From a virus, in IMG/VR virus record IMGVR_UViG_3300035034_002318, positions 1 to 44,907 of that record: 44,907 nucleotides of DNA; one strand, written 5' to 3'. The notes under the pieces were generated by a model. The model ran no database searches and was not told where the DNA came from. It saw only the letters and a program-made list of their open reading frames with translations. A program made the position numbers and the translations under genes. Below are positions 1-44,907 of the stretch, one piece after another; position 1 is the first letter of the stretch; each line of letters opens with the position of its first letter.

Positions 1-447
1 AGCACGCTTCAACCCTTTACGTGCGGCATCGGCCAGTGCTTCAATTTTGGCGGACCTTCCCTCAACGTCGTCGACGTCATAGTCGGCCGATGACGGTACT
101 TCTCGGCCAGCACCCAGAATTCGTTGGCGGACTTCAATAATTGCCGCACTGAGAAGCTGAAGCTGAAGCAAGTCCGCATCGGCTTCCGACATGGTCGGTG
201 AAGCAGTGCCAAATACTGCGGACTTCACCGCCGACAAACAGAAGATGACGTGATCGGCCGATGCTTCAACATCGGTCCTAAACCCGATACGCATGAGCTC
301 CTGCGTCATAGAGGCTTTATCTGCTTCAGTGCTAAGCGCCTTTCGGGCAGCTAGAACGGCATCGGCGAATTCTGCCGTCACGCCCAGTGTGTCGTTGTCG
401 ACCATGTCAACGAGGATCTGTGCGGTCTCTGCGATGTTGAAAGTCAT
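1..447 (-). CDS. Partial hypothetical protein, C-terminus beyond the left edge
   Basis: An open frame of 149 codons starts at the ATG at 447-445 and runs off the left edge without a stop, so only the N-terminal part is visible. An AAGGAA ribosome site lies 5 to 6 bases upstream of the ATG. The protein begins MTFNIAETAQ, is acidic, alanine-rich and probably largely helical, with no membrane segment, signal peptide or cysteine motif I can identify. I do not recognise the family. It is transcribed away from the repeat region at 448-2389, which would hold its promoter. Existence is well supported by the uninterrupted frame and ribosome site; function is unknown. Confidence 0.7.
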   Translation of the reverse strand, partial: MTFNIAETAQILVDMVDNDTLGVTAEFADAVLAARKALSTEADKASMTQELMRIGFRTDVEASADHVIFCLSAVKSAVFGTASPTMSEADADLLQLQLLSAAIIEVRQRILGAGREVPSSADYDVDDVEGRSAKIEALADAARKGLKRA

Positions 448-674
448 TGTGAGGTTCCTTCGGGGTTTGTTTCGGTCGACCCAGTGTGGGCCGACCGCCA
501 TCATCGCACCCCTTCATAAGGGAAGCACCGACCAGGGCGGATTAGGGCGGATTGAAGCGAATTCCGACACGTAAACGACACCGCATTAGGGGCGCTTGAG
601 CGCAGTTAGACGCATCGAGCGCTGTTTGAGGGCCCTAATGTTTCGGTTTCGTGACGTTATTGGGCACCCTTCTT
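448..674. other. Leader/intergenic stretch with dyads, no gene
   Basis: No credible gene is seen. The stretch contains a hairpin around 474-497 (GGTCG and CCC arms pairing with GGG and CGACC) and a longer inverted repeat, CATTAGGG at 584-591 against CCCTAATG at 633-640. It lies just upstream of the minus-strand gene that starts at 447, so it probably includes that gene's promoter and leader, but no clear -35/-10 pair can be named. Confidence 0.4.
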
Positions 675-1412
675 CACATAGCACCTAATTACGCTTACTT
701 ACTGTCGTTTCCGGAGCCGGCTATAGCGTAAAGTCCCCGTTATGTGGTCAATACGTGCTGCTATGTGGCATGGAGCGGGGCTGCTATGTGCCCAATACGT
801 GCCCACTATGTGGTCAATGGGGGCTGCTATGTGGCATGGAGTCAGAGCACATAGCGTCGAGCTATGCGAAGAAGAACGGCCACTATGGCACTAGGTCGAT
901 GCCCACTATGGCACCCCTATCGGACCCCTATCGCACCAATACGATGCCCACTATGTGGTGTGACTCGATGTGCTATGTGCTCTGCTATGTGCTCTGCCGG
1001 CTAGCCACTATGTGGTCAGTACTGGCTAGCTATGTGCTCTGCACGTTCAACCAATAGCACGCTGTGTGCTCTGTGTGTTCTGCTCTGTGTGCTCTGTGTC
1101 GGCAGACTGTGTGCTCTGTGTGTTGACCACATAGTCCGGCCGGCGTGTGGCTATGCGATCAATACGTTGGACCACATTGACCACATAGCAGAGCTTGTGC
1201 ACCTAGATCGACAGCACCGTACTAGGGGCATAAGACTGGGTAAGGTAGTATGAACTAGGGTTGTGTATTACTTATTACTGTGTGTTGTTCTGTGTAGTTG
1301 TGTATTGTTATCTATTGTTATCTATTAATTTGTGTATCACATAGTTGTGTATTGCCCACTATGTGCAAATGGTCAGAGCGTTGTGCACCTAGATGCACAG
1401 TGCCGCTATGTG
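675..1412. repeat. Iteron-like array, 16 exact CTATGTG motifs in both orientations
   Basis: CTATGTG occurs on the plus strand at 761, 784, 806, 827, 951, 973, 985, 1008, 1030, 1359 and 1406, and as CACATAG at 675, 848, 1128, 1182 and 1338; near matches (TTATGTG, CTATGCG, CTATGGC) fill gaps. Many copies extend into three subfamilies: CTATGTGGTCA, CTATGTGGCATGGAG and CTATGTGCTCTG. A separate 14-bp direct repeat, TTGTGCACCTAGAT, is found at 1195-1208 and 1381-1394. Spacing is irregular, so this is not CRISPR. Clustered, mixed-orientation short repeats next to AT-rich DNA are typical of replication origins, partition sites or multi-operator control regions; which of these applies cannot be decided from sequence. 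Confidence 0.8.
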
Positions 1413-1500
1413 GTCAAATAGCCATTGATCTCATAGGCGCTGTGCTAGTTGCACTTACGCACTAAATAACATATTTATACCGGTTTTAGATGGTTTAGCG
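1255..1500. other. AT-rich stretch inside the repeat region, candidate unwinding element
   Basis: This stretch is clearly richer in A and T than the rest of the window, with direct repeats of TGTTATCTAT around 1306-1326 and many TGTGTATT-like words. It contains two of the CACATAG/CTATGTG motifs (1338 and 1359) and sits at the right flank of the main array. Iterons beside an AT-rich segment are the classical arrangement of theta-type origins, so a DNA unwinding role is a reasonable inference. No gene is seen. Confidence 0.4.
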
Positions 1501-1545
1501 GACACTTACTATCACATCATCTCAACTACGCAGAACTGCGCTTAT

Positions 1546-1657
1546 CTACCTCTGCTGGCGATAACTGACGTTATCGACACTTGTTTCACATCTCGGCTAA
1601 CTACGTTAGTTTACCCTTAACCGCGCCTACGGCGGCTAATGATCGAACGGGTGTTCG
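1546..1657. repeat. Cluster of short dyads
   Basis: Several perfect short inverted repeats follow one another: GATAAC-tgac-GTTATC at 1560-1575, CTAAC-tac-GTTAG at 1597-1609, CCGCGCC/GGCGG around 1620-1635, and CGAAC-gggt-GTTCG at 1644-1657. They could be operator half-sites or small hairpins. Their density beside the iteron array suggests protein binding, but no known operator family was recognised. Confidence 0.45.
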
Positions 1658-1716
1658 TTAAATCCGGGCCGGGGGGTCGGCGCCGGCGCCTCTCTGTACA
1701 CCTGGCGTATGTCTCA

Positions 1717-1830
1717 TTTTTTTTTTGGGTCTCGATCTGGGGTTGAGGGTGGTGGTGGCGGTGGGAGGGGGGGGCTTTTTTTTTGAGTTGATTTTGGGCT
1801 GCCAGGAGGGGGTGGGTCTGTTTTTTTTTT
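1717..1830. repeat. Homopolymer-rich segment (T10, G8, T9, T10)
   Basis: Runs of T10 (1717-1726), G8 (1767-1774), T9 (1776-1784) and T10 (1821-1830) lie in G/T-only stretches. No comparable strand-biased runs occur elsewhere in the window. Reading frames through the segment translate to poly-Phe, poly-Gly or poly-Lys and are not credible genes. Run lengths in assembled DNA of this kind may be inaccurate. Confidence 0.6.
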
Positions 1831-1955
1831 GGTCAAATTCTCGGTTGATTCTCATGATTTCTGGTCTGATTCGTGGGATTTGTCGGTTCAAAGAGAGTCT
1901 TTCCTGTATTCATGCTCTTTGTGGTCTTTCTGTGGACGGCCACGAGAGTGGGTCA

Positions 1956-2286
1956 AATGAGTTCAACAATTGGTTCAACAATTCAGTTCAACAAGTCGAA
2001 TCGTTCAACAACTCCGACTTGTTGAACTTGTTGAACTTGTTGAACTGAATTGTTGAACTCATTCAGTTGATCTACTACAAGCCATCAACCAGCAGCCAAA
2101 ATCCGCTTAAACAGTGGGTTCCCTAGTAGTAAGTAGTAGTAGTTGTAGTAGTAGTACTAGTTGTTGAACTTGTTGAACTCCGTTTTACGGAGCCCCTATG
2201 GCTGTTCCACTACGTTCATGCTCATTCCTACTTATCAAGTGTGTCCGACAACGTGGGACAACAAAATGAAGTTCAACAAGTTCAAC
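1956..2286. repeat. GTTGAAC/GTTCAAC array with a 16-bp perfect inverted repeat
   Basis: GTTCAAC occurs at 1961, 1973, 1986, 2003, 2271 and 2280, and its reverse complement GTTGAAC at 2021, 2030, 2039, 2052, 2163 and 2172. The central part is a near-palindrome: 1956-1971 is perfectly complementary to 2048-2063 (16 bp), and inside it 1986-1998 pairs perfectly with 2015-2027 (13 bp). The DNA could form a cruciform, or its transcript a long hairpin. A further small hairpin, CTCCGT-ttt-ACGGAG, follows at 2178-2192. The motif is unrelated to the CTATGTG array, so two different sequence-specific binders are possible. Confidence 0.8.
2124..2160 (+). repeat. TAG trinucleotide repeat
   Basis: An imperfect run of TAG/TAGT triplets fills this interval. 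It puts stop codons into the frame that reads TAG and so argues against coding. It lies between the two halves of the GTTGAAC array. Confidence 0.6.
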
Positions 2287-2389
2287 AATTCGAACCGCCT
2301 CTGATTTCATGCTTATTTGGTTGGTGTAGTTGATCTTCTACATCAGCCTCGACAATCCTGTTCTTACCTGCTTCTTTGGTCGCTCTCTC

Positions 2390-2755
2390 ATGGCTGTCAA
2401 CGGCAGCCAGAAACTGGTACGTTTGCCGTTCATGGACGACCCCGAGTCGATGGCTGAAATGCTTCATGCCCGCTATGAAACGCTGGCTCCGTTCTTCAGT
2501 TACGAGACACCGAACCAAGATGAGTCAGAAGATTCTGAGTATTCTGAGTATTCTGAGTATTCTGAGTATTCTGAGTATTCAGCGCCGGCGATAACTCCTT
2601 GGTGCTTGGTCGCCGACAGAGATCGGAATCTCATGATTGAGGTCTGCAAGCCGTTCGCCTATGAGCTGAAGAAGCTCCGCGAGCACAGTGCGGCGTTGGA
2701 GCGGGAGATCATCCGTCAGGCAAACCTGGCCAAGACGCAATTCAGGTCGCTGTGA
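2390..2755 (+). CDS. Hypothetical acidic protein with an SEY tripeptide repeat
   Basis: First gene after the repeat region, 121 aa from the ATG at 2390; an upstream TTG at 2330 would add 20 residues, and neither start has a good ribosome site. The middle of the protein carries five perfect copies of a 9-bp unit, giving a serine-glutamate-tyrosine repeat; the C-terminal third is charged and probably helical. No family recognised. Its stop overlaps the GTG start of the next gene by four bases, so the two are probably co-translated. The tyrosines in an acidic setting could be protein-interaction or modification sites, which is speculation. Confidence 0.65.
   Translation: MAVNGSQKLVRLPFMDDPESMAEMLHARYETLAPFFSYETPNQDESEDSEYSEYSEYSEYSEYSAPAITPWCLVADRDRNLMIEVCKPFAYELKKLREHSAALEREIIRQANLAKTQFRSL
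2533..2577 (+). repeat. Five tandem copies of TTCTGAGTA
   Basis: A 9-bp unit repeated five times without error inside the gene at 2390-2755. The unit is a multiple of three, so slippage would add or remove SEY tripeptides without changing the frame. Confidence 0.9.
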
Positions 2756-3027
2756 CTGGCGACGGCGACCCGGACCGGTGGAGGATGACCACTGACCCGT
2801 TCACGCCGCCCCAGTCCCTTGACGAGGCGCTTGCGGTGATCCATCTTGATGCCTATGTGATTCGGAGCCTTCCGATGCGGTGGCTGATGTTTCGCAAGGC
2901 AGTGCGGTGGTCGTTCGAGTCGCACCAGCACTACGAGGTGCCTGAACTCGCCTTCAGGCTTCTTCCGTTCGGTGCCAGTATGATAAAGGCCCTGGCGAGC
3001 GGGGATAGGGGGTGCGAGCGCAGATAG
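2752..3027 (+). CDS. Hypothetical protein
   Basis: A 91-aa frame starting at GTG 2752, which overlaps the TGA of the previous gene (GTGA). An internal ATG at 2785 (MTTDPFTPPQ) is an alternative start. The protein is mixed charged and aromatic with a helical look and no cysteine motif, membrane segment or repeat. I do not recognise a family. The tight overlap with 2390-2755 suggests translational coupling. Confidence 0.55.
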   Translation: MTGDGDPDRWRMTTDPFTPPQSLDEALAVIHLDAYVIRSLPMRWLMFRKAVRWSFESHQHYEVPELAFRLLPFGASMIKALASGDRGCERR

Positions 3028-3046
3028 GCTGTGATAGGCTGCCCGC

Positions 3047-3328
3047 ATGAAACAGAAGAGTGAATACACTTGCGACGGGTGTTGGTACAAGGAGAAGGAG
3101 ATCGCCCGCCTGAACTTGCACGTTGGTGCATCGCGGCGCAGCTTCCTGGCGGCTGAAAGCAAGCTTGCGGAGCTTCGGTACCGATTCGACATCTTGCAGT
3201 CCACTCGGGAAGGCACCCGGAGTTGGCTGGCCAACAAGGTCGAATCCCAACGCAAAGAGATCAAGCGGCTCATCGAGCTGCAAACCGCCGACGAGTCGCC
3301 GAAACCCGAAGCGATCGAGTATGAGTAG
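3047..3328 (+). CDS. Small CxxC coiled-coil protein
   Basis: 93 aa starting MKQKSEYTCDGC. A CDGC pair sits at residues 9-12, and the rest is a long charged helix with heptad-like spacing (KEKEIARLNL and later KRLIELQ), so a zinc-knuckle or redox pair followed by a coiled coil is likely. There is no good ribosome site in front of the ATG. It is one of several tiny CxxC proteins in this region. No family name is assigned. The frame is intact and does not overlap better genes. Confidence 0.6.
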   Translation: MKQKSEYTCDGCWYKEKEIARLNLHVGASRRSFLAAESKLAELRYRFDILQSTREGTRSWLANKVESQRKEIKRLIELQTADESPKPEAIEYE

Positions 3329-3382
3329 CCGTCGTAGCGGTAGCGGTAGCGGTATAGCGGTAGCGGTGTCAGTGTCAGCGCG

Positions 3383-3466
3383 GTGCTGGTCCGGTGGTGG
3401 TGCTTCCTCGGGTTCGGTTTGCTGCTGGCGTTCTACACCATCGAGTTGATGGCGGTGGCCGCATGA
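3383..3466 (+). CDS. 27-residue membrane peptide, copy 1
   Basis: A very short frame from GTG 3383 encodes a single hydrophobic helix (FLGFGLLLAFY in the middle) preceded by a basic, tryptophan-rich start (VRWW). The same peptide is encoded again at 4090-4176, where the start is ATG; 82 bp are identical except for one base. Conservation of frame and stop in both copies supports real coding. GTG is the only start in frame, and it has no obvious ribosome site. The function of such micro-membrane proteins is unknown. Confidence 0.45.
   Translation: MLVRWWCFLGFGLLLAFYTIELMAVAA
3385..3466 (+). repeat. 82-bp direct repeat, copy 1 (copy 2 at 4095-4176)
   Basis: Bases 3385-3466 and 4095-4176 differ at only one position (G at 3461 against A at 4171). 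The repeat spans nearly the whole membrane-peptide gene and stops at its TGA, pointing to a recent duplication of a small cassette about 710 bp apart. Confidence 0.9.
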
Positions 3467-3625
3467 CCCCCACGCCCAGATCGAGCGGTTGCGTGCCCCC
3501 TGGCCGAGATCAGCAGGGGGACCTCGCTCCACGGCTTCAACGGCGAGGTCGAGAAACTGAACGACATCATCGCTGACCTCCAGATTGTCAGGGACTGGAT
3601 GACACTCGAACCCGAGGAGCTGTGA
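3463..3625 (+). pseudogene. Broken small gene, two apparent single-C deletions
   Basis: The ATG at 3463 overlaps the stop of the membrane peptide (ATGA). Read as is, it makes a 37-residue arginine/proline-rich product. However, adding one C to the C5 run at 3467-3471 and one C to the C5 run near 3496-3500 gives a continuous 54-residue frame. That frame contains AQIERLR, then GFNGEVEKLNDIIADLQIVRD, and ends at the TGA 3623-3625. The C-terminal IIxxxxIVRD is echoed in the gene at 4173-4351. Either a decayed gene or homopolymer errors in the assembly; I favour the latter because both breaks are in C runs. Confidence 0.45.
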
Positions 3626-3678
3626 TGCCGCGCAACCCGAGCGGTACGACCTCCACCCAAAGGAAGGAAGATGACGAC

Positions 3679-3870
3679 ATGAACATCACATACATCAACA
3701 AGTCCTTCAGCCCGACAGCAGCACAGATCGCTCTTGCAGGAGTTGCATGGGAGCACAAGGGATGTTTCGGAAACATCCATGTCGTTGCGTTCATTCGCTC
3801 CGAAGATCCATCCATCTCGCCCCCTGAGGCTCGCAGCCTCGTCCGCCTGGTGGACCCAACTAACTACTGA
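3679..3870 (+). CDS. Hypothetical protein
   Basis: 63 aa from the ATG at 3679, chosen because GGAAGGAAG ends about 8 bases upstream; an ATG at 3625 in the same frame, overlapping the preceding stop, would give 81 aa. The protein starts MNITYINKSF, has a central alanine-rich stretch and a C-terminal segment with SISPPEARSLV. No membrane helix or cysteine pair is seen and no family is recognised. Confidence 0.6.
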   Translation: MNITYINKSFSPTAAQIALAGVAWEHKGCFGNIHVVAFIRSEDPSISPPEARSLVRLVDPTNY

Positions 3871-3895
3871 TCCGAGCCAAGAGGGGAGCAGAAGC

Positions 3896-4090
3896 ATGAA
3901 CGACGATTTAGTACAGCGGTTGCGTGACCCACGACAGAGGCGCACAACACTTCACCATGACGCAGCCGACGAGATAGATGCCAAGGACGCCCAGATCGCT
4001 CGGCTCCGAGCAGCGAACCAGGAGTGGCTCGAAAAGTGGGAGCAAGCTGAATGCGAGTTCTGCGGCACATCCCGGAACGGGGTGCGGTGA
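3896..4090 (+). CDS. Small CxxC protein, paralogue of the gene at 5118
   Basis: 64 aa with a GAGGGGAG ribosome site before the ATG at 3896. The N-terminal half is basic; the middle is a short coiled coil (DAQIARLRAANQ), and the C-terminus carries WLEKWEQAECEFCGTS. Nearly the same tail (WLDKWEQLECEWCGTS) ends the gene at 5118-5432, so the two are paralogues that differ in the length of the coiled coil. CEFC may bind zinc. The TGA overlaps the ATG of the next gene by one base. Confidence 0.7.
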   Translation: MNDDLVQRLRDPRQRRTTLHHDAADEIDAKDAQIARLRAANQEWLEKWEQAECEFCGTSRNGVR

Positions 4091-4176
4091 TGACGCTGGT
4101 CCGGTGGTGGTGCTTCCTCGGGTTCGGTTTGCTGCTGGCGTTCTACACCATCGAGTTGATGGCGGTGGCCACATGA
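4090..4176 (+). CDS. 28-residue membrane peptide, copy 2
   Basis: ATG at 4090 overlaps the previous stop (TGATG). The product is a basic, tryptophan-containing start followed by one hydrophobic helix, and is the same as copy 1 at 3383-3466 apart from its first residues and the last one. Tight coupling to the CxxC gene upstream supports translation. Function unknown; a regulator of a membrane partner or a lysis accessory are possibilities. Confidence 0.5.
   Translation: MTLVRWWCFLGFGLLLAFYTIELMAVAT
4095..4176 (+). repeat. 82-bp direct repeat, copy 2
   Basis: Second copy of the repeat described at 3385-3466, with one mismatch. Confidence 0.9.
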
Positions 4177-4351
4177 ACGGCTTCAAGTCACCCAACGTTG
4201 GCTGGCACCACCAGAGCAGGGACCGGGGGAAATGGGCCGAGGCCAGCATCGCTGGCGGCGTCGATTCCAGCTGTTTGGTTCCCGGCTCGGCCGACGACCC
4301 TGGCAGGCGCTGGAAGCAATCATCAGCGAGGTCTCGATCGTCCGGGACTGA
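4173..4351 (+). pseudogene. Small gene apparently frameshifted at a C run
   Basis: ATG 4173 overlaps the stop of the membrane peptide (ATGA) and opens MNGFKSPNVGW. In the raw frame it continues to 4469, through the ribosome site and start of the next gene, which is implausible. Adding one C to the CCC at about 4299-4301 shifts it into the frame ending WQALEAIISEVSIVRD at TGA 4349-4351, giving about 59 residues. The IVRD end matches the broken gene at 3463-3625, so the pair may be diverged copies from the same duplication. A separate 39-residue frame from ATG 4232 is the alternative reading. Confidence 0.4.
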
Positions 4352-4389
4352 CTCGCAAACAACGAACAAACAAACCAAGGAGAAACACC

Positions 4390-4557
4390 ATGAAGCTCAG
4401 TGGTTGGATCATTGCCATCGTTTCGATCGGGTGGGTACTCGACTACACGGCGACAGCGATCTTCGGTGAAGCGGGCGGCGAGTGGGCGCTCACCTTCTTG
4501 TGGCTGTTCCTCATCATCGGCACGATCTGGTTGCTCTGGTCGATGTCGTACGGATGA
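4390..4557 (+). CDS. Small two-helix membrane protein
   Basis: 55 aa with an excellent ribosome site (AAGGAG, then AAACACC, then ATG). Two hydrophobic helices are seen, about residues 5-20 and 33-50, separated by a short acidic loop (FGEAGGE); the end is LLWSMSYG. The ribosome site is almost the same as that of the membrane proteins at 6822 and 43182. No enzymatic motif. A holin-like or membrane-modifying role is possible but not supported by context. Its stop overlaps the next start (ATGA). Confidence 0.65.
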   Translation: MKLSGWIIAIVSIGWVLDYTATAIFGEAGGEWALTFLWLFLIIGTIWLLWSMSYG

Positions 4558-4697
4558 CGACGGCGGCTCAGTGGGAGATCGACAAACGCGACATCGGGCA
4601 TTGGTGCAAAGTCACTGACGCCTATCGCCCCGTCGGCTGGTGCGGTAAATGCTGGGAACGCTGGCCGTGCGAGACGGCCCGAAACTTCAAGGAATAG
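4554..4697 (+). CDS. Mini cysteine/tryptophan-rich protein
   Basis: 47 aa starting at the ATG that overlaps the previous TGA. It has a single cysteine in HWCKV near the middle and WCGKCWERWPC in the second half, so up to four cysteines could form one zinc knuckle. The frame is short but tightly packed between two well-supported genes. No family is recognised. Confidence 0.6.
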   Translation: MTTAAQWEIDKRDIGHWCKVTDAYRPVGWCGKCWERWPCETARNFKE

Positions 4698-4702
4698 GAA
4701 CC

Positions 4703-5023
4703 ATGACACTCAGCTCAGAAGAGATCGCCGCCGAGATCCGATACCTGGCCAGCCCTTTGTCCGGGTTTACATTCACTCAACGCATGGACGAGTTCCGCAA
4801 GCTCGCCGACCGGATCAAACCGCCAGCACCCTGCACCATCGACCAGGTCGAAGGCTGGGAGGTGCAATGGTTCAGGCGTGGCGCAATGGCTCTTGCACCT
4901 GGCGATGCCTGGTCGTGGCAATGGTGCTGCCAGTGGGTGAACCCGCAAGGCGTCCTCGTCGATGGTGTGGTGCATCCGTGGCCTGAACGCCCGGTCGAGA
5001 AACGCACGGGGGCCGACCAATGA
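4703..5023 (+). CDS. Hypothetical protein
   Basis: 106 aa with an AGGAA ribosome site just upstream of ATG 4703. The N-terminal half is helical and charged (SSEEIAAEIRYL); the C-terminal half is tryptophan-rich (GDAWSWQWCCQW) and ends in a charged tail. Such small tryptophan-rich domains often bind proteins or nucleic acid, but no family is recognised. The TGA overlaps the following ATG (ATGA). Confidence 0.65.
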   Translation: MTLSSEEIAAEIRYLASPLSGFTFTQRMDEFRKLADRIKPPAPCTIDQVEGWEVQWFRRGAMALAPGDAWSWQWCCQWVNPQGVLVDGVVHPWPERPVEKRTGADQ

Positions 5024-5079
5024 CGGCCTGTGAGAGGTGCTGGCAAGAGGCTTTCACGATTAACTGGCTCGCAAAATGA
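5020..5079 (+). CDS. 19-residue CxxC peptide, possibly truncated
   Basis: ATG 5020 overlaps the previous stop and encodes MTACERCWQEAF followed by seven residues. The CERCWQ start resembles the other mini CxxC proteins nearby. The frame ends in the first copy of a 21-bp tandem duplication (5062-5103), so the peptide may be the remnant of a longer gene cut by that event. Weakly supported because of its length. Confidence 0.35.
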   Translation: MTACERCWQEAFTINWLAK

Positions 5080-5103
5080 ACAAACTGGCTCGCAAAATGA
5101 ACA
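5062..5103 (+). repeat. 21-bp tandem duplication
   Basis: Two perfect copies of a 21-bp unit (beginning AACTGGCTCG) lie end to end, at 5062-5082 and 5083-5103, directly before the ribosome site of the gene at 5118. Each copy carries an ATG AAC. The duplication lengthens the leader between the two genes. Confidence 0.85.
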
Positions 5104-5117
5104 AAGGAAGAGAACCA

Positions 5118-5432
5118 ATGAGCCCAGAGGAGATGTTGCAGCGGGCAGAAACCCTTGCCCAGCATTGGATGAGCGAAACACTGAAGGGCGACATCGAGAT
5201 CGAACGACTCAAAGCAGAGAACGGCCGAGAAGTCTATGCGCTCGAAGCCGAGATCGAACGGCTCACCGCAGCGAACGGCCGGGACGTCGATGAGCTGTAC
5301 TCGGAAGTCGTTGCGCTCGAAGCCGAGGTCAAGCGGATCACCGCAGCGAACCAGGCGTGGCTGGACAAATGGGAACAACTTGAATGCGAATGGTGCGGCA
5401 CATCAAACAGGATGAGGGATGGCGATCAATGA
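5118..5432 (+). CDS. Coiled-coil protein with C-terminal CxxC, paralogue of the gene at 3896
   Basis: 104 aa from ATG 5118, chosen because AAAGGAAG lies about 8 bases upstream; in-frame ATGs at 5076 and 5097 are in the tandem duplication and lack ribosome sites. Three near-repeats of about 20 residues (each with E-x-E-I/V-E/K-R-L/I followed by a TAANG or AENGRE-type end) build a long coiled coil. The tail is WLDKWEQLECEWCGTS, as in the gene at 3896-4090. Likely an oligomeric zinc-knuckle protein; function unknown. The stop overlaps the next start (ATGA). Confidence 0.7.
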   Translation: MSPEEMLQRAETLAQHWMSETLKGDIEIERLKAENGREVYALEAEIERLTAANGRDVDELYSEVVALEAEVKRITAANQAWLDKWEQLECEWCGTSNRMRDGDQ

Positions 5433-5680
5433 GCCACGAACTGTCGATTGTCGAAGCAGCCCACTACGTTCTCGGCCACGGAGGGCACGAAGGTCAGTTC
5501 CGACGACCGGGTTCGTTCTACGCAGCACTCACGGACGCCTGCTTCAAGGCCGACAATGACAACCTCGACCGCCTTGGGCTCTCGTTCCCGATGGTGGCGC
5601 TGGCCGTGTACCTGTACAAAAACGAGGAGGGTGGAGCGGACATGCTTGCTCGCCTTATCGAAGAGGAAGGGGCGACCTGA
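5429..5680 (+). CDS. Hypothetical protein
   Basis: 83 aa, ATG overlapping the previous TGA. It is a compact, soluble-looking protein with a histidine/glycine stretch (LGHGGHEGQFRRPGSF) and a C-terminal acidic helix (ARLIEEEGAT). No family is recognised. It is the last gene of the overlapping run that begins at 4390. Confidence 0.6.
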   Translation: MSHELSIVEAAHYVLGHGGHEGQFRRPGSFYAALTDACFKADNDNLDRLGLSFPMVALAVYLYKNEEGGADMLARLIEEEGAT

Positions 5681-5703
5681 CGCTCCTGGTGATTTAGTCT
5701 TCC

Positions 5704-6087
5704 ATGATGGAAGACCCGTACGTGAGGTTTGCCAGGCTTGCCCGTGTGATCGACGGCGACACCGTCGACATGTGCGTTGACCTCGGCTGGGGCTTGACGC
5801 AGAAGGTCCGATTCCGGTTGCTGGGTGTAGACACCCCTGAACTCCGGTCTTCGGACCCCGTCGAGCGGGAAGCGGCCCGCGCAGCGGCCCAGTTCACACT
5901 GGACACCCTCGACGGCTGGTCCCACCTGGCGACAGACGCGCATCCCCTGTGGGTGGAGTCCCGCAAGACCGGCAAATACGGCCGGTGGTTGGCGCGCATT
6001 GGAACTCGTGACGCCCAAGTGGAGGGCGACTTGAACGATCTTCTGCTGGCCGAAGGGCACGGCAAGCCCTACGTTCCCAGAAGGTGA
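5704..6087 (+). CDS. Thermonuclease (staphylococcal-nuclease-like) domain protein
   Basis: 127 aa, ATG ATG at 5704, no strong ribosome site. It keeps the hallmarks of the SNase family: DGDT near residues 17-20, R-x-R-x-x-G-x-D-T-P-E around residues 35-46, and K-x-x-x-G-K-Y-G-R-W-L around residue 87. These match the calcium ligands and catalytic arginines and glutamate of the family, which cuts DNA or RNA with calcium. There is no signal peptide, so it acts inside the cell. It is about the minimal size for the domain. Possible roles are host nucleic acid breakdown or genome processing. The family call is firm, the role is not. Confidence 0.9.
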   Translation: MMEDPYVRFARLARVIDGDTVDMCVDLGWGLTQKVRFRLLGVDTPELRSSDPVEREAARAAAQFTLDTLDGWSHLATDAHPLWVESRKTGKYGRWLARIGTRDAQVEGDLNDLLLAEGHGKPYVPRR

Positions 6088-6189
6088 ACCGATCAATCTG
6101 CATCGCGCATCGCGGAGAGTTTCGAGCCCCGACTTTTTGTTTTGACCGCGCTTTTCGCATCTCAAGACACCTCACGCAAGGAGCCCGCA

Positions 6190-6735
6190 GTGTCGGAATG
6201 GTGGAATGAAGATCATGACTTCGACGAGGTCGTAGAGAACTTCGACTACGACGAAGAAGTTCCGAACCCCGAGCACGCCAGCGATGACCTGTCTGAAGGT
6301 CTTTTGGTCGAGTGGGTTGGAGGTAAGGTCTTCGTGGGCGGCTGGTTCGCCCCGAAGACAGCCCACAGGATCGAGGCCCTCGTGTTGACAGTTTCATCCC
6401 TGCGGGACATCGCCAATTGCACTCTGAACACGTTCAAAGCTCAGTGGCGGCTGCACAAAAACGGCCAGCACCAAGAAGAAGAACTTTACGAGTCTTCAAA
6501 AAGGGCTCTTGGCAGGCTGACCCTGGTCTCCAGCGCAACCACCAACGATGAGCGGATTCTTGGGTACGGCTCAATCAAGGAAGAAGAGGATGATTACATC
6601 CTCGCCGTCGCTTCCCAGATTCAAGTCGCCACCGCGGTGCTGATGTTTGTTCGAGACAAGTGCGGTACTGAAGCCGTCAATGAGGCATTGTTCCGAACCG
6701 GCGCGTCCTTGGTGACCCTTGCCGAGGAGCTTTAA
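6190..6735 (+). CDS. Hypothetical acidic protein
   Basis: 181 aa from GTG 6190, chosen because AAGGAG lies 7 bases upstream; the frame extends to a TTG at 6142 without a ribosome site. The N-terminal 35 residues are strongly acidic (DHDFDEVVENFDYDEE). A globular part follows with VEWVGGKVFVGGWF and then helices. No cysteine motif or membrane segment. No family recognised. Confidence 0.7.
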   Translation: MSEWWNEDHDFDEVVENFDYDEEVPNPEHASDDLSEGLLVEWVGGKVFVGGWFAPKTAHRIEALVLTVSSLRDIANCTLNTFKAQWRLHKNGQHQEEELYESSKRALGRLTLVSSATTNDERILGYGSIKEEEDDYILAVASQIQVATAVLMFVRDKCGTEAVNEALFRTGASLVTLAEEL

Positions 6736-6805
6736 TCGTAGACGTGGGCTGATTGACGAGATCGACTGTGCTGAGGACACTCAGCGCTTTGCATCACATC
6801 ACTTG

Positions 6806-6825
6806 AACAAGGAGAAACATCATGA
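6806..6825 (+). promoter_or_regulatory. Strong ribosome site within a 20-nt leader shared with 43179-43198
   Basis: AACAAGGAGAAACATCATGA occurs here and, on the opposite strand, at the start of the lipoprotein gene at 43182. A near copy precedes the membrane protein at 4390. All three drive membrane-associated products. Confidence 0.75.
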
Positions 6826-7016
6826 GCAACAAAGTCACGAATCTTTGGGGTCGCGAACCAGCTTTGATCCTCGGTGCGATCACTGCTGTCGCAGCGGTGA
6901 TGATTTCCGCCCTCGCCGGAGATCTCGACGACGGTCTGATCATGGCCGCCGTCGCAGCCGTGTTGGCGGTGGTGACCCGGACGCAGGTGTCGCCAGCGAC
7001 TGACGAAGTAAGCTAG
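6822..7016 (+). CDS. Small two-helix membrane protein, holin-like
   Basis: 64 aa with a textbook ribosome site. The start MSNKVTNLWGREPA is followed by two hydrophobic helices (about residues 15-33 and 38-54), joined by a short acidic turn, and a charged tail. Small WGREPAL-type two-helix proteins are common in phages of Actinobacteria and are often labelled holins or unknown membrane proteins. Here it stands before a tail-fibre cluster and far from the endolysin at 41092, so the holin call is uncertain. Confidence 0.6.
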   Translation: MSNKVTNLWGREPALILGAITAVAAVMISALAGDLDDGLIMAAVAAVLAVVTRTQVSPATDEVS

Positions 7017-7149
7017 TCCCAACTCCGAGAAGCTGAACGTCATCTCGAAGTCCAACGTACAGCTATACAATCAATCAACCTGGACTATTCCGGCTTAAAC
7101 AAACTCCGGCCGGGGTGGTCCAGGCTCGCATCTCAACCCGGAGACCACC
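7017..7149. other. Intergenic stretch with an inverted repeat before a TTG-started gene
   Basis: CCTGGAC at 7079-7085 is complementary to GTCCAGG at 7118-7124, and inner CCGG words could extend the pairing. TATACAAT at about 7062-7069 resembles a -10 element, but no convincing -35 lies at the right distance. A leader hairpin or promoter for the fibre cluster is possible. Confidence 0.3.
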
Positions 7150-7515
7150 TTGGCCGCTGAATATGACATTGACGTGGTGATCGGGGACTCGTGGCCGCCT
7201 GGCCCCTTTGCCGAATTCTTGCTCGTCATTCGAGAATCCGAAAACGGCGACACCTTCACCCCGGTCAACCTCACCGGCACGATCGTTACCCAGTCGATCC
7301 TGCACAAAGGTGCAGCCCCAGCGGGCGCACCGGTCTTGTCGCTGGACATCAAAAACCAGACCACCAGCACGGGAGAGATCGGCATTCGACTGAACGCCAC
7401 CGAGTCGGCAAAGCTGGAGAATCTGACGTATCACTGGAGTCTGAAAATCAGATTCGACGCCGAAAACATCCTCACGCCGATCATGGGACTGATTCGCACA
7501 ACGGGCCTGTCCTGA
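7150..7515 (+). CDS. Tail/baseplate protein, BppU-like fold likely
   Basis: 121 aa starting at TTG 7150; the GGAG 6 to 7 bases upstream decides the start. The pattern (an early GDSWPP, then FLLVIRES, PVNLTGTIV and LSLDIKNQT) fits the beta-sandwich, N-terminal BppU-like domains found in baseplate and fibre-attachment proteins of phages. It is the first of five tail-type genes ending at 10665, and its stop overlaps the next start (TGATG). The family is inferred from pattern, not from a search. Confidence 0.6.
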   Translation: MAAEYDIDVVIGDSWPPGPFAEFLLVIRESENGDTFTPVNLTGTIVTQSILHKGAAPAGAPVLSLDIKNQTTSTGEIGIRLNATESAKLENLTYHWSLKIRFDAENILTPIMGLIRTTGLS

Positions 7516-7835
7516 TGGCTGACTACGAGATCAACCTTCTGGCTACGACGACGGAATTCGTCGACCTTCTCGGATCGCTCGACTATCAGATCAATCTGGA
7601 ATACGGTTTCCAGGCCAGCACCAACACTGGCAACGCTCGCAACAGCTTCGTTTTTGATCAGCCGACTCCAGCCACTACGTGGACCGTCGTTCACACCCTC
7701 GGGTTTCGTCCGAACGTGACGGTGGTCAGCCCGGCAGGCATCGAGTTCTTCCCAAGCGTCGAATTTGTGTCGGACACTCAAATCCTCATTCGTGTGGGCG
7801 CCACCGCTCTCGCCGGATTCGTCTATCTGTCGTAG
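7515..7835 (+). CDS. Tail fibre-associated protein
   Basis: 106 aa, ATG overlapping the previous stop. The C-terminal half has the beta-rich pattern TWTVVHTLGFRPNVTVV and ends FVYLS, common at the ends of phage fibre and receptor-binding proteins. No transmembrane or catalytic motif. Probably a structural fibre or baseplate subunit that works with its neighbours at 7150 and 7848. Confidence 0.6.
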   Translation: MADYEINLLATTTEFVDLLGSLDYQINLEYGFQASTNTGNARNSFVFDQPTPATTWTVVHTLGFRPNVTVVSPAGIEFFPSVEFVSDTQILIRVGATALAGFVYLS

Positions 7836-7847
7836 GAGACAAAGCCC

Positions 7848-8972
7848 ATGGCAACGCCACAATTCCCCGCAGGCATCGACCTTCTGAAAGCGTCGATCAT
7901 CAACGCTGTCGCCCATCCGGTTGGGTCCGATCCGACGACGCCGGCGAACGGGCAGTTCTGGTACCGGACCGACACGAACCGACTCATGGTGCGCCAGGCC
8001 GGTGTCAACCAAACGGTGGCGATCCTCGACGACGTCACCGCCGGCTCGATCACCGGGGCACTCTGGAACGCTCAGTCCGTTGTTGTCGCCGTCACCGACG
8101 ACACTCCGATCGCTCAAGTCATCGGCGAGGGCCAGATGCTTGGCCGGGCCACCGGAGGCGACGTCACGGCGTTGACGGCAGCACAGATCCGAACGCTGAT
8201 CAACGTGACGTCGGGTGCCGACGTCACCAACACGGCCACCGTGACCGCCGCTGGCGCCCTCATGGACTCTGAGGTCGACGACGACATCAAGACGCTTGTG
8301 CTGCCCGCTGCGACGACGATCAGCGCGTTTGGTGCGTCCCTCATCGACGACGCCGCATCGACCAACGCTCGGACGACGCTCGGTCTCGTCATCGGCACAA
8401 ACGTCCAGGCTTACTCGGCAATTCTGAACGCAACGACGGCCTCGTTCACGACAGCGCTGAACACGAAGCTGACCAACATCGAAACGGCTGCGGAAGTCAA
8501 CGACACCGCAGCGGAGATCCTCGCCAAGCTGATCACGGTCGACGGTGCTGCCTCCGGCCTCGACGCCGACACGCTGGACGGCGCCCAGGGTTCGGCCTAC
8601 GCGCTCCGAACCTACGTCGACACCGAAGTCTCGGGTGCCATCACGGCGCTCGTCGGCGGAGCGCCAGGAGCGCTGGACACACTCAACGAACTCGCCGCTG
8701 CCATCAACGACGACGCCTCGTTCACCTCGACGGTCACGACCGCTCTCGGTTTGCGTACCCGGAAGTACTCGGCGTCGATCGGCAACGGGTCGGCGACAGC
8801 GATCGCTGCGTCTCATGGTCTGGCGACGACGACCGTCATCGCCCAATGTTTCCGCACGTCGAACGACTCGCAGGTCTTCCCTGATGTGGTGATCACCTCG
8901 GCGTCGGCGGTGACGTTCACGTTCGGAGTTGCTCCGACCACCGACGAGTTCTACGTCGTCATCGTCGGCTGA
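7848..8972 (+). CDS. Tail fibre protein
   Basis: 374 aa with an AGGAGA ribosome site. It starts with a phage-fibre-like region (PTTPANGQFWYRTDTNRLMV), followed by alanine/threonine-rich repetitive beta or triple-stranded segments (including LDADTLDG) and a short globular end (FPDVVITSASAVTFTFG). Such composition is typical of trimeric fibres that reach from the baseplate to the host surface. It is followed directly by two more fibre-cluster genes with one-base overlaps. Confidence 0.75.
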   Translation: MATPQFPAGIDLLKASIINAVAHPVGSDPTTPANGQFWYRTDTNRLMVRQAGVNQTVAILDDVTAGSITGALWNAQSVVVAVTDDTPIAQVIGEGQMLGRATGGDVTALTAAQIRTLINVTSGADVTNTATVTAAGALMDSEVDDDIKTLVLPAATTISAFGASLIDDAASTNARTTLGLVIGTNVQAYSAILNATTASFTTALNTKLTNIETAAEVNDTAAEILAKLITVDGAASGLDADTLDGAQGSAYALRTYVDTEVSGAITALVGGAPGALDTLNELAAAINDDASFTSTVTTALGLRTRKYSASIGNGSATAIAASHGLATTTVIAQCFRTSNDSQVFPDVVITSASAVTFTFGVAPTTDEFYVVIVG

Positions 8973-9160
8973 TGGCTGCCCTCGAGTACGTCGGCACGGC
9001 AATCGAAATCGGGGCTTCGGCGCAGGCGGGTGGCGCAGACGTGCCGGCGCTCGTGCAGCAAGACGCCACCGACGTCGGCCGGACCGTGTTCATCCAGTTC
9101 ACCGGCGACAGTGCGCCGACCGGCATGGTCCGAGGCGACATCCTGATTCGGCAGGCCTGA
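8972..9160 (+). CDS. Small tail-cluster protein
   Basis: 62 aa, ATG overlapping the previous TGA by one base. Acidic and beta-rich with no membrane segment; VGRTVFIQFTGDSAPTG suggests a small beta-sandwich. The position between two fibre genes, with overlaps on both sides, indicates a structural or assembly role. No family is recognised. Confidence 0.6.
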   Translation: MAALEYVGTAIEIGASAQAGGADVPALVQQDATDVGRTVFIQFTGDSAPTGMVRGDILIRQA

Positions 9161-10665
9161 TGGCGACAATCCCAGGCGACATCGCCGCCCTCACTCTCGT
9201 CGTCACCGGCCGGGACATCCTTGCGTCGTGGGAAGCACCGGACGACGGCGGATCGCCGATCGACAACTACCGCATTTGGATCGAGGAGGACGGCACCGGC
9301 ATTTGGTTGCCGGTCGACAAAGGCACGGCCCTGTCGCACACCTTCGCCGGCTTGTACGGGTCGACGAAATACAACTTTACGATGCGGGCCGAGAACGCAA
9401 TCGGCGAATCGGCAAACGCAACGTCGGCGTCGGCGACGACCGCTGTCGCACCCGATTTCAGGGTCCAGCGCGGGATCACCGTCGTGTCGGCAAACGGCGA
9501 AACAACGACGCTTGCCTCGCCTGTGGCCAGCCTCAATCGGGCGTTCGTTCGGATGTCGAACAACCGGCACACCGGCGCTTCGACCACGGCCAGTACCACC
9601 AACGGCGACGACCTGTCGGTCGCAGGGTATTTGTCGGCGGTCGACACGATCACCTGGATCCGGCCGACGACGACTCCCGACATCACCCAGTCGGTGTATT
9701 GGGAGGTCGTCGAATACGTCGGTCGGCCGGGAGCCCCGAACGAGTTCATCGTCCGGGACCGGTCCGACGTGGATGTTACTTCTCAGCTCACGAACACCAC
9801 GATCAGCGGAGTCGTGAACGCCGACCGGTGCGTCCCGTTCATCACTGGTTACATCACCGACGATTTGACGGCCGGGGCGAACGGGCTCGCGTCCATCGCC
9901 TATCTGACGTCGGCCACGAATCTGCGATGCGAGAACGGTCGGACCAGCGGCTCTGTAGCAAATCGTTTGCATGTGACAACGGTCGAGTTCGTCGGCTCAG
10001 CCTGGTCGGTGGGCCACGGCCGGGTCACCGGCCAAACCGGCGACACCGGAACGATTCCGCTCGTCACCGGATCCGACGGTGTCGCCGGAACCTCGTTCGA
10101 CGTCGTCGACTGGGCGACAGCTGAAATCACCTCGTGGGGTCACAAAGGCGACGAAGCAAACGAAGCGATCGCCGACCATTTCCCGAAGCTGTCGCCCGGT
10201 TCGACGACCGCTGTCGACTGGGAGTTCCACACCGAACACGACGGGACCGACGACGACCATGTCGTGCACGTTCTGAAGCACGCCGACCTGGCGGTCTCCC
10301 GGTTCACGATCAGACACAACGACCTTGGCGAAGCGACGATCAACGTGACCGATGCGGCGCTGACCGACATGACGCTGTCGTCGCTCCTGATCACGGGGGG
10401 GTCGTCGGGATCCGGTACCGCCTATGCCCGTGGTTGGCGGTCGGTTCGGCTGCACTCGCTGACCCAAGCTTTTTCTTATTCCGGGCGAAATGGCAATACC
10501 TGCTCCTGGGAAATCCAGGCGATCAACTACGACTCGATCCTGTCGAGCCTTGTGCCGGAAGTGACGAACGCTCTGGTTTACGACGGCTCGCAGTGGGTCG
10601 CTGCGGACTTCCTGATCTACGACGGCTCGCAGTGGGTGGCGGCCGAGGTTGTGCCGACCGCCTAG
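9160..10665 (+). CDS. Tail protein with a fibronectin-III-like domain and C-terminal YDGSQW repeats
   Basis: 501 aa. Residues about 8-95 have a fibronectin III pattern (ILASWEAPDDGGSPIDNYRI, then STKYNFTMRAENAIGES). A long beta-rich body follows. The end carries two copies of YDGSQWVAA separated by DFLI, resembling the NGTQW end of the fibre gene at 35604. Fibronectin domains on phage tails are thought to hold carbohydrate or the cell surface weakly. Its last four bases overlap the end of a minus-strand gene. Confidence 0.75.
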   Translation: MATIPGDIAALTLVVTGRDILASWEAPDDGGSPIDNYRIWIEEDGTGIWLPVDKGTALSHTFAGLYGSTKYNFTMRAENAIGESANATSASATTAVAPDFRVQRGITVVSANGETTTLASPVASLNRAFVRMSNNRHTGASTTASTTNGDDLSVAGYLSAVDTITWIRPTTTPDITQSVYWEVVEYVGRPGAPNEFIVRDRSDVDVTSQLTNTTISGVVNADRCVPFITGYITDDLTAGANGLASIAYLTSATNLRCENGRTSGSVANRLHVTTVEFVGSAWSVGHGRVTGQTGDTGTIPLVTGSDGVAGTSFDVVDWATAEITSWGHKGDEANEAIADHFPKLSPGSTTAVDWEFHTEHDGTDDDHVVHVLKHADLAVSRFTIRHNDLGEATINVTDAALTDMTLSSLLITGGSSGSGTAYARGWRSVRLHSLTQAFSYSGRNGNTCSWEIQAINYDSILSSLVPEVTNALVYDGSQWVAADFLIYDGSQWVAAEVVPTA

Positions 10666-10790
10666 AAACCCCTTCTCGCGGCTCTGTCGCGCTTCTCGCG
10701 ATCCCGACGCACGGCCTCCAGGGACACCTTGACAGCCTCGCCGATCATGGCGAGGGTGAACAGCAGCAAGATCAGAAGTACGAAGCCCAT
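10662..10790 (-). CDS. 42-residue membrane protein downstream of the primase-helicase
   Basis: ATG at 10790 to TAG at 10662 on the minus strand gives one clear hydrophobic helix (VLLILLLFTLAMIG) followed by a strongly basic tail (RRDREKRDRAARR). It starts 19 bases after the helicase stop, so it is probably the last gene of that minus operon. Its stop shares bases with the stop of the plus-strand fibre gene. The basic tail could bind DNA or phospholipid. No ribosome site is obvious, so confidence is moderate. Confidence 0.5.
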   Translation of the reverse strand: MGFVLLILLLFTLAMIGEAVKVSLEAVRRDREKRDRAARRGF

Positions 10791-10809
10791 AGGGCCTACT
10801 GTATCTCGT

Positions 10810-12597
10810 TTATTCGTCTTCAAGGTCAGGTACGTCAGATTCTATCAATCCGTACCCGGTCGGATCAGCAAGCATGTAGCGCTTCGCTGGCGGACGACCA
10901 ATCCTCTTCGCCTCGCGCTTGTCTGGTGGCGCTTCAACGACTCTCCCGCGCCTGATCAGAGCGTCGAAGGTTTGGTCAAAGAGGTCGCGGTCCTTCTTCT
11001 TTCCGACCGGCAGGCGGTTGTGGACTTTTGTCTGGGTGGCAAACTCGCCGTGGTATCCCGGCCACCACCCCACCATCTTCTCGATGTGGGCGATGAGTTG
11101 ATTGACGTTGCTGACACTGGCTTCGCTGTCGACCATCTTCGTTGTGGGCATCAGGAACTCGACCAGCTTGCGCGCTTGATCGAGTGTGTGCACGCCCATG
11201 CTGGGGTCTTCGCAGTTGACGGCCAGCAGAAGTGCCAGCTTCAGGAAGTGGTTCTGGAGGCGTGCGAACAGTTCGCCCTCCTTCGCCTTCGCTTGGAGCC
11301 ACAACAGGTGGTCGTCAACGGCGACGGTTGCGTGAATGTCCAGGTACATCATCGGCTTGGATTCTGACCAGGCTCGTGTGTTGTTGAGATCTCGAGCGAG
11401 GCTGCCGAAGTTGACAGGGGTGAGTTCAGCGAAGGGGATGTACGGCTTCGGCGTTCCTTTGACGTACATGAACCGGTTGGTGAAACCGGAGGCGACGTCG
11501 TTGGACCCCAAGATGGACGACATCGCTTCGGGCTGAGCGCCCACCGAGAGGTTGTAGAACGGATCGACTGCGAGACTGTCTCCGTGTCCACGACTGGAAA
11601 CCGCCGAGGTGTGCCCGTCGTACATGCTGATGAGCACTTCGCGAAGCGTGCTTCCCCTGCGTGTCGATGCGGTCATGAGTTCAGCCAGTTCGTCCATCGA
11701 CGCCCAGCCGTTCACCGACTGCGGTTCGGCTGCGCCGGGCGGAAGCCAAGACATGAGGTCGACCAATGCTTCGCCGGAACCGGGCCGGCTGAGGTGCTTC
11801 ACGCCCTTTGTGGTCGGGTCTTCCGGGTCAAACTTCAGGGAGCTGACCTCCCTGACAAGCTTCTTGGCGAGGTTGATCGCTCGCGACTTGCCGCTGCCCG
11901 TGTCGCCCATGTAGGCGACGAATGAATTGGTGCGAACTTCGGTTTCGCCCCACTGGAATCGCACCCGCTGGCCGACGGCAGCCGACAGCATCTGAAAGCC
12001 GAGGAACAGGCGGAACTCGTCGGGGATGGTGGTGTTGTCGGTGGCCACCATCCATTTGTGCAGGAAGGTGTCCTCGGGGGCGTAGTCCTTCCAGTCAAGC
12101 TCGTATTCGGGATACACCTCGTCGTATTCGGGGTCGACCACGCCGAACACCTCGGCAATCATCGTCTCGCCCAATTCGGCCAGCTCGAGGCGGACGGTGG
12201 TCTTCATTTCTTCAACGTCGTAGCCCAGGTCGACCAGGCAAACTTCGATCAGCTCTGGGAATGATCGGCCTTTTTTGTAGCCGGGGATTGGGTACCCGAA
12301 TCTGATCGCGGCGAGGTCCATGATGTCGCCACCTTCAGCGCAAGCCCCGCAGTAGTAAACGTTCTTCTCGCTGTTGAGCCAAGCGCTTGGAATCTTGTCA
12401 GGGTGATCAGGCTTCGGACACGAGACCATGATGGACTCTGTCCGTGCTCCGTCAGACGGGTCCGATTTTCCACACCAGCGGCGATACGCCTCGACGATTC
12501 CAAGGTCCGAGATGATTTCAAGGCCGCCCTCCAGAACCTTCCGCTCCTCCATCCCCACGTCGGGAATGAACTGGTCCCACCTTCCCTCTTCGATCAC
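10810..12597 (-). CDS. Primase-helicase: CHC2-type zinc finger fused to P-loop helicase
   Basis: 595 aa. Residues 60-86 form a DnaG-like CHC2 zinc ribbon (C60, H65, C83, C86, then AEGGDIMDL). After a linker comes a P-loop ATPase with Walker A GDTGSGKS at residues 231-238 and a Walker B-like WASMDELAEL. The overall shape resembles the DUF3987-type helicases of phage and plasmid replication genes. The C-terminal 150 residues look like a winged-helix DNA-binding end. It has no primase catalytic domain; that is supplied by the AEP gene upstream, whose stop overlaps this start (ATGA). Together they should unwind and prime the fork. Confidence 0.85.
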   Translation of the reverse strand: MIEEGRWDQFIPDVGMEERKVLEGGLEIISDLGIVEAYRRWCGKSDPSDGARTESIMVSCPKPDHPDKIPSAWLNSEKNVYYCGACAEGGDIMDLAAIRFGYPIPGYKKGRSFPELIEVCLVDLGYDVEEMKTTVRLELAELGETMIAEVFGVVDPEYDEVYPEYELDWKDYAPEDTFLHKWMVATDNTTIPDEFRLFLGFQMLSAAVGQRVRFQWGETEVRTNSFVAYMGDTGSGKSRAINLAKKLVREVSSLKFDPEDPTTKGVKHLSRPGSGEALVDLMSWLPPGAAEPQSVNGWASMDELAELMTASTRRGSTLREVLISMYDGHTSAVSSRGHGDSLAVDPFYNLSVGAQPEAMSSILGSNDVASGFTNRFMYVKGTPKPYIPFAELTPVNFGSLARDLNNTRAWSESKPMMYLDIHATVAVDDHLLWLQAKAKEGELFARLQNHFLKLALLLAVNCEDPSMGVHTLDQARKLVEFLMPTTKMVDSEASVSNVNQLIAHIEKMVGWWPGYHGEFATQTKVHNRLPVGKKKDRDLFDQTFDALIRRGRVVEAPPDKREAKRIGRPPAKRYMLADPTGYGLIESDVPDLEDE

Positions 12598-13343
12598 AGA
12601 ACACTCCTTGAAGTCAGGGAACCGGACGCCAGCGCAAGGGCTGGGTCGACGGGAATCAGCTCGGTGATCGGGGCACCGGGGTCGTAAAAGAAGCTCTCAC
12701 GGCCCGTCTTTTGGTTCACCCCCAACGGAAGCCGAAGAAGGTTTCCAAAGCCATCACTTCCGATCTTTGATTGCTTCGGGAAAACCTCGACCGTCATCGA
12801 CGGAAAGCTGCACGCCTTGTAGAAGTTCTTGCCTTTGACGGCCTCGAACACCTCGCCGCCGCCCCAGGACTTGAGGATGATCTGACCCAGTGATCTAGCG
12901 GTGTTTGCGTCGATCGCTTCGCCGAAGCAGCCGTAGATGTGGAGGCCTTTTGACCCACTGAAGGTCGTCATGATCTTCAGCTCTGGGTACAGCCGGCCCA
13001 TTCGCCAGGCCAGGCCGTCGCCCAAGCTCCGCACCTGCTGAGTCAATTCGCCTCTGGCGAAGTGGTCGGGATCGCTGAAAACATCCCTCGGCACCACCTT
13101 CTCGCCCGACTTCGTGCGGTACTCCTCGTCGTCGAAGTCGATGTCGAAAGCAACCACTCGGGTCAGCCCGTCATGGTCCACGAGGTAGTGGCCAAGCGTG
13201 GTTTTTCCCTCAACGTGGAGTCGTATGTCCTTGGCCGTCCAGGGGTGATGAATCGGGTTGTACGCTCCGTTCTTGCGCTGGAACGCCTTCACGTCGCGCC
13301 GCTGGATGAACGTCTTTCCTAGTGCCTGAATGAAGTCTGCCAT
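12594..13343 (-). CDS. Archaeo-eukaryotic-type (AEP) primase
   Basis: 249 aa. Motif I is FDIDFDDEE (D67 and D69), motif II is FSGSKGLHIYG (S129 to H135), motif III has EVFPKQ (E186), and the end has GNLLRLPLGVNQKTG (residues 200-214). These are the signatures of the AEP superfamily in the LigD/TOTE-like branches, which make RNA or DNA primers using two metal ions. Nothing else is fused to the domain, so the helicase and zinc finger come from the coupled gene at 10810-12597. A DNA-repair polymerase role is the alternative. The family call is strong. Confidence 0.9.
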   Translation of the reverse strand: MADFIQALGKTFIQRRDVKAFQRKNGAYNPIHHPWTAKDIRLHVEGKTTLGHYLVDHDGLTRVVAFDIDFDDEEYRTKSGEKVVPRDVFSDPDHFARGELTQQVRSLGDGLAWRMGRLYPELKIMTTFSGSKGLHIYGCFGEAIDANTARSLGQIILKSWGGGEVFEAVKGKNFYKACSFPSMTVEVFPKQSKIGSDGFGNLLRLPLGVNQKTGRESFFYDPGAPITELIPVDPALALASGSLTSRSVL

Positions 13344-13462
13344 TCGTTTGGTTATCTACTCTTGGTCGGTGGCGGAAAGAGCGACACTAGGTGACGCGGG
13401 CCGCGCTTTCCAAGCCATCCTGAACCTTTCAGAAAGAATCCGCTGGGGTAGTGTTTGGGTCG
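13344..13462. promoter_or_regulatory. Divergent intergenic region between primase and packaging operons
   Basis: This gap of about 119 bases separates the leftward replication operon from the rightward packaging operon, so both promoters are expected here. I could not name convincing -35 and -10 boxes, and no long dyad is present. Confidence 0.45.
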
Positions 13463-14872
13463 ATGGAGACCCCTGAACTCTGGGTGCGGAACCCACATAA
13501 TTACATACGTGAGGTCGTTGCCAGCGGCCACCGAGACGTCTGTTGGGACTACGGCCTGCTTCGCAAGAAGCGGATAGATCCGTTCGCCCACGCGATGACG
13601 TGGTTTCCTCAACAGAAATGGCGAACCCTCACGGTTGGAGACTTCGGGGCGATCGAAAACGACCCCCAGCACCCATACACCAAGCCGAAGGCTTTCTACC
13701 CGGCTTGGTCCTATGGCGAACAGACGTTCGCCGAACTGGAAGCGCTGGTCGAGGGCTCCTCGCCCCCCGCAAGCCCTGTCACGATCGCCGGCCAAACCTA
13801 CGAGCCACGAGAAGGTCAGCCACACAAAGTCATCATCAACCGAACACCGAACTTGGCTGCGGGCCTTGCCAAGAGGTTCATGTCGCTCCTGGCCGAACTT
13901 CAACAGGAGAACCCCGACTGCATCATCCATATTCACGGTCTCTACTCGTTCCCGTGGATCGTTGACGGGTCTTTCAGGTCGACCGACTTCGAGGCTCGTT
14001 CGCTGGCGGCTCAGGGCAAAGTCATCATGCCAAACGGGCGGATCATCAAGCGGGAAGAAGAGCACTCGTACATTCCCACACTCACCAGGCTTGGGTTCAA
14101 ACTCGGGGAGCTGAACGAGCCATCGGGGCGGTGCAGGTTCATCATCAAGTCCCACCTCGACGCAGCGAAGCACTGGAACGACGAGGAGGCCGACATCTAC
14201 ACCGCCAACGTTGAAAGGCCAGCTCTCACCGACGCAGACTTCGCCGATCTTCTCAACAGGCGAACTTTGTCGGTACGCAAATCGAAACGTGCCGCCACTC
14301 GCTCGACTCCTGTTCCCATGACGGGAGACAAGTTTTACTGCAATAGTTGTTCCTACGCACCAACGTGCAGGTTGTTCCGCACAGGGAGTATTTGCGCCGT
14401 GCCCGATTCAGATTCAGCAGAACTAGCCCGACATTTCAGGACCAGGAATTCAGACCTCATCATCGACGGCCTGGGCAAGTTGATGGAAGACGGCATCGAG
14501 AGATACTTCGAGGGCAAAAAAAACGAAACCATCGCAGGCGAGCTTGACCCAAACGTGTCTCGAATGGGCGACAAGCTTTTCAGCCAAGGCGTCCAGCTTG
14601 CAAAACTTGTGGACCCCAGTCTTCGCACGTCGGCCGTCGCCGTGAACATTGCAGCGAACCAAGCATCGGTGGGTGTTGGCACCGCGGCCCCAACAACACA
14701 CCAGCTTGCAGCCCAGGTGATTGGACAGTTGGAGGCGGGCGGCCTCTCCCGGAGCCAAATTACAGAGGACGTGGTTCGTCGGGCGCTCCAGACGGCAAAC
14801 ATGCCTGAGTTCATTCAGAGGGAGCTCGAGGTTGCAGCCCTGCCTGCGTACATCGAAGTCGAAGAGTTGTGA
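13463..14872 (+). CDS. Packaging-region protein, candidate terminase small subunit
   Basis: 469 aa from ATG 13463; a GTG at 13451 would add four residues, and neither start has a good ribosome site. The N-terminal part has WDYGLLRKKRIDPFAHAM and histidine-rich IIHIHGLYSF. A central cluster with C-N-S-C and TCRLFRTGSICAVP (four cysteines within about 20 residues) looks like a zinc-binding site, followed by a helical, DNA-binding-like end. It lies directly before terminase large subunit, where the small subunit usually sits, and its stop overlaps the next gene (GTGA). The small-subunit call rests mainly on position. Confidence 0.45.
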   Translation: METPELWVRNPHNYIREVVASGHRDVCWDYGLLRKKRIDPFAHAMTWFPQQKWRTLTVGDFGAIENDPQHPYTKPKAFYPAWSYGEQTFAELEALVEGSSPPASPVTIAGQTYEPREGQPHKVIINRTPNLAAGLAKRFMSLLAELQQENPDCIIHIHGLYSFPWIVDGSFRSTDFEARSLAAQGKVIMPNGRIIKREEEHSYIPTLTRLGFKLGELNEPSGRCRFIIKSHLDAAKHWNDEEADIYTANVERPALTDADFADLLNRRTLSVRKSKRAATRSTPVPMTGDKFYCNSCSYAPTCRLFRTGSICAVPDSDSAELARHFRTRNSDLIIDGLGKLMEDGIERYFEGKKNETIAGELDPNVSRMGDKLFSQGVQLAKLVDPSLRTSAVAVNIAANQASVGVGTAAPTTHQLAAQVIGQLEAGGLSRSQITEDVVRRALQTANMPEFIQRELEVAALPAYIEVEEL

Positions 14873-15012
14873 CCGCGCTGACAACAAAAGACATGCCGGG
14901 TCGAGAACACGAACGGTGTAATTACGCAGCGTTCGTCAAAGAGTTCACCAATGGCCGAAGGCTGATCTTCTGCAACAAGTGCGGACTGCTTGAATGGGAA
15001 GACATTGACTGA
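14869..15012 (+). CDS. Mini zinc-ribbon protein before terminase
   Basis: 47 aa from GTG 14869, overlapping the previous stop. Cysteines in ERCNYAAF and FCNKCGLLEW give a C-x(n)-C-x2-C arrangement of the type seen in tiny zinc ribbons; an internal histidine (REHERC) could be the fourth ligand. It ends eight bases inside the terminase start, so translation of the two genes is linked. It could be a DNA-binding partner for packaging. Confidence 0.55.
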   Translation: MTALTTKDMPGREHERCNYAAFVKEFTNGRRLIFCNKCGLLEWEDID

Positions 15013-16831
15013 CAAGCCCTTTACGAGTGATGAAGAGTTCACGCTTGACGACGAGATTTCCTGGCTGCTGAAAAACCCGCAGTTCCAGGAACGGCCGGCG
15101 ACCCTCCGGGAATTCCTCGGCCCCCGCTATTTGGACATCGACGAAGGTGTTCGAGATTCAATCCGGGAAGTCTTGGCGGATTTGCTGGGCGAGGAGGTCA
15201 ACCCCAAGCGGCCGACCGCCTACGAGCTGGCGATCTTTACCGGGGCCATCGGCATAGGCAAAACTACCCTTGCCGCGATTATTCTTCCGTATCTCGTTCA
15301 CTGGTGCATTTGCCTCAAGGATCCGCAGGGCTACTTCGGCTTGCTGCCCGGCTCGCGCATCGCCTTCATGTTGATGTCCACAAGCGCTCCACAGGCTCGC
15401 GAAGTTCTGTTCGGCGACATCAAGGCGAGGCTTGCTCACTCCCCCTGGTTCATGGACCATCCGTGGGACAAGAGCTTCAAGAACCAGCTCCGATTCAGCA
15501 AGGACATCTGGATTGTCCCCGGCGACAGTTCCGAAACCACCTTCGAGGGCTACAACATCCTCGGGGGGATTCTGGACGAAGCCGACTCGCACAAGGTCAC
15601 GAAGGTGAAGGACTACGCGCAGCAAGGCTTCGAGACCATCTTCAATCGCATGTCCTCGCGATTCGAAGATCGTGGATTCCTGTTGATCATCGGCCAAATG
15701 AAGAAGGCCGTCGGGTTCGCCGCCACCAAGTACGACGAGTTCAGCGAGAACCCGAAATGCTACGCCACCCGCATGACCATCTGGGAGTCGCGAGGTGACG
15801 CCTTCTTTGCCGACGAAGACGGCGAGATCAACAAGTTCTGGTACGACATCAACCGCAAGCAGATCATTCCCGACATCGCCGTCGACTCGATGGGTGCACG
15901 GGCGAACATGCTCCACATCCCCGCCATTTACAAAGACCAGTTCAGGACAAACCCCGAGAAGGCGCTGAAGGATCTTGCCGGCATTCCGCCCCTGGTCAGT
16001 GACCCGTTCATCAGCCTGACTCATCGGATCTACTCCTGCCGAGATCGCTGGATCGAGCACAACGGACCAACCGGACCCATCAACGACCGCAATCAGATGG
16101 AGCCTTGGTTCCGTGCGCCAAACACAATCAAGCGTGTCGGCCACTTGGACATCGCCTACAGCGGGCGGGGGGATGCACTCGGATTTGCGATGGGGCACAT
16201 CAGCGAAATGGTGGAGATGGACGGGGAACTGAAGCCCTACGTCACCATCGACCTCATGTACCGATTGCAGGCCGGCTCGGGCCAGGAGATCTTCCTCGGC
16301 GACATTCGGCGGTTCATCTACTCGCTGCGCGATGACACGAAGTTCAAACTCGAACTCATCACGATGGACGGGTTCCAGTCCAAAGACACCGAACAGCAGC
16401 TTGCACGGAAACGCTTCTCGACCGACTACGTGTCGGTCGACAGGTCGATTCTTCCGTACCACGACCTCAGGGAAGCGATATACGAAAACCGCATTGAGTT
16501 CCCTCCATACTTCGTCAACCTGAACCCTGGCTCGACTGACAAGGTTGAAATTGCGGTGAAGGAGCTGGGCGAACTCATGGATGTCGGAAACAAAATCGAC
16601 CACCCTGTGGGCGGCTCGAAAGACATAGCTGACGCACTCGCTGGCGTCGTAACAACGCTCGTCGGAAACCGCAGGTATCACCGCAAGAAACGCGCTGCTG
16701 CTGATTGGGGACAGGCGGGTTCGAACAAGGCGACGCATCGCATCATGCGCGAAATGTCGTCAGAACATCCCGCATACTTAGGGGTCACCGGCATCGGCGT
16801 TCCGCTGCCCCCGAAACTTCCAGGGAGCTAA
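15005..16831 (+). CDS. terL: Terminase large subunit
   Basis: 608 aa from TTG 15005, chosen because of GGGAAG a few bases upstream; a TTG at 14990 is also in frame. Walker A is G80-A-I-G-I-G-K-T87, Walker B is GGILDEADSH near residue 190, and the nuclease half carries HLDIAYSGRGDALGFAMGH near residue 380, DGFQS near 455 and SKDIADALAG near 540. These features define the motor that cuts the genome and pumps it into the head. The length is usual for the family. Overlap with the zinc-ribbon gene suggests coupled translation. Confidence 0.95.
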   Translation: MTDKPFTSDEEFTLDDEISWLLKNPQFQERPATLREFLGPRYLDIDEGVRDSIREVLADLLGEEVNPKRPTAYELAIFTGAIGIGKTTLAAIILPYLVHWCICLKDPQGYFGLLPGSRIAFMLMSTSAPQAREVLFGDIKARLAHSPWFMDHPWDKSFKNQLRFSKDIWIVPGDSSETTFEGYNILGGILDEADSHKVTKVKDYAQQGFETIFNRMSSRFEDRGFLLIIGQMKKAVGFAATKYDEFSENPKCYATRMTIWESRGDAFFADEDGEINKFWYDINRKQIIPDIAVDSMGARANMLHIPAIYKDQFRTNPEKALKDLAGIPPLVSDPFISLTHRIYSCRDRWIEHNGPTGPINDRNQMEPWFRAPNTIKRVGHLDIAYSGRGDALGFAMGHISEMVEMDGELKPYVTIDLMYRLQAGSGQEIFLGDIRRFIYSLRDDTKFKLELITMDGFQSKDTEQQLARKRFSTDYVSVDRSILPYHDLREAIYENRIEFPPYFVNLNPGSTDKVEIAVKELGELMDVGNKIDHPVGGSKDIADALAGVVTTLVGNRRYHRKKRAAADWGQAGSNKATHRIMREMSSEHPAYLGVTGIGVPLPPKLPGS

Positions 16832-16836
16832 CCCCC

Positions 16837-18534
16837 ATGCCAGAACTCTTCGTGGCCGACAAGAACAACCAGGCACAGCCTGCTTCAACGTGGAAGGCGT
16901 CGCAGCCCTCCAACGCCTTGTACCGCAAGGCGGCCCCGCCCAGAATGGGCGAGCAGTTCGGCCCGAGTTGGAGCGACCCAAACAGTGCGTCGATGCAGTT
17001 GCCGGGCGGCGGCATCATGGTGTTCGATCTGGAGAAGTTGACGCTTCAGGATTTCCGTGCGATGCGGAACCACTACCAGATCAACATTTCACTCTCGTTG
17101 CTCTCCTTCATGATCCATCAAGTGGACTGGCGGATCGAGTGCGAAGATCCAGTGATCAAAGAATTCGTCGACCAGAACCTGCACGAAGTCTGGACTCGAC
17201 TGATTCGTGCGATCAGTCCTGCGTTCTGGTCCGGGTATGCGCCGATCGTTGTCCAGTACGAGAACGACGGCCGCATGGGCAAGATCGTCGCGAACAAGTT
17301 CAAGGACATTGCGCCAGAGAACGCTCGCGTGAACTGGAAAGAAGTCGACGGCTATGCCCCGCAGGGTTCGATCCCGCCGAAGTTGCGGGTGTTCGACGGC
17401 ATCAAGGTCGATGGCCAGACGCACCCGGTGCCGCCGGAGAACTCGTTGTGGTATCCGTTGCTCATGGAAAGCGGGGACTACTACGGCCGCAAGATGCTGA
17501 AGCCCGCATTCCCGTCGTGGTTCTTCAGCCAGATCATCCACCTCTACGCCAATCGCTACTTCGAGCGGTTTGGTGAGCCGACGCCGATCGGGCGTGCGCC
17601 GTTTGACGAGGAAGTGGACCAGGGTGACGGGTCAACCAAGTCCGGTCGCGAAGTGATGATTGATGTTCTCGCCGGCCTCAAGAACAGGGGTTCGGTTGTT
17701 CTTCCTTCCGATCGCGCGCCTGGCGCTGTTGGCGACAGCTCCGACTTCGAATACCAGATCCATTATCTCGAATCTCAGATGCGAGGTGCCGACTTCGAGC
17801 GGTACCTCACTCGGCTTGACGAAGAAATGTCGCTTGGAATCTTCACGCCGGTGCTGCTGTATCGCACCGCCGACGTTGGTTCCTACAACCTGGGCGAGGC
17901 CCACTTCCAAATCTTCTTGGTCATGGTCAACTCGCTGGTTGCCGACCTTGGCGAATACATCAATCGGTACCTGATCGACCGACTCGTCGACTTCAACTTC
18001 AGCCCCAAGGCACCGAGGGCGCGCTTCGCCCCCAGAAAGCACGGCAAGGAAGTCCAGGCAACCCTCCGCCAGATCATGATGGCGATGGTTCAGTCGGAGC
18101 GAGCGACCGTAGATGTTGAAGACCTCGGCGAAGCGCTCGGCATGAAGGTCCACGAGATCGTGCAGATGACCGATCCTGAAACCGGCAAGTCCGAACCGGG
18201 GCAACGCGAAGATGACGGGGGCCGCTCACCGGCAAATCTGTCCAGGGTGATGGACAGCATGGTCGGCCGCATCGAGGGGCAGGTCCGCAAGAACTGGGAC
18301 GAGCTTGAAGACGCGAAGCTGCACCCTGGCTATTCGCGACGGTTCGAAAGCGCGTTGATGGAAGAGGGCTACGAAGAGCATCAAGCAAAGTCGATCACCA
18401 GCTCTCTGTACGGCCGACTCGGGCAGTTCCTCGACGAGACGACTGGTCTCGGATCGGATGCATACCCAGGAGGTGCAGATGAGTTCATTCGAAACTTCCA
18501 AAAGCTCGTCGACACCGAAGTCGAAACCATCTGA
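16837..18534 (+). CDS. Portal protein
   Basis: 565 aa with a GGGAG ribosome site. It has the standard portal pattern: an N-terminal arm, a mixed alpha/beta body (FRAMRNHYQINISL, VDWRIECED, SGYAPIVVQYE), and a long helical stretch with SQMRGADFERYLTRLDEEMSLGI. The C-terminal part is acidic and helical. The pattern is closest to the Mu gp29/DUF935 style of portals. Position directly after terminase agrees. The portal forms the ring through which DNA is pumped. The gene's last 56 bases overlap the next gene. Confidence 0.9.
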   Translation: MPELFVADKNNQAQPASTWKASQPSNALYRKAAPPRMGEQFGPSWSDPNSASMQLPGGGIMVFDLEKLTLQDFRAMRNHYQINISLSLLSFMIHQVDWRIECEDPVIKEFVDQNLHEVWTRLIRAISPAFWSGYAPIVVQYENDGRMGKIVANKFKDIAPENARVNWKEVDGYAPQGSIPPKLRVFDGIKVDGQTHPVPPENSLWYPLLMESGDYYGRKMLKPAFPSWFFSQIIHLYANRYFERFGEPTPIGRAPFDEEVDQGDGSTKSGREVMIDVLAGLKNRGSVVLPSDRAPGAVGDSSDFEYQIHYLESQMRGADFERYLTRLDEEMSLGIFTPVLLYRTADVGSYNLGEAHFQIFLVMVNSLVADLGEYINRYLIDRLVDFNFSPKAPRARFAPRKHGKEVQATLRQIMMAMVQSERATVDVEDLGEALGMKVHEIVQMTDPETGKSEPGQREDDGGRSPANLSRVMDSMVGRIEGQVRKNWDELEDAKLHPGYSRRFESALMEEGYEEHQAKSITSSLYGRLGQFLDETTGLGSDAYPGGADEFIRNFQKLVDTEVETI

Positions 18535-18736
18535 ACTCCGCTGCTTCTGCAAGACAACGCCGCTGCTGGCACTCGTCGGATACGAAAACGAACACCCGTT
18601 CCTTCACATCAAATCTCATCGCGGTGGACGGGTTCTTGCCGAAGTCATCCTCACGGAAGGCAGGGCAAGAATCCGTTGCCGGGCCTGCTCCCGGTGGACG
18701 TCCATCACTGTGACTGAGACGGTTCGAAGGGAATAG
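18479..18736 (+). CDS. Small zinc-finger protein, Com-like arrangement
   Basis: 85 aa from ATG 18479 with AGGAGG five bases upstream, inside the end of the portal gene. It has R-C-F-C-K near residue 26-30 and R-C-R-A-C-S near residue 70, i.e. two cysteine pairs that may bind one zinc, followed by WTSITV. The layout is like the Com translational regulator of phage Mu, which binds RNA. No mom gene is seen here. It may instead be a structural or assembly factor; that it sits between portal and protease is interesting. The Com link is only a resemblance. Confidence 0.6.
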   Translation: MSSFETSKSSSTPKSKPSELRCFCKTTPLLALVGYENEHPFLHIKSHRGGRVLAEVILTEGRARIRCRACSRWTSITVTETVRRE

Positions 18737-18751
18737 GGCAAGTTCTTGAGT

Positions 18752-18779
18752 CAAATGATGGCGACAACACCCTCATTTG
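18752..18779 (+). promoter_or_regulatory. Inverted repeat in the leader of the protease gene
   Basis: CAAATGA at 18752-18758 is complementary to TCATTTG at 18773-18779, with 14 bases between. It lies just before the protease start at 18790 and after the zinc-finger gene. In RNA it would form a hairpin close to the start and could limit translation of the protease. Confidence 0.4.
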
Positions 18780-18789
18780 GGCGAACGTC

Positions 18790-19896
18790 ATGCCTGTCAT
18801 GAGTACGCAAACAGTTCTTGAAACGCCTGAGCGCAACAAGAAGGCTTCGATTTACGCCTTTGGAAATTACTCAAGCGCAAACTTCGCCTTTGCTTTCGAG
18901 CGCCAGCCGGACACCAACACTGCCGCCGTGCGTAACCTCCCGGTGTTCCGGGCAGGCACCTTTGCCGACTCGGCCGGCGCCGTTCAGACGTGGGAGGTGG
19001 ACAATCTGCAAGAGATGGTCGACAACTTCGCCGCACTGCAAGATGTGTTCCCGAACGTTCCTGTTCGTTTGGATCACACGCGGTCGGTTCAGTCGATCGT
19101 CGGATACATGGATGGGCTTCGCGTGGACGGCGACCTTCTCCTGGCTGACTTCACGTTCACCGAACCCGAAGCTGCCGATCGCTGGGAGCGCGGCACCTAC
19201 CGGAGCCGGTCGTCCGAGATCGGCTACTTCCAGACCAATGAGGGTGACGGCCACTGGCCGGTCTTTCAGGGGTTCGCCTTTGTCGACATTCCCGCCGTTG
19301 AAGGTCTGTACGCAAAGTCCGAATCCACCATCAACTTCTTCACGGAGGCACCAATGCCAACCACCAGCTCCACCATTCCCCTTGTCGACCCCGCGGCGTC
19401 CGCTGTGACCCCCGAGGCCCCCGAGACGGCCGAATTCACCAAGCCCCTGGTCGCTGCCAAGTTCACCGTCAACGGCGTCGAGACCAGTGACCCGGTCGAG
19501 GTGCAGGCCTACATCGCACGCATGGAGACGTTTGCCAAAGAGCAGAACGAGGCCGCCCGCTCGTCCTTCGCCGCCAAGCTGGTGGAAGACCGCAAGCTCA
19601 TTGCCCCCCAGTTGGAAGCAATGACCGAATTCGCCCTTTCGCTTGACGACGCCCAGTTCTCGAAGCTTGAGAACGTGTTCAGTTCGGCGGCGGTCCTGCC
19701 GGTCCTTGAGGACCACAGCGCAGGAACGATCACGAACCCCAATGGGGAAAGCACCATCTCCGACCTTGATCAGCAAATCGCTGACGCCGAAGAAGTTGTG
19801 CAGATGCACACCCGCGCTGGCCTCACCGAAGACCAAGTCAAGGCCACGTCCAGCTACCAGAAGCTTGCGGCTCTTCGCCTCGAGCAAACCAAGTAA
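18790..19896 (+). CDS. Prohead protease with C-terminal scaffold
   Basis: 368 aa from ATG 18790 (another ATG at 18799). The N-terminal 170 residues carry VPVRLDHTRSVQSIVGYM, with candidate catalytic H96, and TYRSRSSEIGYF, with candidate S141 or S142, fitting the Mu gpI/HK97-like protease group. The C-terminal half, after residue 188, is alanine/glutamate-rich and helical, as expected of a scaffold. The protease cleaves the scaffold and capsid proteins during head maturation. An internal start at 19354 probably makes the scaffold alone, as Mu gpZ does from gene I. Confidence 0.85.
   Translation: MPVMSTQTVLETPERNKKASIYAFGNYSSANFAFAFERQPDTNTAAVRNLPVFRAGTFADSAGAVQTWEVDNLQEMVDNFAALQDVFPNVPVRLDHTRSVQSIVGYMDGLRVDGDLLLADFTFTEPEAADRWERGTYRSRSSEIGYFQTNEGDGHWPVFQGFAFVDIPAVEGLYAKSESTINFFTEAPMPTTSSTIPLVDPAASAVTPEAPETAEFTKPLVAAKFTVNGVETSDPVEVQAYIARMETFAKEQNEAARSSFAAKLVEDRKLIAPQLEAMTEFALSLDDAQFSKLENVFSSAAVLPVLEDHSAGTITNPNGESTISDLDQQIADAEEVVQMHTRAGLTEDQVKATSSYQKLAALRLEQTK
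19354..19896 (+). CDS. Nested scaffold protein from an internal start
   Basis: The ATG at 19354 (codon 189 of the protease gene, same frame) is preceded by GGAGG with five bases between, a stronger site than that of the full-length gene. It would give a 180-residue product beginning MPTTSSTIPL, made of helical acidic scaffold sequence with none of the protease residues. Phage Mu and lambda use the same nested arrangement to make many scaffold copies per protease. Production itself is inferred. Confidence 0.7.
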   Translation: MPTTSSTIPLVDPAASAVTPEAPETAEFTKPLVAAKFTVNGVETSDPVEVQAYIARMETFAKEQNEAARSSFAAKLVEDRKLIAPQLEAMTEFALSLDDAQFSKLENVFSSAAVLPVLEDHSAGTITNPNGESTISDLDQQIADAEEVVQMHTRAGLTEDQVKATSSYQKLAALRLEQTK

Positions 19897-19907
19897 GGAG
19901 CAGGTAT

Positions 19908-20357
19908 ATGCCTGGTTTCAGCAAAGGCCCCGGCTACCGCGCGCCGTTCGGAAAGAACGAGTACCTGCGGTCGACCGAGGGTGTCAAGGACGAGAGCTAC
20001 ACCGTGGCCTCGTCAGTCATTCCCACGCGGACCGTGGACGGAGATGCCGTCAAGGTTCTCCAGCCCGGCACCGTGATGGCCAAGATCACGTCCGGCGCCC
20101 AATCTGGGAAGATTGGTCCATTCGAGGCCGGGGTGACCGACGGGCGTCAGACCGGGGCCAACATCGTTGGCCTTGCAAAGACCTTCCTCCCGTGGCAGCT
20201 CAATGAGCGCGACGTCGAGATCGGTGTCACCTACGAAGCCACTGCGGTGCAGTCGTGGTGCCTCGAAGTCAATGCCTCCGGCGTCTACATCGCCCTGACC
20301 GATACCACAGCAGACCTGATGCGGGGCACCAAAAACCTCGACATCATGTTCGCCTAA
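19908..20357 (+). CDS. Head decoration protein (lambda gpD-like)
   Basis: 149 aa with an AAGGAG ribosome site. The protein has the short beta-rich layout of the lambda D family, with VKVLQPGTVMAKIT, FEAGVTDGRQTGANIVG and a terminal ALTDTTADLMRG segment. It lies between the protease and the capsid gene, as in other phages. It would bind the outside of the expanded capsid as trimers and stabilise it. The family call is based on the pattern and context. Confidence 0.8.
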   Translation: MPGFSKGPGYRAPFGKNEYLRSTEGVKDESYTVASSVIPTRTVDGDAVKVLQPGTVMAKITSGAQSGKIGPFEAGVTDGRQTGANIVGLAKTFLPWQLNERDVEIGVTYEATAVQSWCLEVNASGVYIALTDTTADLMRGTKNLDIMFA

Positions 20358-20371
20358 CCCGAGGAGCAGCA

Positions 20372-21490
20372 ATGGCTGATCTCACCACGGACCGTCTGGT
20401 CCGCAAAGAAGTAGCTCTCGGGCAAGTCCGGGAGATCCAGGCTCCAAGCAACTATCTGGCCGACTTGATCGCGCCGATGCAGACTGTGCAGAGCGACGAC
20501 GTCATCTTCCAGTACATCACCCCCGAAGTTGAGGGTCTTGCCCCGGCACGCGCCGAGGATGCTGAGTCGGAGCTTGCTCGCAAGGACGACACGGTTGGCA
20601 CCGGTCGTGCAAGCATCATCGACTGGGCCATCAAGGATCACTACTCCGCAAGTGACGTGACTCGCTATCGCGAGTTCCTGCGTCTTGCAGAGCTGAGCGC
20701 AGGTGGCAGCTTCCCGCTGACCGCCGGTGCGATGACAGAGGACTGGGCCTCCAAGCTGGCTCGTGACACGCTCCTGCGTCGTCGCAAGCTGGACAACCGA
20801 CGTGAATCCCTCACGATGGACGGCCTTTTCGAAGGCGCTATCGCCTACAACGACGGCAAGATCGTCTTTGCGGTCGATTACCAGCGACCATCCGACCAAC
20901 AGGACCAGGCGCCCACCAACGGCGTCTGGTCGTTGACCACGTCGAATCCAATCGGCGACATTGAAGTGATGAACCAGACCATGTACGACACTCACGGTGT
21001 CCGCATGACTCGGGCCATCGCTTCGCCGGAAGCAATCCGTTCGGTCCTCAATTCGGATCGCTTCGCTGCTCGCTCTGGCATGACCGGCGGAACCGGCGGC
21101 GCTCCTGTCGACCCCCGCTATCTCATCGACGGCTGGGGCGTGGAGGCCGCGATCGCAGTGATCGAGCGGGCAACCGGCGTCACCTTCATCCCGTACGACG
21201 CGGTTTACCGCACTCGTGCGTTGGGCGAGACCACCACTGTCGTCAACCGCTTTGCGAATGCCAAGAAGGTTGTCTTCCTCCCACCAGAGGAAGCCGTCAA
21301 CGAGATCAGCGACCTTGGGTTCGCCAAGACCCTGACCAGCCCACACCCAGAGGGTAACTGGCAGTCTGGCTTCTACGAGTGGGAACGCTCCACGGTCGAT
21401 CCGTGGGGCTACGACAAGGGGAACGGCGTCAAGATGTTCCCGGTCTTCCCGCACTTGGAATTCAGCTACGTCATGTCGGTCCTCACCTAA
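20372..21490 (+). CDS. Major capsid protein (lambda gpE-like)
   Basis: 372 aa with a GAGGAG ribosome site. The first 25 residues (RKEVALGQVREI) are charged, followed by YLADLIAPM and the HK97-fold pattern of the lambda gpE group: GLAPARAEDAE, a helix region with DTLLRRRKLDNRRES, WGVEAAIAVIER, and a C-terminal FYEWERSTVDPWGYDKG. The usual length for this family is around 340 to 380. It forms the shell and is cleaved or matured by the upstream protease. A strong hairpin follows the gene. Confidence 0.9.
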   Translation: MADLTTDRLVRKEVALGQVREIQAPSNYLADLIAPMQTVQSDDVIFQYITPEVEGLAPARAEDAESELARKDDTVGTGRASIIDWAIKDHYSASDVTRYREFLRLAELSAGGSFPLTAGAMTEDWASKLARDTLLRRRKLDNRRESLTMDGLFEGAIAYNDGKIVFAVDYQRPSDQQDQAPTNGVWSLTTSNPIGDIEVMNQTMYDTHGVRMTRAIASPEAIRSVLNSDRFAARSGMTGGTGGAPVDPRYLIDGWGVEAAIAVIERATGVTFIPYDAVYRTRALGETTTVVNRFANAKKVVFLPPEEAVNEISDLGFAKTLTSPHPEGNWQSGFYEWERSTVDPWGYDKGNGVKMFPVFPHLEFSYVMSVLT

Positions 21491-21529
21491 TCCAATCTGG
21501 ATTGAGAACGGACCCGACATTCGCCTTGA

Positions 21530-21556
21530 GGGGGTGGCTCCAATGGGGCCACCCCC
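21530..21556 (+). terminator. Strong hairpin after the major capsid gene
   Basis: GGGGGTGGCTCC at 21530-21541 pairs with GGGGCCACCCCC at 21545-21556 around a three-base loop (AAT), a 12-bp stem with a single G-T pair. It is followed by TTCC, not a long T run, so it could end transcription partly, or protect the 3' end of the abundant capsid mRNA. Confidence 0.65.
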
Positions 21557-21581
21557 TTCCAATTTCAACCGGAGAACCGAA

Positions 21582-21848
21582 ATGCCTGAAAACTATGACG
21601 CAATGCTCAAAGCCGACCTCTTCGACTTGGCCGAGAAGCGTGGCCTTGAGCCGGGAGCAGAAGACCTCAAGGCCGAACTGGTCGACATCCTTGAAGCAGC
21701 AGACAAGAAGGAGACCGACCCCGCCGATGAGGAAGTCGAGGGCGGTACGCCGGTAGGCGAGGAAGTCAAGGGCGGTACGCCAGTAGGTGTTTCTGCCGAT
21801 GACTACGGCACCCCGTCGAGTGTTCACCGCATGGTGATCGAGCCGTAA
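21582..21848 (+). CDS. Small protein with a SAP/HeH-like N-terminus and a tandem acidic repeat
   Basis: 88 aa with a GGAGAA ribosome site. Residues 8-36 (KADLFDLAEKRGL then LKAELVDIL) have the two-helix pattern of SAP/HeH or Rho-N-like DNA/RNA-binding motifs. Then come two copies of a ten-residue unit ending GGTPVG, made by a 30-bp tandem repeat at 21729-21788. Genes of this type often follow the capsid gene and are counted as head-tail connector accessories. DNA binding is inferred. Confidence 0.65.
   Translation: MPENYDAMLKADLFDLAEKRGLEPGAEDLKAELVDILEAADKKETDPADEEVEGGTPVGEEVKGGTPVGVSADDYGTPSSVHRMVIEP
21729..21788 (+). repeat. 30-bp tandem repeat, two copies
   Basis: Units at 21729-21758 and 21759-21788 differ at a few bases and encode EEVEGGTPVG and EEVKGGTPVG. 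The unit is in frame, so copy number could change without breaking the gene. Confidence 0.85.
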
Positions 21849-21851
21849 CTC

Positions 21852-22325
21852 ATGGCCTGGGCACAAGAAAGCAACATGCTTCTTGGCGACCTCGAAACTG
21901 GGCATCTCGATAAAACCCAGTACTTGGAATTCGCCGAGGACGAAATCAACTCCTTTCTCGGGGTGATGTACGTCCTTCCACTCCCGACCCTGAGTGCACA
22001 CAACGCACTCACTCTGAAGGTGACGCAAGCGCGTTTGGCATCGGGCCGGCTGATTCTTGCGATGGCGCAAGGTGGCGAAGATCAAGAACTGCATGCCTAT
22101 GGTCGACATCTCGTCGAGTTGGCCATGAACGACCTGCACCGGATAGGCAAGGACTACGACCTTTTCGACATCACCGGCAACTCGGTGGCCAAGATGGCCT
22201 CAACCGGTTCCTCTCGCGCTGCCACATCCTTCCAGCCCGACGCAGTGAACTCGATGTCGGCGTTCGACATCTACGAACGGAACACCTACAACGGCGGCTT
22301 CGACTCCTGGGCGCCCCAGGGATGA
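21852..22325 (+). CDS. Head-tail connector protein (DUF1320/Mu gp36-like or gp6-like)
   Basis: 157 aa, helical, with an acidic aromatic N-terminal part (AEDEINSFLGVMYVLPLP) and a central helix (LKVTQARLASGRLILAMA), which match the small helical adaptor proteins of the head-tail connector (Mu gp36/DUF1320 or HK97 gp6 style). It comes two genes after the capsid, as expected. Its last four bases overlap the next gene (ATGA). It should attach to the portal ring. Confidence 0.7.
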   Translation: MAWAQESNMLLGDLETGHLDKTQYLEFAEDEINSFLGVMYVLPLPTLSAHNALTLKVTQARLASGRLILAMAQGGEDQELHAYGRHLVELAMNDLHRIGKDYDLFDITGNSVAKMASTGSSRAATSFQPDAVNSMSAFDIYERNTYNGGFDSWAPQG

Positions 22326-22813
22326 ACGTCCGTTTCTTCGTCGACGCAGAATGGCCAATGGCCGACGTCACTCAGGTGACAAGACGCCTGTCCGGCGCCA
22401 GCCTGTCCGAGTTCATGATGAGAGAGGTCTCGCCCTTCTTGCGGAAGCGGGCCTCGATCCGGTTCGCAGTCGAAGGCGACCATGCGTCTGGGGCCTGGGA
22501 TCCGTTGGGCTACATGTCGCAGAAGAACCGCATTCTCCTGGGCTTCGGAGCCGAGCATCCGATCAACGTTCGAACCGGGGATCTGCGGGACTGGGTTCTT
22601 GGCAACTACGGCGAGATCACAAAGGTGACGGAGGGCAGCACCGAGCTGACGTGGCCGGGTGAAACCAGTGGCGAGCTTGACGAAAAGTTCACCACGGCCC
22701 AGGTCGGCAAGGGCACTCCCCCAACTCAAGCGCGCCCGGTGGCCGCCGCCGACGAGCTTGACCTGGCCTGGATTCTCAGCGGCATTCAGGAATGGATTGG
22801 GATTGGAAGATGA
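22322..22813 (+). CDS. Head closure/tail completion protein
   Basis: 163 aa, ATG overlapping the previous stop. The first part looks alpha-helical (LSGASLSEFMMREVSPFLRK), followed by beta-strands (FAVEGDHASGAW) and the ending RPVAAADELDLAWILSGI. The pattern is like the virion morphogenesis/tail completion family (Mu gpG or HK97 gp10 style), also known for a conserved ...RP end before a final helix. It follows the connector. Precise family membership was not tested. Confidence 0.6.
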   Translation: MNVRFFVDAEWPMADVTQVTRRLSGASLSEFMMREVSPFLRKRASIRFAVEGDHASGAWDPLGYMSQKNRILLGFGAEHPINVRTGDLRDWVLGNYGEITKVTEGSTELTWPGETSGELDEKFTTAQVGKGTPPTQARPVAAADELDLAWILSGIQEWIGIGR

Positions 22814-23283
22814 GCACCAAGCCAACCGCCTACCCGGCCGTACTGGTCTGGGAGATCGCCGACTTCCTCAACGTCAACGTTGCCGAATTCAAGAAGGTTC
22901 TTCGTCGACCTCTTCGTCCCACCGACCCGAATCCCTGTGCTGGCGTGATGGCCTCCGACTGGACTCCCGGCGGAATGGCCATTGGCCAGCGACAGCCGCT
23001 CATCGGCACCTACAAAGCCCAGGTCCAGATCCTCTACAAGCACGCAAACGAAGAGGAAGGACTCGAGTATCACTCCGCACTCACAAAGCAGGTGAGGCGA
23101 ATGCTGTACGAGAGCACGGACATCCCATTACGTTTGGCCGGGAATACCGAGGACTTGTTCGGGAACCGTGAACGCTTTCAGAGACTGCGTGTCGAAAGTC
23201 AGCGATTCATGGCAAACGAAGTCAAGGGACAATTCCTTTTCTTCTCGGTGACAGACCTTTCGGTCGAAACGGAGAACGCATGA
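22810..23283 (+). CDS. Tail terminator-type protein
   Basis: 157 aa from ATG 22810, overlapping the previous stop (ATGA). It mixes helices and strands (YPAVLVWEIADFLNV, YKAQVQILYKHAN, FLFFSVTDLSVE) and is of the size and place of tail terminator or tail completion proteins (lambda gpU-like). No catalytic motif. The stop overlaps the next gene. The assignment rests mostly on position between head completion and tail tube genes. Confidence 0.55.
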   Translation: MSTKPTAYPAVLVWEIADFLNVNVAEFKKVLRRPLRPTDPNPCAGVMASDWTPGGMAIGQRQPLIGTYKAQVQILYKHANEEEGLEYHSALTKQVRRMLYESTDIPLRLAGNTEDLFGNRERFQRLRVESQRFMANEVKGQFLFFSVTDLSVETENA

Positions 23284-23564
23284 ACTACGACGAGTACCAC
23301 GCCAAGCGGGCCGAGCAGCGAGCCGAGCGCAAGGCGTTGCGGGACAGCCAGAATGCAGAGGTCGACGAGATCCGCCGTCTCGACAATGAGGCGAACGAAG
23401 CTCGTCGACGTGAGGCCGGCGTGCCGGCTGGCCCTTCGGCTTCGGCCCCAAAGAAGGGGCCGAAGAAGTCAAAGCCAGCGCAAGAAGAAGAACAACCACA
23501 CACCCCACCATCACCGGTCGAAGACTCGAGCGATGATGAATCCAACTCTGACGGAGGTCAGTAA
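23280..23564 (+). CDS. Charged low-complexity protein
   Basis: 94 aa, ATG overlapping the previous stop. The N-terminal half is a basic/acidic helix with KRAEQRAERKALRDS; the C-terminal half is disordered (proline, lysine, serine, aspartate; ends DSSDDESNSDGGQ). It stands between tail-terminator and tube genes. Such proteins may be assembly aids. No family is recognised. Confidence 0.6.
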   Translation: MNYDEYHAKRAEQRAERKALRDSQNAEVDEIRRLDNEANEARRREAGVPAGPSASAPKKGPKKSKPAQEEEQPHTPPSPVEDSSDDESNSDGGQ

Positions 23565-23566
23565 TC

Positions 23567-24607
23567 ATGGGTTTCCAGTCACAGTCCGGCCAGGTCGGGT
23601 TCAAGACGCAGGCCGCAGCAGGCACATTCCTCAATCCAGGCGCAGCCTCTCCAAACGACGGCGTGTTCATGCAGCTTCGCGGTGGTGCCCTCGGCGCCGA
23701 TCGCGAACTGATCATTCCTGATGCAGAGATCGGCGGCGGTCGCGACATCACAGCTTCCGTCCTCGGGCCTGTCGCATACAGCGGCGAGTACGAGTTCTAC
23801 GGCCGCATGGAGTCAATCGCCACGATCATCAACGCCGCCTTCGGGACGACCTCCAGCACCGGGACCGGCACCACCTACGGCACCGATCTTGTTGGCGTCC
23901 ACGTCATCACCCCGGTCGACTCCTCCAACCTCCCGTGGCTGTCCATTGAAGAGTCGATCGCTGACGGCCTCGAATCCTTCCAATACACCGACGCTCGCGT
24001 GAACAGCTTCAGCCTCGAGTGTGAACCCGACGGCTACCTCATGGGCACCGTGGGACTCATCGCCCTCACGCAGGTTGCGGGCATCACGAAAACTTCCGCA
24101 CCGGAGTGGGACACGACCCCGCTGCTTGTCGGCACCAGCATGACGGTGACCATCGGCGGCTTGACCAGCTACATCGTTCGCGACTTCTCGATGGACTTCA
24201 CCAACAACATCGAAGACGACGTGTTCTCCCTCGGCCGCCTGACCCTTCAGGATCTGACCGCGAAGCGACGGGAGCTGACCACCAGCTTCACGATTCGTCC
24301 CACCAACATCGACCTCTGGCGCGAATCGGTGTACGGCTCGTCCTCCGCCACCGGCCCGTTGTCGGGTGCCGCCGCGCAGAAGGACGTGAACATCAACATC
24401 ACTTCGTTCGAGAACATTGGCACCGGTGTCACCACGAAGTTCGAACTCGACATCGACATTCCGTTTGCCAACATCCAGCCTTTCGCTCTCGAGCCGAATG
24501 GTGACGACGTCATCGAGTACAGCATCGAAATGCAGGCGATTCGTCCGACCACTGGCACTCCGATTTGCACGATCACCGTCACGAACGGGTTCGACGAAAT
24601 CAAGTAA
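23567..24607 (+). CDS. Major tail protein (tail tube)
   Basis: 346 aa, with a GGAGG site upstream of ATG 23567. It is beta-rich throughout, starting GFQSQSGQVGFKTQAAAGTF, with YSGEYEFYGRMES and a C-terminal half that includes TVTIGGLTSYIVRDFSMDF. This fits the tail tube family that builds the hexameric rings of the long tail. It lies immediately before the tail chaperones and tape measure, the invariant order in siphoviruses. A terminator hairpin follows. Confidence 0.85.
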   Translation: MGFQSQSGQVGFKTQAAAGTFLNPGAASPNDGVFMQLRGGALGADRELIIPDAEIGGGRDITASVLGPVAYSGEYEFYGRMESIATIINAAFGTTSSTGTGTTYGTDLVGVHVITPVDSSNLPWLSIEESIADGLESFQYTDARVNSFSLECEPDGYLMGTVGLIALTQVAGITKTSAPEWDTTPLLVGTSMTVTIGGLTSYIVRDFSMDFTNNIEDDVFSLGRLTLQDLTAKRRELTTSFTIRPTNIDLWRESVYGSSSATGPLSGAAAQKDVNINITSFENIGTGVTTKFELDIDIPFANIQPFALEPNGDDVIEYSIEMQAIRPTTGTPICTITVTNGFDEIK

Positions 24608-24674
24608 GAGAGGTCACAATTCGTAGACCTATCATCCAAAGCTGAGGTGCAATGCAAGCAGGCACCCGGCACAC

Positions 24675-24707
24675 AAAGGCCGGGGAACTCACACTTCCCC
24701 GGTCTTT
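24675..24707 (+). terminator. Terminator hairpin after the tail tube gene
   Basis: The arm at 24675-24687 (AAAGGCCGGGGAA) pairs with 24695-24707 around a seven-base loop (CTCACAC), 13 pairs with one G-T. The A-rich start and TCTTT end give the usual rho-independent shape. It would reduce read-through into the chaperone and tape-measure genes, which are needed in far fewer copies than the tube protein. Confidence 0.75.
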
Positions 24708-24749
24708 GCCGTTCCTACAACAAACACACGAGCACTGGAGGCTCACAAT

Positions 24750-25244
24750 ATGTCTGACGACATTCGGGAAGTTCAAGAAGCACACTCGGCAATCCCTTCA
24801 CAGGCGGACTACTTCGGCGTCGATGAGGTTCATCGGTTCATGCTCCCCGACCGCGAGTCCTGGGTCGAGCACAAGACCATGACTGAAGGCGATCGACGGA
24901 AGTTCTTGAAGCAGACGAACAAGAACGTGAAGCTCGACAAGAGGGGCGAGGCCACCATCCAGGTCGCTCCCGGCGAAGAACGTGCCGCGCTCATCACCGC
25001 TGCGCTGTGTGGGTGGAACCTCAAGAGCAATGGGATCGACGTGGCCTTTGCCGTGTCGTCCGTCAACCGATTCCTCGAACAGGCCAACCCAAAGATCGTG
25101 GACCTGATCGAAAAAGACATTCGCACCCACAACCCGTGGCTGATGAACGAAATGACCGTCGAGGGAATTGACGAAGAGATGGATCGTCTTGTTGAACTCC
25201 GAGCTGAGATTGTTGAACAGGAAGCGGGAAACGCCACTTCCTGA
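24750..25244 (+). CDS. Tail assembly chaperone (gpG-like), upstream frame
   Basis: 164 aa. The protein is helical and acidic with GDRRKFLKQTNKNVKLD and ends VEQEAGNATS. It occupies the slot of the lambda gpG-type chaperone that coats the tape measure before the tube forms. Near its end is the heptamer GGGAAAC at 25226-25232 in the slippery register G-GGA-AAC, allowing a -1 shift into the next frame (see the fusion). Start is ATG 24750, preceded by GAGG. Confidence 0.85.
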   Translation: MSDDIREVQEAHSAIPSQADYFGVDEVHRFMLPDRESWVEHKTMTEGDRRKFLKQTNKNVKLDKRGEATIQVAPGEERAALITAALCGWNLKSNGIDVAFAVSSVNRFLEQANPKIVDLIEKDIRTHNPWLMNEMTVEGIDEEMDRLVELRAEIVEQEAGNATS

Positions 25245-25467
25245 ACTCGGCTCGGCTCTTTGCCAAGGGAAACCCTGTCCCGAACCCACCAGAGTCAATG
25301 CGGGTGTTCGTTGTCTGCCAATCAATGAAGTGGGCGCACCTTCCACTGCCCGGCGGGCTGTACGACCAGCACCCCAAGTTGATTGATCAGTTCCAAATTC
25401 TCTGGCAGGAAATGGCGAAAGAAGAAAAAGCCAAGCAGGACAGGCAAAAACGCAGCAAGGGGAAGAG

Positions 25468-25471
<4 letters not shown>
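24750..25471 (+). CDS. Tail assembly chaperone G-T fusion made by -1 frameshift
   Basis: Ribosomes that slip at 25226-25232 leave the upstream frame after codon 161 and continue in the -1 frame for 79 residues, ending at TGA 25469-25471 (about 240 aa). The added part carries RVFVVCQSMKWAHLPLPGG, FQILWQEM and a basic tail, typical of the T segment. The T frame has no independent good start. Fusion of this kind is the classical lambda gpGT arrangement; the ratio of the two products controls tail assembly. The TGA overlaps the tape-measure start (ATGA). Confidence 0.85.
25226..25232 (+). promoter_or_regulatory. -1 ribosomal frameshift site GGGAAAC
   Basis: Canonical X-XXY-YYZ heptamer in the correct register (GCG GGA AAC). 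The upstream-frame stop follows 10 bases later, and the -1 frame is open to 25471. A second copy of the same heptamer at 25267-25273 lies in the shifted frame. Confidence 0.85.
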
Positions 25472-32913
<7,442 letters not shown>

Positions 32914-32915
32914 TC

Positions 32916-33593
32916 ATGGTTGCCAGTTCACTCAACGACCTGACCGGCTCAAGTGGCTACGTCACCATCTCCTGGACGGGCTTGACCCCTCGCGTCGACC
33001 ACTACGCCTACCGGGTGTACCACCGGTCCGCTGGCGCTGTCGCTTGGACCCTCCTGACCGAAAACCAGGGCGGCACCGGGACGGGCAGCTACGACGTCTA
33101 CCAGTTCGCCAACGGCGGCACCCAGGAGTTGACACTGGTCGAAACCACCATCGACATCAACGGGTACCTCACCGAACTTTCGTTCGCCAACGCAAACAGT
33201 TTCACTCCTACCGGCGACGCCAAGTACTGGCTTGTACACCCGACCAATTCGTCATTGACAATGATGTTGCCAATCGTCACTTCGGATTCGTACACCGAGG
33301 AAGTCGAGCATCAGGCGATCCAGCTTTTGGGGCGAGGTCGAAAGATCAACCTTGGCGAGCGGTACGGAGTGACAGGCAGCCTGTCAATGATGCTGATTGG
33401 CAACGCAAACGATTCAGCTCGCGAACAACGGGTGGCGTTCCAGGCTCTCGTCGGCTCGGGTTCAAATCTTTTCCTGCGAAACCCTTTCGGCGATCTCTGG
33501 AATGTCTGGATCGGCAACCCCAGCTACGACCGGGTGGCCACCGGCAGCACCGAGACGATGAACGTCAGCTTTGACTACACCGAGGTGGGTTGA
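32916..33593 (+). CDS. Distal tail protein, with fibronectin-like start
   Basis: 225 aa, starting two bases after the tape measure. The N-terminus is fibronectin III-like (YVTISWTGLTPRVDHYAYRV). The remainder looks like a Dit-type beta structure (LGERYGVTGSLSMMLIG then FLRNPFGDLWNVWIGN). The distal tail protein caps the tube and carries the baseplate. Its stop overlaps the next start. Dit identity is inferred from position after the tape measure and from pattern. Confidence 0.7.
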   Translation: MVASSLNDLTGSSGYVTISWTGLTPRVDHYAYRVYHRSAGAVAWTLLTENQGGTGTGSYDVYQFANGGTQELTLVETTIDINGYLTELSFANANSFTPTGDAKYWLVHPTNSSLTMMLPIVTSDSYTEEVEHQAIQLLGRGRKINLGERYGVTGSLSMMLIGNANDSAREQRVAFQALVGSGSNLFLRNPFGDLWNVWIGNPSYDRVATGSTETMNVSFDYTEVG

Positions 33594-34777
33594 TGCCCGC
33601 CCTGTCTTTTCCGCCTTCGTACATTGAGGACGCTGTCAGTGGTGCTGTCACCAAGTACAGCCGCCGCATCGACGTCTACGAATCCGACAACACCACTCTG
33701 TGGGCGACCGATGTGCCGCTCATCTCGGGGTCGGTTTCTGTTGACCAGACCCGAGCGGAACGACGAACCGCCGACTTGACGCTGCTCAGCATCAACGGCT
33801 CACTCAAGCCGAATCGCAACGGTGGGTTCTGGTACGACAAGATCATCAAGGTCGTCATGGGTGTCGATTCGCCCAGTGGCAACTGGGAGCGGAACCTCGG
33901 CTGCTTTCTCATGGACAGGATTGGCACCGAGAATTCTCGAGGCGAAACCAAGGTGACGTGCAGGGACTTCTCCAAGCGAATGAAGTTCGGACTTCCTTAC
34001 GCGACGGCGTGGGCAGAAAACACTCCCATCGAGAACGTGATTAAAGCGCTGGCCCAGGGGGCCGGCTTGCCGACGGTCCCAAGCCTTCCGTTGACTGGGA
34101 TCAACACCCAGGAAGAGTTCTTCTTCGATCAAGGTGCCGATCGCTGGAGTTCTGCCTACGAGGTGGCGACTGCGTACGGATACGACCTCTGGTTCGATGC
34201 CGATGGCGCTCTCAAGTTGACCGTGTTCGAAGACCCGGCGACAACGCAGCCGCAGTTCGCTTTCCAGGCTGGCGCCTCATCGAACATCGTTTCGATCGGC
34301 AGGTCAGTGAACGATTCTCTGATCAGAAACCACATCGTCGTCCACGGGACCGCCCCAGACGAAACCCCGGTATGGGGCGAAGCCATGAATCTGGTTGCCA
34401 ACTCTCCGACGAACGTCTCCAAGCTGGGGCTTCGAACTGAGGTTTACACCTCAAACTGGGTCACGAACGCCACTCAGGCTCAACAGGTCGCAGAAAATCA
34501 ACTGGCTTACAAATCCCTCGAGGCATGGGAATCTTCGGTCGGCACCGTCATCGTTCCCTGGCTTGAAGCCGGAATCATCGTCAACTTCGAAGACCCGGAA
34601 GCAATCCCAGGAGACCCGGACCGATACCTCCTGAGCAAATTCGAAATTCCGCTTGACCTCTCTGCCGCTAGCGCAGAGTTGCGCCGAGTCACTAATGTGA
34701 TCAACTTCAACCCCGAGTTTCCAGGTTCGGGCATCCACCCGAACACTTCCGTCTATCCAAACGAGGCACTGATTTAA
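33593..34777 (+). CDS. Tail/baseplate hub protein
   Basis: 394 aa, ATG overlapping the previous stop (TGATG). It starts with an antiparallel beta pattern (YSRRIDVYESDNTTLWATDV, ISGSVSVDQTRAERR), then the region WYDKIIKVVMGVDSP followed by RDFSKRMKF. The middle carries YEVATAYGYDLWFDADGALKL, a pattern seen in hub proteins of the gp27/Tal kind. It should sit under the tail tube next to the distal tail protein. No lytic domain is visible. Confidence 0.7.
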   Translation: MPALSFPPSYIEDAVSGAVTKYSRRIDVYESDNTTLWATDVPLISGSVSVDQTRAERRTADLTLLSINGSLKPNRNGGFWYDKIIKVVMGVDSPSGNWERNLGCFLMDRIGTENSRGETKVTCRDFSKRMKFGLPYATAWAENTPIENVIKALAQGAGLPTVPSLPLTGINTQEEFFFDQGADRWSSAYEVATAYGYDLWFDADGALKLTVFEDPATTQPQFAFQAGASSNIVSIGRSVNDSLIRNHIVVHGTAPDETPVWGEAMNLVANSPTNVSKLGLRTEVYTSNWVTNATQAQQVAENQLAYKSLEAWESSVGTVIVPWLEAGIIVNFEDPEAIPGDPDRYLLSKFEIPLDLSAASAELRRVTNVINFNPEFPGSGIHPNTSVYPNEALI

Positions 34778-34778
34778 A

Positions 34779-35213
34779 ATGACATACGTCAAAGAAGTCT
34801 GGGTCAACGGCTCTGGCGGTGGAACCCCCATCGACGCCGGTTCGCTCAACAACATGGAAGGCGGCATTGAGACCGCTGACGTCAACGCCAGAAAGGCCCT
34901 TGTTGACGTCCTCGCGGCCCAGGCCGACGCAACTACCGCCCTCACCAACGCAGCGACCGCACAGAGCACCGCAAACGCCGCTACGACGACTGCAAACGCA
35001 GCACTCCCGGAGACCACCATCAACGCAAAGGGTGATTTGCTTGGAGGCACTGCCCCCAACACCGCCGGTCGCCTGCCGGTTGGGTCTGACGGGCGAATCC
35101 TCACTGCCGACAGCACCCAGGCCACCGGCCTCAGGTGGGGACGCAGATTCACCGCCGACGCTGCCCCTCCGTTGTCCCCCGCAGTCGGGGACATCTGGAT
35201 CGACATTACTTAA
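34779..35213 (+). CDS. Small tail fibre protein
   Basis: 144 aa starting MTYVKEVWVNGSGGGTPIDA, followed by SLNNMEGGI, an opening commonly seen at the N-terminus of phage fibre proteins. The middle is an alanine/threonine-rich repetitive helix (STANAATTTANAAL), the end a small beta unit (GDLLGGTAPNTAGRLPVG and FTADAAPPL). A fibre or baseplate connector is likely. It starts directly after the hub gene. Confidence 0.65.
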   Translation: MTYVKEVWVNGSGGGTPIDAGSLNNMEGGIETADVNARKALVDVLAAQADATTALTNAATAQSTANAATTTANAALPETTINAKGDLLGGTAPNTAGRLPVGSDGRILTADSTQATGLRWGRRFTADAAPPLSPAVGDIWIDIT

Positions 35214-35228
35214 CCAAAGGAAAAAATC

Positions 35229-35597
35229 ATGACCGCATCGAACTTTCTCGAAAACGCCTGGCTCAACACACTGCGGGGAACTGCCTTCTCTGTGGCTGGC
35301 ACCTGGGTCAAACTCCATCTGGGCAATCCAGGCGAAGACTGCACCGGCAGTCCTGCCGCTGAGACCACCCGCAGGCCCGTCACTTTTGCGGCGGCATCCG
35401 CCGGCACGATGGCATCGAGTGCTGCCGTGACCTGGACTTCGGTTTCCACCACCGAGACGTACAGCCATTTCAGCGTTTGGAGCGCTCTCACCGGTGGCAA
35501 CCCGCTGGGCTACGGCGCACTTACGTCTTCCAAGGCCATCACAGCAGGCGACGACGCGACTTTCCCGTTGGGCCTTCTTACGTGGTCTGTCAACTGA
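35229..35597 (+). CDS. Tail fibre-associated protein
   Basis: 122 aa with AAAGGAAAAA before ATG 35229. The opening NFLENAWLNTLRGTAFSV and the middle WTSVSTTETYSHFSVWS, then GNPLGYGAL, recall phage proteins that form small beta-sandwich fibre tips or attachment domains. No membrane helix or catalytic motif. Position between fibre genes supports a structural role. Confidence 0.6.
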   Translation: MTASNFLENAWLNTLRGTAFSVAGTWVKLHLGNPGEDCTGSPAAETTRRPVTFAAASAGTMASSAAVTWTSVSTTETYSHFSVWSALTGGNPLGYGALTSSKAITAGDDATFPLGLLTWSVN

Positions 35598-35603
35598 GCG
35601 ACC

Positions 35604-37250
35604 GTGTACTACCTCGCCAGGTGGATCGCCGACGACTCTGATCCCGCAGAAACCGACATTCGACCAGCGGTGCCCGAGGGGGCCAGCTTTGCCGCAATCG
35701 ACCTGCGGGGGTCCAGTGCTGCCCAAAGTGGCACAGCCACCGGGTTTGCGCTGGTCGACTCTGTGGGTGAGGTCTGGTCGGAGGTGCCGGGCAAGCTGTG
35801 GCGGATCGCCGACGAACACAAGGCCAAGTCGAGGGTTTTGCAACGTCGAATGTCGAACCTGCTCGGCTTCAACTTCGACGAGTCTGACGTAGGGCGACTG
35901 CTCTTGGAGTGGTACCTCAACGGCAATGACGCCAATGGCGGCAAGCCCAACGAGCTTCAGGTCAACAGGAAGCGCGACAGCTACAGCATCCATCTCGGCG
36001 GCAAAGTCCTGGCGGAGATCCCTGCGGTGGCCGGTGGTGCGGTCATGACCGACGACTTCAACCGTGCCAACGGTGTGATTGGTTCGAACTGGACCAAGGT
36101 CAGTAACGACTCGAATCCGGTGTTCACGATCACATCGAACCAGCTTGCAGTGCAGGGCAGGCGAGGCGTTGCGTACTACACCTACAACGACGGCACCTCG
36201 GCGTCGGACGCCCAGTATTGCGAGATCGAGGTCGCTGATCTCGGCTACAACCAGTTCGCCCCGCAGGTCCGCATGCTCAACTCGTATGCGAACGGTTCCG
36301 GCTACCAGGCGTACTGGGAGGGACACGCCGCCAACCGTGCCCGCATCCGGTACACGAACACCGCGGCGGCTCCTGGGCGAACGACGCTCACCAGCGACAC
36401 GAATGCAACCGGGGTGGCCGACCTTCCGCTCATTCGCATCGAGGTCGACGGGTCGGCGCTGTCGTGGTGGCACGACGGCGCCGAGCTGACCGGCATCGCA
36501 ACCACCGACACGACCTACCCCGGCGCTTCCACCCGTCGGAGTGGTGGCCTTTACCTCTTCGAGCCGGACAGTCACATCGACAACTGGGCGTTCGGTGATC
36601 TGGCCAACCCGCCAGTTGAAATTGAGGGCGAAGTCCCCACCGCCGTCTCGCTGGTTGCCCCGGAGCCAGAAGTGGTCCGGGTCTTCGAGGGCGGTGAAGC
36701 GGTGGGCACCACGACACCCGAGGGCACCCTGGTCATCGTCAAGATCCTGGCCGGTGGCGAAGACATCGCGATCACCACCGAACTTGTCGCACCAGCACCC
36801 GGCCGGGAAGTGAACCTGGCCGGCGACACCATCATGGCCACAAATTCGTTCAGTGCGGAACTGGAGGTGGAGACCGCAGCCTTGGGCGGCCCCATCGAAA
36901 CCGAGGTGGAGTTGACTGGGCCGATCGCGTTGCTCAACCGAATAGGGGGCGAAATTTCTTTGACCTCTTCGTCCCTCACCGGCAAACTTGCGGCCACGGC
37001 ACTTGCGAGGGCCGGCGAAGAAGCGGGCGTCGAGGTTTTCGCCACATTGACGGGCGGCCCGCTCAAGAGGACGGCCCGGCTGGTGGGCGAAGTCGACAGT
37101 GAGGCCAGGGTCACATTCGGCGAACCGACAACCCTGGCCAAGATGTGGAACGGAACGGCCTGGACCTCGGTCTGGATCAACGTGCAAGTGGTTGGCACTT
37201 TCAAGCGTGGACAACTCAGAATTTGGAACGGGACACAATGGCTGGGCTGA
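35604..37250 (+). CDS. Tail protein with a concanavalin-like lectin domain
   Basis: 548 aa from GTG 35604. The N-terminal 140 residues are a mixed region (YYLARWIADDSDP). Residues about 148-330 (DFNRANGVIGSNW, then CEIEVADLGYNQF, IRIEVDGSALSWWHDG, SHIDNWAFGDL) form a concanavalin/LamG-like beta sandwich, likely sugar-binding. The tail end repeats WNGTAW and WNGTQW. It overlaps the next gene by 13 bases. A lectin role on the host surface is inferred. Confidence 0.7.
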   Translation: MYYLARWIADDSDPAETDIRPAVPEGASFAAIDLRGSSAAQSGTATGFALVDSVGEVWSEVPGKLWRIADEHKAKSRVLQRRMSNLLGFNFDESDVGRLLLEWYLNGNDANGGKPNELQVNRKRDSYSIHLGGKVLAEIPAVAGGAVMTDDFNRANGVIGSNWTKVSNDSNPVFTITSNQLAVQGRRGVAYYTYNDGTSASDAQYCEIEVADLGYNQFAPQVRMLNSYANGSGYQAYWEGHAANRARIRYTNTAAAPGRTTLTSDTNATGVADLPLIRIEVDGSALSWWHDGAELTGIATTDTTYPGASTRRSGGLYLFEPDSHIDNWAFGDLANPPVEIEGEVPTAVSLVAPEPEVVRVFEGGEAVGTTTPEGTLVIVKILAGGEDIAITTELVAPAPGREVNLAGDTIMATNSFSAELEVETAALGGPIETEVELTGPIALLNRIGGEISLTSSSLTGKLAATALARAGEEAGVEVFATLTGGPLKRTARLVGEVDSEARVTFGEPTTLAKMWNGTAWTSVWINVQVVGTFKRGQLRIWNGTQWLG

Positions 37251-40200
37251 ACGACCAAGAAGCAGCACTCAGGACACAGCAAGTCATCGAGCGGACTGTC
37301 ACGCGCCTCATTGACCAGCAGCGCCCCAGCGACCGCTACGGCACCGTGGTGTCAATCACCCAGAGCAATCGCACGGCAGCGGTACAGCTCTCGGGAGAGG
37401 CCTCACCGGTCAACGTGCGCTTCGGTGCGATCCAGCCGACGGCTGTCGGGCAAGTGGTTCGCATCGGCGGGAATGCTGGCGACCGGTGGATCGTGGACGT
37501 CATCGGTCAGGCGGCCCTCACCGGGCTGGCTTTGGGCGACCTTGTCATCCCCGACGGCGTCACCTTCACCCAATTCGGCACAAGCGGCTTGGTGGACTGG
37601 GAGCAGGGCTCGACCCTCACGGCGAACAACACAATCGGCGACGGTTTCAACAGGGCAGGCGAACTCCTCAGTGCCAGCCCTGACTGGAACGCCGGTGCGA
37701 ATATTTCGGTTGTCGGCAACGAACTGGCGAGGACCGCAACCGGAGTGGGCTACGCAGCCCATGTTGCCGAGGTCGACGACACGAACAACATGTACGCCCA
37801 GATCCTGGTCACTGCCGCCAGCACCGAGCTGTCCGGCGGCCGGGCCGTCAACCTGGAAATCAGCCGAGACAATTCTGTTGCCGACGGAACCGCCCCGAGG
37901 GTGATCGCTCGCTACGACCAGGACGCCGTCCGCTACGAGTTGTATTCGTGGAACGGAACCTCGACGACCCTCGAAGGATCCTTTGCCAAAGCGCCGCCGA
38001 CGATTCCGTACACACTGAAGGTGGATCGCAGGGGCGACACCTACACCGTCTACGAGAACAACAATCCGGTCATAGTCACCGACATCACCGGTCGAAACGG
38101 TGCCTTCGTCGGCTTCTACTTCCAAGACGCCGACGAGATGGCAGTCGACGATTTCGCCGCCGGCTCCTACATCAACAACTTTTCCATCGGGAGTAATTAC
38201 GAGGTTCAAATTGCTGACGACGCGAACTTCAGCACGAACGTTCGTTCGCACCAGACCAACAGCAGCCAGTTCATCGCCAAGAATCTGACTCCCGGATTCA
38301 CTTACTACAGCCGGGTTCGAGCGATGTCGGGGACCACGGCCTCGGCGTGGTCGACTGTCGCATCTTTTCTTGCGACCTCGCTGCCTCTCACCAGCGTCTC
38401 CGACGGCATAGTCCCGGCGGATTCACCCGACGTCACCTGCACCGGTGGCCTTGGCTGGGTGCTTGCTGAATGGCCCACACAGCTCAACCCCGATCCAGTC
38501 ACCTACGAGATCTACGTCTCCGACGAATCTGGTTTCACCCCAGGCCCCGGAACGAAGATTGGCGAAACGACCGGCACCTTCTACTCGGTGCGGCGATACG
38601 CCGACGATTCACCGCTTTCGTATCAGCATTTCGTGTTCGTTCGGGTCATCGCAAAAGACGCAGACGGACCCTCCCCCATCGTCGGTGCCCAAGGTTTCGC
38701 CAAGCCCCTTCAGATCGAGCTGGGAGACGTTGGTAACACCGTCGACTTCGGTGCCTTCGACGGTTCAACCCCGCAGACAGCACCCAGCAATTTCACCGTG
38801 GAATCCGGCATTGGGTTCCTCTACTGCAAGTGGGATCACGTCGCCAACAACGATGCGGTCACCTACGAGGTGCACCTGGCCGACACGGCGGTGTTCACTC
38901 CAACTTCCGCTTCGCTGGTGGGGGACACCCCGGCCAACTTCGTGTTCATCAAGAAGCTGCCCCCGAACCTGGGCGGCGGTTCCCTCACGTACGGACTGAC
39001 CTACCACCTCATCCTGTGGGCGAAAGATGGCGACGGCTACGCCCCGGTCTACAGCGATTCGGTGAGCAGTAACGTGGTCAGGGCCACTCAGCTTGACTTC
39101 GCAACCCTTTCTGTCGGCACGGCTCAGATCATTGACGCCTCGATCGCCACTGCAAAGATCGCGGATCTTGCCGTCGGTACAGCCAAGATCGACGACCTCG
39201 CGATCACCACGGCGAAGATCAACACCCTGGCTGTCGGTTCAGCACAGATTGCCAACCTCGCTGTCGGCACTGCCCAGATTGCCAACCTCGCTGTCGACGT
39301 GGGCAAGATCGCCAACGCCACGATCACTGGCGCGAAAATCGCCCTCGCCACAATCGACACCGCCCAGATCACCAACGCCGCGATCGAAAACGCCCAGCTG
39401 GCGAACCTGTCTGTGTCGGAAGCCAAGATTGCGAACCTCGCCGTAACCAACGCGAAGATCGCCGACGCCTCGATAACCAACGCAAAGATTGCGAACCTGA
39501 GTGCCGACAAGATCAACGCCGGCTCGATCAACGCCAGCGTCGTCACGATCACCAACCTCAACGCCAGCAACATCAGCACCGGCAATTTGTCTGCCACCAG
39601 GATTTCCGGCGGCACCCTCGACGCCGGGACCATCACCGTCAACAACCTCAACGCCACCAGCATCACCACCGGCACGCTCAACGTCTCGAGGATTGGCAAC
39701 GGCGCGATCACCAGTACCCAGTTGGGGACCAACTCTGTCACCAACACCCAGGTCGGCACCAACGCCATCCAGAATGCCAACATTGCAACCAACGCAGTCA
39801 ATAACGACTCGATCGCCAACAGCGCTGTTCAGTCAGGGCAGATCGCCAACTCGGCCGTCACCAACGCGAAGATCGGCAGCGGCGCGGTCACCGAATTCAA
39901 AATAGGTGACTCGGCGATCACCAACGCGAAAATCGTCAACGGGACGATCCAGGGCGCGAAGATCGCCAACGCCACAATCACCGACGCGAACATCGCCTCG
40001 CTGAATGCCAACAAGATCACCGCAGGCACAATCAGCGCCGACCGAATCTCGGGTGGGACGATCAGCGGCAACCTCATCAACGGCGGCACGATCACAGGCA
40101 CCGTCCTCAGGACGGCCGCCTCTGGCCAACGGGTCGAGATCGGCGGGACTTGGCCCCACGACGTGATCTTCTACGGGGCCACCGGCGGCGCAGTGAGGCT

Positions 40201-40903
40201 CTACGGTGCCGCCGGGACGATCACGGCCACAAACAGCATCTTCCTTCTGGCCGGACACGTCTCCTGCCCTGGCCAATTCCGGGCTGGACCCGGTTCGGCG
40301 GGTGCGCCCTCTTTCTCGTTCAACGCCGATCAAAACACCGGCATGTACTGGTTTGGCGGCGACACCGTCGGGATCAGTGCGGCCGGCGTACAGTGCATGG
40401 CCGTCAACACCAACGGCATCACGAACTACCGAATAGGCATCGCCGCCAACGGCAGCACGGGCACTGGGTCTGCCAACTTCATTGGCCTCAAGTGGTCAAG
40501 CCCAAGCGTCTACGCCCGCATCGACAACTCCGTGACCGTCCAACTCGCAAGCGTTTCCGACCGCAGGTTCAAAAGCGAGATCGCCCCCCTGTCGGATGCC
40601 ACGGCAAGGATCAACGCCCTCAGCGCGATCGAGTACAAAGCGTTGCCGTTGACGCCAGGCGGAGATGTTCAGGCCAAGCGTCGACCAGGGATGATCGCCG
40701 ATGAGGTAGAGTTGGTTGAACCTTGGGCAGTGACCGATCTGGAAGAGAACGGTTTCCAATCAGTCGACTACGCTGGAATGGTGAGTCTCTTGGTGGCCAC
40801 CTGCCAAGAACAAGACGTGCGGATCAACGCCCTGGTGGAGACCGTGACCGGACTGTCCAGCGAAGTTGCCGACCTCCTTGACCTGGCAGTCTTCCCCGAA
40901 TAG
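37238..40903 (+). CDS. Long tail fibre with a C-terminal S74 autochaperone
   Basis: 1221 aa from ATG 37238. An N-terminal attachment region is followed by a ConA-like domain similar to that of the upstream gene (VRYELYSWNGTSTTLEG, YTLKVDRRGDTYTVYENN) and fibronectin-like domains. Then comes a long beta-helical stem (residues about 617-957) of short repeats around AKIANLAV. The end is an intramolecular chaperone: S1107-DRRFKS, then IEYKALPL, GMIADEVE and SVDYAGMVSLLVA. In this family the chaperone helps the trimer fold and is cut off just before the serine. This is the probable receptor-binding fibre. Confidence 0.85.
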   Translation: MAGLNDQEAALRTQQVIERTVTRLIDQQRPSDRYGTVVSITQSNRTAAVQLSGEASPVNVRFGAIQPTAVGQVVRIGGNAGDRWIVDVIGQAALTGLALGDLVIPDGVTFTQFGTSGLVDWEQGSTLTANNTIGDGFNRAGELLSASPDWNAGANISVVGNELARTATGVGYAAHVAEVDDTNNMYAQILVTAASTELSGGRAVNLEISRDNSVADGTAPRVIARYDQDAVRYELYSWNGTSTTLEGSFAKAPPTIPYTLKVDRRGDTYTVYENNNPVIVTDITGRNGAFVGFYFQDADEMAVDDFAAGSYINNFSIGSNYEVQIADDANFSTNVRSHQTNSSQFIAKNLTPGFTYYSRVRAMSGTTASAWSTVASFLATSLPLTSVSDGIVPADSPDVTCTGGLGWVLAEWPTQLNPDPVTYEIYVSDESGFTPGPGTKIGETTGTFYSVRRYADDSPLSYQHFVFVRVIAKDADGPSPIVGAQGFAKPLQIELGDVGNTVDFGAFDGSTPQTAPSNFTVESGIGFLYCKWDHVANNDAVTYEVHLADTAVFTPTSASLVGDTPANFVFIKKLPPNLGGGSLTYGLTYHLILWAKDGDGYAPVYSDSVSSNVVRATQLDFATLSVGTAQIIDASIATAKIADLAVGTAKIDDLAITTAKINTLAVGSAQIANLAVGTAQIANLAVDVGKIANATITGAKIALATIDTAQITNAAIENAQLANLSVSEAKIANLAVTNAKIADASITNAKIANLSADKINAGSINASVVTITNLNASNISTGNLSATRISGGTLDAGTITVNNLNATSITTGTLNVSRIGNGAITSTQLGTNSVTNTQVGTNAIQNANIATNAVNNDSIANSAVQSGQIANSAVTNAKIGSGAVTEFKIGDSAITNAKIVNGTIQGAKIANATITDANIASLNANKITAGTISADRISGGTISGNLINGGTITGTVLRTAASGQRVEIGGTWPHDVIFYGATGGAVRLYGAAGTITATNSIFLLAGHVSCPGQFRAGPGSAGAPSFSFNADQNTGMYWFGGDTVGISAAGVQCMAVNTNGITNYRIGIAANGSTGTGSANFIGLKWSSPSVYARIDNSVTVQLASVSDRRFKSEIAPLSDATARINALSAIEYKALPLTPGGDVQAKRRPGMIADEVELVEPWAVTDLEENGFQSVDYAGMVSLLVATCQEQDVRINALVETVTGLSSEVADLLDLAVFPE

Positions 40904-40916
40904 AGAATGAGAAACA

Positions 40917-41114
40917 GTGACTGATTGGAAAATGCCCGAAATCACGATGCAGGAAGCCGTGGACCAGCTCTCGGCTGAAGGCAAGAAAGAGTGGGAGATG
41001 GCGGCCCAGAGGGCGATGACTTTGAAACTCCAGGCCGAATGCCAAAGCCTCCACGGCCAAGTCCAGATCATGACCGAATCGGGAGGGCCTGATGAAGTTC
41101 CAGAGCCGGGCTGA
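40917..41114 (+). CDS. Small coiled-coil protein before the endolysin
   Basis: 65 aa from GTG 40917, just after AATGAGAAACA. It is a charged helix (AVDQLSAEGKKEWEMAAQRA) with a disordered acidic end. Its end overlaps the endolysin start by 23 bases, so it may couple that gene's translation. No membrane helix. Possibly a fibre-assembly or lysis accessory. No family is recognised. Confidence 0.55.
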   Translation: MTDWKMPEITMQEAVDQLSAEGKKEWEMAAQRAMTLKLQAECQSLHGQVQIMTESGGPDEVPEPG

Positions 41115-41772
41115 TTGGGGAGCAGCACTGCCGACCAGAACGCACAACATCAAGCCGAACCGGCTGTTGTTCCTGCACCACACAGTCGGGAGTAAGGCAG
41201 TAGGCGGAAGGATCGTTCGCAACATCCAGCGTGACCACCAGATTGATCGAAATTGGTCTGACATTGCGTACAACTGGCTCGTCGATGAGGCTGGCACGAT
41301 CTACCAGGGCCGTGGCTGGTTCGTAGCTGGCGGTGCGACCAAGGGCTGGAACACCTGGTCACATTCGATCGCCTACATGGGCAACTCGATGACCACCAGA
41401 CCCTCCGATGCTGCGCTGAAATCAATCAACGTCGTGATCGCTGAGGCGACACGTCTGCAAGGCACGCAAACTGTGCGCTCGCACAACGATGTGGTGGCGA
41501 CTCTGTGCGCTGGCACCCACCTCGACGCTTGGCTGGAAGCTGGGCGCCCGACTACGACCACAACCAAGGAGACCTCTGATATGGCTGCATGGCAAGACGA
41601 ACCAGCGTTTGACCTGGCGATCCAGGCCGCATACGAAACGGCCGGCCCCAACCGACGCACCCCAAGCGGTGAAGAGCGGGCGTACTGGCTGCAACGTTTC
41701 AACGATGCTGACGATCCCGCATGGCTGATCGCTGCGTGCAAGAACGGGCTTCGATCAGAGCCACCGAGGTAG
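41092..41772 (+). CDS. Endolysin: N-acetylmuramoyl-L-alanine amidase (PGRP/amidase_2 type)
   Basis: 226 aa. The amidase domain spans residues about 1-145: SRADWGA start, zinc/active-site H29-H30 in LFLHHTVG, YNWLVDEAGTIYQGRGW with Y60, H131 in RSHNDV, and C139 in LCAGTH, where many relatives have a proline instead of A140. It would cut the amide bond between muramic acid and the stem peptide. A threonine/glutamate linker precedes a C-terminal domain of about 60 residues that probably binds the cell wall. An in-frame start at 41581 may make that domain alone. Confidence 0.9.
   Translation: MKFQSRADWGAALPTRTHNIKPNRLLFLHHTVGSKAVGGRIVRNIQRDHQIDRNWSDIAYNWLVDEAGTIYQGRGWFVAGGATKGWNTWSHSIAYMGNSMTTRPSDAALKSINVVIAEATRLQGTQTVRSHNDVVATLCAGTHLDAWLEAGRPTTTTTKETSDMAAWQDEPAFDLAIQAAYETAGPNRRTPSGEERAYWLQRFNDADDPAWLIAACKNGLRSEPPR
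41581..41772 (+). CDS. Internal-start product: endolysin C-terminal domain
   Basis: AAGGAG at 41566-41571 followed by nine bases and ATG 41581, in frame with the endolysin (codon 164). It would give 63 residues, MAAWQDEPAFDLAI and so on, consisting only of the putative wall-binding part. Several endolysins of Gram-positive phages make a free binding domain this way and use it as an extra subunit. Whether it is made here is inferred. Confidence 0.55.
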   Translation: MAAWQDEPAFDLAIQAAYETAGPNRRTPSGEERAYWLQRFNDADDPAWLIAACKNGLRSEPPR

Positions 41773-41842
41773 GTCAAGCCACCAAATCGGCGATCTACCG
41801 TCGCGGGTGTGCCAGGCTCTCAAGCGTGTTGAAGGCATCGTC

Positions 41843-42268
41843 ATGCAACTAGTTGTGAAGCCCGGAGGACGACTCAGTGCCGGGCTTCGGTTCTGGCTCT
41901 ACTGGCTCGCGCTCACTTCTGCCGTTGACGGCTTTGGCCTGTACTTCGACCGAAAACTACTCGCCCGCCCCCGGTGGGAATGGGTCCACGCGATTCACCC
42001 CTCCGAAGCTCTTTGGGCGGGGCTGTTTTTCGCGGTCGCCTTTTTCGCGGTGGCCGCTGCCGTGACGCACAGACGGACATTCGCGCTCATTGCTTTGGGT
42101 GCCTCAATCCCACTCAATGTGATCTTCGCCATAGCGATACTCGACTCAACCTTCGACGAAGGTGGCGCTCCCGGTCTCATCTTCAGCAAATGGCTCACCC
42201 AGGCTGTGGTTTCAGCCTTCATGCTGACAAGGCCGATGACGCTTTGTGTCGTTGTTGCCAAGGACTGA
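41843..42268 (+). CDS. Multi-helix membrane protein, candidate holin
   Basis: 141 aa from ATG 41843 with GAAGG ten bases before; a GTG at 41807 would add 12. Four hydrophobic segments appear: FWLYWLALTSAVDGFGLY, ALWAGLFFAVAFFAVAAA, FALIALGASIPLNVIFAI and QAVVSAFMLTRPMTLCVVV. The loops are charged and short. Being downstream of the endolysin with another membrane protein after it fits a holin or antiholin. A transporter-like role is less likely given its size. Confidence 0.6.
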   Translation: MQLVVKPGGRLSAGLRFWLYWLALTSAVDGFGLYFDRKLLARPRWEWVHAIHPSEALWAGLFFAVAFFAVAAAVTHRRTFALIALGASIPLNVIFAIAILDSTFDEGGAPGLIFSKWLTQAVVSAFMLTRPMTLCVVVAKD

Positions 42269-42274
42269 CATACT

Positions 42275-42619
42275 GTGAATGACTTGGACTGGACGACGAT
42301 AGTTCTCGGCGCACTCACCCTGTTGGGTGTGATCGGTGGCCCGTACCTGGCCTTCCGTCAGAACAAGGTTGAATCCGCGTCGAGGACCGAAATCTCGATG
42401 GGCGAAGGCAACGCCCGACTGATCACCCAGTTGCAGGCGCAGGTCAACGACCTGGATGATGACCTGCGCCTTGCACGGGGTGATCAGCGGGAACTGCACC
42501 GCGAGTTCCTGGACCTCCAGACGACGGTTGCCGAATGGGAAGTCGGCGTCCGCATCCTGACCCGGCAAGTCCTTCGTCTCGGTGAAGTCCCCGACTGGGA
42601 ACCACCGGAACGAACCTAG
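42275..42619 (+). CDS. Membrane-anchored coiled-coil protein, candidate holin partner
   Basis: 114 aa from GTG 42275. One N-terminal helix (TIVLGALTLLGVIGGPYLAF) anchors it, followed by a long charged coiled coil (LITQLQAQVNDLDDDLRLA) and an acidic/proline end. Membrane protein plus coiled coil after the endolysin is a frequent second holin or spanin-like partner in phages of Gram-positives. It ends at a palindrome shared with the minus-strand gene. Function is inferred from position. Confidence 0.6.
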   Translation: MNDLDWTTIVLGALTLLGVIGGPYLAFRQNKVESASRTEISMGEGNARLITQLQAQVNDLDDDLRLARGDQRELHREFLDLQTTVAEWEVGVRILTRQVLRLGEVPDWEPPERT

Positions 42620-42772
42620 CTAGGGCTGCTTGCCCGATGCGCGAGCAGCCGAGTCGACCTGATCGACACGTCGCCTGGCGACGCCGTAGGCAAGTTCGTA
42701 ATCGGCGTCTTCCCGCCGTTCGTCAAGGTAGCGTTCGGCTTGAGTGCGTGGATCTCCTTCCCCGGACTTCAT
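42620..42772 (-). CDS. 50-residue charged protein
   Basis: The frame starts at the ATG 42772-42770, overlapping the TGA of the lipoprotein gene (ATGA), and ends at TAG 42620-42622. It is strongly charged and helical (TQAERYLDERREDADYELAY, then ARRRVDQVD). It converges with the plus-strand gene ending at 42619, and the stops of both genes lie in the palindrome CCTAGCTAGG. No family is recognised. Confidence 0.6.
   Translation of the reverse strand: MKSGEGDPRTQAERYLDERREDADYELAYGVARRRVDQVDSAARASGKQP
42624..42650. terminator. Bidirectional terminator hairpin between convergent operons
   Basis: GGCTGCTTGC at 42624-42633 pairs with GCGAGCAGCC at 42641-42650 around a seven-base loop, ten pairs with one wobble. 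It lies right after the rightward lysis genes and inside the 3' end of the leftward gene. It could end both transcripts, though no clear T run is present. Confidence 0.55.
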
Positions 42773-43182
42773 GAGATTGAGCCGTCGGCGACTTCGCAGG
42801 ACGCGATCTCGAAGCCGTCAGCGATCGTGTTGAACGTCGACGACTCGACCGCTTTCTGTCCGGCTCCAACGTTCTCGAGGAAGAACGACGCCGACCCGAT
42901 CACGGTGTCGTCGTCGGACAAGAAGTTGATTTCGATGCTGATGAACCCCTTCTCCTCTTCGAGCGGGTTGACGAACTCGACACTGACCGCACCGAAGCCG
43001 TCTTCGAGACCGCAGTTCGTGATCGTCGTCGCGTCAACGACGATCTGCTCGTCGCGTTCGGAAGCCGCTTCGGATTCTTCGATGGCGCCGTCAATGCCCT
43101 CCGAGAGGAGGGCCGTGCAGCCGACGACTCCCAAGATCAGGAACCCGATCGTTCCGCCGATGTAGAGCAATGCTTTCTTCAT
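42769..43182 (-). CDS. Lipoprotein with FxLYD-like domain
   Basis: 137 aa from ATG 43182 with AAGGAG in a leader identical to that of the gene at 6822. The N-terminus MKKALLYIGG, a hydrophobic helix and V-V-G-C22 form a lipoprotein signal, so it should be anchored to the outside of the membrane through C22. The mature part is acidic, then has a beta pattern (AVSVEFVNPLEEEKGFISIE) with FFLENVGAGQ, like FxLYD Ig-type domains. Two further cysteines could form a disulfide. Phage lipoproteins often block superinfection; this is inference. Confidence 0.8.
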   Translation of the reverse strand: MKKALLYIGGTIGFLILGVVGCTALLSEGIDGAIEESEAASERDEQIVVDATTITNCGLEDGFGAVSVEFVNPLEEEKGFISIEINFLSDDDTVIGSASFFLENVGAGQKAVESSTFNTIADGFEIASCEVADGSIS

Positions 43183-43198
43183 GATGTTTCTCCTTGTT
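43179..43198 (-). promoter_or_regulatory. Ribosome site/leader identical to that at 6806-6825
   Basis: Twenty identical bases (AACAAGGAGAAACATCATGA in the reading direction) start this lipoprotein gene and the membrane protein at 6822 on the other strand. Confidence 0.75.
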
Positions 43199-43222
43199 GG
43201 GGGGCTTCGATTGGTCGATGCG

Positions 43223-43540
43223 TCACTGCTCCGTCTCGGTTTCCCAGTTCCACGACGAGTCGGCGACGCCACGGAAGTTGGCGTCCTGTTCGCATGGTGC
43301 TGCGGTCACACAGACAACGTTCCCGGTGACTGACGAGACGATCCAGCCGAGGCTGAACCCTTGCTCGTCGAAGTGGACGACGTCGGGTGTGTTGACCCTG
43401 GGTGCATCGACCCATGCGATGTGTTCGGCAACCTTTTCGGGTGCGACCCATGCGGGTGCGACGGTTGGTGCCGGTGGGCCTGCGAGGGCGGCGGCAACTG
43501 CCATAGCAATAGCTGCGGCGAAGGTGATTGGATCTAACAT
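43223..43540 (-). CDS. Secreted or membrane-anchored small protein
   Basis: 105 aa from ATG 43540. The first 21 residues are a hydrophobic signal or anchor (ITFAAAIAMAVAAALAGPP), followed by proline/alanine-rich and then beta-type sequence with VVCVTAAPC, whose two cysteines could form a disulfide. Likely outside the membrane. Adjacent to the lipoprotein gene in the same direction, with a 40-base gap. No family is recognised. Confidence 0.6.
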   Translation of the reverse strand: MLDPITFAAAIAMAVAAALAGPPAPTVAPAWVAPEKVAEHIAWVDAPRVNTPDVVHFDEQGFSLGWIVSSVTGNVVCVTAAPCEQDANFRGVADSSWNWETETEQ

Positions 43541-43587
43541 GGTCTTATTCTCTCTGGCTGCTGGTTGTTGTTGACGTTACCTGCTGT

Positions 43588-44730
43588 TCACCACTTTGGC
43601 TCTCGATACCGAAGAGTGCTGCGCCCGTTCCGGTACGACACCGCTTTTTTCAGCTTGGAGCTGTCCGCACCGACCTCTTCGTATCGCTTGATGATCACAT
43701 CAAGTTCGGTTGCGGCGATCTTGATGTAGTCCTCGGCTTCGTCCTTGCCGATCACATCCAAGACGGCCTCGATGTCGACCACCCTGGTGCGCCGGCCCGG
43801 CGCCATGAACACTGTCACGCCGTCGACATCGAGTTCGACCTCGTCGGAACTCTTCAGTTCGCTCTTCACGGCTTCGTCAATGTCGGCCAGAGACGCTTCC
43901 ACAGCCTTCTGGAGATGGCCCAGTTCGACCCGCCTGCGAACGAGCGTGTTGACGTCCTCGCCGATGGTTCCGTCGACCACCTCGTAGCGGGCAACCGTCT
44001 TGCACTTTGACTTGCGGATGCAGAACCGGCACATCGAATTCAGAGTTTCCTTCGTGCCGTCCGATTCGATGATCCGTTCAGCAAGCCGCACCAGATAGTT
44101 GTAGTGCTCCTGGCATTCCGAAGAGCGGAAGGAGACACCGACCGGTTCGTTGCGGAGATAGTCAAACGTCACCCAGTACAAATTCTGGTTGGGGTACAGC
44201 TTCCAGACGGCCGTTGCGTACGAACGGGCTTGAATGTCGTGACGCAGGTCCGACCCCGACTGCTGCCAGCGGCCGGACTTGTAGTCGACGACTTCGATCT
44301 CGCCGTCTTCGTGCTGGTCGAGGCGGTCGATGATGTAGACGAACGGGATCGGAGCGTACTTGGTTTCGAGAATCATTTCGGATCGCTGTTCAAAGCTGAT
44401 TACGGTTTTCGCGATCCAGTTGGCGTAGTCGTCGAGCTGTCGAGCGAACCAGCCCTTCAGCATTTCTGCGCCCTCTTCATAGAGTTCAGGCCCAGACATC
44501 TGCTCCCAGTACGCCTCTTTGTAGGCGTCCAGGAGTTGCGTCCAGCCGGACTTGAACGAGCCTGAATCCACGTTCGAGAGAAACTGTTCCAGGGCGACGT
44601 GCAGGGCTGAGCCAAGACCAGCGGCTTCGCCCCCGACGTCGATTCCTCCGCCTTCGTATTTGGCGTGCCACTGGGCTTCGCAGCTCTCGAACAGTTTCGC
44701 CGACGACGCCGACAGATGGTGCAGTTTCAT
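43588..44730 (-). CDS. Cas4/RecB-like PD-(D/E)XK nuclease with Fe-S cluster
   Basis: 380 aa from ATG 44730, chosen because GGGAGA lies upstream and because the next gene's stop overlaps it; longer frames lack these. Motifs: C17 in FESCEAQW, GSALH (H44), IDRLD, then VVDYKSG as the nuclease core and QARSYA. Three more cysteines (MCRFCIRKSKC) complete the four ligands of a Cas4/AddB-type iron-sulfur cluster. The C-terminal 110 residues are helical and charged. Role: single-strand exonuclease in recombination or replication. It is not next to CRISPR genes. Confidence 0.85.
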   Translation of the reverse strand: MKLHHLSASSAKLFESCEAQWHAKYEGGGIDVGGEAAGLGSALHVALEQFLSNVDSGSFKSGWTQLLDAYKEAYWEQMSGPELYEEGAEMLKGWFARQLDDYANWIAKTVISFEQRSEMILETKYAPIPFVYIIDRLDQHEDGEIEVVDYKSGRWQQSGSDLRHDIQARSYATAVWKLYPNQNLYWVTFDYLRNEPVGVSFRSSECQEHYNYLVRLAERIIESDGTKETLNSMCRFCIRKSKCKTVARYEVVDGTIGEDVNTLVRRRVELGHLQKAVEASLADIDEAVKSELKSSDEVELDVDGVTVFMAPGRRTRVVDIEAVLDVIGKDEAEDYIKIAATELDVIIKRYEEVGADSSKLKKAVSYRNGRSTLRYREPKW

Positions 44731-44907
44731 GATTTGTCTCCCAGGTAGGTGATTGCTGCTGCGGCCTGTTGGGGAACTACCCCATTGCCAAGAATCTTCA
44801 ATTGCTGCTTGCGAGATACGTCGGGCGCATTTGTGACCCACCCCAAGGGGAGGCCCATCATCCACTCGACGAAGACGGGACTCAGTCGGTTTCGGGTGTC
44901 GGTGGGA
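44727..44907 (-). CDS. Partial DNA methyltransferase, C-terminus only
   Basis: The last 59 codons plus stop (TGA 44729-44727, overlapping the start of the nuclease gene) are visible; the rest lies past the right edge. The sequence SPVFVEWMMGLPLGWV and ILGNGVVPQQAAAAI is the characteristic end of phage Dcm-type cytosine methyltransferases, where the LGNGVVPQQA motif (like motif X of C5-MTases) completes the cofactor site. The protein would methylate phage or host DNA. The overlap (ATGA) with the nuclease gene suggests a shared operon. Confidence 0.75.
   Translation of the reverse strand, partial: PTDTRNRLSPVFVEWMMGLPLGWVTNAPDVSRKQQLKILGNGVVPQQAAAAITYLGDKS

Follow-up and report, generated by a model that had tools for sequence, protein, structure and literature searches.

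The gene-poor gap and its genomic setting

The window, by which we mean the whole stretch of virus DNA that was analysed (44,907 nt, IMG/VR record IMGVR_UViG_3300035034_002318), contains an ORF-poor gap at positions 505-2330 that reaches from a leftward gene to the first plausible rightward gene. The leftward gene (about 1-447/504, minus strand) is cut by the contig end, and neither a family nor a relative was found for it. The gap holds an array of CTATGTG/CACATAG words on both strands (array A, 675-1412), a plus-strand tract with a strong bias for G and T and homopolymer runs of both bases (1657-1835), and a second array, again on both strands (array B, 1961-2288). Array B consists of 12 copies of TTGTTGAAC/GTTCAACAA, six per strand, which follow each other in steps of 9, 12 and 13 bp; a search of IMG/VR with its motif gave 33 matches. 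It also includes an inverted repeat roughly 108 bp long (1956-2063), for which a strong fold is predicted as single-stranded DNA. Rfam matches at 1960-2073 stayed far below the gathering scores and reflect this inverted repeat, and a structured RNA was therefore rejected. In the small rightward gene that borders the gap (2330-2755), in-frame copies of TCTGAGTAT at 2525-2587 encode the peptide SEYSEYSEY. None of the small genes of the window matched the genes near the gap in related phages.

Protein comparison identified phages of Gordonia, Rhodococcus and Tsukamurella with genomes of about 72-83 kb (cluster CS and its kin) as the nearest group, and the window is distant from them: its Cas4-type exonuclease and its helicase share about 30% identity with their counterparts in this group. 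The major capsid protein is 44-71% identical to that of environmental relatives, and there is in addition one identical short contig. A megablast search with the first 24 kb of the window against 50,697 phage records gave no match, and no relative was found when IMG/VR was searched with the Cas4, helicase and left-flank proteins. Because the relatives are longer, we take the window as a partial genome: it probably covers about 55-62% of the whole phage genome, with perhaps 40% missing, and is likely to be an internal piece. The leftward ORFs at the two ends of the contig are in frame, which raised the idea of circular closure; this was rejected in view of the size of the relatives (72-83 kb), the natural start of the Cas4 gene at MKLHHL and a gene order that fits a fragment.

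The window encodes a DUF3987-type helicase with a zinc-finger-like N-terminal part (10810-12597, minus strand) and, next to it, an archaeo-eukaryotic-type, PrimPol-like primase (12594-13343, minus strand). No gene for a Rep-type, O-like or ParB protein was found among the scanned genes of this incomplete fragment. The DUF3987 helicase is possibly the initiator; the mean pLDDT of its predicted model (42) is too low to judge a C-terminal winged helix. Array A lies about 9.4 kb from the helicase gene, as compared to about 1-3 kb for the arrays of the relatives, and synteny with them is loose because genes for staphylococcal-nuclease-like (SNase) and tail-fibre-like proteins separate array A from the helicase. 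These genes occupy positions 5704-10665 of the interval between gap and helicase, and the annotated relatives examined have no such block there.

Sites, spacing and duplex stability in array A

The first-pass annotation, which was made from the letters of the window, had described 16 exact CTATGTG/CACATAG copies in 738 bp, some of them extended on both strands, with additional near-matches and no good gene, and this description is confirmed. Eleven exact copies are on the plus strand (761, 784, 806, 827, 951, 973, 985, 1008, 1030, 1359 and 1406) and five on the minus strand (675, 848, 1128, 1182 and 1338); copies with one mismatch are found, for example, at 740, 1062, 1085, 1107 and 1151. Only one further exact copy, at 2853, is present in the 44.9 kb. 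Shuffling predicts 1.5 copies for the whole window, with 5 in the most extreme shuffle. Dinucleotide shuffles of 601-1500 predict 0.5 copies (maximum, 3), and no 7-mer of any kind occurred more than five times in them. The extended form CTATGTGGTCA has five copies, three on the plus and two on the minus strand, all of them inside array A. In a position-weight scan, 29 sites of at least 8 bits were detected in 850 bp at array A, as compared to 0.27 per 850 bp elsewhere in the window. Thus, array A has the many short sites far above chance that are expected of an iteron origin, but it lacks the single orientation. The two ORFs that cross it (755-1057 and 1032-1253, 100 and 73 amino acids) differ from the phage's own genes in their GC content by codon position, and the coding-potential check makes a coding role for them unlikely.

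With an exact two-copy motif, IMG/VR returned 33 matches, none of which was more than an isolated pair or triple, at about the level expected by chance. A search of viral and bacterial genomes with a three-copy motif yielded minisatellites, a single plasmid iteron array and no relative of array A.

Neighbouring copies on the same strand are mostly 21-23 bp apart, and spacings of 12, 47 and 54 bp occur as well. The best-phased part is at 740-1036 on the plus strand, where steps of 21, 23, 22 and 21 bp are followed by steps of 22, 12, 23 and 22 bp. The adjacent same-strand spacings, of which there are only nine, have a period of 11.0 bp and thus correspond to whole helical turns (R=0.80; p=0.007 relative to uniform spacings and allowing for the period scan), and the distance of 21-23 bp is consistent with helical phasing. 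According to the weight matrix, nearly all information resides in the 7-bp core and almost none beyond about +12. Tandem Repeats Finder reported only short local units for the region, and degenerate units with an 11-bp period (CTATCGCACCC; 906-937, plus strand) occupy a hole between exact copies. Since the cores are conserved and the spacers are not, array A is not a simple tandem duplication; judged by this pattern, it looks like a set of protein sites.

The most meltable DNA of the window lies within the array. Duplex stability at about 1246-1352 is the lowest of the whole 44.9 kb (z 5.2-5.6), and both the most meltable 60-bp and the most meltable 100-bp stretch fall into this segment, which we regard as a candidate unwinding element. 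CTATGTG copies are present on both of its sides, its top strand is rich in T (39% T at 1200-1340), and a 10-bp tandem repeat, TATTGTTATC, is located at 1303-1326. It had initially been proposed that the array is situated beside AT-rich DNA; this is correct as far as it goes, but AT-rich DNA is found inside the array as well. The element adjoins the sites and is both AT-rich and T-rich, as expected of an iteron origin (unwinding elements are T-rich; PMC10797057, review), and easy melting inside a gap is in part to be expected because gaps are AT-rich anyway.

Gaps in related phages and known systems

CTATGTG occurs at chance level in 16 related records, and the word is thus private to the phage of the window. 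The initial idea that phages rarely leave so much space without genes proved untrue for this group: the gaps of the relatives at this place measure about 0.7-2.4 kb. Eight relatives carry repeat arrays of their own in a gap that is poor in ORFs and close to the helicase gene. In the 10-36 kb examined per genome, the densest repeated 8-mer lies in or at the edge of this gap in GTE7, TIN4, ReqiDocB7, the three further genomes G007, G008 and G010, and Linetti, and the repeat words of these seven are all different: CTAGTACCAC, CTAAGTATA, CCCTAAAT, GGGAGACA, CGTTGACA, TTAATACA and GATAGTGAA. The GGGAGAC array of G007, a word unrelated to CTATGTG, has spacings of 12, 21, 22, 31, 42 and 54 bp, much like those of the window, and a period of 10.5 bp (R=0.90, p=0.005). 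The gap of Butterball contains 11 GATAGTGAA-type units that follow each other at exactly 19 bp, in addition to TTGTACCA repeats. The limits of the gaps are approximate and follow either the annotation or stretches poor in ORFs. Of the 12 regions with a defined gap, the window included, 11 have their most meltable 100 bp inside the gap; in the remaining one, Kampe, the gap comes second in meltability. In G012, for which a gap was not defined, the most meltable 100 bp are in a cluster of ACCCGTAG repeats. No clear array of the kind of array A was detected in G004, G005, Reynauld, Trogglehumper, Jumbo and Benczkowski14, and the densest repeats of Mbo2 are in coding DNA.

Some of these gaps also hold TTGTACCA or TTGTATTA repeats, often 12 bp apart, which may be compared with array B of the window. 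Proliferation of a short word is seen in the relative G003 (contig IMGVR_UViG_3300028831_000079, 2450-4858), where GGCCAGC is present about 46 times in 2.4 kb of coding and noncoding DNA.

Classical iterons are direct repeats. Array A resembles the iteron origins of plasmids with Rep initiators (RK2, F, R6K, and pBpOF4-02 with Rep3) in its many short sites about two helical turns apart, which adjoin AT/T-rich, easily melted DNA. It differs from them in that about a third of its copies are inverted, its spacers are not conserved, no Rep gene was found in the fragment, and the helicase/primase set is that of a phage, with a DUF3987 helicase and a PrimPol-type primase. The plasmid pBpOF4-02 of Alkalihalophilus pseudofirmus came up in the motif search itself: at 329-1000, just upstream of the Rep3 initiator gene, it carries CACATAG repeats about 22 bp apart. 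This match is convergent rather than a sign of homology; by analogy, it shows the same word and spacing in an array that is positioned like plasmid iterons. The spacing of iterons in helical turns matters, and insertions of half a turn disturb Rep binding (PMC10797057). The origin of phage lambda, with its O protein iterons, likewise combines phage initiator sites with an adjacent AT-rich opening region (PMC10797057), but it has only four iterons, and no O-like protein was seen in the window.

The noncoding gap at the right end of Gordonia cluster CS phages (Butterball, Linetti, Chelms) is close to that of the window in its phased repeats, here the 19-bp GATAGTGAA array, in its easily melted DNA, in its location near the helicase and in a second repeat family nearby (TTGTNNNA). 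The motif, however, is another one, the CS units are strictly direct at 19 bp as compared to the mixed orientation and spacing of about 22 bp in the window, and Linetti has a 191-bp terminal repeat nearby. In the papers found, the CS gap is not described as an origin.

A putative iteron-type origin and its alternatives

The array and its spacing, its coincidence with the most meltable DNA, and a comparable layout with other words in the relatives suggest that the gap with array A is an iteron-type phage replication origin, to which we assign a probability of roughly 0.6. The first-pass annotation had offered iterons for a replication initiator or a partition/centromere site as readings; the former gained ground with the helical-type spacing, the meltable DNA inside the array and the different words in a comparable gap of the relatives, while the latter finds no backing in the fragment, with no ParA or ParB among the scanned genes. 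Since five of the 16 copies are inverted, the array would work like an iteron origin rather than be a classical one.

From this layout we infer protein binding, strand opening and the start of replication at the gap, as well as the identity of the initiator. The phage initiator, which would probably either have its gene in the missing portion of the genome or be the DUF3987 helicase, would bind to the CTATGTG cores, most of which face the same side of the helix, and would build a nucleoprotein complex there. Through this complex, the AT/T-rich DNA of about 1246-1352 would be opened, and the DUF3987 helicase and the PrimPol-type primase would be loaded onto it.

The strongest rival, although we consider it unlikely, is a regulatory region in which a phage regulator binds operators of the leftward early operon, because leftward early genes start at the gap. 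In the window as well as in the relatives, the gap is upstream of leftward genes, and the relatives have CTAGTACCAC-type repeats both at the gap and at intergenic spots of the early arm. However, 16-29 sites over 740 bp exceed the usual set of operators and are in both orientations, no sigma-70-like promoter was found, and the relatives are reported to be probably lytic with no repressor identified (PMC13313380). Like the stoperators of cluster A/CA phages, array A consists of a short asymmetric site that is repeated many times in intergenic DNA, but stoperators are dispersed genome-wide and in one direction (PMC13313380), whereas 16 of the 17 copies in the window are concentrated in 738 bp of a single gap and on both strands. 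It is distinctly improbable that array A serves as a site for terminase or concatemer processing near the physical genome ends. This possibility arises because the 191-bp direct terminal repeat of Linetti, the only relative in which one was seen at the gap, starts some 0.65 kb away from the main array of this phage, and direct terminal repeats are a property of CS-cluster phages (PMC5559632); yet no end or terminal repeat was seen in the window, terminase-cut sites usually need few sites rather than phased repeats around an easily melted core, and the repeat words differ while the terminase genes are conserved.

The other explanations are less likely. The growth of short words in an unconstrained gap, with no binding protein involved, has precedents in the spread of GGCCAGC through coding and noncoding DNA in G003 and in the CTATGTG minisatellites of many unrelated genomes. 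Such passive growth is similarly improbable here, given that only the 7-bp core and not the spacer is kept, that both orientations occur, that helical-type spacing recurs with other words in the relatives, and that the array coincides with the most meltable DNA. If the phage were a plasmid-like prophage, array A could be its partition or centromere site with a ParB-like binder, and the multiple short sites near a large inverted-repeat array might be invoked for this; the scanned genes of the fragment had no match to ParA or ParB, and with relatives that are predicted to be lytic (PMC13313380), we regard this as highly improbable. Even more remote is a cluster of weak boxes for the host DnaA. 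The actinobacterial DnaA box, which we take to be TTGTCCACA (TTATCCACA), is one mismatch away from TTGACCACA, and array A contains five such near-boxes. But an exact TTGTCCACA/TTATCCACA is absent from the array, the invariant CACATAG reaches beyond the box, and GGTCAA is missing after most copies.

Iteron-type origins as such are already known, and the point of interest in array A is the turnover of the word under a stable layout. It is tempting to speculate that the origin of this group retains its architecture, i.e. a phased array, a melting core and a position near the helicase, while the word is replaced between lineages, and that the binder is the C-terminal domain of the DUF3987 helicase. 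This combination is a speculative one, and we consider it quite unlikely; if true, the replicative helicase would recruit itself to a fast-changing origin with no separate Rep protein. If the word does change quickly while the layout stays the same, the group would offer a useful example of co-evolution between initiator and site. A published survey that lists the repeats of nine Gordonia phages was unable to identify origins (PMC4524720), and we found no description of a replication origin for the lytic Gordonia/Rhodococcus/Tsukamurella group in the literature searched, several original genome papers lying outside that search. Our comparison singles out one gap that holds a phage-specific array, and both the mapping of the origin and the hunt for its initiator thereby become directly testable in cultured phages, for example Butterball, GTE7 or TIN4.

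Not all repeats of the group are specific for one phage. Unlike the phage-specific arrays, CTAGTACCAC is common to several genera (GTE7, TIN4 and Montyvirus), in which it is found in and near the gap (L071, 27521-29089; L093, 27476-28033; L095, 16750-17716); this shared word is possibly a regulatory site. In Rhodococcus phage Perlina (12600-16100), small leftward genes are separated by gaps of about 100 bp in which the words AGAATGTCA and CATTCCCAG recur; these are perhaps repeated promoters.
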